A DNA stretch of 47,641 bases from a virus. Both the position numbers and the translations under genes were made by a program. Below the pieces are notes generated by a model. It saw only the letters and a program-made list of their open reading frames with translations, was not told the DNA's origin and made no database searches. This document shows positions 1 to 47,641 of the stretch, one piece after another. How positions within the stretch are numbered: the stretch's first letter is position 1; each line of letters starts with the position of its first letter. The stretch is taken from the IMG/VR virus record IMGVR_UViG_3300044632_001580, positions 1 to 47,641 of that record; one strand, 5' to 3'.

Positions 1-1439
1 TCAATTGAAATATAATCATTTAACATTCTATAATTTGATAAATAATTCGCAATGTTTTCTTGAATAGTATTTGATATTGAACTTGTTAACGTTCCATTAT
101 TATCATATGATAATATTTTAATTTTAATTTTATTTTCCTCTTCAACAATTGCAACTTTACCAGGTGCCCCGAATTTTGAAGGCATTGTGTTTATTAACGA
201 CTGATAGTCATTAATTGTCACAGCTCTTTGTTGTGCAGCAAAATTAAACGAAACATAGTTTCTAACTTCTTCAATACTAGGTGCGTCAGCCCCACCAATT
301 GCCGCAGTCACATTATTACATGAAAGAGAATTTACAACATTTGTATTAATTATTTGATTTGGTCCGTTCACAAAAAATGTAACTGTACCAATTTGATTTA
401 TAACATTAACACCTAAATTACTACCTGACCCTCCACCAATTCTATATTGAATAAACAATGTTGAATTAGCCTTTAATGTTGACCCTAAACCAAAATTATT
501 TTGGTACCTTGACAAATCAAGTGGTGTACCATTTCTTGCAAAATCACGTAATAAATCATCCGCAGATGTATTACCACCACCAAAAGTCATTTTACAATAA
601 CCTAAAGGTGTATATTCAGAAACAAATCTAGAATTTGTAATTATATATTTACCAACTTTAACACCTGGTTTATCTGAGACTTTAGTTGGGTCTTCTATAA
701 AAACTCTGTCTTCAGCCAAAGAATTAACTTCGTACCATTTGTTTGCAGGACTTAGAAAATCATCATATGAAGGAATACCATTATAATTTGTACCATCTTT
801 TAAAATTACACTTGTTATTGATAAGACATTTTGTTCAGGTAAAAACACTTCTAAAAATGGTCTCGCGTCTTGAGCGTTAACTGTCTTTCTAAAAACTTTA
901 GTAGTTCCATTAACAACAGTTTCTCTTTTTGTAATTGTATAATTTATTAAATTATTGTTATTATCAAAATTTGGTATTTTTAATCTATTAGGTCTTCCTA
1001 AAGAATTAAATGGCGATGAAAAATCAACATCATCAACAGTTTCAAATACTTGTCCACCACCAATAAATTGAGCTCCTCTCCTTAAAAATCCACAATATCT
1101 TAAATCTTCTTGGTCCCCCAACGCAGGTACAGTTATACTAATATCAAGTATTGCAACTGATGGTCTAACATTTGGAATTTTTAATCCATATGTTCTTGCG
1201 ATGTTATAAATTGAAGACCTTTGTTGTGCGTACTGTAATACCGTTTCTTGAATACTTCTATCAATATTATAGTAAAGGTTGTCAGTGACAGCGGCGTTCA
1301 AATCCATCATAACTGAAAAAATTGAAGCGTCGTTGAAATTTTGTACTACAGTCGGATAATACGTTTTTGTGTAATTAATAAGTTCGGTCCTTATCGCTTC
1401 AAAATCTTTTACTGTGTATGATATTTTTTTGTTGGCCAT
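1..1439 (-). CDS. 6: Baseplate wedge protein, gp6/baseplate J-like (3' part cut by window edge)
   Basis: The reading frame is open from an ATG at 1439 to the window edge, giving about 479 visible residues without the C-terminus. The start (MANKKISYTVKDFEAIRTEL) and the following segment NDASIFSVMMDLNAAVTDNL match the entry pattern of T4 gp6/baseplate J-like wedge proteins, which form the ring clamping the tail hub. A later stretch, PSIEEVRNYVSFNFAAQQRA followed by VTINDYQSLI, is the usual baseplate-J core motif around residues 390-430. It lies four bases after the gp25-like gene on the same strand, as expected for wedge partners that bind each other. No Shine-Dalgarno sequence is seen; the leader is A/T only. 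Family assignment is from motif memory; the product is almost certainly a wedge protein. Confidence 0.85.
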   Translation of the reverse strand, partial: MANKKISYTVKDFEAIRTELINYTKTYYPTVVQNFNDASIFSVMMDLNAAVTDNLYYNIDRSIQETVLQYAQQRSSIYNIARTYGLKIPNVRPSVAILDISITVPALGDQEDLRYCGFLRRGAQFIGGGQVFETVDDVDFSSPFNSLGRPNRLKIPNFDNNNNLINYTITKRETVVNGTTKVFRKTVNAQDARPFLEVFLPEQNVLSITSVILKDGTNYNGIPSYDDFLSPANKWYEVNSLAEDRVFIEDPTKVSDKPGVKVGKYIITNSRFVSEYTPLGYCKMTFGGGNTSADDLLRDFARNGTPLDLSRYQNNFGLGSTLKANSTLFIQYRIGGGSGSNLGVNVINQIGTVTFFVNGPNQIINTNVVNSLSCNNVTAAIGGADAPSIEEVRNYVSFNFAAQQRAVTINDYQSLINTMPSKFGAPGKVAIVEEENKIKIKILSYDNNGTLTSSISNTIQENIANYLSNYRMLNDYISI

Positions 1440-1443
1440 ATTT

Positions 1444-1905
1444 TTAAATATTAATTATGACAAAGTCACTACTTTCAAAAGTATTGTTTTTTATTTTATA
1501 ATCAATCCTAACTTTTGCAGTATAGTCTCTAACCCCTTGTCCGGGTATATTATAAGTATTATTAATTACCGTACCATTACTTAATACTACTTTATCAAAC
1601 TCTTCATCTGTTGCCGCGTAAACTTTAACTGAGGTAATAAGTAAATTTGGCATATAAGTTTCACAAGCGGTTCTAATATCAGATTCAATATCCCCAAAAG
1701 AAAGTCCGTCTAAAGGATTGAAAATATATTCATAAATTCTTGTACCAAATTCAGGTAAAAAATATCTTGAGCCTTTTCTAGTTAAGATTAAATGTATTAA
1801 ACTACTTCTAATTTCTTCATCAGAAGTTTCTGACAAATCTAAATAGAACCCATATGGAGAATCTCTAAATGGAAAATTAATACCGTATGTTATTGGGCTT
1901 GGCAT
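1444..1905 (-). CDS. 25: Baseplate wedge protein gp25 (GPW/gp25 family)
   Basis: This 153-aa protein has the gp25 fold signature: an early PFRDSPYGFYLDLS segment, DEEIRSSLIHLILTRKGSRY around residues 29-48, and the PEFGTRIYEYIFNPLD motif around 51-66. Gp25 is a lysozyme-like but non-enzymatic wedge component that contacts gp6 and helps nucleate the sheath. The length is close to T4 gp25 (132 aa), with a longer C-terminus. The downstream gp6-like gene starts four bases after its stop, so the two are probably cotranscribed. A TATATTTAT element five bases before the ATG is a candidate late promoter. Confident family call. Confidence 0.9.
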   Translation of the reverse strand: MPSPITYGINFPFRDSPYGFYLDLSETSDEEIRSSLIHLILTRKGSRYFLPEFGTRIYEYIFNPLDGLSFGDIESDIRTACETYMPNLLITSVKVYAATDEEFDKVVLSNGTVINNTYNIPGQGVRDYTAKVRIDYKIKNNTFESSDFVIINI

Positions 1906-1910
1906 ATTAC

Positions 1911-1919
1911 ATAAATATA
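1911..1919 (-). promoter_or_regulatory. Candidate late promoter element TATATTTAT before gp25
   Basis: The coding strand reads TATATTTAT five bases before the gp25 start codon. The same core (TATTTAT) recurs before at least eleven other late or accessory genes in this window. Function is inferred from recurrence only. Confidence 0.45.
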
Positions 1920-1966
1920 ATGTTGTAAAATTTTAAATAAAATAAAAAATCCCAATATGTATTGAC

Positions 1967-2158
1967 TCAAATCAAAACAATAATTTTACCATTAATAGTT
2001 TTTGGAATATTGTTTTCGTATTCAAATTCTACAAATTTTTGTTTTAACAAGTATTCTGTTATAAAATCGTTAATTGGATAATAATTTAAACAATCCACGA
2101 TTAGTTTTTCTTTTGAGGTGTACTTATAATACCCTACCTCATAGTCCCATATCGTCAA
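1967..2158 (-). CDS. Small hypothetical protein overlapping the flavoprotein gene end
   Basis: This frame encodes about 63 residues if translation starts at the TTG at 2158, overlapping the last 20 bases of the upstream flavoprotein gene. The visible body (DYEVGYYKYTSKEKLIVDCL and on) has a natural, mixed composition with no low-complexity character, and it fills most of an otherwise empty 230-base interval in a densely packed genome. There is no ATG in the non-overlapping part. It therefore needs a TTG start with translational coupling, or a start further inside the flavoprotein gene (the frame is open to 2350). I do not recognise the protein. It may also be a fragment or non-coding. Confidence 0.4.
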   Translation of the reverse strand: MTIWDYEVGYYKYTSKEKLIVDCLNYYPINDFITEYLLKQKFVEFEYENNIPKTINGKIIVLI

Positions 2159-2906
2159 TGAATTTTTTGTGGGACTTTTTGTAAGAAGATTTACTTTCGT
2201 CATTAACATCTGTTGTATATTGCCAATTCCAATATAGTTTCTTATTCGGTTTAAATCCATAGAATTTGTGAGCATCCATTTGAGTTTCTGTAACATTCTC
2301 ACCATTCCAATTTTGTCCAACACAAATAAATCCTGTTTCAATATCTTCAACTATATTTTTTTCACCTAAAGTAGTATGTCGGGTTTCAATCCAATTTAAT
2401 CTTTCAATCAAATTTTGATAAAACATATTAGCTTGTCCCCATCTTACTGAACTAAAGAATATAACTGCGTCAGATTCAAAAAGTTCTTTAGATATTTTCC
2501 AAAGTTCATCTGTTTTATTGTTTAAACTCGCCCAACATCTGTGATATCCTGAAGGATTTTTCTTATCATCTTTAAGTAACGATTTTAAAAGTCCACAAGT
2601 GTTACCTTCTTTTCTCGACACATTACCTTCACAAGGAAAAATCTTGAGTTCTGAAACATCAATAAAAACTGATTTATCACCTAATTCTTCATTCAAATAC
2701 ATTGCGATTAATTTTGATTTAGGTACGTCGACTTTTTTAGGGTCCCAATTAAACCTATTTGAACAACTTAACAATAAAACTTTTTTCTTATTTTTTAAAA
2801 TGTCTAAAGTCTCTTTTAGTTTTTTTGCACCATCCTCTTGCACTAAATCTTCCAAAAGCATCATTTTTCTTATTTTCTCAATTTCTTCCTGAATAATATT
2901 AGACAT
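2139..2906 (-). CDS. Flavodoxin-fold NAD(P)H-dependent FMN reductase-like protein with extra N-terminal peptide
   Basis: A 255-aa protein. After an N-terminal extension of about 40 residues it enters a flavodoxin-like fold with a beta-strand and phosphate-loop segment (KKVLLLSCSNRFNWDPKK). A Cys-bearing segment follows (IFPCEGNVSRKEGNTCG), then the core strand SDAVIFFSSVRWGQANMFYQ, typical of WrbA/FMN-reductase relatives that bind FMN and reduce quinones, metals or FMN. The extension (MSNIIQEEIEKIRKMMLLED) is amphipathic and contains LLE followed by D, matching the (L/I)-x-E prohead protease consensus known from T4. This suggests, but does not prove, packaging in the head. The gene is an isolated unit: a terminator after nrdA and its own TATTTAT element lie just upstream. 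A NrdI role is unlikely because the adjacent reductase keeps a class Ia tyrosine. Confidence 0.75.
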   Translation of the reverse strand: MSNIIQEEIEKIRKMMLLEDLVQEDGAKKLKETLDILKNKKKVLLLSCSNRFNWDPKKVDVPKSKLIAMYLNEELGDKSVFIDVSELKIFPCEGNVSRKEGNTCGLLKSLLKDDKKNPSGYHRCWASLNNKTDELWKISKELFESDAVIFFSSVRWGQANMFYQNLIERLNWIETRHTTLGEKNIVEDIETGFICVGQNWNGENVTETQMDAHKFYGFKPNKKLYWNWQYTTDVNDESKSSYKKSHKKFIDDMGL

Positions 2907-2909
2907 ACC

Positions 2910-2918
2910 GATAAATAG
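2910..2918 (-). promoter_or_regulatory. Candidate late promoter element CTATTTATC before flavoprotein gene
   Basis: The coding strand reads CTATTTATC, ending three bases before the ATG. It lies between the nrdA terminator and the flavoprotein start, so this gene probably has its own transcript. It shares the TATTTAT core with other late-gene leaders here. Confidence 0.4.
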
Positions 2919-2927
2919 TTTATAAAC

Positions 2928-2954
2928 AAAAAAAATCCCGACCTAGCTCGGGAT
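2928..2954 (-). terminator. Rho-independent terminator after nrdA
   Basis: On the minus strand a perfect 7-bp stem (ATCCCGA with TCGGGAT) closes a 6-base loop and is followed by an uninterrupted T run. It starts about 24 bases past the nrdA stop codon and ends before the flavoprotein promoter element. Confidence 0.85.
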
Positions 2955-2977
2955 AACACATCGGATGTTTTAAAAAT

Positions 2978-5410
2978 TTAAGATGAACAACCAAAACAAT
3001 CAAAATCACTATTCTCAGGTTTTGGAGGTAAATTCATATAACTGTAGTCTACCTTTGGTGGTTCTGGTGTAGGATTTGGTTTATTAATTTTTGAAGTATC
3101 AATCGCCAAATGTTTAGCCCCTGTTGAGATTGCCTTTGTTCTAACATAATAACAAAGTGTTTTCAATCCCTTTTCCCATCCATAGAAATGTGATGATGAA
3201 ATCTTTGACAATGTTGGGTTACCCATATAGATATTCATTGATTGTGATTGGTCAATAAACGGAGCTCTGTCGGCCGCCATTTCAATCAATGATTTTTGTG
3301 AGATTTCCCAAATTGTTTTATACTTGTTAATTAAGTGCTCAATTCTTTTAACTTTTGAATTGTACTTCTTATCTTCTTGGTCAAGGTAGTTGTTGAAATT
3401 AATGTTTTGGATTGAACCTTCGTTCATTATGATTTCGTTTTTCAAATCCTCACACCAAATTCCAATCTTTTCAAAGTCATTAATCAAATACTTGTTAACA
3501 ATCATAATCTCTCCACCAACTACACGTCTGTTAAAGATTGCTGAGTGAGCGGGTTCTGTCATTTCATATGAACCTGTAATCTTCGCTGAAGATGCTACAG
3601 GCATTTGAGCTGTAAATAATGAGTTACAAACACCATATTTACTAACATTCTGTTTAAGAATTCCCCAAGGCCATCTTCCTGATAACTCATCTTCTTTTAA
3701 TCCCCACATATCAAATTGGAACACTCCTTCTGACATTGGTGACCCTTCAAAGTGAACGTATGGTTCATACTTACCATCCATACACAATCTGTTACTTTCA
3801 GTGATTGCCGCGAAATAGATTGTTTCAAAAATCTCTTTATTCAACTTACGAGCTTCATCAGATGTGAAGATGTAATCCATCAAATAGAATACGTCAGCAA
3901 GTCCTTGTGTTCCGATAGCAATTGCTCTTTGTTCCAGTCCACCCTTACGACCTTTTTCAGTTGAGTAATTGTTGATGTTAACAACTTTGTTTAACGCTCT
4001 TACAACTTTACGAGTTTCTTCGTATAACCCATTAAAATCAAACTCACCATCTTTTACATAGTTCTTTAACACCATAGATGAAAGAGTACAGATTGCAGTT
4101 GTATTCTCGTCAGTATATTGGTAAATCTCATTACAAAGATTTGATTGTTTAATTACACCAATATTCTGATGATTTGTCTTTTTGTTAGCATTGTCTTTAG
4201 AACAAAGATATGGAACACCAGTTTCAATTTGAGATTCAATAATCTTATTCCAAATTTCTTGGGCCTTAACTTTCTTACCTAATCCTAACTCAACTGCCTT
4301 GTCGTAATTTGACTCATATTCATCACCATAAGATTCTTGTAACGGTTTGATACCCGCTTTAACAATATCATTAGGACAGAATAAATACCAATTGTCATTG
4401 TTCTTAACCGCATTCATAAAGTTGTCAGGAATCCAAAGTGCGGTGAACAAATCACGAGCTCTCAATTCCTCAGCACCTGTGTTCTTTTTAATATCCAATA
4501 AATCAAAGATATCTTTATGCCAAGGTTCCAAGTAAATTGCTGCGGAACCTGGTCTACGTCCTTGTTGGTTAAAGAAACGAAGTGACTCGTTAACAATCTT
4601 CAAATACTTTAACAATCCACCAGCATATCCTCCAGAAGATGTTATACGACTCTCCTTACTACGAATGTTAGACATTGATAGTCCGATACCCGCAGCGTCT
4701 GATGAATAGGTTGAGATGTCTCTCATAGTATTTAACAAACCTTCACGAGAATCCGAATCGTTATAATGAAGAACACAAGACGCCAATTGTGGAACCTTTG
4801 TTCCAGCATTAATCATAATCGGGGTTGCCGGAGATATTCTTTGGGTGGATAAAGCTTGGTAATATTCCATAGCCTCTTCAAATGTATTGGTCACCCAAAG
4901 AGCAACTCTCATGTACATATGTTGTGGTCTTTCAACAACTTTTCCATTTGGTAGTTTTAACAAGTACATTTCGGCGAGTGACCTCCAAGCAAAATAGTCA
5001 AAGTTATAATCATTATCGTGATTAATTACCTCATCAATTTTACTAGGCCCATAAGATTCGACAATCTCCATTAATTCATTACTTACAATACCATCAACGT
5101 GTAAGGTATGCATCGTATTTGAAAAACTTGGGTCAGTTTCTTTGTGGTATGACGAGATTGCAACAGATGAAGCTAAACGAGAGTAATCGTGATGACTACC
5201 TGTAAACGCCGCAGCAATTTCATAAATTAACTTATCTAAATCTTTGGTAGTGATAACCCCTTCAGTTGGTACTGAAGTGATTACTTTAATAAAGATTTCG
5301 TCAGAATTAACATTTAAACCTTTTGAGGCTCGTTTAATTCTTTGATAAATTTTCTGTGGATTAAACGACGCATCGTCCCCACTACGTTTTTTAATTCTTA
5401 ATGACATCAT
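2978..5410 (-). CDS. nrdA: Ribonucleoside-diphosphate reductase class I, large (alpha) subunit
   Basis: An 810-aa catalytic subunit that reduces ribonucleoside diphosphates to dNTP precursors for phage replication. An ATP-cone-like allosteric domain occupies roughly residues 1-95 (KRSGDDASFNPQKIYQRIKR). Catalytic features are visible: redox Cys212 in QLASCVLH, the N424/C426/E428 site in SNLCNEIY, the second redox Cys441 in AICTLSSM, the radical-transfer tyrosine pair Y754/Y755 in LCYYVRTK, and the C-terminal shuttle pair C805/C808 in DCFGCSS. All essential residues are present, so it should be active. The motif spellings resemble the eukaryote/Bacteroidota-like branch rather than E. coli NrdA. 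nrdB lies 19 bases upstream in the same operon, and a terminator follows. Confidence 0.97.
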   Translation of the reverse strand: MMSLRIKKRSGDDASFNPQKIYQRIKRASKGLNVNSDEIFIKVITSVPTEGVITTKDLDKLIYEIAAAFTGSHHDYSRLASSVAISSYHKETDPSFSNTMHTLHVDGIVSNELMEIVESYGPSKIDEVINHDNDYNFDYFAWRSLAEMYLLKLPNGKVVERPQHMYMRVALWVTNTFEEAMEYYQALSTQRISPATPIMINAGTKVPQLASCVLHYNDSDSREGLLNTMRDISTYSSDAAGIGLSMSNIRSKESRITSSGGYAGGLLKYLKIVNESLRFFNQQGRRPGSAAIYLEPWHKDIFDLLDIKKNTGAEELRARDLFTALWIPDNFMNAVKNNDNWYLFCPNDIVKAGIKPLQESYGDEYESNYDKAVELGLGKKVKAQEIWNKIIESQIETGVPYLCSKDNANKKTNHQNIGVIKQSNLCNEIYQYTDENTTAICTLSSMVLKNYVKDGEFDFNGLYEETRKVVRALNKVVNINNYSTEKGRKGGLEQRAIAIGTQGLADVFYLMDYIFTSDEARKLNKEIFETIYFAAITESNRLCMDGKYEPYVHFEGSPMSEGVFQFDMWGLKEDELSGRWPWGILKQNVSKYGVCNSLFTAQMPVASSAKITGSYEMTEPAHSAIFNRRVVGGEIMIVNKYLINDFEKIGIWCEDLKNEIIMNEGSIQNINFNNYLDQEDKKYNSKVKRIEHLINKYKTIWEISQKSLIEMAADRAPFIDQSQSMNIYMGNPTLSKISSSHFYGWEKGLKTLCYYVRTKAISTGAKHLAIDTSKINKPNPTPEPPKVDYSYMNLPPKPENSDFDCFGCSS

Positions 5411-5429
5411 AGTTTAAAAAGATAGTAAA

Positions 5430-6377
5430 TTAAAAGTCATCAGTAAAGGAGAGAGTCTCATTTAACTTTGCTTTTTGATATTCAACTGTACGTGATTCAA
5501 AGAAGTTACCCTTTGTTTCAACTGCAATTTGTTCCATAAATTTAAATGGTTGTTCAACATTAAATTGTTTTTTACAACCAAACTTAATTAATAATCCATC
5601 AACAACAAACTCAAGGTATTGTTTCATAAGATTTGAATTCATACCAATAAGTGAAACTGGTAATGATTCTGTGATGAATTCTTTTTCAATTTCAAGAGCC
5701 GACAATAAAATCTCTTTAATTCTTTTTTCACTTGGTTTTTCTTCTACGTGATTATTCAATAAATGAATTGCAAAATCACAATGTAAATTTTCATCTTTAA
5801 AGATTAAAGAATTAGCATTACACAATCCTTGCATAATTCCACGAGACTTTAACCAAAAGATTGAACAAAACGAACCTGAAAAGAAAATACCCTCAACCGC
5901 GGCAAATGCCACCAACCTTTCTTGGAAGGATGCGTTTTCAATCCAATCCAAAGCCCATTTAGCTTTCTTTTGAACTGCCGGTAGGTTATCCAAAGCTGTA
6001 AAACATTTGTTTTTTTCCTCTTCATTTGAGATATAAGTATCAATCAATAATGAGTACATTAACGAGTGAATGTTTTCCATTGCAAGTTGTATTCCATAGA
6101 AAAATTTAGCCTCGGGATACTGAACCTCTCTATAAAAATTTTCAGCCAAATTTTCGTTAACGATACCGTCGGATGCCGCAAAAAATGAAAGAATATTTTT
6201 AATAAAATATTGTTCGTTTTCTGAAAGATTTTCCCAATCTCTAATATCACCACTTAAATCAACTTCTTCCGCAGTCCAAAACGCGGCTTGGTGCATTTTA
6301 TAATATTCCCATATATCATTGTATTGGATTGGGAATATCACAAATCTGTTTGGGTTCTCTTTTAATATTTTTTCCAT
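5430..6377 (-). CDS. nrdB: Ribonucleotide reductase class I, small (beta, radical-bearing) subunit
   Basis: A 315-aa diiron/tyrosyl-radical subunit. Metal ligands are all visible: D40 in EEVDLSGD, E101 and H104 in [10 protein letters not shown]162 in VEGIFFSG, and E196 and H199 in DENLHCDF. Y108, four residues after H104, is the expected radical tyrosine, so this is a subclass Ia/eukaryote-like enzyme and not a tyrosine-less variant. The C-terminus ends in SFTDDF, the type of acidic-aromatic tail used to dock on the large subunit. The gene precedes nrdA and follows the gp41-like helicase gene, linking dNTP supply to replication. The leader is A/T-rich and lacks both a Shine-Dalgarno sequence and the TATTTAT element. 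Confidence 0.97.
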
Positions 6378-6404
6378 ATTTTTAATTTATTTCTGTTTTA
6401 ATAA

Positions 6405-7775
6405 TTATACTTGTTGTTGTTTTCTTTTCTCCATAATCTCCTTAATTCTGTTTCTTTTTTGTTCTTCTTTTTGTTCTTCAAGTCCCAAGAATGTTACAGA
6501 ACTTTCTGTATCAATATCCAACATTTCGTTGTTGAACTTACAGTTTTCAAATACTACCCCATCTTTACCGATACGAGATTTTGTAATGGCAATTGTTGCA
6601 AGATTTAACTCTTTTTGTTGTAGTGACTTCGCTACAGTAATGATGACGTGTCCAACTTGAGCCTTTTTGATTGACCCACCCATTTGGTCTGTAGTTACAA
6701 CATCTGATGATATTGAACTTCTGTTACCTTGTGTCGCTGTCCATCCTACAATATTTAATTCATGACACATAGCCTCAAATGCTCTCATAACTGAACCCTC
6801 ACTTTTCCATTCATCTTCCAAAGCTTTTTCAGGAGTTACACAATCAATATAATCCAAAATAATCATATCAATATGAGTACCATCGGCAATCATCTTACGA
6901 ATTTGATTTTTAATTTGACTCATAGTAAATGTGTCAGATTGTAATTTTTTAAGAATTAATTTGTTAGACATCTTCTCTTCAATCTCAGCAACCTTTTTTA
7001 ACACCTCATCTTTATGTGTACTAAGGTCATCAGGAGCAATACCTGTCCAACAAGTAAAATGTTTTCTTTGGATAATTTTTGGGTTATCCTCAAAAAATAC
7101 CTGTAATACATTAAACCCTAAATTAAACGCATTGTTTGCAATCTTTGTAGTTAGAGTTGATTTACCAACACCTGTAGGTGCAAGTATTACCCCAATCTCC
7201 CCTTTTGCTAACCCACCTTTAAGTAAGTTGTCAATACCCGGTATTCCCATAGGAATTGGGTGTCTATAATCATCCGCTAATACATCTTCTAAGTTTTCAA
7301 ACACATCACCAGTTCCTTTATCAACATTACCAACTTGTAATGCCTCTCGAACCATTTCTTCTAATGTGTCATAATTTTCAAACTCACCGTGGTCTATAAT
7401 TTTTTTAGCCTTTTCCATCACTTTCTGTAACTCTTGTTGTTTACAGAATTTTAAAGCCTTTTCTTGAACAAATTGTACCCCACTTTCATCAATATTTTTT
7501 ATATCAGAAATTGTATCAAGAGTTATTTTTAACAATAACTCCTGAGCAATTTCACTTTTAGCTACTTGATTAAGAGTATCAAAACTTGGCGAATGCTCAA
7601 ATTTTTGATAATACTCTTTCACCATTTGAACAATAAGTTTAAAGTATTTGTTTTCGAAGTAAGATGGTTCTAAAACTCCAACGATGGAATGGGCGAAATC
7701 CTTATCAACAATAAGTTGATTTAGAAGTTGTAACTGAAATTGATTTCCTAAGTATTCAAAATTTTTGTCCGCCAT
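6405..7775 (-). CDS. 41: Replicative DNA helicase, T4 gp41 / DnaB family
   Basis: A 456-aa hexameric helicase. An N-terminal helical domain (residues about 1-155, starting YLGNQFQLQLLNQLIVDKDF) is followed by the RecA-type ATPase core: Walker A APTGVGKST at 199-207, the FFED segment at 227-230 with the catalytic glutamate, and Walker B IDMIILDYID near 302-311. The later TQGNRSS/DQMGGSIKKAQ segments are the sensor and DNA-loop region. The protein unwinds the lagging-strand template ahead of the polymerase and couples to primase; no primase is in this window. The ATG is preceded by AAAGGAATT, the only vaguely Shine-Dalgarno-like leader noticed here. It begins the helicase-nrdB-nrdA run on the minus strand. 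Confidence 0.93.
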   Translation of the reverse strand: MADKNFEYLGNQFQLQLLNQLIVDKDFAHSIVGVLEPSYFENKYFKLIVQMVKEYYQKFEHSPSFDTLNQVAKSEIAQELLLKITLDTISDIKNIDESGVQFVQEKALKFCKQQELQKVMEKAKKIIDHGEFENYDTLEEMVREALQVGNVDKGTGDVFENLEDVLADDYRHPIPMGIPGIDNLLKGGLAKGEIGVILAPTGVGKSTLTTKIANNAFNLGFNVLQVFFEDNPKIIQRKHFTCWTGIAPDDLSTHKDEVLKKVAEIEEKMSNKLILKKLQSDTFTMSQIKNQIRKMIADGTHIDMIILDYIDCVTPEKALEDEWKSEGSVMRAFEAMCHELNIVGWTATQGNRSSISSDVVTTDQMGGSIKKAQVGHVIITVAKSLQQKELNLATIAITKSRIGKDGVVFENCKFNNEMLDIDTESSVTFLGLEEQKEEQKRNRIKEIMEKRKQQQV

Positions 7776-7799
7776 AATTCCTTTTTTTATTAAATATCT

Positions 7800-8252
7800 T
7801 TAAACTAAAGAGTAACCCATATATTCGTGTGTTAAATTTTTACTTGACAAAACTTCTGTCAAATCATTTAAAACACCTTTTAAATAAGGTCTAACATCAA
7901 CCGTATATCTAACTTTAGGTGGGTACGGTTTAGCATCAAATACCTGATGATATAATACTTTATCTCCATTTTTAATATAAACATTGAATACTTCGGGTCC
8001 GTCAGTAAATGATGTATTCAAAACTTCAGGGTCTTCTGTAATTTGATACTGATTGTCAAGCATGTAACTTACAGATTTCATTTTGAAATTGTGTTTTAAT
8101 TCATTGACAAAATTATCAACCAAGTCAATTAAATCCGCGGAACGATGCGAATTTGGGTTATACCCTTTTACATTAAAAAATCTCTGAACAATAAAATTGT
8201 TGTTCACTGTCATCAGAAACTCTAGTTTCGTAATGTCTTGTTGTTCTCTCAT
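7800..8252 (-). CDS. Hypothetical protein in replication operon
   Basis: About 150 aa starting at the ATG at 8252 (MREQQDITKLEFLMTVNNNF). The frame is open further upstream to 8324, but that would overlap the exonuclease gene, and the extra residues are a Lys-rich run read through an A-rich leader, so the shorter start is preferred. The protein is soluble, mixed alpha/beta in appearance, with no transmembrane segment. A DITKLEFLMTVNNNFIVQRF segment opens it and TVDVRPYLKGVLNDLTEVLS lies near the end. I do not recognise it. Its place between RNase H and the helicase suggests a replication accessory role, but this is context only. Confidence 0.75.
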   Translation of the reverse strand: MREQQDITKLEFLMTVNNNFIVQRFFNVKGYNPNSHRSADLIDLVDNFVNELKHNFKMKSVSYMLDNQYQITEDPEVLNTSFTDGPEVFNVYIKNGDKVLYHQVFDAKPYPPKVRYTVDVRPYLKGVLNDLTEVLSSKNLTHEYMGYSLV

Positions 8253-8263
8253 AATTGTTTTTT

Positions 8264-9259
8264 TTATTTTTTGTTTTTTTCTTTTCTTGTTAATTTCATA
8301 AACGGTTTTAAAAAATATGTCCACGAATCATCCCCTTTAGGTAGGTACTTAAACAATCCGTCTTCAACCATATAACGAATAATATTTTTGTAACTTCTTC
8401 CTTCAGTTTCTAATGTTTCATTAACAATTTGGGAAATTTCTTCTTTGTCCTCGTCTTTGAGGAGTGGGTTTGATAAGTCAACAATTTGTTCGTTGACCAC
8501 ATAATATTCGTTTTCAAAAATACCTGATTTTGTTTTTCCTGTTAGTAAATTTTTCAGTGTCTGATTATCTTTTTGTTCTTTCAAAAGTTCCTCAGCTCTT
8601 TCTAAAATATCGGTATAAGAAATCGGTTTTTCAAGTATCTCAGGAAAAAATTTAACCAATGTCTTTTCACCCAAAAGGTAAATTCCCTCAATATTATCAC
8701 TCTTATCACCAGTCATAATTTTTAATGTTTTAACATTATAGTGGGGAAATGAAAAGTCGTCAAATTTAATAGTATCTCCATTTTTAAAAGTACTTTTTAG
8801 TGATGGTGAATATACAGATACTTTTTCAGAAATCAGTTGTGTTAAATCTCTATCTGACGAAAAAATTAATTTATCCTCATTTTCAGATACCTGACAATAA
8901 TAAGCAATTAAATCATCAGCTTCTCGTCCTGAGACTTCAATCTGTCTCACATAGATTTCTTCGAGATATTGTTTGATGCGATTTTTTTGTCTTAGGTAGG
9001 ACATGAAGATTGCATCCTCCATAACTAATTTTCGGTTTTGTTTGTATTTGGGGTAAAGAACTCCACGAATACTCGTAGAGTCCTCTCCGTCCCAAAATAC
9101 CACTACTTTATCAAAGTTTTGTTCTTCAATAAATTTTCTTAGTGTGTTGATGAAATGATAAATTGCTCCAATATGTTCTCCGTTGTGAAAGTAATCTTTC
9201 ACCCCATGAAATCCAATCTTCATCAAATTATTCCCATCAACAAGGAGTGTTTTTTTCAC
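8264..9259 (-). CDS. rnh: RNase H / 5'-3' exonuclease (T4 Rnh, FEN-like)
   Basis: A 331-aa flap-endonuclease-fold nuclease that removes RNA primers and 5' flaps on the lagging strand. The acidic metal-binding residues are in order: D8 in LLVDGNN, D57 in VFWDGED, E113/D115/D116 in SGREADDLIAYY, D136/D138 in SSDRDLTQLI, and D185/D188 in MTGDKSDNIEG. The last is the helix-hairpin-helix region. The start codon is GTG (GTGAAAAAAACACTC); no in-frame ATG fits better because the conserved first strand begins immediately. It follows uvsX by ten bases, and a small unknown gene follows after eleven bases. T4 Rnh is 305 aa, so the size fits. Confidence 0.92.
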   Translation of the reverse strand: MKKTLLVDGNNLMKIGFHGVKDYFHNGEHIGAIYHFINTLRKFIEEQNFDKVVVFWDGEDSTSIRGVLYPKYKQNRKLVMEDAIFMSYLRQKNRIKQYLEEIYVRQIEVSGREADDLIAYYCQVSENEDKLIFSSDRDLTQLISEKVSVYSPSLKSTFKNGDTIKFDDFSFPHYNVKTLKIMTGDKSDNIEGIYLLGEKTLVKFFPEILEKPISYTDILERAEELLKEQKDNQTLKNLLTGKTKSGIFENEYYVVNEQIVDLSNPLLKDEDKEEISQIVNETLETEGRSYKNIIRYMVEDGLFKYLPKGDDSWTYFLKPFMKLTRKEKNKK

Positions 9260-9269
9260 AAAAAGTTAA

Positions 9270-10268
9270 TTAAAATGGTTCGTTTTCGTTTTCAAAAGTT
9301 TCTTCACTTTCATCAAGAGTAATTTCCCCTGTACCTGAAAGAATTGCGTTCCAATATTGTGAGTATTGTTTTTTGTACTCCTCAAGAGCCTCTTTAGTAT
9401 CTACAATATATCCTTGTGGTGTTGCAATAATCTTACCATCTTTATATCCTAATCCGTTAATATGGTTCTTTAGAACAGAGATTTTTGTTCGGATAGCGTA
9501 AGACACCGTTCTTCCATTTTTAGTTGCAGTAATGTGATTAATACCTGCATTTTTTTGATTGCCAAATAAAAAAACAAGTGCAGATGCTAACCAAAGTGCT
9601 TCACCACCTTTGGCCTTAATTGTTGGTTGTCCAAATGGATTATCAGGTAATTCAACCCAAGGTTGATTTACTACTACCATTGTGTTTGTATATGGATAAT
9701 CTTCCTTACGAGATTTAGTAATACGAGCTTGGATACCCATACCAATCTTGTCTGCCAAAACAGATGCGTTGTGTTGTTTACCACCTTTACCATCAAATGT
9801 CATCTTACAAGGAACTGAACCAACAGAATCCCAAAGAAAACAAAGAGAATAAGGAATGTTACCTTTTTCTTGTTCGTCCAATAATTCGTTAATATAGTCT
9901 GTAACTTGTTCGATGTAATCAAAGTTATCATTGAAGATAAATTGTCCGTCCCATTCTCCTTCGATAAGTTCAGCTTTAAGACCTAATTCTACCGCGTGGT
10001 CCCACGACCATTTCTTTTCAGTAATAATGAAAACGGGTAGATGCCCCTTCTTCTGAGCCGAAACAGCGGCTTTAACAAGTGCTGTCGTTTTGGAAGAATT
10101 TGAGTGCCCCAAGAACATATTGATGTTACCCAAAGCAGGACCAGGTAAACCGCAACTACTATGAAAAGCTTCGTCGACTTCATAGAACTCTGTATCTTTG
10201 TATTTAGTTTTCGTAGAATACTTATTTTTGATTGCATCTAATGAAAATTCTTTTTTCTTTATAGCCAT
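9270..10268 (-). CDS. uvsX: UvsX RecA-like recombinase
   Basis: A 332-aa strand-exchange ATPase for recombination-dependent replication and repair. Walker A is GHSNSSKT at residues 54-61, the T4-UvsX-like variant rather than bacterial RecA GPESSGKT. Walker B is SLCFLWDS at about 141-148. The region GGEALWLASALVFLFGNQKN near 225-245 fits the DNA-binding L2/core. The C-terminus is acidic (ETFENENEPF), as in T4 UvsX, which may help exchange with the SSB. It follows the SSB gene after a strong terminator and precedes RNase H by ten bases. UvsY was not seen. Confidence 0.93.
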   Translation of the reverse strand: MAIKKKEFSLDAIKNKYSTKTKYKDTEFYEVDEAFHSSCGLPGPALGNINMFLGHSNSSKTTALVKAAVSAQKKGHLPVFIITEKKWSWDHAVELGLKAELIEGEWDGQFIFNDNFDYIEQVTDYINELLDEQEKGNIPYSLCFLWDSVGSVPCKMTFDGKGGKQHNASVLADKIGMGIQARITKSRKEDYPYTNTMVVVNQPWVELPDNPFGQPTIKAKGGEALWLASALVFLFGNQKNAGINHITATKNGRTVSYAIRTKISVLKNHINGLGYKDGKIIATPQGYIVDTKEALEEYKKQYSQYWNAILSGTGEITLDESEETFENENEPF

Positions 10269-10303
10269 AAATGTCTATGTGTTTAAATTGTTAGTATAAA
10301 AAT

Positions 10304-10342
10304 AAAAAAGGATGGACACTTTGACTATGCTAGTGTCCATCC
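10304..10342 (-). terminator. Strong rho-independent terminator after the SSB gene
   Basis: A perfect 11-bp stem (GGATGGACACT with AGTGTCCATCC) with an 11-base loop is followed on the minus strand by six T residues, eight bases after the SSB stop codon. It separates abundant SSB transcripts from uvsX. Confidence 0.9.
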
Positions 10343-10349
10343 GTATAAA

Positions 10350-11195
10350 TTAGAATGGTAAATCACCATCAGGTTCGTCACCTGCTTGTGGGTCAACAAT
10401 TGACATGTTTCCACCACCAACACTCATTTCAGATGCCGCGTCTCCATAAACATATTTACCTAAATCAGATGACCATCTTGGAGTTTCTCCACGAGCAATC
10501 GCTTCCAAATATTCAACAGGTTTTTTAGAGTAAACATCGGCCCAAGTAAGTGGGTCTTCAGTCCAAGTTTTAGCAGTTTCCGCGTCTGTGTGAACAGGAG
10601 ATGGGTCATCGTGCATTACAGTTTGGATAACTGTATAGGTCGCTCCTTTTGGAGTCTTAGCCTTTGCCAACTCGATAATCAAATCACGACCATTAACAGG
10701 GTCAGTAATATCACCTTTAGCTTTCCAAATTGGGATGATTTTGTCAAGAATACCTTCGTTCTTGTAATTGTGTTTAAATCTCCAAAACTTAACTCCATCC
10801 GCTTCGTTATCACGGTCAATAACCTTAACGATGTAGAATTTACGTGGTTTGTAAGATTTAGCAAGTTCCTTATCGGACTCTTTACCTGTTGACATTAATT
10901 CGTCGTGAATTTCAGTCAAAGGTGAACGCTCGTTGTCGTTTTTACCTGGGTCATAGATTTTATTCCATTTACCCTCAACTTGTACTTCGTGGTACCACAC
11001 CTCTTTAAAAGGTGATGAACCGTCAGGAGTTGGTAAAATACGAAGACGTTTTTGTCCCGATGTTTCATTTTGCGTTAGAATTGCTGCAAAATACTTTTTC
11101 ATTCTGTCTTCTTGAGACATTTTGTTAGCTCCGTTTGAGCCACCTTTCGCTTTTTCATACTGAGCGAGTACAGCATCTAGTGAATTTGTCGCCAT
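10350..11195 (-). CDS. 32: Single-stranded DNA binding protein, gp32-like
   Basis: A 281-aa protein. The N-terminal LAST-like basic region (QEDRMKKYF) leads into an OB-fold core (KRLRILPTPDGSSPFKEVWY, then KPRKFYIVKVIDRDNEADGV and KFWRFKHNYKNEGILDKIIP). The acidic tail ends DEPDGDLPF, the classic SSB tip that recruits replication partners. The protein coats ssDNA at the fork and works with UvsX and gp43. There is no cysteine in the entire protein, so the zinc site of T4 gp32 is absent. The gene sits upstream of uvsX with its own terminator. The leader is A/T only. Confidence 0.88.
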   Translation of the reverse strand: MATNSLDAVLAQYEKAKGGSNGANKMSQEDRMKKYFAAILTQNETSGQKRLRILPTPDGSSPFKEVWYHEVQVEGKWNKIYDPGKNDNERSPLTEIHDELMSTGKESDKELAKSYKPRKFYIVKVIDRDNEADGVKFWRFKHNYKNEGILDKIIPIWKAKGDITDPVNGRDLIIELAKAKTPKGATYTVIQTVMHDDPSPVHTDAETAKTWTEDPLTWADVYSKKPVEYLEAIARGETPRWSSDLGKYVYGDAASEMSVGGGNMSIVDPQAGDEPDGDLPF

Positions 11196-11260
11196 GATAT
11201 ATATAAATTATTAGTTAATAAACAAGTATAAGTGTGTCAGCCGTAATAGTCAAACAAAAA

Positions 11261-11944
11261 TTATCTATAAGTGAAAGTATTAGTATCACTATCCTCACTA
11301 TCCAAATTATTAAAACTGTTTTTTATTTCAGCTTGTGAATAGTTTTCAACATCATCAGGTGTAATCACATATTCGTTTTTACCTGATTGTTCAATATCCT
11401 GTAGTTTATCATCAAAAAATTGTGTCAATTTTTGATTAAAAGGTCCTGAATCTAAACTTCTTAATTCTAATTTTTCTTGCGGAGTTTTTTCACGATATTT
11501 TTCAATCTTAGTTTCAATAGTATTTATCTTATCCATAATTTTATCCATTTCAGATAATTTACTTTCAAGATTTTGTATTTGTGAAAAAAGATTTTGAAAG
11601 AATTCATTTTGTTTTTCCTCCATATTTTTTTGTGACGTTACAAGTTCTGTAACATCCAATTCTTCAGTTTCTGAATCTTCTGATTTTTCATCACCGATTT
11701 TTTCAACGTCAGGGTCATTTTCCACATCAACAGGTGCTGATGGTTCAGCGGCGGGTGCCGCAGGGGGTGCCCCTGCTTCAGGTGCCGCAGGTAGTGCTCC
11801 TGCTTCAGGCGATGGAGGAGGTGTTCCAAGGGCTAAATCATCAGGTGGTGGTGGAGCGTCTTGTTCAAAAATATAATTGTTGATTTTATTATGTTTTTTT
11901 AATTCCTCTAATAATTTTTTAGATAAATCCATTTCCTTACCCAT
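11261..11944 (-). CDS. Hypothetical Pro/Ala-linker coiled-coil protein with possible prohead-protease site
   Basis: A 227-aa acidic protein in three parts. The first is a short helical N-terminus (MDLSKKLLEELKKHNKINNY) ending in YIFEQ. The second is a Pro/Ala/Gly/Glu-rich linker at residues about 30-80 (APPPPDD, PAAPEAGAPPAAPAAEP). The third is a heptad-rich coiled coil at about 100-160 (FFQNLFSQIQNLESKLSEMD), with an acidic tail. I-F-E followed by Q matches the (I/L)-x-E rule of T4 gp21 cleavage, so it might be a head core or internal protein, but no capsid gene is nearby. Translation may begin at either Met (residue 1 or 5). The start overlaps the preceding 74-aa gene by eight bases, suggesting coupling. 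Function unknown. Confidence 0.75.
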   Translation of the reverse strand: MGKEMDLSKKLLEELKKHNKINNYIFEQDAPPPPDDLALGTPPPSPEAGALPAAPEAGAPPAAPAAEPSAPVDVENDPDVEKIGDEKSEDSETEELDVTELVTSQKNMEEKQNEFFQNLFSQIQNLESKLSEMDKIMDKINTIETKIEKYREKTPQEKLELRSLDSGPFNQKLTQFFDDKLQDIEQSGKNEYVITPDDVENYSQAEIKNSFNNLDSEDSDTNTFTYR

Positions 11945-12161
11945 TTAAAAGTTGTTTATATCCCTGTGTTGTTTCAACATTGATTTTTTTATTAATTGTC
12001 ATTGTATTGTTAACTCTTTCAATTAAACCGTCTTTCATTCTAATTGTGTAACAATCTCCAGTATCTAAGTCACAAACTTCTTTATAACCATTACCCTTAT
12101 CGGTTTCAGTTATTCTTGTGTTCTTACCAAGGTATCTATCTAAAGCTTCTTTAGTATTCAT
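11937..12161 (-). CDS. Hypothetical 74-aa protein
   Basis: A small soluble protein beginning MNTKEALDRYLGKNTRITET with a central beta-rich segment (YKEVCDLDTGDCYTIRMKDG) containing two cysteines seven residues apart. Its stop overlaps the start of the coiled-coil gene, so the two are likely cotranslated. A GTATATTTATATAA leader 13 bases upstream matches the recurring late promoter candidate. Family not recognised. Confidence 0.75.
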   Translation of the reverse strand: MNTKEALDRYLGKNTRITETDKGNGYKEVCDLDTGDCYTIRMKDGLIERVNNTMTINKKINVETTQGYKQLLNG

Positions 12162-12174
12162 AATTATTTTTTAT

Positions 12175-12183
12175 ATAAATATA
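12175..12183 (-). promoter_or_regulatory. Candidate late promoter element TATATTTAT before the 74-aa gene
   Basis: The coding strand reads GTATATTTATATAA about 13 bases before the ATG, in the 30-base gap after the giant baseplate gene. It contains the shared TATTTAT core. Confidence 0.45.
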
Positions 12184-12191
12184 CTAATAAA

Positions 12192-15100
12192 TTAAAATGT
12201 CATAGTAATAGGATATGATTTATAATAATCTGACCTTGTAGTATCTATTTGACCATTAGATAAAACAGGTTTTGTAAAAATTGTAATTTGGAATTCATAA
12301 ACTCCACTAGAACCTGAACCAGTACAGTCTACTTCTTCTAACAAATCTTCAGCAGTTATTGTAACTGTTTGTCCATTTGAAGAAATATAATTATTTGAGA
12401 ACTGTTGTCCAGTCGCCGACCCTTCAGCACAACTTGCAGTAATATTGTACCCATATTCAACTAAGAATATATTTCTTAACCCATCAACACTAGGATTAAC
12501 ACTAACTGTAAATTCTTCAAACATTGGTGGGTTAGATATTGTATATTGATAATCGGAAGTTAAAGGCGGTGTTTGTGTGTTATTAGTTAGTGTTGTACCA
12601 GTACTTGTTTGAGTATCCCCTGTTGGGGCTGGGTTCAAATTAACAGGGTTTAAAATAACATAAGCCTTTTTAACTTTTTCCAAAATGGCAGCGTACTCGC
12701 TAGCATTTTTACTTATATATTCATCATAATAAGCATCTTCCTGTTTTGATTGTAATGACCAATATTTAATATAAAATTTAGTTAGTTCTTCAACTATAGT
12801 AATATCTGTAGCAAAATTTAAATCAGGGTAGAAATTTTTTAAATAAAGATTCATGAATTCCAAATTATAAGTAATATTTGGGAATTTAACAATTGGTATT
12901 AATTCAGTACCAAAGTTTAAACATGTGTATTCTTTATTAAATTTACTTGGTAGGTCACCAGCCCATTTTCGTTTTAAATTAACATTAGTTAAATTATTAT
13001 TGAATAATTTTATATTTCCATTTGAGTCATTAGATATATAAATTAAGGTAAATAATGCCGCTCTTTTTTGTAAATCGTCTCCAACAATAAATTGAACCTC
13101 CTCAATTACTCGTGAATATGATAATGTCTTTGATTCACCAGTAATTTTAATGAAATCATTATACGCCACGTTTGGTTGACAATTTTCATTATTTTTATTT
13201 ACAGGAGTCTCATTTATTGAATTTGTCGTTTCAGTATTTTGTTGAGTAACTGTAGTTGCAGATTTACTCAATTGTTCTTTTTGTCGTTTAATTTCAGAAT
13301 AGAAATTTTTACCTAATTCCATTTTGATAGACGCTAAAAAGTTTTCACTTTGTTTTAATGTAAATATTTTTTGTCTCACCCCTTGGAAAGTGGTTTCAAA
13401 TGAGCCAGGGGAAATAGAATGGTTAACTTCTAATATTAGGTACGGTCCGTTAAACATCGGTACATTTCTTAATGTAAAATACATTGTTGGTTGTATGGTT
13501 GCGTTACCCATAGATTGAACTGTACAAGAATAACTTCTATTTTTATACAGATTAAAAAGACTAACATTCTGAGTTTGTGACTTTTTACCAGATGTTAACT
13601 GAGCCAAATTATATTCCATTAATAATGATTCAGATGTTGATTTACCAACATCTTGAGCCAAATTTAAATTATGAAACATCTGTTGTCTTTGTAGTCCAAA
13701 ATCAACAGCAAAACCTACCACTTTATTTGACTTTTCATCTGTTGATGTGTTTAATCTCACATTAGGGTTGTTTTGAGCCCTACCTAATTCAAAACCATCA
13801 TCACAATATCCATTATGTTTACTTTCAACTAAAGTATTAGTTGATGGGTCAGTTGATAATATATTTACAAACTTAGTCGATGTCTCAGAATAATCTACTT
13901 CAGAATAAGTACCAAACATTAATTGAGCCATTTCTTGGGGGCCTTCATTATTTCTTCTATTATAGAAATTGATGTATGAAGGCATTGTAAATGTAACAAA
14001 ATGGTGGTCTTTAAGAATTTCAGCAATAACTGTATATACAGAAGTTGCAGGGTCAACATTTGAAATTTTAGTTTTAACTTTAAAAATATCAACTAAAACA
14101 TCGTCCCCAATATCCCTACTGGCTTTATCTAAAAATAAAAATGATTCTAAAAATGTATCTTCTGAAAAATTATTTCCTGAAACCCATTTATCGTTCAATA
14201 CTTTAAACATGTCATAGTATTCAACTTTTAAATCTTCCCCAATTACGTTAGTTGAATTAGTTTTGATACTTTCTATTTGTATTTTAGGTAATTCTTTTTG
14301 TAATATTAATAATGTATTATTTAAAACATTATTAGTTAAATCTACTTTTTCAAAGTAATCAGCTAATAGTTCAATTAAAAATTCTTCTCTATTATCATTT
14401 GGATTTTTATATTTGTAAGAAGAATATAATTTTATTATTGGAGATAACAAAATTATATTATTAGACGTAAACGGTATATCAAAAACAGGAAAGAAGTCTG
14501 TTATTGTACTTCCAGATTCTGCGTAATTAATTCCTTCAAAAGTTGAGAATCCAACATATTCTTGGAGTGTTTTCCACTCGTTTGGATATGCAATTTTAGA
14601 AGACGATGTTGTTACGTTATTATTAGGTATTGGTACCGCGTTAGGTGTTGATACCTGATATGAACCAAAATTTATTGGGTCAACTGTAAATTGTTCTGTA
14701 TTTATAACCGCACTTAAAAATGAAAGAAAAGTTTTTCTATTATAGTCGTAAGGATTTGCCCTTTTTAATACCACATCTTTATTTAAAAATTGTGAAATAG
14801 TTTGGTTTTTATTAGAAAATTGAGCTTGTTGGACATTTTTAATAATGTTTAAATCATCTAATCCACTAACCGAATTTACCTTATTAATTATTTTATACAA
14901 CATTTGGAAATTGTTGTATTCCGATATCATATTTTTGTTTGCAGTTTCCTCATTATAATTTTTTTCAGATTTAGAAAAATTTAAAAATTCTTTTTCAAAT
15001 ATGTCCAATTCTTCTTTTGTAAAAACCCCAAATATATCTTCAATTTTTGAATACCCATTTTGATGTAAGAAAGTAAATTCTTGTTGATTATCCGTTTCTG

Positions 15101-18100
15101 AATTTATCTTACATAGATACTCATTATAACTTGGTTTAACCATATTAGTAGGGTCAAAATATCCAAAATGTGGATTTGACCAATCTAATCTAATAGACCC
15201 ATTATAAGTTCCTGGCACATCATAATTTTTTTGTAAATCGTTTGTTTGTGAATTAAAAAATTCATAAAATAATTGATTTACTGGTGAACCAAAAGATGGA
15301 GTTACGTAGAATGTTCCATCACTTTTTAAAGTGTTTTTTAATAGACAAGAATAGTTAGAAATTGTTAAATACAATGCCGGGTCATATGTACTCTCACTAC
15401 TACTTATTTTTGTAGATATTGGTGATAATATCTTTAATGTACCATCATTTCTATAATAAGAAAAAGATTGACTTACTGTTGAGTATTGGGTAACTAAATC
15501 AAAACCATTATAAAAGTAATTAAAGTCATTAATTACTTTAGGATAAAACCCAACAGAGACATCTTCATATGTAATATTAGGTATTGAAGTTGTATCAACT
15601 TTTTTTAAAGTTATATCAAAATTTGTAGTTGTTGATGTGATTTGATAATTTCTTGAAATATCCGAATTAATTGGGTCGTAATTTGTTTGATAATTAAATG
15701 GTACCCAACATTTATCTAAAATATCAATATTGTTATTTATATAGTTTTTATATCTATACCATATAGAACCATATTTTAAAATCCATGCATATGGTAATTT
15801 GTGAAGAGCCCCAAATTTTCTAAATGTTGATGCAATGTAATCTAATTCTGTAAAATTTTTATTTGGAGTACTATTACCATTATTTGGTTGATAGTCTTTA
15901 AATCTTTGACTCAAAGTTGCTAATGGTAAACTATTTAACAACAAATAAGCCGCCTCAGTATACGGATACGGAGCTCCTGATTTTTCATTATTAACACCAT
16001 TTTGTATAGCATTCACAAAAAACGGAGTGTTGAAAATTGAAGTACACTGAGCTTGTGTCATTAAATTATTATAACTACTATAGTAAACACTACCAACAGT
16101 CGTTAAAAGTTGGGTATTGTCAGTTAGAAGATTAGTATAAAATTCATTTGAAAAATTGTTTGTATTAATTTGTTGTGAAGCTCTTACATTAAAATTAGTA
16201 ACTGGTCGATTTACATCAACATTTGTAAATGAATCAAAATTTGTTGTAGTTTTATAGTATGGGTTAAACATTATTGATTTGGTCGTGTTGTTAAACAACT
16301 CATAATTTGTAATTGTTTTACCGTTTGTAACATTTGAAGTTAACCAATTATCACTTATATAAGGTAATGTATCAAAAAAATAGTAAGTATTACTTGTCGT
16401 ACCTGTATAAATTCCAAAAAGTTGTTCAACATTTTTAAAGTCTAGGTTAGGTTTTGGAAATTCTGTTAAAAAATCTTTATAAATTATTGTCGGGGTTTGT
16501 ATTATTTTGTCAATTTCTTGTGTGACAAAATAATCTCTAATATATTTGTTATAAGATTCACCATTACCATTATTTGATATTGTTTTTAAAAATTCATTAA
16601 AAGACGCAACGTCTATTTTATAATTTGAAAAAAGATTTAACAAGTCAGGACTACCAGTACCTATACTTTCTTTAATACTTTTACTTATAGCATCTGAAAT
16701 AAAATTTATAATTTGTGTTTTTTTCGCAGTATCTCTTTGTAACCCTTGATAATTTGTATTCAAAATAATCCTCTCAATTATTTCGTATAAAAATTTTGTA
16801 ATTTCTTTATTTGAAAAAATGATGTTTTTAATCGGTGCGTCAAAAGTAGACAAAGATAATCTATAAACATCTTTGTTTTCATTTCGGTTTGTAGTATATG
16901 GATTTGGTACCGACTCTCTTTGAGCAAAAGCGTTTGAAAACTCTTCGACAAACTCTACTTCAGGCCAAACACTATAATCATAAGATTTAACTACGTTTTG
17001 ATATTTTCTATCACCAGGATAGGCAATTTCATAACTTGTATCTCCTGATGTGTTATTTTTTTTAACAGTAAAGAGTGGCCAAGGATATACTACTGCCTCT
17101 TCAATTGTTTGAGATGTTTCTAAACAATTATAATCATTCTCGGTAAACTCAGATTTTCTAGCCTTGTCATATCGTTTGTCATAAGCCTTTGTGTGTACAT
17201 CATCAAGCAATGAATAAAACGCTTCAACTGACACAACAAATATTGAGATTATATTTCTTATTGTTGGTTTAAACCCAATACCTGTTTGCGGGTTTTCTAA
17301 AATTTTTACAAGTTGTTCTGAAAATTTTTTTTCATTTTCTTCTCTAATCTCAATTGCTCGTTTTTTTAGATTACTTGTTTTCGTAATAAACGTTTCGTCA
17401 TTCGGCACTCCTTCAAAAATAAAAAATTGATTAGTTTGAAAATTTGTGCCATCACTGTTTATTGTTACCGCACCTTTAACTAATTGATTTAAGGATTGTG
17501 TAAAACCTGATAATTCATCGGGAGTTGGTGCTTTATTGTTTCTTGCCTTATAAGTTGCAACCGGGTCAACCTCGTCAGGTGATAATGAAACTAAAAAATT
17601 TGATATATCGACATCAGAGGTTAATCCAATATTACATTTTGCCAATGAGTCATTATATTGAACTATGATTTTTTTTAATTCCGCAATAGAATCAATTTTA
17701 GTTTGTTGGTTAAGTTCTTTATCTTCTTTAAACGTATAATATTTTTTTCCATCTGTTTTAGATATATAAAAATTTATAGTATTAATGTACTTATCGAACC
17801 AAGATTCACCCCTATAAAAATAAACATCCCCTTGGAATTTTTCTAAATTTGTTAAAAACAAGTCACAATTTGTAAGTGGTTGTAAATCTACTTTACCTGA
17901 GTTATTTAATATGTCTTGTACAAATTTATCTAATTTATACATTAACTCCTGTATAGTAATATTTGGTAAATCTGTAATTAATGGTGGGTCACTATTCCTA
18001 TATTTGTCATACAATTCCACCAACCTTTGGTATCCTCGTTGGGAAGTTTGGGTTTCAACAACTCGACTATCACTTGAATTTGAGGTGTTTGTTTGACTTG

Positions 18101-18854
18101 TTGTAGTAAATTTTGTAGTGTACATGTGGGGTAATGCCATTATTTCACCCATGGTTATGTCACCAAACGGACCATACTTGTAAGTTATGAATGTTAAAGA
18201 TACAATGAAATTACCTGAAGATGAGTCATACGATGAATTAAATTTTTGTAATAATAAAGGATATTGTACCGCCTTACCGTAATAACCTTTAAGTGTTAGA
18301 TAAAATATTGGATACGGTAATGAGAAAAATGCAGCGTAAGGTGAATTGTTACCTTGCTCAAACATAGCCCTACCCCTAACATCAACCAAAGTAATTGTTA
18401 CTGTAGGTACAAACGCAGAATTAGTTCTTACTTGTATGTTTGTTATACCTAAAAAACCATTATCAACAATACTGTTATTATTGGTTATGTTGTCATCAAA
18501 ATTAAAAAATTCTCTTGATTGTTGAGCGTAATTTTTACTTCTAGCCGCGTTAACTTTTTCATCTGTACCTAAAAGTTCACCTATATAATTGTTTTCTAAA
18601 AAATCTTTATTATTTGGTTTTAAAAAATTAATTTTACCTATTGTAACAGTTTCAGACCCAACTTGTCCGTTTGCAACCCCATAAGTTAATTTACTTCTTG
18701 GACTTAATTTACATTCCAAATTGGCGTACATTATTAATGACTCCTGTTTAACGTACCTATCTTCCCTTCCACCTTCATCAGATGTAACAGAATTTGGGTC
18801 AACTAAAAAAATATTCTCGTAATCGAATTCGACGTAGATTGGTTTATCTGCCAT
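12192..18854 (-). CDS. Giant baseplate/tail hub-like structural protein (2220 aa)
   Basis: One uninterrupted frame of 2220 codons. The N-terminal region (about 120-230) has VTITLVDVRGRAMFEQGNN and YPIFYLTLKGYYGKAVQYP, a pattern I associate with large virion proteins of environmental T4-like phages. Near residues 1775-1830 the sequence SYSCTVQSMGNATIQPTMYF, followed by NVPMFNGPYLILEVNHSISP, looks like the beta-barrel core of hub proteins (gp27/gpD type). Residues about 1900-2010 (KRAALFTLIYISNDSNGN then KLFNNNLTNVNLKRKWAG) resemble a lysozyme/glucosaminidase-like fold whose usual catalytic Glu is not evident. A Thr-rich linker and a beta-sandwich-like tail end the protein. It overlaps the gp53-like gene by 11 bases and lies in the baseplate operon. 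A tail structural role is likely; the exact T4 equivalent is not established. Confidence 0.85.
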   Translation of the reverse strand: MADKPIYVEFDYENIFLVDPNSVTSDEGGREDRYVKQESLIMYANLECKLSPRSKLTYGVANGQVGSETVTIGKINFLKPNNKDFLENNYIGELLGTDEKVNAARSKNYAQQSREFFNFDDNITNNNSIVDNGFLGITNIQVRTNSAFVPTVTITLVDVRGRAMFEQGNNSPYAAFFSLPYPIFYLTLKGYYGKAVQYPLLLQKFNSSYDSSSGNFIVSLTFITYKYGPFGDITMGEIMALPHMYTTKFTTTSQTNTSNSSDSRVVETQTSQRGYQRLVELYDKYRNSDPPLITDLPNITIQELMYKLDKFVQDILNNSGKVDLQPLTNCDLFLTNLEKFQGDVYFYRGESWFDKYINTINFYISKTDGKKYYTFKEDKELNQQTKIDSIAELKKIIVQYNDSLAKCNIGLTSDVDISNFLVSLSPDEVDPVATYKARNNKAPTPDELSGFTQSLNQLVKGAVTINSDGTNFQTNQFFIFEGVPNDETFITKTSNLKKRAIEIREENEKKFSEQLVKILENPQTGIGFKPTIRNIISIFVVSVEAFYSLLDDVHTKAYDKRYDKARKSEFTENDYNCLETSQTIEEAVVYPWPLFTVKKNNTSGDTSYEIAYPGDRKYQNVVKSYDYSVWPEVEFVEEFSNAFAQRESVPNPYTTNRNENKDVYRLSLSTFDAPIKNIIFSNKEITKFLYEIIERIILNTNYQGLQRDTAKKTQIINFISDAISKSIKESIGTGSPDLLNLFSNYKIDVASFNEFLKTISNNGNGESYNKYIRDYFVTQEIDKIIQTPTIIYKDFLTEFPKPNLDFKNVEQLFGIYTGTTSNTYYFFDTLPYISDNWLTSNVTNGKTITNYELFNNTTKSIMFNPYYKTTTNFDSFTNVDVNRPVTNFNVRASQQINTNNFSNEFYTNLLTDNTQLLTTVGSVYYSSYNNLMTQAQCTSIFNTPFFVNAIQNGVNNEKSGAPYPYTEAAYLLLNSLPLATLSQRFKDYQPNNGNSTPNKNFTELDYIASTFRKFGALHKLPYAWILKYGSIWYRYKNYINNNIDILDKCWVPFNYQTNYDPINSDISRNYQITSTTTNFDITLKKVDTTSIPNITYEDVSVGFYPKVINDFNYFYNGFDLVTQYSTVSQSFSYYRNDGTLKILSPISTKISSSESTYDPALYLTISNYSCLLKNTLKSDGTFYVTPSFGSPVNQLFYEFFNSQTNDLQKNYDVPGTYNGSIRLDWSNPHFGYFDPTNMVKPSYNEYLCKINSETDNQQEFTFLHQNGYSKIEDIFGVFTKEELDIFEKEFLNFSKSEKNYNEETANKNMISEYNNFQMLYKIINKVNSVSGLDDLNIIKNVQQAQFSNKNQTISQFLNKDVVLKRANPYDYNRKTFLSFLSAVINTEQFTVDPINFGSYQVSTPNAVPIPNNNVTTSSSKIAYPNEWKTLQEYVGFSTFEGINYAESGSTITDFFPVFDIPFTSNNIILLSPIIKLYSSYKYKNPNDNREEFLIELLADYFEKVDLTNNVLNNTLLILQKELPKIQIESIKTNSTNVIGEDLKVEYYDMFKVLNDKWVSGNNFSEDTFLESFLFLDKASRDIGDDVLVDIFKVKTKISNVDPATSVYTVIAEILKDHHFVTFTMPSYINFYNRRNNEGPQEMAQLMFGTYSEVDYSETSTKFVNILSTDPSTNTLVESKHNGYCDDGFELGRAQNNPNVRLNTSTDEKSNKVVGFAVDFGLQRQQMFHNLNLAQDVGKSTSESLLMEYNLAQLTSGKKSQTQNVSLFNLYKNRSYSCTVQSMGNATIQPTMYFTLRNVPMFNGPYLILEVNHSISPGSFETTFQGVRQKIFTLKQSENFLASIKMELGKNFYSEIKRQKEQLSKSATTVTQQNTETTNSINETPVNKNNENCQPNVAYNDFIKITGESKTLSYSRVIEEVQFIVGDDLQKRAALFTLIYISNDSNGNIKLFNNNLTNVNLKRKWAGDLPSKFNKEYTCLNFGTELIPIVKFPNITYNLEFMNLYLKNFYPDLNFATDITIVEELTKFYIKYWSLQSKQEDAYYDEYISKNASEYAAILEKVKKAYVILNPVNLNPAPTGDTQTSTGTTLTNNTQTPPLTSDYQYTISNPPMFEEFTVSVNPSVDGLRNIFLVEYGYNITASCAEGSATGQQFSNNYISSNGQTVTITAEDLLEEVDCTGSGSSGVYEFQITIFTKPVLSNGQIDTTRSDYYKSYPITMTF

Positions 18855-19167
18855 AATAGAAAAAATAATTATCTAACTGATTTTTATAATCTAATAAACT
18901 TGAATCCAAAGGAAATGGTACCCTTAATGAATATCCATCAGGTATATTATTTTCTAAACCACCAAACTGAGGATTTGCTTGTAATATTAACCAACCAAAA
19001 TAAGGTGTCCCATAAATTTGTTGAGAAACTTTATCAAGTCTTGTTCTGCTTGACCTGTAAATGTATCTTTTATCAGTTGATTTAGAAGTTAATCTAACAA
19101 AAGGCACAATATTTTGTGTCCCATTAATTAAAAAACCTTTATATCTATTGTAATATTGAAGAGCCAT
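18844..19167 (-). CDS. 53: Baseplate wedge protein gp53-like (LysM-like)
   Basis: A 107-aa protein. The motif SRTRLDKVSQQIYGTPYFGW then LILQANP (residues about 38-64), followed by NIPDGYSLRVPFP, matches the LysM-like core shared by T4 gp53 and small baseplate proteins that lock wedges together (T4: ELANAIYGNPQLYWVLLMCN). It is shorter than T4 gp53 (196 aa) and lacks that protein's C-terminal helices. The gene lies one base after the 1630-aa tail protein gene, and its stop overlaps the giant baseplate gene. Baseplate role is confident, exact orthology moderate. Confidence 0.75.
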   Translation of the reverse strand: MALQYYNRYKGFLINGTQNIVPFVRLTSKSTDKRYIYRSSRTRLDKVSQQIYGTPYFGWLILQANPQFGGLENNIPDGYSLRVPFPLDSSLLDYKNQLDNYFFYYGR

Positions 19168-19168
19168 G

Positions 19169-22100
19169 TTATATAAATTTTATTTTATCATTAAAGGTTA
19201 ATAACTCTTCAGTTAAGTTTACTGTTTTATATATATTCTGAAGTTCGGTTGATTGTTGGGTTGTTGGTGTTAGTGTCTCAGTAAAATCAACTATAACATC
19301 AACATCTTTGTTATATGGAGTGTAAGAGTCTTTATCATAATCTTCAGTATAAAGAACCCCTAAACCTTCTACAGCACTTAAAACTTCTTCTTGTCCAATT
19401 CCATATTGTTCCATAACATAAAAGAACTCATCTTTAACAAAATTGTAAAGGTTTTGAGGGTTAGTTACATCTTTAATCCCAACAGTTAATTTATCAATTA
19501 TCTCATCAACATTTGATGTTGCCTTATAAGTACTCCAAAATATTGTACCCATTTTTTGAAATTGTAAATCTGTATCAGTAAAATAATCAGGAGATATTTC
19601 AAAAGTTGATGTGTCATAATCATTATTTAAAAAACCATAAGTATTTTTATATTGATTTAAATAATCTGTCAAATCAGTACCAACTTGGTCATAGTTTAAT
19701 CTTAGATTTATAAAATCACTAGACGACCCATCAATATCATATACAACAGTAGAGTTATCAGGTAATAAATAACCGTCATTTAATAAATCAACATAATTTA
19801 ATTTTCTAAAGGTTTGTACATAATTTTCTTGATAAGAAGTTAAATCATTAATAATTGCATTAACCCCTTGTAAAGTATTATTTTTACATTCTTCAATAAA
19901 AGATTTTAAATTGTTTTTAAATTTACGAACATCTGAATTTTTAAATCCCGCGTCATCCATACTAACAACCAAATAGTTAGTGTCAATATTATCAACTAAA
20001 TTTGCAGACAACTCATCAAATATTTGTTGGTAGTCTACGTATTTACCAACGATTTCAACTGTTTGAGGACTACTAAATCTTCTTATTTCACCAGTATAAC
20101 AATTGGCAAATTTGGTAGCAATTTGAGTCGCGCCAAATCCATAATCAGTAATCATTTTATTTACACTATTATAGACAATTTCATAATAACCAATAGTTTG
20201 GTCTAACAAAGTATTCATTATTTTTTTATAATTTGTAGTACCAGTTATTCCACTACTACTATAAAATTTACTTTGAATTTCACCAATTGTTGTACCTCCA
20301 TTAGTCTGTGGTAATCCATTATTAATAATTGGGTTAATTGGTTTTTTCTCAAAAATTGCCGCAATTATACTCTCATCTAAAGCATCTGTATTTTCAGTTT
20401 CATCAGCCCTATCATCGTACATTTCAGTATTAGCGTAAAAATTAAATGAAAGCGCATTTTGTAATTTATCAACAGGTTCTTTAAGTCCCATTCCACCTAT
20501 GATGTTAAAATTTAAAGTAACATTGGCAATCATTGGTTGAACCCCAATACCTTCAGGGTTTATATCTAAATTTTCATAAGTAAAACTAAGACTATTTGGA
20601 ATAATTTTAGTATTATAAAAGTCACCAATTCTTAATACTAAAACAGGTGGAGTACCAAAAGAAGTATTTATTGCGTCATTTTGAACAAAACTTTTAGAGT
20701 CAGAGTCGTATGTTGGTATTGTGTCACCAGGTCTAACGCATTGATTTAAGAAAGTTAATCTTGAATTTAATCCTTCAGGTGTCATTGAGTGAAACGCTGG
20801 ATGAAAATGTTTTATTTTTTGACTAAAACTGTCGTAAAAAATTGGGTCACTACCTTTAATCATATCAAAATAATCACATTCACTCAAAAGATATCTTATG
20901 AATTTTTTTGCAATTTTATCATATGGTTTTTGTGTAGTTCGACTTGTTTGAGGAATTTTTATCTCAACTCTGTCAGTTACAGGAATTTCAGTTGGTACCA
21001 AAATAACTTGTTCTCCGTTATCAGGTTGAGGTACATTTTCAGCCGGAGTTACTTTTATTTCTCTAATACCTACTCTTCTACATCCCATAGCGTTTGCAGA
21101 GTACCAACTGTCTGTTGGTGGTTGTTGTAACGTAACATCATTACAAACAAACGTAGAGTTATAATCAGGTCCTACAACATTAACTGTCGCAACTTCTCCC
21201 AAAGCTTTTGTTTCAATTAACAATTTATTGTCGTTTATTAATTGAGCGAATGTATTAGTACCATCAAATGAAAAAGTACTAAACATATTTTTCACATTAC
21301 TAACCCTTCTTTCCGCCAATTTTTTATTATACGACACACTTGCAGAAGCCGATGTTGTTCCGTCAAGATATATGATACATTGTGTAATTTTTCCATCAGT
21401 CATATCCTGATAAAGTTCAGTCATCATTTCCTTAACTTTAGTCCAATTCCATTCAATAACACTAAACATTTTTTCTACACCTTCTCTCTTGTCTTCATTA
21501 GCATATCCAAGATATAAATCTTTTTGTTGTATATATGTGTCATATAAATTTTGATAATTAGTCGTAGTTGTTGTTTGAGTAGTTTCAGGGTCAGGATAAT
21601 CATTTTCATAATAAAAACCATATTTACCTTCGTATTTAGAACTATCAAATGCGGGTCCTGGTGGTGGAATAGGATTTGGTACAACTGTTGGTATTTGTTC
21701 TTGTACAATTCGTTCTATTTCGTGAACTTCAACACCCCCTCCTTCTAAAACAGTCTGTACCTCAAAAAAGAAATCTATTGGGAAAAAGTTATAACTACTT
21801 GCTAAATCGTATAAATCATATTTTTTACATCCTGAAAAAAATGAATCCATTACTTTATTTAACACCTTATCGTCTAAACTTTTATATACTTTATCAACTA
21901 AAAGATTAGTTATTGATGGATGGTCAACAATTATTTTCCAAGTCAAAGTTCCACTTCTTGATGTGTCTTTATAAGTATATATTGGTTCGGGTCTACCTAA
22001 AAAACTGTTTGAATGGAAATTTGCAGTAGATGAATCAGTAAAAGTTAATCCGTATGGTGGGAACCACATAACTCTACCCCCATTTGGACCTCTTTCACAC

Positions 22101-24061
22101 ACAGGTAAATCATTATAAGTAAATCCCTTTCTTTTTGAACCCGCCCATGCCAAATTTTCAATTGAGAACATATATTTTTTCACATAAGCGTTATCACGTC
22201 CTGGATTAACTATATTTGTCGCACTATCCCCTCTCCATGGTGCAATATTTAAATTAAACGTTGAATCTAAAACTGAGTACGTTGATTTCCTTATATTACC
22301 ATTAATTTCCGAACCGTCAATTCTTGAAGTGGTTTTCTGTAAATCATTAAATGTATAATATGGTGTATCTTTAGTAAAAACTCTACAGTATTCAATACCA
22401 ATTGGATTAATATTAGAATCTGTATATGTCATCACTTGAGAACCTTTTGTCATAATTTTATAACCATCGTGAAATACTTTACTTATTTGGTTCATAGCGT
22501 TACCCGCATGTTTAAGTCTTCTTTCACCCTCAACTTTATCCGCAGAATCAATTAATTGTTGTGTCTTAACTAAAAGACTATTGTCTCTAACAAAATCAGA
22601 ATTTGTTGATACTAATAAATTCTGAGACGCGTGTCCCTGGATAACATTTTCAATAATTCTATACTCAGGGTCTTCAGTTCTAGTTCCTCCTGATAATCCC
22701 GCTCTTTTACCGGCATCTTTTAGTGATTTTGTTGATGACCATAAAAATCCTCCGTCAACATTTGCAGTTGAGTCATAGGTTGATTTACCTTTTAATCCAA
22801 AATTAATACTTGATATTCTTTTACCTTCAAAAGTTTCAGAGACAATATCTTGACCGTAAACAATAGCAGATAATTCGTTACCTTGAGCATCTTCAGGTAA
22901 TTCCCCTGATGGTGATGTTAAGGTACTTACATTAACATCTTTAGAACCAACGTAATAGTATCCAACACTTGACTCATTATCAAAAGGATTTATAGCATCT
23001 AATATTCTACTTAAAATAGGTCTTTTATAATAAGGTTTGTATGTGTTATAATCTAAATTTTTAAATAAAAAAGATTTTTGAGCACCACCTGTACTTTCTA
23101 AAAATAACTCAGAAGGAGTGTCTTGATTTGTTCTAAATAATTTTGCAGCAATTTTTCCAAGTCCAGTTTGATTAAACGCATTTACTAATTGTCCAAAAAA
23201 AGCTTGTTGACTATCAGGGTTAGTTAAATAATTCCCAGGTATTATTGATGCCGGAAAATATGTACCTGAGATTCTTTCTAAGGTCGAAATTATTCTTAAT
23301 GGTCCAACTGTTATTCGATAATCTCTGTCAATCAATGGTTCAACACCCGTCAATAACGCAAAAGGATTATTTAACGCGTCTTGATTAATTGGATTTAAAG
23401 AATCAGAAATTTCTCTACTTATTCTTTCTGTAAAATAATCTTTTAATTTTTGAGCACCTATCTTAACCAATACGGTATCATTAGACATTGGTCCAATACT
23501 ACCTGTAGGATTATCTTCAGTTAAAATTGAATATAAAGAATATGAAGAAACTCCTCCAACAATATTGGTATAGTAAGGTTGACCTAAAGATGGTAAAATA
23601 ACCGTAGTTACAAAATATAATAACCCATCTCCCGTACTTTTAAATTTATTAACCCCAACTGATAATCTATAAAAATCAGAAGTTATTGATGGTAATTTTT
23701 CGTCACTTAAATCATATTCATTAAAATTACCAATTACGCTAATAGGGTTACCTTGGTCATCTGTAGTTTGAGTAACATTGTATGTTTGTAAAGTACTAAT
23801 TAATTCGGCACCATCTTGGGTGTTTACAGGTCCATATTCATTTAACGCACCTAACAATCTTGACTGATACATTGGGGAGTCAATATTTGTTGTTATTGAC
23901 GGTGAATCAACCACACTTGAGTTTGACTGAATGTATTCAGGGGTTTGATTTTGTACGTTTGGATTAAAATTACCTTGAACCGCATAGGGTTGTAAGTTTC
24001 TTGACAGTAATGAATCCCTTAAAGTTTGAGTACTTAAATATGATAATGGTACTTCTGGCAT
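19169..24061 (-). CDS. Large tail/baseplate structural protein with internal OmpA-like domain (1630 aa)
   Basis: A single 1630-codon frame. The central part includes a tail-protein core (GRVMWFPPYGLTFTDSS near 650-680, then RSGTLTWKIIVDHPSITNLL). Around residues 885-1000 there is an OmpA/Pal/MotB-like pattern: a beta strand (CIIYLDGTTSASAS), YNKKLAERRVSNVKNMF, a late strand with GE, and CRRVGIREIKV. This fold binds diaminopimelate in peptidoglycan. Further on, VLVLRIGDFYNTKIIPNSLS and LNPEGIGVQPMI-like sequence (DINPEGIGVQPMIANVTLNF) resemble baseplate/tube-initiator proteins. The gene lies between the tape-measure candidate and gp53-like genes, fitting a central baseplate or tube-cap role. 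It may bring the baseplate into contact with the cell wall. Structural role confident, domain call moderate. Confidence 0.85.
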   Translation of the reverse strand: MPEVPLSYLSTQTLRDSLLSRNLQPYAVQGNFNPNVQNQTPEYIQSNSSVVDSPSITTNIDSPMYQSRLLGALNEYGPVNTQDGAELISTLQTYNVTQTTDDQGNPISVIGNFNEYDLSDEKLPSITSDFYRLSVGVNKFKSTGDGLLYFVTTVILPSLGQPYYTNIVGGVSSYSLYSILTEDNPTGSIGPMSNDTVLVKIGAQKLKDYFTERISREISDSLNPINQDALNNPFALLTGVEPLIDRDYRITVGPLRIISTLERISGTYFPASIIPGNYLTNPDSQQAFFGQLVNAFNQTGLGKIAAKLFRTNQDTPSELFLESTGGAQKSFLFKNLDYNTYKPYYKRPILSRILDAINPFDNESSVGYYYVGSKDVNVSTLTSPSGELPEDAQGNELSAIVYGQDIVSETFEGKRISSINFGLKGKSTYDSTANVDGGFLWSSTKSLKDAGKRAGLSGGTRTEDPEYRIIENVIQGHASQNLLVSTNSDFVRDNSLLVKTQQLIDSADKVEGERRLKHAGNAMNQISKVFHDGYKIMTKGSQVMTYTDSNINPIGIEYCRVFTKDTPYYTFNDLQKTTSRIDGSEINGNIRKSTYSVLDSTFNLNIAPWRGDSATNIVNPGRDNAYVKKYMFSIENLAWAGSKRKGFTYNDLPVCERGPNGGRVMWFPPYGLTFTDSSTANFHSNSFLGRPEPIYTYKDTSRSGTLTWKIIVDHPSITNLLVDKVYKSLDDKVLNKVMDSFFSGCKKYDLYDLASSYNFFPIDFFFEVQTVLEGGGVEVHEIERIVQEQIPTVVPNPIPPPGPAFDSSKYEGKYGFYYENDYPDPETTQTTTTTNYQNLYDTYIQQKDLYLGYANEDKREGVEKMFSVIEWNWTKVKEMMTELYQDMTDGKITQCIIYLDGTTSASASVSYNKKLAERRVSNVKNMFSTFSFDGTNTFAQLINDNKLLIETKALGEVATVNVVGPDYNSTFVCNDVTLQQPPTDSWYSANAMGCRRVGIREIKVTPAENVPQPDNGEQVILVPTEIPVTDRVEIKIPQTSRTTQKPYDKIAKKFIRYLLSECDYFDMIKGSDPIFYDSFSQKIKHFHPAFHSMTPEGLNSRLTFLNQCVRPGDTIPTYDSDSKSFVQNDAINTSFGTPPVLVLRIGDFYNTKIIPNSLSFTYENLDINPEGIGVQPMIANVTLNFNIIGGMGLKEPVDKLQNALSFNFYANTEMYDDRADETENTDALDESIIAAIFEKKPINPIINNGLPQTNGGTTIGEIQSKFYSSSGITGTTNYKKIMNTLLDQTIGYYEIVYNSVNKMITDYGFGATQIATKFANCYTGEIRRFSSPQTVEIVGKYVDYQQIFDELSANLVDNIDTNYLVVSMDDAGFKNSDVRKFKNNLKSFIEECKNNTLQGVNAIINDLTSYQENYVQTFRKLNYVDLLNDGYLLPDNSTVVYDIDGSSSDFINLRLNYDQVGTDLTDYLNQYKNTYGFLNNDYDTSTFEISPDYFTDTDLQFQKMGTIFWSTYKATSNVDEIIDKLTVGIKDVTNPQNLYNFVKDEFFYVMEQYGIGQEEVLSAVEGLGVLYTEDYDKDSYTPYNKDVDVIVDFTETLTPTTQQSTELQNIYKTVNLTEELLTFNDKIKFI

Positions 24062-24078
24062 TTATATCTATTTTTTTA

Positions 24079-24086
24079 ATAAATAG
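24079..24086 (-). promoter_or_regulatory. Candidate late promoter element CTATTTAT before the 1630-aa tail gene
   Basis: The coding strand reads CTATTTATTAAAAA 17 bases before the ATG, inside the 39-base gap after the tape-measure candidate. It contains the shared TATTTAT core. Confidence 0.4.
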
Positions 24087-24100
24087 ATTGAAAAGAAATT

Positions 24101-26119
24101 TTATCCCGCATTAATATAAGTTCTATTAACATCAGTAGGTGCGTTTGTGAAATAATTGTTAGCCATTTGTTTATTAAATTGAACAACTAAATTTTCCATA
24201 AAACCTCTATTATTTTTAAATATTTCATTTAACGCTCTTGTATCTACACCAGCAGGTGCGTTTATGTCAATAGAAAATTTTAATTCACCCTCATGTTTTA
24301 TAGGGTCCATTTTATGGTTAACTTCTTTAGTATTATTTTGGTTCATCGCCATATTTTGGAATTGTTCAAAATAATTGTTATTGTTGTTTGTAGGCGCGTT
24401 AGCACTTATAATAGTTTCTTTAACTTTTTGAAGAATGTCCATACCCCCCATCGCAGCGACCATACCTTGTCTTTGAGCAAAAAACGCATTATCATCAGGA
24501 TGTGTTTGCACTATTTGTTTATTATTTCCCTGACCATATACAAACCCGTCATTAACTTCACCAACTTTATATTCATTAACATTCGCCTTATCTAAAACCT
24601 CCCCATAATTTGCAAAAGTACCTAATCTTTTAACTTGTTTTAAATTGTTTTGGAATTCAAGTGCGGCATCAAGTGTTGCGTCAGTAATACCATCAAGACC
24701 TGTGTTTAGTAACGATTTAAATCCTGCAAGAGTACCATCAAATCCGCTCGCTGAAGTAGTTATACTTTCATATATTTTTTTTAAATCGTCACCTGATTTA
24801 TCAATAATGTCAGCAATTTTACCTGAATCCATTGCTTTAGCCAAAGGTTTATAAACTAAAGCGTCTGCGGCAATTGTTAAATCAACCACACCTTCACCTA
24901 ATTTAGAACCTGCAATACCCATACTTGGTCCGTTTTTAATGGCGTCTAAACTATTTGCCATTCTTGACAAGAAATCTACTTGGTCTTGAGCCAATTCTTC
25001 CATAGTTTTTGGATTTGCAACTTGGTCGGCTAATTTTAGTATGTCTTTTTCATCCAGTGAAGATACAAGTTTTTCCGTAGTCGTACCATCGTCTTTTTTT
25101 ATTTGTACATAATATCCCTTACCTTGTGGACCGTCCTTCATTGCCGCTAAATTAGCAATCATAGTTTTTTGGTCTTCAGTAATATTTAAATTAGGCATTT
25201 TAATTTCCGCCATTTTCCTGTTCAAAGTTTCACTCTGAACTATCATTCGACTAAATTCTGTAGAAGTCATTCCAGCTGCGGCAGCTAACTCTTTAATAAC
25301 CCCTCTTTTTTCTTTGAATATTTCTACTTTACCTGTTTGTTCGTTATAGTAAGTCATTCCCTTACCTAACTCAATCATTTGGTTTTGTAACTCTTCCATA
25401 TCATTCGTCGCTAAATCCATAGCTCTAAATGGGTCAATAAGTTCACTTTGTATACCTAAAGATTGTAATCTTGCAGAAAACTCAACAGCTTGTTCAGGAC
25501 TTATCAATTTATCCGCTAAATTAAATGTTGAACTCATGTCAAGTTTAAACATTGCGGATTTGGCGGCCATCCTACTCAAACCTTCAACACCTCTTTCAAA
25601 TCCGTACATGTTCATCTTTTCAAGATTAGCAACCATTCGTGTTGATACTTCGGTAGCATTTAATCCTAATGACCTTGACTGATTTACAACACCTTCCATT
25701 GTATTTTTAATGTCATAAACTGACTTACCAGCATTATCAAATGCTGTAATCAATTCGTGAGCGGATTGTTCAGTTACTTTAGTTGTCGCAAATAAATCGT
25801 CGTGATATTCTCTTTGTAATATTAATTGTCTACCAGTACTGTCATTTAGATTTTGTTGTTGTTGTACAATGTTTTCTAAATCACCACCTAAAAGTTTGAC
25901 GTTGGTGTACGCACCGGCAATATTTGACTTTATTAAATGGGATAATTCTCGACCAGCGCCCATCCCTCCGATAATCTGAGTCATACCTACGTCAACTCTA
26001 TCTAAGTTGTCTAATATAACATCAGTACTTATACTTTCTTTAAGAGAGCTACCTAATGAGCCAACAAATGCATCTAATACATCTTTAAGACCCGAACCTA
26101 AATCTTCTAAAAATCCCAT
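24101..26119 (-). CDS. Tail tape-measure protein candidate (672 aa)
   Basis: A long, mostly helical protein. The first 60 residues are Gly-rich and amphipathic (MGFLEDLGSGLKDVLDAFVG), then helical repeats follow (LENIVQQQQNLNDSTGRQLI, QSRSLGLNATEVSTRMVANL and AAAAGMTSTEFSRMIVQSE). Late hydrophobic helices follow at about 400-480 (GIAGSKLGEGVVDLTIAADA). This style, its size (T4 gp29 is 590 aa) and its place directly after tube and chaperone genes and before large baseplate genes are what a tape-measure gene shows. It would set tail length and enter the cell envelope on contraction. The C-terminal 90 residues are Asn-rich. Not confirmed by any specific motif, so the role is inferred from order and composition. 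Confidence 0.65.
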   Translation of the reverse strand: MGFLEDLGSGLKDVLDAFVGSLGSSLKESISTDVILDNLDRVDVGMTQIIGGMGAGRELSHLIKSNIAGAYTNVKLLGGDLENIVQQQQNLNDSTGRQLILQREYHDDLFATTKVTEQSAHELITAFDNAGKSVYDIKNTMEGVVNQSRSLGLNATEVSTRMVANLEKMNMYGFERGVEGLSRMAAKSAMFKLDMSSTFNLADKLISPEQAVEFSARLQSLGIQSELIDPFRAMDLATNDMEELQNQMIELGKGMTYYNEQTGKVEIFKEKRGVIKELAAAAGMTSTEFSRMIVQSETLNRKMAEIKMPNLNITEDQKTMIANLAAMKDGPQGKGYYVQIKKDDGTTTEKLVSSLDEKDILKLADQVANPKTMEELAQDQVDFLSRMANSLDAIKNGPSMGIAGSKLGEGVVDLTIAADALVYKPLAKAMDSGKIADIIDKSGDDLKKIYESITTSASGFDGTLAGFKSLLNTGLDGITDATLDAALEFQNNLKQVKRLGTFANYGEVLDKANVNEYKVGEVNDGFVYGQGNNKQIVQTHPDDNAFFAQRQGMVAAMGGMDILQKVKETIISANAPTNNNNNYFEQFQNMAMNQNNTKEVNHKMDPIKHEGELKFSIDINAPAGVDTRALNEIFKNNRGFMENLVVQFNKQMANNYFTNAPTDVNRTYINAG

Positions 26120-26123
26120 ACAT

Positions 26124-26130
26124 ATAAATA
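26124..26130 (-). promoter_or_regulatory. Candidate late promoter element TATTTAT before the tape-measure candidate
   Basis: The coding strand reads TTATTTATATGT ending just before the ATG of the tape-measure candidate. It shares the TATTTAT core. Confidence 0.4.
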
Positions 26131-26145
26131 ACTAAAAAAAAATTT

Positions 26146-26322
26146 TTATTCCTTAGGAGTATTCATTTCAACTAATTTATTAATTAAATACCTTCTTTGG
26201 AATACCGGTATAAGTAAGAAATCTTCGTAGGACATATTGAGTTTCATTGATAATAAAAGAAACTCATTCATTTGTACTTCGTAGTAATCAGAAGAAAGGC
26301 CGAAAAAACTCCACCCCAAAGG
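26146..26322 (-). CDS. Frameshift extension of the gp26-like/tail chaperone gene (or small overlapping ORF)
   Basis: Downstream of the 250-aa gene the +1 (equivalently -2) frame is open for 58 codons from a TAG at 26325-26323 to a TAA at 26146. It overlaps the end of the 250-aa frame by 35 bases. The peptide reads GLSSDYYEVQMNEFLLLSMK, then YEDFLLIPVFQRRYLINKLV; the PVFQRRYLI ending is typical of tail-assembly proteins. The overlap holds TTT TTT C (26302-26308), a plausible slip site. Without frameshifting, the only ATG (26271) gives 41 aa with no ribosome-binding signal. Position between tube and tape measure is exactly where frameshifted chaperones (lambda G/GT, P2 E/E', Mu) occur. A sequencing error in the T6 run would give the same picture. 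Confidence 0.6.
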   Translation of the reverse strand, partial: PLGWSFFGLSSDYYEVQMNEFLLLSMKLNMSYEDFLLIPVFQRRYLINKLVEMNTPKE

Positions 26323-27040
26323 CTATCCTCAAGGATACCTTTTTTCCGGACGGGGCGATAACTTCTTTTGTTAAATCGTATCTTGGCTCGTTTTCACTCA
26401 AAAAATTACGAATATATTTTGAGTCAGTAATTGGCATTTTTTCAATTGACTTGGATATTTCACCTTTATCTCTCGTACCATTTAATTCAACAATCTGTTC
26501 TAATAGTCTTTTTGTAATTCTTGGTGGAGTAAGTCCTTGTGGGTAACCTTCTAGTTGTCTTTCAATTTCTAAGTCTTCACCAAACGTTAAAAGTTTTAAT
26601 TTAACGGATACATTACTTTTAGGTAATGTTGTAACAAACAAACCCTCACCATCAGGTTCTTCTTTAGTTTTTTTAATATCTAACTCAGATAGGTCTATAT
26701 TTGCAATAAATGACTCTCCAGTTGCAGGGTCAATTGCAGGTATACTATAATTAGGACCAAATGAAGTATTTCTAAGAAATACCAAAACCGCTTCAATATC
26801 CCCATCTAACATCTGTTCTGGTTTCATATCAGGTTCATAAAGTTTGTTTCTAACAATTGCATTTATGATAGATTGTGAATCAGCTTTTTTAATATTAACT
26901 AAATGATTTTCATCTGAAGCAGTTAAAAATCCAACTTTAACACTTTTCTTTTTATTTTTATAAAATTTACCCCCACTTGGTAGTGTCACTATATCGTGTG
27001 GTAAATTAAAATTCATTTGTCCGGCTTCTCTTGAGTCCAT
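26288..27040 (-). CDS. gp26-like baseplate/tail assembly (chaperone) protein
   Basis: A 250-aa protein with LPHDIVTLPSGGKFYKNKKK near residue 15, a feature of T4 gp26-like and related tail assembly proteins. LTASDENHLVNIKKADSQSI follows, and then LDGDIEAVLVFLRNTSFG around 90. The second half has FGEDLEIERQLEGYPQGLTP and ends AFGVEFFRPFF at a TGA. Such proteins help baseplate hub or tube assembly and may not stay in the virion. The frame ends in an overlap with a second frame that would add about 55 residues by +1/-2 frameshifting. It starts 54 bases after the tube terminator hairpin and lacks a Shine-Dalgarno signal. Family call moderate, assembly role likely. Confidence 0.75.
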   Translation of the reverse strand: MDSREAGQMNFNLPHDIVTLPSGGKFYKNKKKSVKVGFLTASDENHLVNIKKADSQSIINAIVRNKLYEPDMKPEQMLDGDIEAVLVFLRNTSFGPNYSIPAIDPATGESFIANIDLSELDIKKTKEEPDGEGLFVTTLPKSNVSVKLKLLTFGEDLEIERQLEGYPQGLTPPRITKRLLEQIVELNGTRDKGEISKSIEKMPITDSKYIRNFLSENEPRYDLTKEVIAPSGKKVSLRIAFGVEFFRPFF

Positions 27041-27092
27041 ATTTGTTTGTGTTTTATTAATTAAAATAATCTAACATTATTTCATAGTAAAC

Positions 27093-27119
27093 AAAAAACC
27101 CCACATATGTGAGGTTTTT
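27093..27119 (-). terminator. Rho-independent terminator after the tail tube gene
   Basis: A stem CCCCACA/TGTGAGG with one mismatch and a short ATAT loop is flanked by A6 and T5, about 19 bases after the tube stop codon. It could act on both strands; placement suits the highly expressed tube gene. Confidence 0.8.
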
Positions 27120-27137
27120 AAAAAATATTTTTTTATA

Positions 27138-27626
27138 TTAGTAAACTAAGATACATCTATCAGGTCTTAAAGTTGCCGTGATAGTTGCCAATCCATCTTG
27201 TGAGTAAGATAATTGGTTAAAGTTAACGTCAGTTAAGAACGTATCTTGTAACAACCATTTTTCAACAACAACACCTGTCGGGTCTAACATTTCTAAATCA
27301 ATGTTTTTCTTATAACCCGCAGCGTAACCCATACGTCCTGTTACAGATTCAGCATGTAAACGAACCCACTCCATAAGAGCCTGAGCAGCTGAAGGTCCAA
27401 TTGGGTCACGGAACGTAACGTTAATTGTCTGCCAGTTAAATCTACCAGCTACGAATGTAGAAGTGTTTAAGAATTGAATCTCCGTAGCACCGATTGTGAT
27501 GTGTGGTCTACTTGTAGATTCTACAAACCATTCATTGATTCCTAAAGAAGAATCAAATCTTAATATAAATCTATTCTGCCTTTTCGGTTCGTAAGGAATC
27601 GGCATTTTCATCAGCAAATCAGCCAT
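27138..27626 (-). CDS. 19: Tail tube protein gp19-like
   Basis: A 162-aa protein, same size as T4 gp19 (163 aa). It has the tube pattern: KRQNRFILRFDSSLGINEWF near 15, ESTSRPHITIGATEIQFLN, FNWQTINVTFRDPIGPSAAQ, and a terminal strand DGLATITATLRPDRCILVY. The protein stacks as hexamers to make the inner tube that is pushed into the host. It lies downstream of the sheath and HAD genes, has a TATATTTAT element 35 bases before its start, and is followed by a terminator, consistent with very high late expression. Confidence 0.92.
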   Translation of the reverse strand: MADLLMKMPIPYEPKRQNRFILRFDSSLGINEWFVESTSRPHITIGATEIQFLNTSTFVAGRFNWQTINVTFRDPIGPSAAQALMEWVRLHAESVTGRMGYAAGYKKNIDLEMLDPTGVVVEKWLLQDTFLTDVNFNQLSYSQDGLATITATLRPDRCILVY

Positions 27627-27661
27627 AGTTTCTTTTTGTTTTTTTTCTGTTTTATTCTCTT

Positions 27662-27670
27662 ATAAATATA
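27662..27670 (-). promoter_or_regulatory. Candidate late promoter element TATATTTAT before the tube gene
   Basis: The coding strand reads TATATTTATAAG, 35 bases before the ATG, in a 94-base gap between the HAD gene and the tube gene. It contains the shared TATTTAT core. Confidence 0.5.
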
Positions 27671-27720
27671 TCACAAAAGAAAAATCTATTTACTTTTATT
27701 TTTTTTTAGAAATATTTGTA

Positions 27721-28563
27721 CTAGTCTTCAGTATTGCTTCCTTGAAACTTCTTTTTTTCACCAGTCTTAGTAGTATACATTTTTAAAGATTTTTCTTCGT
27801 CATCAGATAATTTATTAATCATAGCCTGTAAATTTCTTTCATCATCATCTGAAAAACCTATTTGTGGTACAAACGAATTAGATACATCGTCAATCATTTC
27901 TACGTCTTTTTGTAAAAGTTTCGCCTGTTGTCTGACATATGATATAAATTTTCTCATAGCTTTAACTTTACCGTCTTCAGGATTTGTCGCACTTCCTTCA
28001 CCATGTGTAACAGGATAAAATTGACACATTTCTAAATATAAATTTATAAGTGTATTATCATCTAATTTTTCAGTTGGGAGTCCTTTAACTTTATCTCTAT
28101 ATTTTTTTAAATTTTTAACAATTTCTTGTTTAGAAATACCGTCGATTTCACCGTCAATTAATTGTTTTACCGCTCTTTTTAATGTATTTGGGTGATGACC
28201 TCTTGCAGTAATTATTGAAAAAATTGACCCACCATTTATTGCTTCTACAAAATCACTCCAAGCAGGACCTTTTTTCGCCATCAAACAACCAATCAAAAAT
28301 TCTTCATCACCTTTTTCTCCAAAATATCTAAACGGGTCATCTGAAAATCCTACAATAGTATTGCCATTATATTCAAACTCTTCTTTTCCAATTAATGTAC
28401 GGTATTTTGCAAAATCATGTGTACCCATACCAACCTCTTTACCATTTTTTTCTTTTAAGATAATTTTAGTTGGCATATACATTATATTATCATCCCAATC
28501 AAATGCATAATATTTTAAATCAGGAGTACCCTCTTCTGTGAAACCTTCAAAAATTCTTTTCAT
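27721..28563 (-). CDS. HAD-family hydrolase in the tail module, with capsid-targeting-like N-terminus
   Basis: A 280-aa protein if started at the ATG at 28563. An upstream TTG would lie inside the terminator hairpin and is rejected. All four HAD motifs are visible: D22/D24 in FDWDDNIM, T119 in SIITARGHH, a Lys in GKVKAMRKF near 199-205, and SDDDERNL at 238-245. It is therefore probably an active Mg2+-dependent phosphatase or phosphotransferase; substrate unknown. The first ten residues, MKRIFEGFTE, closely resemble T4 internal-protein leaders such as MKTYQEFIAE, which are removed by the prohead protease, so packaging is possible. It is a separate unit between sheath and tube, with a terminator and a TATTTAT element ahead of it. 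Confidence 0.85.
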   Translation of the reverse strand: MKRIFEGFTEEGTPDLKYYAFDWDDNIMYMPTKIILKEKNGKEVGMGTHDFAKYRTLIGKEEFEYNGNTIVGFSDDPFRYFGEKGDEEFLIGCLMAKKGPAWSDFVEAINGGSIFSIITARGHHPNTLKRAVKQLIDGEIDGISKQEIVKNLKKYRDKVKGLPTEKLDDNTLINLYLEMCQFYPVTHGEGSATNPEDGKVKAMRKFISYVRQQAKLLQKDVEMIDDVSNSFVPQIGFSDDDERNLQAMINKLSDDEEKSLKMYTTKTGEKKKFQGSNTED

Positions 28564-28568
28564 ATTAT

Positions 28569-28575
28569 ATAAATA
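28569..28575 (-). promoter_or_regulatory. Candidate late promoter element TATTTAT before the HAD gene
   Basis: The coding strand reads AATATTTATATAAT directly before the ATG and just after the sheath terminator, so it is well placed to start a new transcript. Confidence 0.45.
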
Positions 28576-28586
28576 TTGTTTAAAAT

Positions 28587-28612
28587 AAAAAACCCCCAAT
28601 AAGGGGGTTTTT
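28587..28612. terminator. Bidirectional-type terminator after the sheath gene
   Basis: A5-6 C5, a 5-base loop, G5 T5 forms a perfect inverted repeat. On the minus strand it lies 17 bases after the sheath stop codon and ends in a T6 run. It also explains the spurious upstream TTG start of the HAD frame. Confidence 0.88.
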
Positions 28613-28629
28613 ATAATTATTGTTTAATA

Positions 28630-31600
28630 TTAGATGTTCTCAAAAGAAGCTCCAGTTGGAGTAATTAAGAACTCAATATCAATAAATTCAAGAGCTTTAG
28701 TTGGTTTGATGTAAATCTTACCTATCATTTGGTTTCTATCTAAATCTTCAGGAGTGTTTTGAACTGTAACTCTGAAGTCATATAAACCTCTGTCTCTACG
28801 AATAGAATCTAAGATTGGATTAACCGCATCTAAGAATTGTTGTCTAACTACCGCGTCGTTTTGTTCAAACAATAATCTTACAGCCACTGCCGAAATCAAC
28901 TTACGTGCTTGTAACAACAATCTTCTAACGTTAATTCTATCTAATGCTGACTCTCTAATTTGAAGTGTTTTATTACCCCAAATAACTGTTCCGACATCAT
29001 TGAATGTTGCGATAGGATTAATTCTACCCTTGTACAATGTGTCTCTATCTTCTTGAGTTAACTTTTTACGAGCCTTGATTGCGTTTACTAGTCCTCTTGT
29101 GTAACCAGCGGCTGCGAACCATGGGAACGCAATGTTATCAGTTAATGCCAAGTTTCTTGTTACTTCAGCAGTTGCAGGTAAGTAAATTTGGGTATTATTA
29201 ACTGTATCACGAGTCAACACCCAAGGATAGTAAGTTGCGGTATAGTTTGAGTCAATACCCGCAGTTTCTAAAATATCTACAACCTCTTGTGGGTAATATA
29301 AATTATCAACTGAAGTTGATGGTTGTAATAAATTAAAATCAGGGATTGTCGTAATATAGATTGAATCCGCTCTGTCGTTTTCAATCATATCAATAGACGC
29401 CTCAACTAAATTACTATTATTATCAATATCAATACCAGGAGTAACAAATACGTTAATATTAACCGCTTCAGGGTTTGAGAAAGTTTTTTGACCTAACAAA
29501 TATGCATAATAGTCAGTATTTGCCCAATCAACACTATTGTCACCTACAGTAATTTGTTTAAACATACCTGTACCTGTTGCTAAAGGATATGATGTCGATA
29601 CACAAGCACCTGCCAAGTATCCACTTCTACCTAACACAAATCTGTCAGAATTAGTTCTTCTTTCAGTGTAGATATCCCATCCGTCAAAACCACCTTGTAA
29701 TGCTAAAGTGAATTTACGAGAATATAATCTATAGTAAGGATTAGTTTCAGAAGTTGGTTCAGTATTAAATGACGCAACCCCACAATCAAACGCTTGGTTT
29801 CCTGAAGTTGTTAAACCATTATAATTAGGACTTAATTGACCTATTGTAACAACTGTAGCCCCACTATCCATATGGAATCCTCTTGACAAATATGCCCAAT
29901 CAGAACCAGTTACTGCGTCACAGAAATCACTTACAGGATTTTGTTTACCTTTATAAATTAATAAAGATTCATCAATACCAAATTGACTTGAGAAACCTAA
30001 ATAACTTCTTCTAACGTTGTCTCCTGAACTTTGAGTGTCGTTATTAACACCAGCAGAATTACCGAAAGGAGGGTCATATATTGTTTCACCAGGAATATAA
30101 TATTTTGTCTTATATATTGGGAAAGCCGAATTTGATGAAGGATACTCTCTGTTAATATATCCTTCAAATCCACATGGTAACGCGTCTATTGGTGCATCAA
30201 CATTAACTTCAAGCATAACATATTTAGAATTTAATTGGTATTCACCATCTGAGGTACCAATTTTCTTAGCAACATAGTTATTCAAGTTAGGGTCCATGCT
30301 ACAATTTGAGAATTTCTCAACAACAACAGGGTTACTATCAGTATCGTAAAAATCTCTAACAATTACATCAAAAGTACCATTTGTGAATGATATATTTGCA
30401 ACTGTAATTTTAACTTGTGTATTAGAATTATTACCATCTGAAATAGTGAAAAATTTAAATAATTCATAAATTTTATTACCTCTCAATTCTGACACAACCC
30501 ATGGAGACTCGGCACTTTGATATTGTTCAAGGTACCATCCTAAAGAATCTGTAGTCAAATCTCTAGCTTTAGCAGATGTGTCTAAACCACAATTCAGACC
30601 TCTAATATATCCTTTATTGTATGCGTAATTAATTAAAGTAGTGTACGCTTCTTCAACAAATAGAGGGAACGTTGTTCTAGGTTTACTAAAATTAGATACA
30701 CCAAGAACTTTAGAAATGAAATTAGGACTAGTTTCTAATAAATTAACTTCATATGTGAAATTAGTATTATCTATAGTATTTCCTGATAATAAGAATGTTG
30801 ATAAAGGATTCTTAGTTACTCCTGAATAAGACCCCGAACACACCATAGTCAACGCAGTTGTTGCGGAAACTTGATAAACAGGTCCGTTATCACTTGAGTA
30901 ATCAGCTAAACCTCTAGAACGTAAAGTTGCGACAACAATATCATTGTAATCAGAAAATGCTGTTCCTGAATATGAGAATACAGTACCTGATACACATCCT
31001 GAAAAAGAACCCGCGTTTCCATAAGCAGTACCCGATAATGATGTTACCGATGCATTAAATGAAATTCCTGAATATGAATCACCATACATTAAACCAAATG
31101 TGGAATAAAACCATGGGTCGTTTTTTGAATCACACGTAATTGCCGATAAACTGGTAACTCCGTATTCATTTGTAATTGCTGAGTAAACTGATGAATACGA
31201 CGTATAAGCACTTGCCGGAATTGTTCCCCACATACTACCTGTGTATGCAGAAGTTGCTTGTGACCTCATAATATTCAATACCAATGATTTCATATCATCA
31301 GAAATTGATGATGTCCCACCATTAAATGTAGTGTATGGTAATGAGAAAATATTCGGATTTAAAGCAGTTGGAACCGAACCAAATGTTATTGACGATGTTG
31401 ATGCGGATGTACCTGTAAATGTAAGTAAATAGTTTGTTGACCCTGTGAATATTATTGTATCACAATCAACATTTGCAACAGTACTGATAGACCATGATGG
31501 TCCAGCGTCATAACCGGATAACCCTAATACACGAGTTACAAAAAGTTGATTAGATTGTTGTAGGTAAGATTTGGCGATATACGCCGCCTCATACTTAGGT

Positions 31601-31815
31601 ATTTGAGTGTTTATGAATTTTTCAGGTGAAGTACCTCCAAAGTAAAGTTGGAATTCGTCATAGTTAGTGACAAATATAGGTTCAAATGCCGGTCCCTTAA
31701 TAGTTTCACCAACAATACCTAAAGTAGTTACACCCACATTTTGAGACACAAAACTCAAATCTCTTTCAGATGTATACACACCTGGAGAAACGAAAACTGT
31801 GTTTGATTTAGCCAT
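28630..31815 (-). CDS. 18: Tail sheath protein gp18-like (1061 aa)
   Basis: The N-terminus (VFVSPGVYTSERDLSFVSQN) and VGETIKGPAFEPIFVTNYDE are standard sheath motifs. The C-terminal 150 residues are the conserved contractile domain: RINVRRLLLQARKLISAVAV, LFEQNDAVVRQQFLDAVNPI, and KPTKALEFIDIEFLITPTG. The protein forms the contractile cylinder around the tube. At 1061 aa it is far longer than T4 gp18 (659 aa). The extra length lies in the middle (about residues 110-560), rich in Ser/Thr/Gly/Tyr, as expected for protruding insertion domains. It has a TATTTATA element 34 bases upstream and a terminator after it. Confidence 0.95.
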   Translation of the reverse strand: MAKSNTVFVSPGVYTSERDLSFVSQNVGVTTLGIVGETIKGPAFEPIFVTNYDEFQLYFGGTSPEKFINTQIPKYEAAYIAKSYLQQSNQLFVTRVLGLSGYDAGPSWSISTVANVDCDTIIFTGSTNYLLTFTGTSASTSSITFGSVPTALNPNIFSLPYTTFNGGTSSISDDMKSLVLNIMRSQATSAYTGSMWGTIPASAYTSYSSVYSAITNEYGVTSLSAITCDSKNDPWFYSTFGLMYGDSYSGISFNASVTSLSGTAYGNAGSFSGCVSGTVFSYSGTAFSDYNDIVVATLRSRGLADYSSDNGPVYQVSATTALTMVCSGSYSGVTKNPLSTFLLSGNTIDNTNFTYEVNLLETSPNFISKVLGVSNFSKPRTTFPLFVEEAYTTLINYAYNKGYIRGLNCGLDTSAKARDLTTDSLGWYLEQYQSAESPWVVSELRGNKIYELFKFFTISDGNNSNTQVKITVANISFTNGTFDVIVRDFYDTDSNPVVVEKFSNCSMDPNLNNYVAKKIGTSDGEYQLNSKYVMLEVNVDAPIDALPCGFEGYINREYPSSNSAFPIYKTKYYIPGETIYDPPFGNSAGVNNDTQSSGDNVRRSYLGFSSQFGIDESLLIYKGKQNPVSDFCDAVTGSDWAYLSRGFHMDSGATVVTIGQLSPNYNGLTTSGNQAFDCGVASFNTEPTSETNPYYRLYSRKFTLALQGGFDGWDIYTERRTNSDRFVLGRSGYLAGACVSTSYPLATGTGMFKQITVGDNSVDWANTDYYAYLLGQKTFSNPEAVNINVFVTPGIDIDNNSNLVEASIDMIENDRADSIYITTIPDFNLLQPSTSVDNLYYPQEVVDILETAGIDSNYTATYYPWVLTRDTVNNTQIYLPATAEVTRNLALTDNIAFPWFAAAGYTRGLVNAIKARKKLTQEDRDTLYKGRINPIATFNDVGTVIWGNKTLQIRESALDRINVRRLLLQARKLISAVAVRLLFEQNDAVVRQQFLDAVNPILDSIRRDRGLYDFRVTVQNTPEDLDRNQMIGKIYIKPTKALEFIDIEFLITPTGASFENI

Positions 31816-31848
31816 TTAATGTAAGTTTTTTTATAATTTATTTTTCTA

Positions 31849-31857
31849 TAAATACTT
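31849..31857 (-). promoter_or_regulatory. Candidate late promoter element GTATTTATA before the sheath gene
   Basis: The coding strand reads GTATTTATAG about 34 bases upstream of the sheath ATG. Because TATAAATA is its reverse complement, the same site could also be read as a T4-type late promoter firing to the right toward the small plus-strand gene. Confidence 0.45.
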
Positions 31858-31932
31858 TCAGGTTTTTCAAAAAACTTTACATATCTTAATCTATTTATAT
31901 TTTGGTATGATTTTTTTCTACTTTTTTATCCT

Positions 31933-32079
31933 ATGAAATTTAAAAATTTAAAAATATCGGAATATCATCACGATTTACTAAAAAAACATTGCGATAAGCA
32001 CGGTCTTAAAATAAATAAATTTATAGAAATGTTAATTAAAAAAAATTGTACAAATAAAAATGATATTTACGGAGAGTAA
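31933..32079 (+). CDS. Small ribbon-helix-helix-like protein (48 aa)
   Basis: A 48-codon plus-strand ORF begins ATGAAATTTAAAAATTTAAA. The core, KNLKISEYHHDLLKKHCDKH then GLKINKFIEMLIKK, has the spacing of a ribbon-helix-helix DNA-binding unit: a short beta strand (LKIS), helix A, a GLKINKF turn, and helix B. Such small proteins occur in phages as transcription regulators. It is the only plus-strand gene inside the tail block, in the gap between the sheath and the gp15-like gene, and its stop abuts the convergent neck gene without a spacer. Function inferred from pattern; no operator is identified. Confidence 0.65.
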   Translation: MKFKNLKISEYHHDLLKKHCDKHGLKINKFIEMLIKKNCTNKNDIYGE

Positions 32080-33117
32080 TTAAATTAACTCAATACCTAA
32101 TGACATTTTAGAATCCAATTCCGAGGTGACTTTTTGTATATCAATTTGTAAAGTATCACCATTATTAATTTGAATGGTTGATGAATTGGACCCATAAAAA
32201 AGACCATTAATGTATATATAATAATTTGTAATATTAACCTTAGACTCAACAGTTAAGTTGGCGGTATATTTAAATTCTTGTGTAATCGTTGTGGTCGCAC
32301 CTTCAAAATTTAAAGTTAAACTTGAAGATGGAGCGGTTTCATTTTTAATTTTTTTAGATTTCACTTTTTTTGTATCTGTTTCAATTAATTGTAATACTCT
32401 ATTAATTGCAGGTTTAACTTCAAATTCATCTTCATCAATTAAAAACCCCATTAATGTAAACCCGTAACTTTGGATATAATATCTTCTTTTTTCAACGTCC
32501 ATTACTGATTCATCAGAAATTTCATTCATAACTATTGGAATGTAATGACCTTTAACATTTGTGTAAGCTTGACGAGATGAAAATTTTTCTATTACTTTTT
32601 TATTAAACTTATTTAACTCTCTCATTCTATTACAAACTATTTTTACTGAGTATGTAATATCAACAGGTACTGGTTGTGGTATTGTATAAACATCGTACCC
32701 TTTTCTTTCACCATCCCACGTTGGTACTGCTGCGTAAAAATATTGTTTTCTATTTGGAATAGTCCACATTAATGATGGTAATGAACCGTATTTAACTTCA
32801 GGATTTCTAATTGTTGTCACAAAAGGAGGTTCAGGATTTTTATCTAAATTTTGAAATGACCAAGTTTTTGCGTAATTTGACCAGTTTTGAGTTGTCATGA
32901 TAATGTCAATAATTGGTACTTTAACACCATCAGTACTAATCTCTAAATCATTTTTAACAAAATCTAAAAACCCTCTATCCAAATCTTCGTGTAATATAGA
33001 TTTTGGTAGATATGTTCCATGCTCGTTAATCATATCAAGCATTTCTATCCTACGAGACAATCCTTCTTTTTTAGGGATAAGACTAATGTCTTTTTTTATT
33101 TTTTTAGGTAACCCCAT
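32080..33117 (-). CDS. 15: Tail sheath terminator/stabiliser gp15-like (neck)
   Basis: A 345-aa protein. The central part, VPVDITYSVKIVCNRMRELN (about 151-170), leads to GHYIPIVMNEISDESVMDVE, then RRYYIQSYGFTLMGFLID. This parallels T4 gp15 (SPIKMIYELSIFTRYEDDMF; IKIVLMSAAIDEAID then RRRIEWSLTFEVNGWMY), a hexameric protein that caps the sheath and binds the head neck. The C-terminal 90 residues form a beta-rich add-on (LTLNFEGATTTITQEFKYTA) missing from T4. It sits next to a gp14-like gene and just upstream of the sheath, as in T4. The assignment comes from motif layout. Confidence 0.75.
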   Translation of the reverse strand: MGLPKKIKKDISLIPKKEGLSRRIEMLDMINEHGTYLPKSILHEDLDRGFLDFVKNDLEISTDGVKVPIIDIIMTTQNWSNYAKTWSFQNLDKNPEPPFVTTIRNPEVKYGSLPSLMWTIPNRKQYFYAAVPTWDGERKGYDVYTIPQPVPVDITYSVKIVCNRMRELNKFNKKVIEKFSSRQAYTNVKGHYIPIVMNEISDESVMDVEKRRYYIQSYGFTLMGFLIDEDEFEVKPAINRVLQLIETDTKKVKSKKIKNETAPSSSLTLNFEGATTTITQEFKYTANLTVESKVNITNYYIYINGLFYGSNSSTIQINNGDTLQIDIQKVTSELDSKMSLGIELI

Positions 33118-33118
33118 T

Positions 33119-33634
33119 TTATATTCCGTTAAATTCGTTTGGTCCTACAGGTGACGCATTTATTGTTCTGTAGAATGGTTTATATCCTGCGTAAGTATGT
33201 TTATTATCTGAAACAACTTTACCATCATTATTAACTGTATAGTATCTTACACGGTTTTCTTTTTCATAATACCCTATATAGTCACCATATTCAATTTCAA
33301 TACCTAATTCATCCAAATGTGACTGATATACTGAAATTCTAATATTACCAGGTTCAAATTGATTAATTTTACTAGTACCTATATTTTTATTTTCAGGTGC
33401 AGATACTTGAACATATGCCTTAAACTCGACAGGTGTGAGAAATTTAATTCCGTTAGCTAAAGCCTCCCCATAAACATCATCAATATCTGTCTTTTGTTTA
33501 TCGATTTTGTATAAGACCAAAGTAAAGTTCATATCCCCTTCTAGCCATTCTCTACCCATACCCACATCTAATGTGAAGTCCTCGGCTCCAAAAAATTTTC
33601 CTAAACGAGTAATTGGTACATTTCTTTGTGACAT
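33119..33634 (-). CDS. Neck protein, gp14-like (tentative)
   Basis: A 171-aa protein (MSQRNVPITRLGKFFGAEDF) with KIDKQKTDIDDVYGEALANG near 45-65 and a late EYGDYIGYYEKENRVRYYTV segment. T4 gp14 has related layout cues ([30 protein letters not shown]), and the gene order 14-15-18 is preserved. It is one base upstream of the gp15-like gene and has a GATATTTATC element four bases before its ATG. It is shorter than T4 gp14 (256 aa). Structural role likely, exact name uncertain. Confidence 0.65.
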   Translation of the reverse strand: MSQRNVPITRLGKFFGAEDFTLDVGMGREWLEGDMNFTLVLYKIDKQKTDIDDVYGEALANGIKFLTPVEFKAYVQVSAPENKNIGTSKINQFEPGNIRISVYQSHLDELGIEIEYGDYIGYYEKENRVRYYTVNNDGKVVSDNKHTYAGYKPFYRTINASPVGPNEFNGI

Positions 33635-33637
33635 ATT

Positions 33638-33647
33638 GATAAATATC
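33638..33647 (-). promoter_or_regulatory. Candidate late promoter element GATATTTATC before the neck gene
   Basis: The coding strand reads GATATTTATC, ending three bases before the ATG, inside the divergent gap between the neck gene and the plus-strand helicase gene. Confidence 0.4.
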
Positions 33648-33688
33648 TTTATTTCACTTATTATTATAAGTAATGTAATATTGAAAGT

Positions 33689-35446
33689 TTGGAAACAGGA
33701 ACTTCACATTTAAGTATTGAACAAAAAGCCCTAAGTATTTTAGAAAATTATGAAGGGTCAAATAACTATATACTTAAAATTAAAAAACAATGTGAGACAA
33801 ACAAAAAACACATCCCAACTAGAGCTCAATGTGAGTATATAATAACTTATTATACCACAACTCCAAAAGTTGCCAAAAAATGGGTGGATATTGATTCTTA
33901 TTTTTCACAAAAACTTGTCGAGGATAATCCATTTATAAAAGAGCCTGATAAAATTTATGTAGAAAAAATTTTAATAGAAAAAGATAAATCTTATCATATT
34001 TGGGGTAAGATTCATAGTGGTGAAACTATTCATGATTTTTGGATACCTAAAGCCGCGATTGTTAAACAATATAAAGAAAATGTAATTGAGGTCGATTATT
34101 CTAAGTATCAAAATCGACTCCCCTTATCTCACCAAAAAGAAGCGATAGAAAAACTATTAAAAAATGATAAATTCATTTTAGCGGACGATATGGGATTAGG
34201 TAAAACTACCTCAACAGTAATTGCAAGTTTAGAAAGTGGTGCTAAAAAAATATTGATAATTTGTCCAGCGTCTTTAAAAATCAATTGGGAAAGAGAAATT
34301 AAAAATTATACAGATAAAAATATTTTTATTTGTGAAGGTAAAAAATATGAGGACAGTGATTTTGTAATTACAAATTATGATATCCTTAAAAATTTTTACG
34401 ACCCAAAGGACAAAGAAAATTCATTAATATTCAAATCAAATTTTGATTTAATCATAATTGATGAAGCACATTATGTTTCTAACGCTCAGGCACAAAGAAC
34501 CAAAATTATAATGGACTTAACTAAGAATGTTAAAAAACTTTGGTTATTAACAGGTACTCCAATGACATCAAGACCAATGAATTACTACAATCTTTTAAAA
34601 TTAATTGATAGTCCTGTTAGTCAGAATTGGATGGCGTACGCAATTAGATATTGTAACGGATATCAATTTAGGGTTGGTAATAAAAAAGTTTGGAATGTTA
34701 CAGGTGCATCAAATTTAGAAGAACTTAGAGAAAGAACTTCTCGTCAAATTTTAAGAAGACTAAAAACAGATGTTTTAGATTTACCTGAAAAAATAATGAC
34801 CCCTGTTTATTTGAGATTAAAATCAAAATTTTATGAAGGATTAATGGGTGAGTACTATGATTGGTATAATAATAGACAAGAAGAATCTAAATCACTTTCA
34901 ATACAGTTTACAAAATTAATGAAAGTAAGACAAGTTATTGCCGAAGAAAAAATACCAACAACAATTGAGTTAGCTGAAAATATTTTAGAACAAGGTAAAA
35001 AAGTAATCATTTTTAGTAATTTTACAGAACCTCTAAAAAAAATACATGAACATTTTGGTAAAAAATCAGTTTATTTAGATGGGTCAACTACAAAACCCGC
35101 AAGACAGGATGCTGTTGACAGATTTCAAACTGATGAAAAAGTTCAAGTATTTTGTGGTAATATTAAAGCCGCAGGTGTTGGTTTAACATTAACCGCGGCT
35201 GAGGCGTGTATTATGAATGATTTATCTTTCGTACCCGCAGACCATTCACAAGCTGAAGATAGAGCGTACCGATATGGTCAAAAAAATTCAGTTTCCGTAT
35301 ATTACCCAATTTTTGAAAATACAATTGAAGGGGTAATTTATGACATTTTAGATAACAAGAAAAAAATAATAGGAACTGTAATGGGTGACGACGGAACGTC
35401 CTCGGATATTGTTGAACAAATACTTAACGAAATCAATAGTAAGTAA
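33689..35446 (+). CDS. SNF2-family DNA helicase/translocase
   Basis: About 585 aa. Motifs in order: Q-like LSHQKEAIEKLL near 147, Walker A LADDMGLGKTT at 164-174, ICPASLKINWEREI (Ia), Walker B DEAH at 258-261, LLTGTPMTSRP (III), VIIFSNFTEPLKKIHEHFGK (IV), VYLDGSTTKPARQDAVDRFQ, AGVGLTLTAAEACI (V) and QAEDRAYRYGQ (VI). These mark a SMARCAL1/HARP-like SNF2 translocase, which could remodel forks or reanneal strands, perhaps doing part of what UvsW does in T4. No ATG fits: the frame opens after TAA at 33671 and offers TTG at 33689 or ATT at 33680. It heads the plus-strand cluster. Confidence 0.9.
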   Translation: METGTSHLSIEQKALSILENYEGSNNYILKIKKQCETNKKHIPTRAQCEYIITYYTTTPKVAKKWVDIDSYFSQKLVEDNPFIKEPDKIYVEKILIEKDKSYHIWGKIHSGETIHDFWIPKAAIVKQYKENVIEVDYSKYQNRLPLSHQKEAIEKLLKNDKFILADDMGLGKTTSTVIASLESGAKKILIICPASLKINWEREIKNYTDKNIFICEGKKYEDSDFVITNYDILKNFYDPKDKENSLIFKSNFDLIIIDEAHYVSNAQAQRTKIIMDLTKNVKKLWLLTGTPMTSRPMNYYNLLKLIDSPVSQNWMAYAIRYCNGYQFRVGNKKVWNVTGASNLEELRERTSRQILRRLKTDVLDLPEKIMTPVYLRLKSKFYEGLMGEYYDWYNNRQEESKSLSIQFTKLMKVRQVIAEEKIPTTIELAENILEQGKKVIIFSNFTEPLKKIHEHFGKKSVYLDGSTTKPARQDAVDRFQTDEKVQVFCGNIKAAGVGLTLTAAEACIMNDLSFVPADHSQAEDRAYRYGQKNSVSVYYPIFENTIEGVIYDILDNKKKIIGTVMGDDGTSSDIVEQILNEINSK

Positions 35447-35454
35447 GTATTTAT
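35447..35454 (+). promoter_or_regulatory. Candidate late promoter element GTATTTAT before the SOD gene
   Basis: GTATTTATTATTG precedes the SOD ATG, beginning immediately after the helicase stop codon. It shares the TATTTAT core with the other late leaders, here on the plus strand. Confidence 0.4.
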
Positions 35455-35459
35455 TATTG

Positions 35460-36170
35460 ATGAAATCATTAAATTTATTATCAGAATCTTTACAGAAAAA
35501 AATAACAGGTGATATAGTATTACCTGAAACAAAGTATTTTATCAATGAAATGAAAACCATAGGTATCGATAAATTACCGTATGGTTATGCATCTCTTCGT
35601 AGGTTTATTGACCCTGAAACTATGAAGTTTCATTATCAAAAACATTATAAAGGGTACGTAAAAAAATTAAACTCAGCGTTACGAAAAAGAGATTACGGTG
35701 ATGTTGAGTTAGAAAATATTGTTAAACAAATTTCAAAATATAATACCGTAATTAGAAATAATGCGGGTGGAGCATTTAATCACGCACTTTTTTGGAAAAT
35801 GTTATCTCCAACACCTCAAAAACCATACGGTGAAATTTTAGAAAAAATTAAAAAAGATTTTGGTTCTTATAGAGAATTTAAAGAAAGGTTTGAGTCTGTT
35901 GCAAAAAAAAGATTTGGTTCTGGATGGATATGGTTAGTAATAACAAAAAGTGGTAAATTAAAAGTGATGTCTACTCAAAACCAAGACAATCCATTGATGA
36001 ATATATTTGACAGAGGTGGGTTCCCAATTTTAGGGTTAGATTTATGGGAACATGCATATTATTTAAAATATCAAAATAAAAGAGACGAATATATTACAAA
36101 TTTTTGGGATGCGGTAAATTGGAAATTCATAAATGAACTTTATTTATCTAAAACTAAAAAGTCAAATTGA
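35460..36170 (+). CDS. sodA: Mn/Fe superoxide dismutase, Mn-type, with N-terminal extension
   Basis: A 236-aa enzyme converting superoxide to peroxide and oxygen. All four metal ligands are present: H58 in MKFHYQKHYKGY, H108 in AFNHALFW, and D194 and H198 in LGLDLWEHAYY. Q175 in STQNQDNPLM is the Mn-type second-sphere glutamine, and GSGWIWLV is the usual core strand. The family normally starts just before LPYGYASL, yet here about 38 extra residues precede it (MKSLNLLSESLQKKITGDIV and on). They include L-S-E followed by S, matching the prohead protease consensus. The frame is open further upstream into the helicase gene; the ATG at 35460 avoids that overlap. The gene lies between the helicase and gp13 genes. 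Enzyme identity is certain, packaging is inferred. Confidence 0.96.
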   Translation: MKSLNLLSESLQKKITGDIVLPETKYFINEMKTIGIDKLPYGYASLRRFIDPETMKFHYQKHYKGYVKKLNSALRKRDYGDVELENIVKQISKYNTVIRNNAGGAFNHALFWKMLSPTPQKPYGEILEKIKKDFGSYREFKERFESVAKKRFGSGWIWLVITKSGKLKVMSTQNQDNPLMNIFDRGGFPILGLDLWEHAYYLKYQNKRDEYITNFWDAVNWKFINELYLSKTKKSN

Positions 36171-36178
36171 TATTTATA
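36171..36178 (+). promoter_or_regulatory. Candidate late promoter element TATTTATA before gp13
   Basis: GATATTTATAAATA lies ten bases before the gp13 ATG, immediately after the SOD stop codon. It carries the recurring core. Confidence 0.45.
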
Positions 36179-36188
36179 AATAAAAACT

Positions 36189-37310
36189 ATGTCAGTAATT
36201 GCAGAACCATACAGAAGTGATTTATATACTAAAGTACGTCACGTATTAGGAGCTCCCCTACGTTCAATAGAACTTGAGGACGAACAAATGGACACTTTAT
36301 TAGAATTTTCAATAGGTGATTATTCACAATATGTTCAAAACTTTTTAATTGAGTCTCAGTGGGCTCAATTATGGGGATTAAATATGGACACTCAATCATT
36401 ATCAAGAGCGTTTGTAACTAAAGATTTTAATTTAGAACAAAGATACTCGTACGCCTATTCTAAAATTGTAGGATTACAAGCTGGAGGTGATTGGGTTTTG
36501 AAAAAAGATTATATACAATTATCTCCAGGTCAACAAATTTATGAAGTTCCCGCAGGTAGAGAAATTAATGAATTACTTTGGTTTACACCTGCCGAGTTAA
36601 ATAATATTTTATTTGACCCTTGGAGTTTTGGAGCATTAGGAGGTCCAGGTTTAGGTGGTCCCGCAGGTTACTCCCAAATGGGTTACTCAGGTTCATATTT
36701 CATGATGCCGGCATTTGATATGTTATTAAGGATGCAAGAAATAAACATCCAAAGAAGAATTATTGCGGGTGATTTAACTTATAGAATTACGGCTTTACCT
36801 GATGGTAAAAAGGGTATACATTTAATGCAGACACCTGGAGGTAGATTTGATTTTGGTAACTCAACTTTAATGAGAGGTAAAGTTTGGTATTGGTATTATG
36901 ATGTCGGTCCTGCTGATAGAGATAAATGTTTAAAACAAAATCCTGATATAATACGATTACCATCTGATGTACCACAAGATTCTATGTCTTGGGTTGATTT
37001 AAATAATCCCGCACAACAATGGGTGAGAAGATATTTTATTGCAAGTTGTAAAGAAACTTTATCTAAAGTAAGAGGTAAATATTCAGGAAATTTAAAAACC
37101 CCTGATTCTGAATTAACAATGGATTATACTTCGTTAGCTACTGAAGGTAAGGATGAAAAATTAAAACTGATTGAGGAATTAATTGGAGCTGAAGGTATTT
37201 TAACAAGATTAAAACCTGAAAAAGTGATGGAAAGGGAAGCTTTAACTGCTGAAAATTTAAACAAACAAATGAAGTTTAGAGCATTCCCAAGACAAATATA
37301 TGTAATTTAA
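36189..37310 (+). CDS. 13: Neck protein gp13-like
   Basis: A 373-aa protein. The N-terminus VRHVLGAPLRSIELEDEQMD followed by LEFSIGDYSQYV aligns in pattern with T4 gp13 ([20 protein letters not shown]). A Gly-rich middle (ALGGPGLGGPAGYSQMGYSG) and DMLLRMQEINIQRRIIAGDL correspond to the gp13 region with GGMG and MGMMQDML. The C-terminus WVRRYFIASCKETLSKVRGK matches the conserved [20 protein letters not shown] helix. Gp13 and gp14 form the neck joining head and tail. The gene is on the opposite strand from the gp14/gp15-like genes. It is longer than T4 gp13 (309 aa). Confidence 0.88.
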   Translation: MSVIAEPYRSDLYTKVRHVLGAPLRSIELEDEQMDTLLEFSIGDYSQYVQNFLIESQWAQLWGLNMDTQSLSRAFVTKDFNLEQRYSYAYSKIVGLQAGGDWVLKKDYIQLSPGQQIYEVPAGREINELLWFTPAELNNILFDPWSFGALGGPGLGGPAGYSQMGYSGSYFMMPAFDMLLRMQEINIQRRIIAGDLTYRITALPDGKKGIHLMQTPGGRFDFGNSTLMRGKVWYWYYDVGPADRDKCLKQNPDIIRLPSDVPQDSMSWVDLNNPAQQWVRRYFIASCKETLSKVRGKYSGNLKTPDSELTMDYTSLATEGKDEKLKLIEELIGAEGILTRLKPEKVMEREALTAENLNKQMKFRAFPRQIYVI

Positions 37311-37313
37311 TTT

Positions 37314-37646
37314 ATGCCAACTTTAAAAACACAACCTGAAAAAAGAATAATCAACGGAATTGAAAAATTAGTATCAACAAAAGTAATTACTAGTGAACCT
37401 GAATACACACCTAGTGGTGAGTTTTTAGTTATTACCGTGGATTCCGACCAAGTTTTAATTAGATTAAACTCTGAGTTATGTGACCACATAATTATCAAAG
37501 CGTTAACTGAAACAAGGATTGTACCTGATAAATTTAAAATTGATAGAGAATACGATGATATGGTAATCGGAAAAGGTGCCAGTGTTGAATTGTGTTTTGT
37601 CTTCAACACTTGGTACGTTATTTCATCTGACGGTGTAAAAGATTAA
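37314..37646 (+). CDS. Hypothetical protein after gp13
   Basis: A 110-aa, beta-rich protein (SGEFLVITVDSDQVLIRLNS, then SVELCFVFNTWYVISSDGVK) starting three bases after gp13. The composition and terminal FNTWYVISSDG strand resemble small virion or decoration proteins, but no family is recognised. Coexpression with gp13 suggests a virion role. It ends two bases from the convergent DNA polymerase gene, with no visible terminator between them. Confidence 0.75.
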   Translation: MPTLKTQPEKRIINGIEKLVSTKVITSEPEYTPSGEFLVITVDSDQVLIRLNSELCDHIIIKALTETRIVPDKFKIDREYDDMVIGKGASVELCFVFNTWYVISSDGVKD

Positions 37647-37648
37647 TA

Positions 37649-40444
37649 TCAAACCATTTCTTCCCACCCTTCTTCAGCAAGTTCGTAAATGTATTCAGGA
37701 TTAATTCCTCGTTTACCCCAATATACCATTTCTTGGTCTGTAATAGTTAACAAGTCCTCAATACTATCTTGGTCAGCGGGTTCAAAAGGAACACCATTAA
37801 TCAATTTACATTGGTCTTTAGTAAACAAACCTCTGTCTTTAGGGTCAGTAACTATTAGATTATTTCTAACTTCTTCACCAAATACAATTAACAATGGCTC
37901 AATTCTTTTGTTAAAAGTAACGATTGCTCTCGACACATTATATTCACCTGTCATATTAGGATTTGACTCCAATTCAGATGGGTTAAGACGATAACAATTA
38001 AGTTTTACATACGATTCAACCATTTCACGAGGTATTTTACCATATCCTTCCATCATATTATCCAAATCAGATTGTGCCCACCCTTTTTTAGGTTTATTAA
38101 CCTTTTGAACATCTCCGTGTGATGCTTTAACCCCATTATTGACATAGAATATTACATCACCTAAACTCACCGCAATACCATCACGGATTGCAAGTTCCAT
38201 ATGTGCCATACGAGACATCTCATTACCCGCTTTGGTCTTTTCCTTTGAACGTTTTTTATAATCATCAATTGATAACTTAACCTTTGCTCTTTGGGCAATT
38301 TTCATCAATGGAATTCGTTGGTTAAAAATTACTTCTAAGTATTCGTAATACCACTCAACAAATGATTGACCATCACCTTCTAACAACATCTTAATCCCCT
38401 TATCCAAAAAATCCTCAATATAAAGTGGTAGTTTCTTACTCTTGATTGAGTTACCTGTAAGTTTAATCTTACCGTTATGTTCCATCGTTGCGTAGTTCTT
38501 ACGAGCAATGTTCATACAGGATTTCCAAGTTCCATCACAATCAAGTCCCATTGCACCTTTCATAAACATATCGTTAAACTCGGCAACATCAGCATCATAA
38601 CCTTTATATTCTTTACCTTCCTTAACCAACCAGTTATTACCCTTACCGATGTATCTTCTATCATCCACACCACCTTCAGGTAACGAGAAGTTCATACCAT
38701 CCGTATCACATACAAGAGGGGTATATCCTCGTTTCATAAAGAAACGTAACATCTGACGAAGGTATTGTCGTCCTGTACAGGTAATCTGTTCACCCATATA
38801 CATATCACCCCAGTGATATACTTGTGGTGCCGATAGAGCTCCAAACATTGAGTTGATGAAAATCTTAATAGGTAATTGTTTTCTGTCGTAAGATGTTGAT
38901 TGTTTCTTATCTATATCAGCATATTCTTTAGCCAAATTTTTATACTTGATACGAGTGTTACGGAAATAATTTAACATACCTTTCATTGCACCTGTAATGT
39001 CACAGGTTGGAAACACATCGTGAACAAGTTGTATTGAAGGGTAAAGTGACGAAAAGTCAAGTTTTAATACATCAGTAGAAAATCCTACTTTAAGTAGTCG
39101 TGATAATCCACCAACAAACTCTGTTTTCTCATTCTTTGCAGGAATTGCCAATTTGTGTTTGTATGACCAAGCTCTCATTTGGATTTCCCATAATGTCGCA
39201 GTTCCCATAGTAGAAACCCTTTCATATGTTGTGGGAACCAAAGACGCAAGTAGGAATGAACCTTGGTTAAATTCTTCATCAACCGTTAGAGTCTCTTCCA
39301 AGTCATCGTCAAGATATCTCTCAACCAAATCATCACCTGTTGTTTTAATATAAACATTTGAGTGTTTAGAACATGCTTCGTCAATTGTGGGGTCAACTCC
39401 CACTTTCTTATATTTTCCGTTTTGGATATTCAACCAATACTCTTCTTTTTTTGCGTAAAATGGACCAATATCTGTGTGGTCAATATAAACACGGTCAGCA
39501 GCTTCGGCTTTAATATATTGGGTAATATACTTCAAACCCGCGGATTTGATAGATGAGTTAATTGCTTGAGCTCTTCTAACTGCGTGTAATGTATCTACCA
39601 CATTATAACCCCACATGGATGTTTGATTAAATCTTTCAACCTCATTTGCAAGTTTCAACATACTTTCAGATTGTTTGATTGGGTTGATTGGATTAAGAGT
39701 TTTAGCAACTTTCTTAATGTCCAACTTTAAAGCCTTTGCTCTTTCAAATATCCAAAACCAGTCAAAGTTAAATCCGTTGTAAGATGCGATGATACTTGGT
39801 TTAAGTTCATCTATGGTATTAAAGAATTTGATAATACCTTCCCTCTCTTGGTCTTCAGTTGAACATTCAATTACCTGACTAAAACCTTTATTGGTTTTCA
39901 TCCCTATCATAAAAATACGACCGTCTTTTGGTTCTAATGCGGTCGTCTCCAAGTCAAATACAAACCTCGTGATACTATTGTAATCATCAAATCCTTTGAA
40001 TAGACGCTTCTCCTTTGTAACCAAGAACTGTTCAACAGGTGGTAGAATAAGGATTAATCCTTTAGTTTTCTCACCCCAAGGGTCAACTCCCCCATCTCTA
40101 AAAAATTGAATAAGGGAACGGTAACCATTAAGAGATTTAACCATAAATGTTAAACCTTTCTCCAATCTTTCATTACCATCAGTACGTAATTTTTCAATGA
40201 CAATCTTATGTTTTGTCATTGCCTCTTTTTGTAATGCTTTTGACGATTGGTAAAAGTTTAACCCGCGTAAGTCACCAACCCAAGCGAATGGGATAAAAGT
40301 ATCTTTTTTAATTTGTTTACCGTGAATTGGGTGCTCTATAATTTTCCAAACACAATCTTTGACATAATCGTATTCAACACCGATTATATATTTTTCATCA
40401 TCATTTCCTTGTAGGAAATTTTCAATTTCTTCGTTAGATATCAT
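37649..40444 (-). CDS. 43: DNA polymerase, family B, T4 gp43-like
   Basis: A 931-aa replicative polymerase with proofreading. Exo I is FVFDLETTALEP (D164, E166). Exo II is ASYNGFNFDWFW (N223, D228). Polymerase motif A is LKLDFSSLYPSI near residue 460, motif B KIFINSMFGALSAPQV near 525, and motif C VCDTDGMNFSLP (DTD) near 580. The Lys-rich thumb and C-terminus complete the protein, and the size is close to T4 gp43 (898 aa). All catalytic residues are present, with no intein or split. It is transcribed toward the gp13 cluster, away from the other replication genes. No clamp or clamp-loader genes lie here. No TATTTAT element precedes it. Confidence 0.96.
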   Translation of the reverse strand: MISNEEIENFLQGNDDEKYIIGVEYDYVKDCVWKIIEHPIHGKQIKKDTFIPFAWVGDLRGLNFYQSSKALQKEAMTKHKIVIEKLRTDGNERLEKGLTFMVKSLNGYRSLIQFFRDGGVDPWGEKTKGLILILPPVEQFLVTKEKRLFKGFDDYNSITRFVFDLETTALEPKDGRIFMIGMKTNKGFSQVIECSTEDQEREGIIKFFNTIDELKPSIIASYNGFNFDWFWIFERAKALKLDIKKVAKTLNPINPIKQSESMLKLANEVERFNQTSMWGYNVVDTLHAVRRAQAINSSIKSAGLKYITQYIKAEAADRVYIDHTDIGPFYAKKEEYWLNIQNGKYKKVGVDPTIDEACSKHSNVYIKTTGDDLVERYLDDDLEETLTVDEEFNQGSFLLASLVPTTYERVSTMGTATLWEIQMRAWSYKHKLAIPAKNEKTEFVGGLSRLLKVGFSTDVLKLDFSSLYPSIQLVHDVFPTCDITGAMKGMLNYFRNTRIKYKNLAKEYADIDKKQSTSYDRKQLPIKIFINSMFGALSAPQVYHWGDMYMGEQITCTGRQYLRQMLRFFMKRGYTPLVCDTDGMNFSLPEGGVDDRRYIGKGNNWLVKEGKEYKGYDADVAEFNDMFMKGAMGLDCDGTWKSCMNIARKNYATMEHNGKIKLTGNSIKSKKLPLYIEDFLDKGIKMLLEGDGQSFVEWYYEYLEVIFNQRIPLMKIAQRAKVKLSIDDYKKRSKEKTKAGNEMSRMAHMELAIRDGIAVSLGDVIFYVNNGVKASHGDVQKVNKPKKGWAQSDLDNMMEGYGKIPREMVESYVKLNCYRLNPSELESNPNMTGEYNVSRAIVTFNKRIEPLLIVFGEEVRNNLIVTDPKDRGLFTKDQCKLINGVPFEPADQDSIEDLLTITDQEMVYWGKRGINPEYIYELAEEGWEEMV

Positions 40445-40532
40445 AAATTAAATTTTGGTATATTAGCATCCGAATTATAGGTCGGAGTTTACCTTAGATT
40501 TAAACTTAATTTAAAAATAAATAAATGTCAAA

Positions 40533-42278
40533 TTACACACTAAAATGAACATTCCAAATATCACTATTTTGACCAAACCCTTTAAACGGTGTATTAGATG
40601 ACGCAACATTTGTTATTGTGTACGGAGGTGTTTTAGATATATTATAAATTTGACCAGTCCCTGACGATACATAAAACTCTGAATTTGAAACAAAAATACC
40701 TGAAGGGTTACTTATATTATTTGTTAAATTAATTTGTACTTCAACTGTAGATGGATTTGACAATGGTAAATTTAAATTATATTGAGTTAATAAAAAGTCG
40801 TTATTAGTAACATTAGACGTAATAACAATAAGTCTATTTGTTGTTGTTTTAATTATACCACCAGTAGTAAATCTTCCATATGGTAATACCGCAAGTGATG
40901 TAAAGCTAGAATTTTCTGTAGATATTTGTCTTATTTCATTTCCATTTCCTGCTGAAAAATTGTTTTTAGAAACAATAAGAGATGTGGTTGATAAAGCAAC
41001 AAATGACCTGTCAAAATTTCCAGATAAAGTTAATAAACTTATATTTGATGAATTAGGACTTGAATTATATCGTATAGTCTGATATCCGTTAAAATAGAAA
41101 TGTCTAATTTCACCTGTGGTTGTTGAAAATCCTTTTGAATACCAAGAAGTTGGGGTTGTCGTAATTAGTGTGGTAGTTGTAAAATTGTTAACATAATTGC
41201 CAGGGTAAACATATTGACAAACAGTATTATAAATTGAACCATTTGGATAAACCAAAGTATAAAAAGAACCAACCACAGTTGTTACTGGGAATTTTGTTGG
41301 GGTAATTGTTGGGGTTACTGTATTTGTTGGAGTAATACTAGGTGTTATTGTATTTGTTGGTGTATTTGTTGGTGTAATCGAGTTAGTAGGGGTATTTGTT
41401 GGCGTAATTGAGTTAGTAGGTGTAACTGTTGACGTATTAGTTACGGACGGGGTCATGGCTGGCGTTGAAGTATTTGTAGGAGTTACAGTTACAGTTGGAG
41501 TAGGGGTAGGGGTAGTAGTATTTGTTGGAGTTTGTGTTTTAGTCGGTGTTTTTGTATTTGTAGGAGTTGTAGTCGTTGTCGGAGTTTGAGTATTAGTTGG
41601 TGTATTAGTTGGTGTTTGAGTTAATGTTGAGGTCATTGTTGGTGTATTAGTCGGAGTAGTTGTGTTAGTTGGTGTTTGGGTTAGTGTTGCGGACATTGTT
41701 GGAGTAGAAGTAGGTGTTGGGGTTTTAGTATTATCTGGAGTAGGTGTTGGAGTTGAGGTCGTTGTTGGTGTTACAGTTGGAGTAACTGTTACCGTACTTG
41801 TTGGGGTCGCAGTGCTAGAAGGTGTGTTTGGAGGGGTTACAGGTATTGGTATTGGTAATACTTGGTCACAACAAGGATACTCTACCTCATAACTATTTGC
41901 AAATGAGTATCCATCTATTGAAAAACTATCAATTATATTAACAAAAACTCTATCTCTTATTTTAAAAACAACTGAACCGTTTGTATCAACTATTGATAAT
42001 TCTACCACATATCTACCTAATTTTTTTGTTTCTTCGTTTTTAAATTGATACTCAACAAAATAAAGTATTTTTGTGTCATCATACTCAGATTGTCCTGTAA
42101 CAATTGAACATGGTCTACTTGCGAATTTTATTTCCGAATTTACAGGGTCAATTAATGTTATATAACTTGAGGTTACGCCGCTTAAATTTTGTATGTTATT
42201 AAAATCGCTCCTACCATCTTGAAATATTTCAAATTTCAATAAAGGTAACGTCGCATTCTTTTTTATAAAAAATTCCAT
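40533..42278 (-). CDS. Fibre/adhesin-like protein with Pro/Thr-repeat stalk (581 aa)
   Basis: Three regions. Residues about 1-125 match the small downstream-type domain also found in the 122-aa neighbour: [20 protein letters not shown] against [20 protein letters not shown]. This resembles a BppU-type N-terminal Ig-like domain of receptor-binding proteins. Residues about 146-330 are a low-complexity stalk of [19 protein letters not shown] repeats. Residues about 335-581 form a beta-rich head ([30 protein letters not shown]-like strands), possibly propeller-like. The architecture, anchor-stalk-head, fits a virion-attached fibre or decoration protein. The start overlaps the stop of the 122-aa gene (TAATG), giving translational coupling. 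Glycosyltransferase genes follow upstream on the same strand. Confidence 0.8.
41287..41840 (-). repeat. Degenerate tandem repeat encoding the Pro/Thr stalk
   Basis: About 550 bases of imperfect GTTGGTGTA-like short repeats (plus-strand view), built from units encoding TPTNT and similar. The plus strand is strikingly G/T-rich and C-poor here, unlike its surroundings, so slippage or recombination could change stalk length. Confidence 0.85.
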
Positions 42279-42646
42279 TAAGTGGTTATTGTTGATTCGG
42301 TAACGTTTATGAATAATTTATCTCTTATTGGTAATAAAAGAGTTCCATTTTCAGATTTTAACAAAAACTCACCTTCAAATCTTCCTGATTTAGACGTGTC
42401 ATTTTTTGAAAATTTATAGTAAATATAATATTCAACATCAGAGTTTGGTTCTAAAAATATTTTTTCAACAAAACCGGCAGAAGAATTTAATATTTTATAA
42501 CTTCCATTATTAATGTCTTTCATTGAAAAGTATAATACAGATTCCTCAATAATTTGTAACATAGTGTCAATATCGTGTTTACCGTCTTTAACAACTTGCA
42601 TCTTTAATATAGGTAAAGTGGTATTTTGACCAATATAGAATTCCAT
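42278..42646 (-). CDS. Small Ig-like (BppU-type N-domain) protein paralogous to the stalk protein's N-terminus
   Basis: 122 aa ([72 protein letters not shown]). It aligns along its whole length with residues 1-125 of the adjacent fibre-like protein, including the closing IRD+(L/V)F(I/V)N(V/I) strand. It is therefore a stand-alone copy of the same anchor domain and could compete for, or cap, the same attachment site. Its stop overlaps the next start codon (TAATG). A GTATATTTAT element lies 14 bases upstream. Confidence 0.75.
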
Positions 42647-42660
42647 TTATTGTTTTTACA

Positions 42661-42670
42661 ATAAATATAC
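42661..42670 (-). promoter_or_regulatory. Candidate late promoter element GTATATTTAT before the fibre pair
   Basis: The coding strand reads GTATATTTATTG 14 bases before the ATG, in the 27-base gap after the glycosyltransferase gene. It shares the TATTTAT core. Confidence 0.45.
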
Positions 42671-42673
42671 AGA

Positions 42674-44356
42674 TTAACTTTCTTTCCTTAATTTTGAATC
42701 ATAATGTTCAAAACGGTTATGTTCAGTAGGTGTAATTAACAATAATCCTGGATTTAGATTACCAATGACTGTTTCTTGAAACATGTGACTCATCCATGTT
42801 TGTTCATACGGATGATTCCATTTTGTTTCTAAAAACATTTTTTGATTTCCTGATTTGGAAACTATTTGAGGCCAATTACAATAAAATATTTCACCTGTAG
42901 CAACAGGTATATCTTCATACGATGTTATTGATGTAAACTTAGTTTTTGGAGAATTTGGGTCCAATCCCATTTCAGGTAATTTTGGATTTTCAGGCCAATG
43001 TTTTTCTCTAAATGACTGAGGTACATTATACCAACTCCATTGGGTCCCATTATTACCAAAAAATTCGGTATAATTTAATTTTAAAAAATCAAAATTATAA
43101 TTTTTAATAATGTTTAATGATTTGTTATATAAATTTTTTACATATCTATTAAATCCATTTTTACATACTTGTCCTTCTTCAGGATAAAAAAACATATCGT
43201 CTTCGAAAAAAAACATAAAGTCACTATCACTTTTTTCAAAATGTTCAGCTATAAATTGTCGACCACCACAAATTCCTAAATTTTCTTCAGACCAAATTAT
43301 TTCAAAATTATGTAACTCACATATTTTTATATATTGTTCATCAGTAGTTCTATCAGTAGAATTATTTAAAAGATATTTTTTTGGTTTTTCTATGAAATCC
43401 TTGTCATACGATATCATAGAAGTAATTAAAGTTTCAAGTTGTTTAGGACTGTTAAAACCAATAACATATAAAGACGTTTTATCGATATCTAAACCATTAT
43501 ACAAATTAATTGGTAATTTATTTTTTACTTCTAAAATTTCATTTTTAGCATTTTCAAAAAATGTACCTAATAATCCATCATAATTTATTTCGAAATAATT
43601 TATAATTTTTGGGTACTTATAAACCATTATTGAAAATATTGATTCTTCAGTACCCATATAACCTTGAGATAGAGTTTCATTTAACAACCCATAATAAAGG
43701 GAATTTACTTCCGCAATAGATTCTTTTGTTCCTCCAAAAAACCCTCCTCGTCCAACTAATCTTACATCATCATTCGCCCAATCATTAATTTTAGGATATG
43801 AAAACCCGTGAATTTCATTGTTTGCATCGTATGGAAAACAAATGAAAGAAAATTTAGTAATTTTACTATCTATTTTTTTTAATACATTATCATGTGTAAA
43901 ATACCCTACGTGAACTGTATTTGTTATACCAGCATCTATCCAAAATAATTTATCAGAATTAAATTTATCTAAAATTTTTGCATCGTGAAGAAGAAACATT
44001 TTAGACATCACTAATGGGTTGTAAAATTCTAATTTTGACTGTGTAGACTCAGGTAACCATGAAGATTGATTATACCATTTTTCGTCATTTCTAATACCTT
44101 GAATTTTGCCAAAAAACTCATTTTTAAACCACGATAATTCTCTTAATACAAATTGAGTGTTCTCAGATTTTCGGTTTTCCCAAACAAATTTTTCAAGCTC
44201 AGAGTCTCCAAATATTATTAAATTTTCCTCAATTGTTAGAAGTTGTTTAAATTTTTCTAAATAGTGTTCTTTAAATGGTCTCGCCCATCCTTCATTTAAC
44301 CCATCTCTTTTTAAATCCCAAAGCCCTGTAACTAAAGTTATCTTACTCATAATCAA
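42674..44356 (-). CDS. Bifunctional glycosyltransferase-like protein (HtrL/YibB-like plus GT2-like)
   Basis: A 560-aa two-part protein. Residues about 1-280 resemble the HtrL/YibB family: ITLVTGLWDLKRDGLNEGWA, YNPLVMSKMFLLHDAK, LFWIDAGITNTVHVGYFT, and a GGFFGGTKESI loop. Residues about 295-560 look like a GT-A glycosyltransferase: SLYVIGFNSPKQLETLITSM, EIIWSEENLGICGGRQFIAE and the acidic DFMFFFEDDMFF metal/sugar-nucleotide motif. It probably transfers sugars in two steps, on host polysaccharide or on virion proteins. Overlaps the previous gene by 14 bases. A second ATG two codons in is an equally good start. Substrate not predictable. Confidence 0.8.
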   Translation of the reverse strand: MIMSKITLVTGLWDLKRDGLNEGWARPFKEHYLEKFKQLLTIEENLIIFGDSELEKFVWENRKSENTQFVLRELSWFKNEFFGKIQGIRNDEKWYNQSSWLPESTQSKLEFYNPLVMSKMFLLHDAKILDKFNSDKLFWIDAGITNTVHVGYFTHDNVLKKIDSKITKFSFICFPYDANNEIHGFSYPKINDWANDDVRLVGRGGFFGGTKESIAEVNSLYYGLLNETLSQGYMGTEESIFSIMVYKYPKIINYFEINYDGLLGTFFENAKNEILEVKNKLPINLYNGLDIDKTSLYVIGFNSPKQLETLITSMISYDKDFIEKPKKYLLNNSTDRTTDEQYIKICELHNFEIIWSEENLGICGGRQFIAEHFEKSDSDFMFFFEDDMFFYPEEGQVCKNGFNRYVKNLYNKSLNIIKNYNFDFLKLNYTEFFGNNGTQWSWYNVPQSFREKHWPENPKLPEMGLDPNSPKTKFTSITSYEDIPVATGEIFYCNWPQIVSKSGNQKMFLETKWNHPYEQTWMSHMFQETVIGNLNPGLLLITPTEHNRFEHYDSKLRKES

Positions 44357-45215
44357 AAAATCTAATGTTATTACTTAATTTAGTTTGATTGTACGATGCC
44401 GCAAAAAATAAAAAAACAGACCACCAATTACATATTCTAAATATTTTTTCAGATTTAGACATTGCATACATCTCAAATAAAGTAGATTTAAAAAAATACA
44501 TTAATTCATCATCACTTAATCCTAAACTTCTTGTTGTACTTAAATCACCTTTATAAACATAATCATTGTAATATAAATTTTTATAATTACATTGCTTAAG
44601 TTCATTTTTTAAAATTTCAAATTGTGTAAACACAAATATTGGTCTATCTTGATTTTTTTCAATAAAATTTTTAATTGACTGTATTGAATTTGATAATTCT
44701 TCAGTTTGGTTATTTAATTCAAAAGGTCTGTAATGTACACAATAAAAATTTTCAGGAAATGATTTTAGTTTTTCTTCGCAGAATGACACCACTTCGTCAG
44801 TTAAAAAACTTAATTTTGGCCACTCATCGTACATTATCCATTTTCTATAATTTTCAATATGAGGAAAATTATTTAAATCTTCCACTCCCTCAATAATCTC
44901 ATCAACATAAACATAATATATTTTTGAATTATCAATAACTAATTTAGTTTCATTTCTTTCAGGAAAATTTCCTTCATGAGGACTAAATCCACTAGTAAAA
45001 AATGTAAAATTATCTAACTTGTCTAATTTAAAAATTTTAAAAAAAACATCTCTATTTTCATTATTCATTTTATAAGGATTTAGGCCAAAATCAACATAAG
45101 TTTTAACCTTATATCCCATCTCTTTTAATTTTTCTTGTGTTAGATATACTGAATAGATTGTTGAATACATATCCCCCAAACCTGAATTCATACCGGTAGT
45201 AATATACGCATTCAT
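44343..45215 (-). CDS. Putative glycosyltransferase (GT-B-like), hypothetical
   Basis: A 290-aa protein. It opens MNAYITTGMNSGLGDMYSTI, a Gly-rich first loop after a beta strand, as in GT-B enzymes such as fucosyltransferases. Mid-protein has FYCVHYRPFELNNQTEELSN, and the end has LFEMYAMSKSEKIFRICNWW then SVFLFFAASYN, which resembles the C-terminal sugar-nucleotide domain layout with a conserved Ser. Family not firmly recognised. It is embedded in a run of glycosyltransferase-like genes and overlaps the following one, so a role in the same glycan pathway is likely. Confidence 0.7.
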   Translation of the reverse strand: MNAYITTGMNSGLGDMYSTIYSVYLTQEKLKEMGYKVKTYVDFGLNPYKMNNENRDVFFKIFKLDKLDNFTFFTSGFSPHEGNFPERNETKLVIDNSKIYYVYVDEIIEGVEDLNNFPHIENYRKWIMYDEWPKLSFLTDEVVSFCEEKLKSFPENFYCVHYRPFELNNQTEELSNSIQSIKNFIEKNQDRPIFVFTQFEILKNELKQCNYKNLYYNDYVYKGDLSTTRSLGLSDDELMYFFKSTLFEMYAMSKSEKIFRICNWWSVFLFFAASYNQTKLSNNIRFFDYE

Positions 45216-45219
45216 ATTT

Positions 45220-46140
45220 TTAACTATTTAAAATGTCTATCCAAACCATGTATAATGGTTTAGGTTTACCCCAAGATGGGTCCCAAAGTTCAAAATGATA
45301 TTGGTCATGTTCATCAGTTTGGTGAACGTCAAAAATTAAAGGATGAACAATGTCTTTTAATTTATCATAAACTAATTTCATTATTGATTCTTCTGTACAT
45401 AAAAATTCTTTATCAATAATTTTATCACAAAAATTCCAATACTCATTTATATAATTTTTTAACTGTTTAGTATCTCCTCCAATCATACCTGCAATAGGAT
45501 AATATGGTCTAATATCATAATCAATTATTCCTTTAGTTTTAAAAACATATCCTGATTGAGGATTTGTTGCGGTTAAATTTAAAACTTTATTCTCACTAAT
45601 CTCATTCATTTTTATGAAAAGTTCAGTATTGAATAATTTTGTAAAATCATATTGAGATATTTGATTATTATTCCACACAGGTACTTCATTTGGATTATGA
45701 AATTTTTTATCCCCATATGGAACACAGTACATCCACGGGAATATCCCTGGATGTTGTAATCCTCCGTCAACCCAATAGACCCTATCAAAACCTTCTAACT
45801 CTTGTTCAAGAACTTGGAATTTTCCCCACATTATTTCAGGTCCTCTACCATCTAAGTCAGTATCAAAATTTTTATCTCTAACATCTTTTATTTTTTTATG
45901 ATACTTCATGTCAGATAATTCCAATATTTTAATTTCAAGATTAGATAAATTATAATCTAATTTAAGTTTTTCAATTTCGGATTTATTTTTTTCGTGAGTG
46001 TAACAAACAACTGGAAAATTAATACCACGGCAATGACTAATTAAAGACCCATAATATCTATCTTTTCTAACTGAGCTAGCCCCTTGGAAAGGGTACCCAG
46101 CGACATCTAGCCATAAGGCGGTTACTATTTTAGTTTTCAT
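45220..46140 (-). CDS. Glycosyltransferase-like protein (HtrL/YibB-related)
   Basis: A 306-aa protein beginning MKTKIVTALWLDVAGYPFQG, with IMWGKFQVLEQELEGFDRVY then WVDGGLQHPGIFPW around 105-135. The WVDGG loop matches the HtrL/YibB WxDAG feature. A later GMIGGDTKQLKNYINEYW and FLCTEESIMKLVYDKL complete the pattern also seen in the 560-aa neighbour (GYMGTEESIFSIMVYKY). These two are thus probably related enzymes. The start codon overlaps the stop of the upstream gene by one base (TAATG). Confidence 0.75.
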   Translation of the reverse strand: MKTKIVTALWLDVAGYPFQGASSVRKDRYYGSLISHCRGINFPVVCYTHEKNKSEIEKLKLDYNLSNLEIKILELSDMKYHKKIKDVRDKNFDTDLDGRGPEIMWGKFQVLEQELEGFDRVYWVDGGLQHPGIFPWMYCVPYGDKKFHNPNEVPVWNNNQISQYDFTKLFNTELFIKMNEISENKVLNLTATNPQSGYVFKTKGIIDYDIRPYYPIAGMIGGDTKQLKNYINEYWNFCDKIIDKEFLCTEESIMKLVYDKLKDIVHPLIFDVHQTDEHDQYHFELWDPSWGKPKPLYMVWIDILNS

Positions 46141-46880
46141 TAGAATCTAACGTGAAAATCTCCAAGTTTAGTGTAGAACGAAAAACAATTTTGAATGAAG
46201 TGATTTAAAACTCCTTCATATTGGTATTTCATGTCAGCTTCTAATGCTGAAATTCCAATTTCAAAACCATCAGGATAATTTCTAATGTCATTAGCGATAC
46301 TATACCATAAAAATTGTTCCCATCTTTGTACAAAAAATTTAAATTTTGAATTGTTCCTAAAAACTAAAAATTGTTCGTTAACCACATGAGCCTCATCCCA
46401 TTTATTATGGTCAAAAACATCGTAATCAAAAAGTTTATCTCTAAAAAAACTTTCATTTGGATTTAACTTGTGAGGACCAATTGGTGCGGGTCTTTCAAAC
46501 AAAAAATCAACATTATTTTGTTCCATATGGTCAAGCATGTTTAATATTTTTTGTTCATCAAATCCATCATGCATTCTCCAATCACCATCAGTAAAAATAA
46601 TATAATCGGGACTATTTCCAGTTTCTTTCTGATGTTCTAGTATATGTTTTAAAGATAAAACTTTTAAATTTAAATTAAAATTAAATCCTCCCCTTGAATC
46701 ATATAATGGTGGGTTAACAATTTTTGTGTGAATTCTGTCACCTTGATTTCTTAATTGTTCATTATTTGTTGTGATAAAAAACTCACATTCTTTAGTTTTT
46801 TCACGTAACTCTTTATAAAACTCAGGAGTGATAGTTTCATAAGGTTCGTTGATTGCTAGTGTTGTAAAACAGTATCTCAT
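46140..46880 (-). CDS. Glycosyltransferase-like protein with DGD motif
   Basis: A 246-aa protein: MRYCFTTLAINEPYETITPE, then NLKVLSLKHILEHQKETGNS followed by PDYIIFTDGDWRMHDGF. The DGD after a hydrophobic strand is the DXD metal/nucleotide-sugar signature of GT-A folds. A FLVFRNNSKFKFFVQRWEQF helix and an EADMKYQYEGVLNHFIQN segment follow, seen in nucleotide-diphospho-sugar transferases. The acceptor is unknown. It is translationally coupled to the next gene. Confidence 0.75.
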   Translation of the reverse strand: MRYCFTTLAINEPYETITPEFYKELREKTKECEFFITTNNEQLRNQGDRIHTKIVNPPLYDSRGGFNFNLNLKVLSLKHILEHQKETGNSPDYIIFTDGDWRMHDGFDEQKILNMLDHMEQNNVDFLFERPAPIGPHKLNPNESFFRDKLFDYDVFDHNKWDEAHVVNEQFLVFRNNSKFKFFVQRWEQFLWYSIANDIRNYPDGFEIGISALEADMKYQYEGVLNHFIQNCFSFYTKLGDFHVRF

Positions 46881-46882
46881 AT

Positions 46883-47560
46883 TTATAAATTTAAATCATT
46901 TAAATATTGCAGGCATTGCTCCCCGCTTGGTTTAGTTGGGTTATCGTATTCATCTAACTGAATTCCAATAAAAAAATTTTTATTATCTCTACGTATATAG
47001 GTCTCAGGTTTGTCATACCCACAGTAAAAAATATTATCATCTGAAATTTTTGACATATATTCATGTAAAATTTCTTGGTCAGTCCCCCATCTCAAATCAG
47101 AACTACTAATAAAACTATTAAAATGGTCCTCAAAATCAGTAATTTTTCGTATTATACCAAATAAACCACTAGGTACTGGAGAATGCCACGGGTGGTCTCT
47201 TATTATAAAATAATCTTTATTAGATTGTACCCATCTATTGATATATTCCACTTCTCGTTCAGAAAGTCTACTATCTAAATCTCTAGATATTGTAATCCCG
47301 TCATCAAAAAAAGAAATAAATCTCCAAAAAAATGGGTAATCTTTTGGAGGACGATTACCAAATGAAAAAGACGACACGTCAATCATTTTTGCCCCCATAT
47401 TTGATAATTTATCAATATATTCGTTACGAATCATTTCAGGATGGTAATAAATCACCGTTTCCCAATCAGGTAATAACTTTTGATTGATTAAAATATTTTT
47501 CTCAGCACCTGTGTAATATTTGTAGTCTAATCCAAATAAACTGTAAGAAATTGATTTCAT
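46883..47560 (-). CDS. Glycosyltransferase-like protein with DLDSR motif
   Basis: A 225-aa protein (MKSISYSLFGLDYKYYTGAE). FWRFISFFDDGITISRDLDS then RLSEREVEYINRWVQS has DLD in the DXD place, followed by FIIRDHPWHSPVPSGLFGII and WGTDQEILHEYMSK. This fits GT-A-like proteins that read a glycan-related acceptor. It lies two bases before the next gene and just downstream of another gene cut by the window edge. Confidence 0.75.
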   Translation of the reverse strand: MKSISYSLFGLDYKYYTGAEKNILINQKLLPDWETVIYYHPEMIRNEYIDKLSNMGAKMIDVSSFSFGNRPPKDYPFFWRFISFFDDGITISRDLDSRLSEREVEYINRWVQSNKDYFIIRDHPWHSPVPSGLFGIIRKITDFEDHFNSFISSSDLRWGTDQEILHEYMSKISDDNIFYCGYDKPETYIRRDNKNFFIGIQLDEYDNPTKPSGEQCLQYLNDLNL

Positions 47561-47561
47561 A

Positions 47562-47641
47562 TTAAATAATTTTACTAAAAAAATCTAAAATGTAATCCTC
47601 ATCGAAATAAATTGGTAATTTATTTTCATTAAAAATAGGAG
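47562..47641 (-). CDS. C-terminal end of an upstream gene (partial)
   Basis: The minus-strand frame is open from the window edge to a TAA at 47562 and encodes about 26 residues (PIFNENKLPIYFDEDYILDF, then FSKII). It ends two bases before the next start region. The short stretch does not identify a family; its setting suggests another glycan-related gene. Confidence 0.55.
   Translation of the reverse strand, partial: PIFNENKLPIYFDEDYILDFFSKII

Follow-up and report, generated by a model that had tools for sequence, protein, structure and literature searches.

A Mn-type superoxide dismutase of an uncultured T4-like phage lineage, probably packaged in the capsid and trimmed by the prohead protease

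When metabolic genes turn up in uncultured phages, they are usually taken as help for the infected host. Superoxide dismutases (SODs) of freshwater phages were described in 2019 as stress genes, and a role in protecting the host under oxidative stress was proposed (PMC6802176). A different use of a viral SOD is known from the chlorovirus PBCV-1, whose Cu/Zn enzyme A245R is expressed late, packaged in the virion and thought to lower superoxide in infection (PMC7019647). Packaged proteins are also known from phage T4, where the prohead protease gp21 cleaves after L/I-X-E (PMC9026906) and internal proteins contact DNA phosphates via lysines (PMC3012670). A literature search on SOD combined with prohead protease found no relevant paper.

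The DNA analysed here (the window, 47,641 nucleotides) comes from IMG/VR, where it is a virus record of 47.6 kb that is probably fragmentary, and no named phage is close to it. It carries a T4-like gene set (baseplate wedge, tail sheath, tail tube, gp13-like neck protein and UvsX) together with a DnaB-like helicase, RNR and a family B polymerase. On the minus strand, a protein with the HAD-like motif FDWDDN (27721-28599), without Pfam match, is encoded between the tail tube and sheath genes and has the CTS-like start MKRIFEGFTEEG, and an HtrL_YibB family protein (42674-44356; PF09612, E=1e-15) is conserved in two relatives, G002 and G005. The SOD locus has the following features.

33689-35446, + strand: SNF2-type helicase (phrog_62), conserved upstream neighbour, found upstream of SOD in 158 of 159 loci
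35448-35454, + strand: TATTTAT, putative late-promoter motif, 12 nt ahead of the SOD ATG; commoner upstream of structural than of replication genes
35460-36170, + strand: SOD precursor, Mn-type Fe/Mn superoxide dismutase of 236 aa, assigned by Pfam, PDB, alignment and dN/dS
36171-36177, + strand: TATTTAT before the gp13-like gene
36189-37310, + strand: gp13-like neck/head-tail adaptor (phrog_211, E=1.5e-7), conserved downstream neighbour, found downstream of SOD in 151 of 152 loci

The SOD ORF spans exactly these bounds and begins with ATG; a second in-frame start, GTG at 35385, falls, however, within the 3′ end of the helicase gene, and TATTTAT stands 12 nt ahead of the ATG. Both Pfam domains of the family were detected well above their cut-offs, Sod_Fe_N (PF00081) with E=4e-22 (78.8 bits vs. 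27) and Sod_Fe_C (PF02777) with E=1e-40 (138.2 bits vs. 20.9), and the closest PDB relatives are Mn SODs. The metal ligands H58, H108, D194 and H198 are all present, as are the second-sphere residues H62 and Y66 and the Mn-type Q175, and all of them are unvarying across the phage relatives in a 20-sequence alignment. The Mn-type signature is found as well, with Q175 in NQDNP and the Gly-Gly pair as NNAGG ahead of the second His ligand. The original prediction of a complete Mn-type SOD with its four ligands and Gln175 intact was thus borne out. The ligand motifs are kept in nearly all of 184 homologues, and a median pairwise dN/dS of 0.07 among relatives indicates strong purifying selection. 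As had also been predicted, this tailed-phage gene therefore probably codes for an active Mn-type SOD. Neither a PHROGs SOD family nor a PADLOC anti-defence annotation matched the protein.

Each of three SOD scans of IMG/VR yielded at least ~600 stretches, nearly all of them true relatives, and in hundreds of contigs the gene occupies a single fixed slot between the SNF2-type helicase and the gp13-like neck gene, separated from them by a median of 26 and 29 nt, respectively. From the retained loci 184 distinct SOD ORFs were taken; one of them (L136) is a bacterial-type record outside the phage clade, which leaves 183. When loci were counted from the gp13-like gene, SOD filled the slot in 63 of the 67 with room for it. 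SOD thus comes close to being a core gene in this lineage of uncultured T4-like phages, and its supposed rarity in tailed phages, part of the original prediction, applies to named phages only. The location between a helicase and a neck gene (phrog_62 and phrog_211), away from metabolic genes, had been described correctly; that it places SOD in the late/virion gene set is a clue which had been overlooked.

Few named phages have SOD-like proteins, namely the PA5oct-like phages and Vibrio phage 2.275.O, at 25-26% identity. A search of named phages returned 29 SOD matches, most of which look like either distant homologues from jumbo phages or bacterial DNA within phage records. Among matches H1-H9, several GenBank 'phage' records resemble fragments of bacterial chromosomes, a trap for counts of phage SODs. 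A protein of an uncultured freshwater phage that is 82% identical (UniProt A0A6J5L953, 501 aa) is already named superoxide dismutase.

Regarding its origin, 29 phage SODs formed one clade with 100/100 support against 35 bacterial SODs, a sample of Pseudomonadota and Verrucomicrobiota only, and the stem between both groups was long (1.09 changes per column). The best bacterial identity to the phage SOD was 51% in 200 Pseudomonadota, 49% in 96 Verrucomicrobiota and below 60% in plasmids. With such identities and a separate clade, a recent capture from a bacterium is unsupported in this sample. As to the host, Shine-Dalgarno-like sequences precede few genes in two relatives (14/251 and 16/363), a scarcity that would fit a Bacteroidota host.

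The N-terminus of the protein comprises a leader and predicted cut sites, as follows.

35460-35549, + strand: N-terminal leader, residues 1-30, a putative capsid-targeting propeptide, partly within the low-confidence stretch outside the fold and absent from bacterial SODs
35478-35486, + strand: first L-x-E motif, LSE, residues 7-9
35541-35549, + strand: main predicted prohead-protease site, I28-N29-E30, with the cut before M31 ([ILV]-x-E in 183/183, E30 unvarying; MCP-site rule)
35550-36167, + strand: predicted mature SOD, residues 31-236, of canonical bacterial MnSOD length (computed 24.5 kDa, pI 9.8)

The alignment to the SOD domain begins at residue 36, equivalent to residue 4-5 of bacterial MnSODs, most matches to bacterial SODs begin around residues 32-38, and residues 16-43 lie outside the fold of the AF2 model with pLDDT <50. 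The extra N-terminus that had been singled out as unusual for the family is therefore real and absent from bacterial relatives, although its length is ~31 residues and not the ~38 first given. The original prediction was to be abandoned if relatives lacked this extension; they were found to carry it, ending in a conserved protease-site motif. A signal peptide was set aside on inspection, the leader being charged and without a hydrophobic core.

Directly before the start of the mature SOD, all 183 distinct homologues show [I/L/V]-x-E followed by [M/A]-K (consensus [M/A]-K-x-I-G). In the 178 that passed a strict anchor, the Glu is unvarying, position −3 is occupied by I (124), L (51) or V (3) and the middle residue is freely variable; the remaining five escaped this anchor and carry the same [ILV]-x-E motif. 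[ILV]xE has a background of 1.8% per position. On large syntenic contigs of relatives, gp21 (PF03420, E~1e-27) and gp23 (PF07068, E~1e-64) are encoded; this region lies outside the window fragment, and both genes are known from the syntenic relatives only. The maturation site of the capsid protein in the lineage reads LINE↓A or LINE↓S in the five distinct capsid proteins read (5/5), and the SOD site in the window reads FINE↓M, where cleavage would leave a protein of 206 residues, an ordinary size for a MnSOD. As [LI]xE is short and also occurs within the SOD fold, at residues 126, 195 and 224, the motif alone is no proof of cleavage.

The mature phage SODs are strongly basic, with a pI of 9.2-9.8 in all 178 measured vs. 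4.6-8.3 in 35 bacterial SODs; the median pI of the phage proteome is 5.5.

The late promoter of T4 is TATAAATA. In two relatives, TATTTAT was detected upstream of 70 of 251 genes (15.5 expected) and of 97 of 363 (22.8 expected), and in three genomes it preceded 19 of 28 structural-gene instances vs. one of 24 for replication genes (Fisher p=1.8e-6, with classes assigned by hand). Among the distinct SOD ORFs, 170 of 183 have it 9-30 nt before an in-frame ATG. TATTTAT thus looks like the late promoter of the lineage. Many ATGs in the window, G002 and G005 have the motif 11-14 or 20-26 nt ahead of them.

Another leader recurs in the lineage. A near-identical N-terminal sequence, MKKVVRLTESDLVRIVKRVIxE, begins at least seven small proteins in each of two relatives; beyond it the proteins differ, and several of their genes also have the TATTTAT motif. 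The loci are as follows.

LTESDL-leader proteins of relatives G002 (L101-L115) and G005 (L116-L133), e.g. G002:238902-239204 and G005:9194-9589

Internal control windows gave 2/1206 and 0/1264 matches, and this leader is a candidate for targeting a large set of packaged proteins to the capsid. A profile search with it did not match the SOD leader, which has no detectable homology to it. Compared with T4-type CTS proteins, SOD has the short N-terminal propeptide ending in L/I-x-E, and its syntenic relatives encode a protease of the gp21 type as well as a gp23 whose maturation site matches. The gene shares the putative late motif TATTTAT with structural genes. Homology of its leader to the one that recurs in these phages was not found with the profile.

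In many relatives SOD is part of a larger protein. About half of all relatives run 300 aa past SOD, and in approximately one-third (~58 of 183 distinct ORFs) a HEWVH metalloprotease-like domain of 140-180 aa, weakly resembling SprT-like peptidases (E=0.03), lies ahead of it. The common C-terminal module, absent from the window protein, has unvarying E, D and QxK, an AF2 model with pLDDT 90.7 and best Foldseek matches of moderate E-value to I-Ssp6803I (E=1.8e-3) and Hjc (E=3.1e-3); with both the catalytic motif and the fold, it is predicted to be a PD-(D/E)XK-like nuclease. The linkers behind SOD in the fused forms contain [LIVM]xE in all 134 cases and at least two copies in 127, 343 in total compared to 170±11 in shuffled sequences, and the N-terminal linkers contain 449 compared to 289±14, the main site excluded. 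In four loci (L385, L393-L395) the slot holds the leader and the nuclease with SOD alone cleanly missing, and L/I-x-E motifs flank the joint. As judged from these sequences, gain and loss of modules occur at boundaries defined by the predicted cut sites. Behind SOD, the C-terminal modules vary by subclade, with at least four unrelated-looking types (L067, L068, L225, L238, L264 and L273). A stand-alone HEWAH metalloprotease-like protein (G005:72310-72702; L120:4310-4702), with only a weak Peptidase_M76 match (E=0.04), is encoded beside capsid genes and ends in KIFE where the fused version has the cut-site motif.

The best reading of these data, and a likely one, is that of a late, capsid-packaged Mn-type SOD trimmed by the prohead protease. 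From the identity of SOD, its intact sites, conserved leader and motif, late-type motif, charge and modularity, and from gp21 and gp23 in relatives, we infer packaging, cleavage, ejection and a biological role as follows. SOD would be made late in infection as a precursor, and its ~30-residue leader would act like a capsid-targeting propeptide of T4, taking the precursor into the prohead core. There, a gp21-type protease would cut after Glu30 (FINE↓MKTIG), leaving a basic SOD of normal length in the head with the DNA. Ejected with the DNA, the enzyme could clear superoxide as soon as infection of the host begins or, alternatively, it could act in the free particle, in the vicinity of the packaged genome. 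Relatives encode in this slot a polyprotein with up to three predicted cargo modules, SOD among them (the others being HEXXH metalloprotease-like and PD-(D/E)XK-like nuclease), with predicted cut sites of the prohead-protease type between them. For the lineage as a whole we lean towards a T4-like jumbo-phage group that packs a modular metalloprotease/Mn-SOD/nuclease polyprotein in its heads, to be freed by the prohead protease.

The gene could instead be an ordinary auxiliary gene of the infection phase, in which SOD sustains the host under oxidative stress and the uncut leader is a functionally neutral tail. A role of this kind has been put forward for freshwater phages at large (PMC6802176), purifying selection acts on an intact SOD domain, and packaging need not follow from a late motif. 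A neutral tail, however, leaves unexplained an [ILV]-x-E that is invariant at a fixed place ahead of a canonical SOD start in 183/183 homologues, the same kind of site in the linkers on both sides, the modular polyprotein and the uniformly basic charge, and we consider this explanation possible but rather unlikely.

Alternatively, the HEXXH metalloprotease-like module or a host protease might cleave the precursor in place of the prohead protease. This is improbable: the HEWVH domain is indeed fused before SOD in ~58/183 distinct ORFs, and zincin-mediated self-processing has been proposed for polyvalent proteins (PMC5512222), but forms without the metalloprotease, that of the window included, retain the same site, which obeys the L/I-x-E rule and matches the site of the capsid protein itself. 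Repurposing of SOD as a basic DNA-binding head protein, with dismutase activity incidental or lost, would agree with the pI of 9.2-9.8 in every member measured and with the long stem of 1.09 changes per column. Nevertheless, it has very little probability, as the ligands and the second-sphere Tyr, His and Gln are unvarying in the aligned set, the ligand motifs persist in nearly all of the 184 homologues and dN/dS is 0.07. Packaging of SOD as capsid cargo, with trimming by the prohead protease, most simply accounts for the unvarying site and those in the linkers, the exchange of modules, the late-type motif, the high pI and the location next to a neck gene.

If so, this would be the first bacteriophage carrying or delivering a ready-made superoxide dismutase in its virion. 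A packaged SOD would exert its effect on the virus particle or within the first minutes of infection, when no phage gene has yet been expressed. Superoxide would then be a candidate for a host defence or an environmental hazard against which these abundant, mostly freshwater phages act as soon as they arrive. The internal-protein route of T4-type phages would then carry metabolic enzymes as swappable cargo, and [LI]xE linkers plus the late motif could serve as a sequence rule for finding other packaged enzymes in uncultured phages.

Compared with known systems, the phage protein resembles bacterial MnSOD (SodA type, PF00081/PF02777) in fold, ligands, the Gln of the C-terminal domain, Gly-Gly and length without the leader. 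It differs in the conserved ~30-residue leader, the strong basic charge, the fusions found in relatives and its position in a separate clade (100/100) whose identity to the bacterial SODs found does not exceed 51%. The SODs of uncultured freshwater phages (e.g. A0A6J5L953) belong to the same gene family and include the fused form; they were read as host-protecting stress genes, and neither processing nor packaging was proposed in the papers found. Those of PA5oct-like Pseudomonas jumbo phages, whose PA5oct copy has an ESI-MS/MS note, and of Vibrio phage 2.275.O share the Fe/Mn SOD family, but at 25-26% identity and without a comparable leader or the Mn-type NQD motif.

As to packaged viral enzymes, A245R of PBCV-1 is likewise a viral SOD; it is late and virion-packaged, as predicted for the phage enzyme. 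In contrast, A245R has an unrelated Cu/Zn fold, belongs to a eukaryotic algal virus and is not described as processed by a prohead protease. Polyvalent proteins of phages and conjugative elements are also multi-enzyme polypeptides, some of them in heads and with zincin-like domains, but no SOD module has been reported in them, whereas the linkers of the phage SOD obey the prohead-protease rule. A likeness is also seen to IPI, IPII, IPIII and Alt of T4, which are targeted to the capsid, cut by gp21 and ejected: both have a short N-terminal propeptide ending in L/I-x-E, a late-type motif and a basic mature protein, with gp21 and gp23 in the lineage. The leader resembles the T4 CTS in motif and not in demonstrated sequence homology, and, unlike the T4 internal proteins, the predicted cargo is a metabolic enzyme, often within a multi-enzyme polyprotein.
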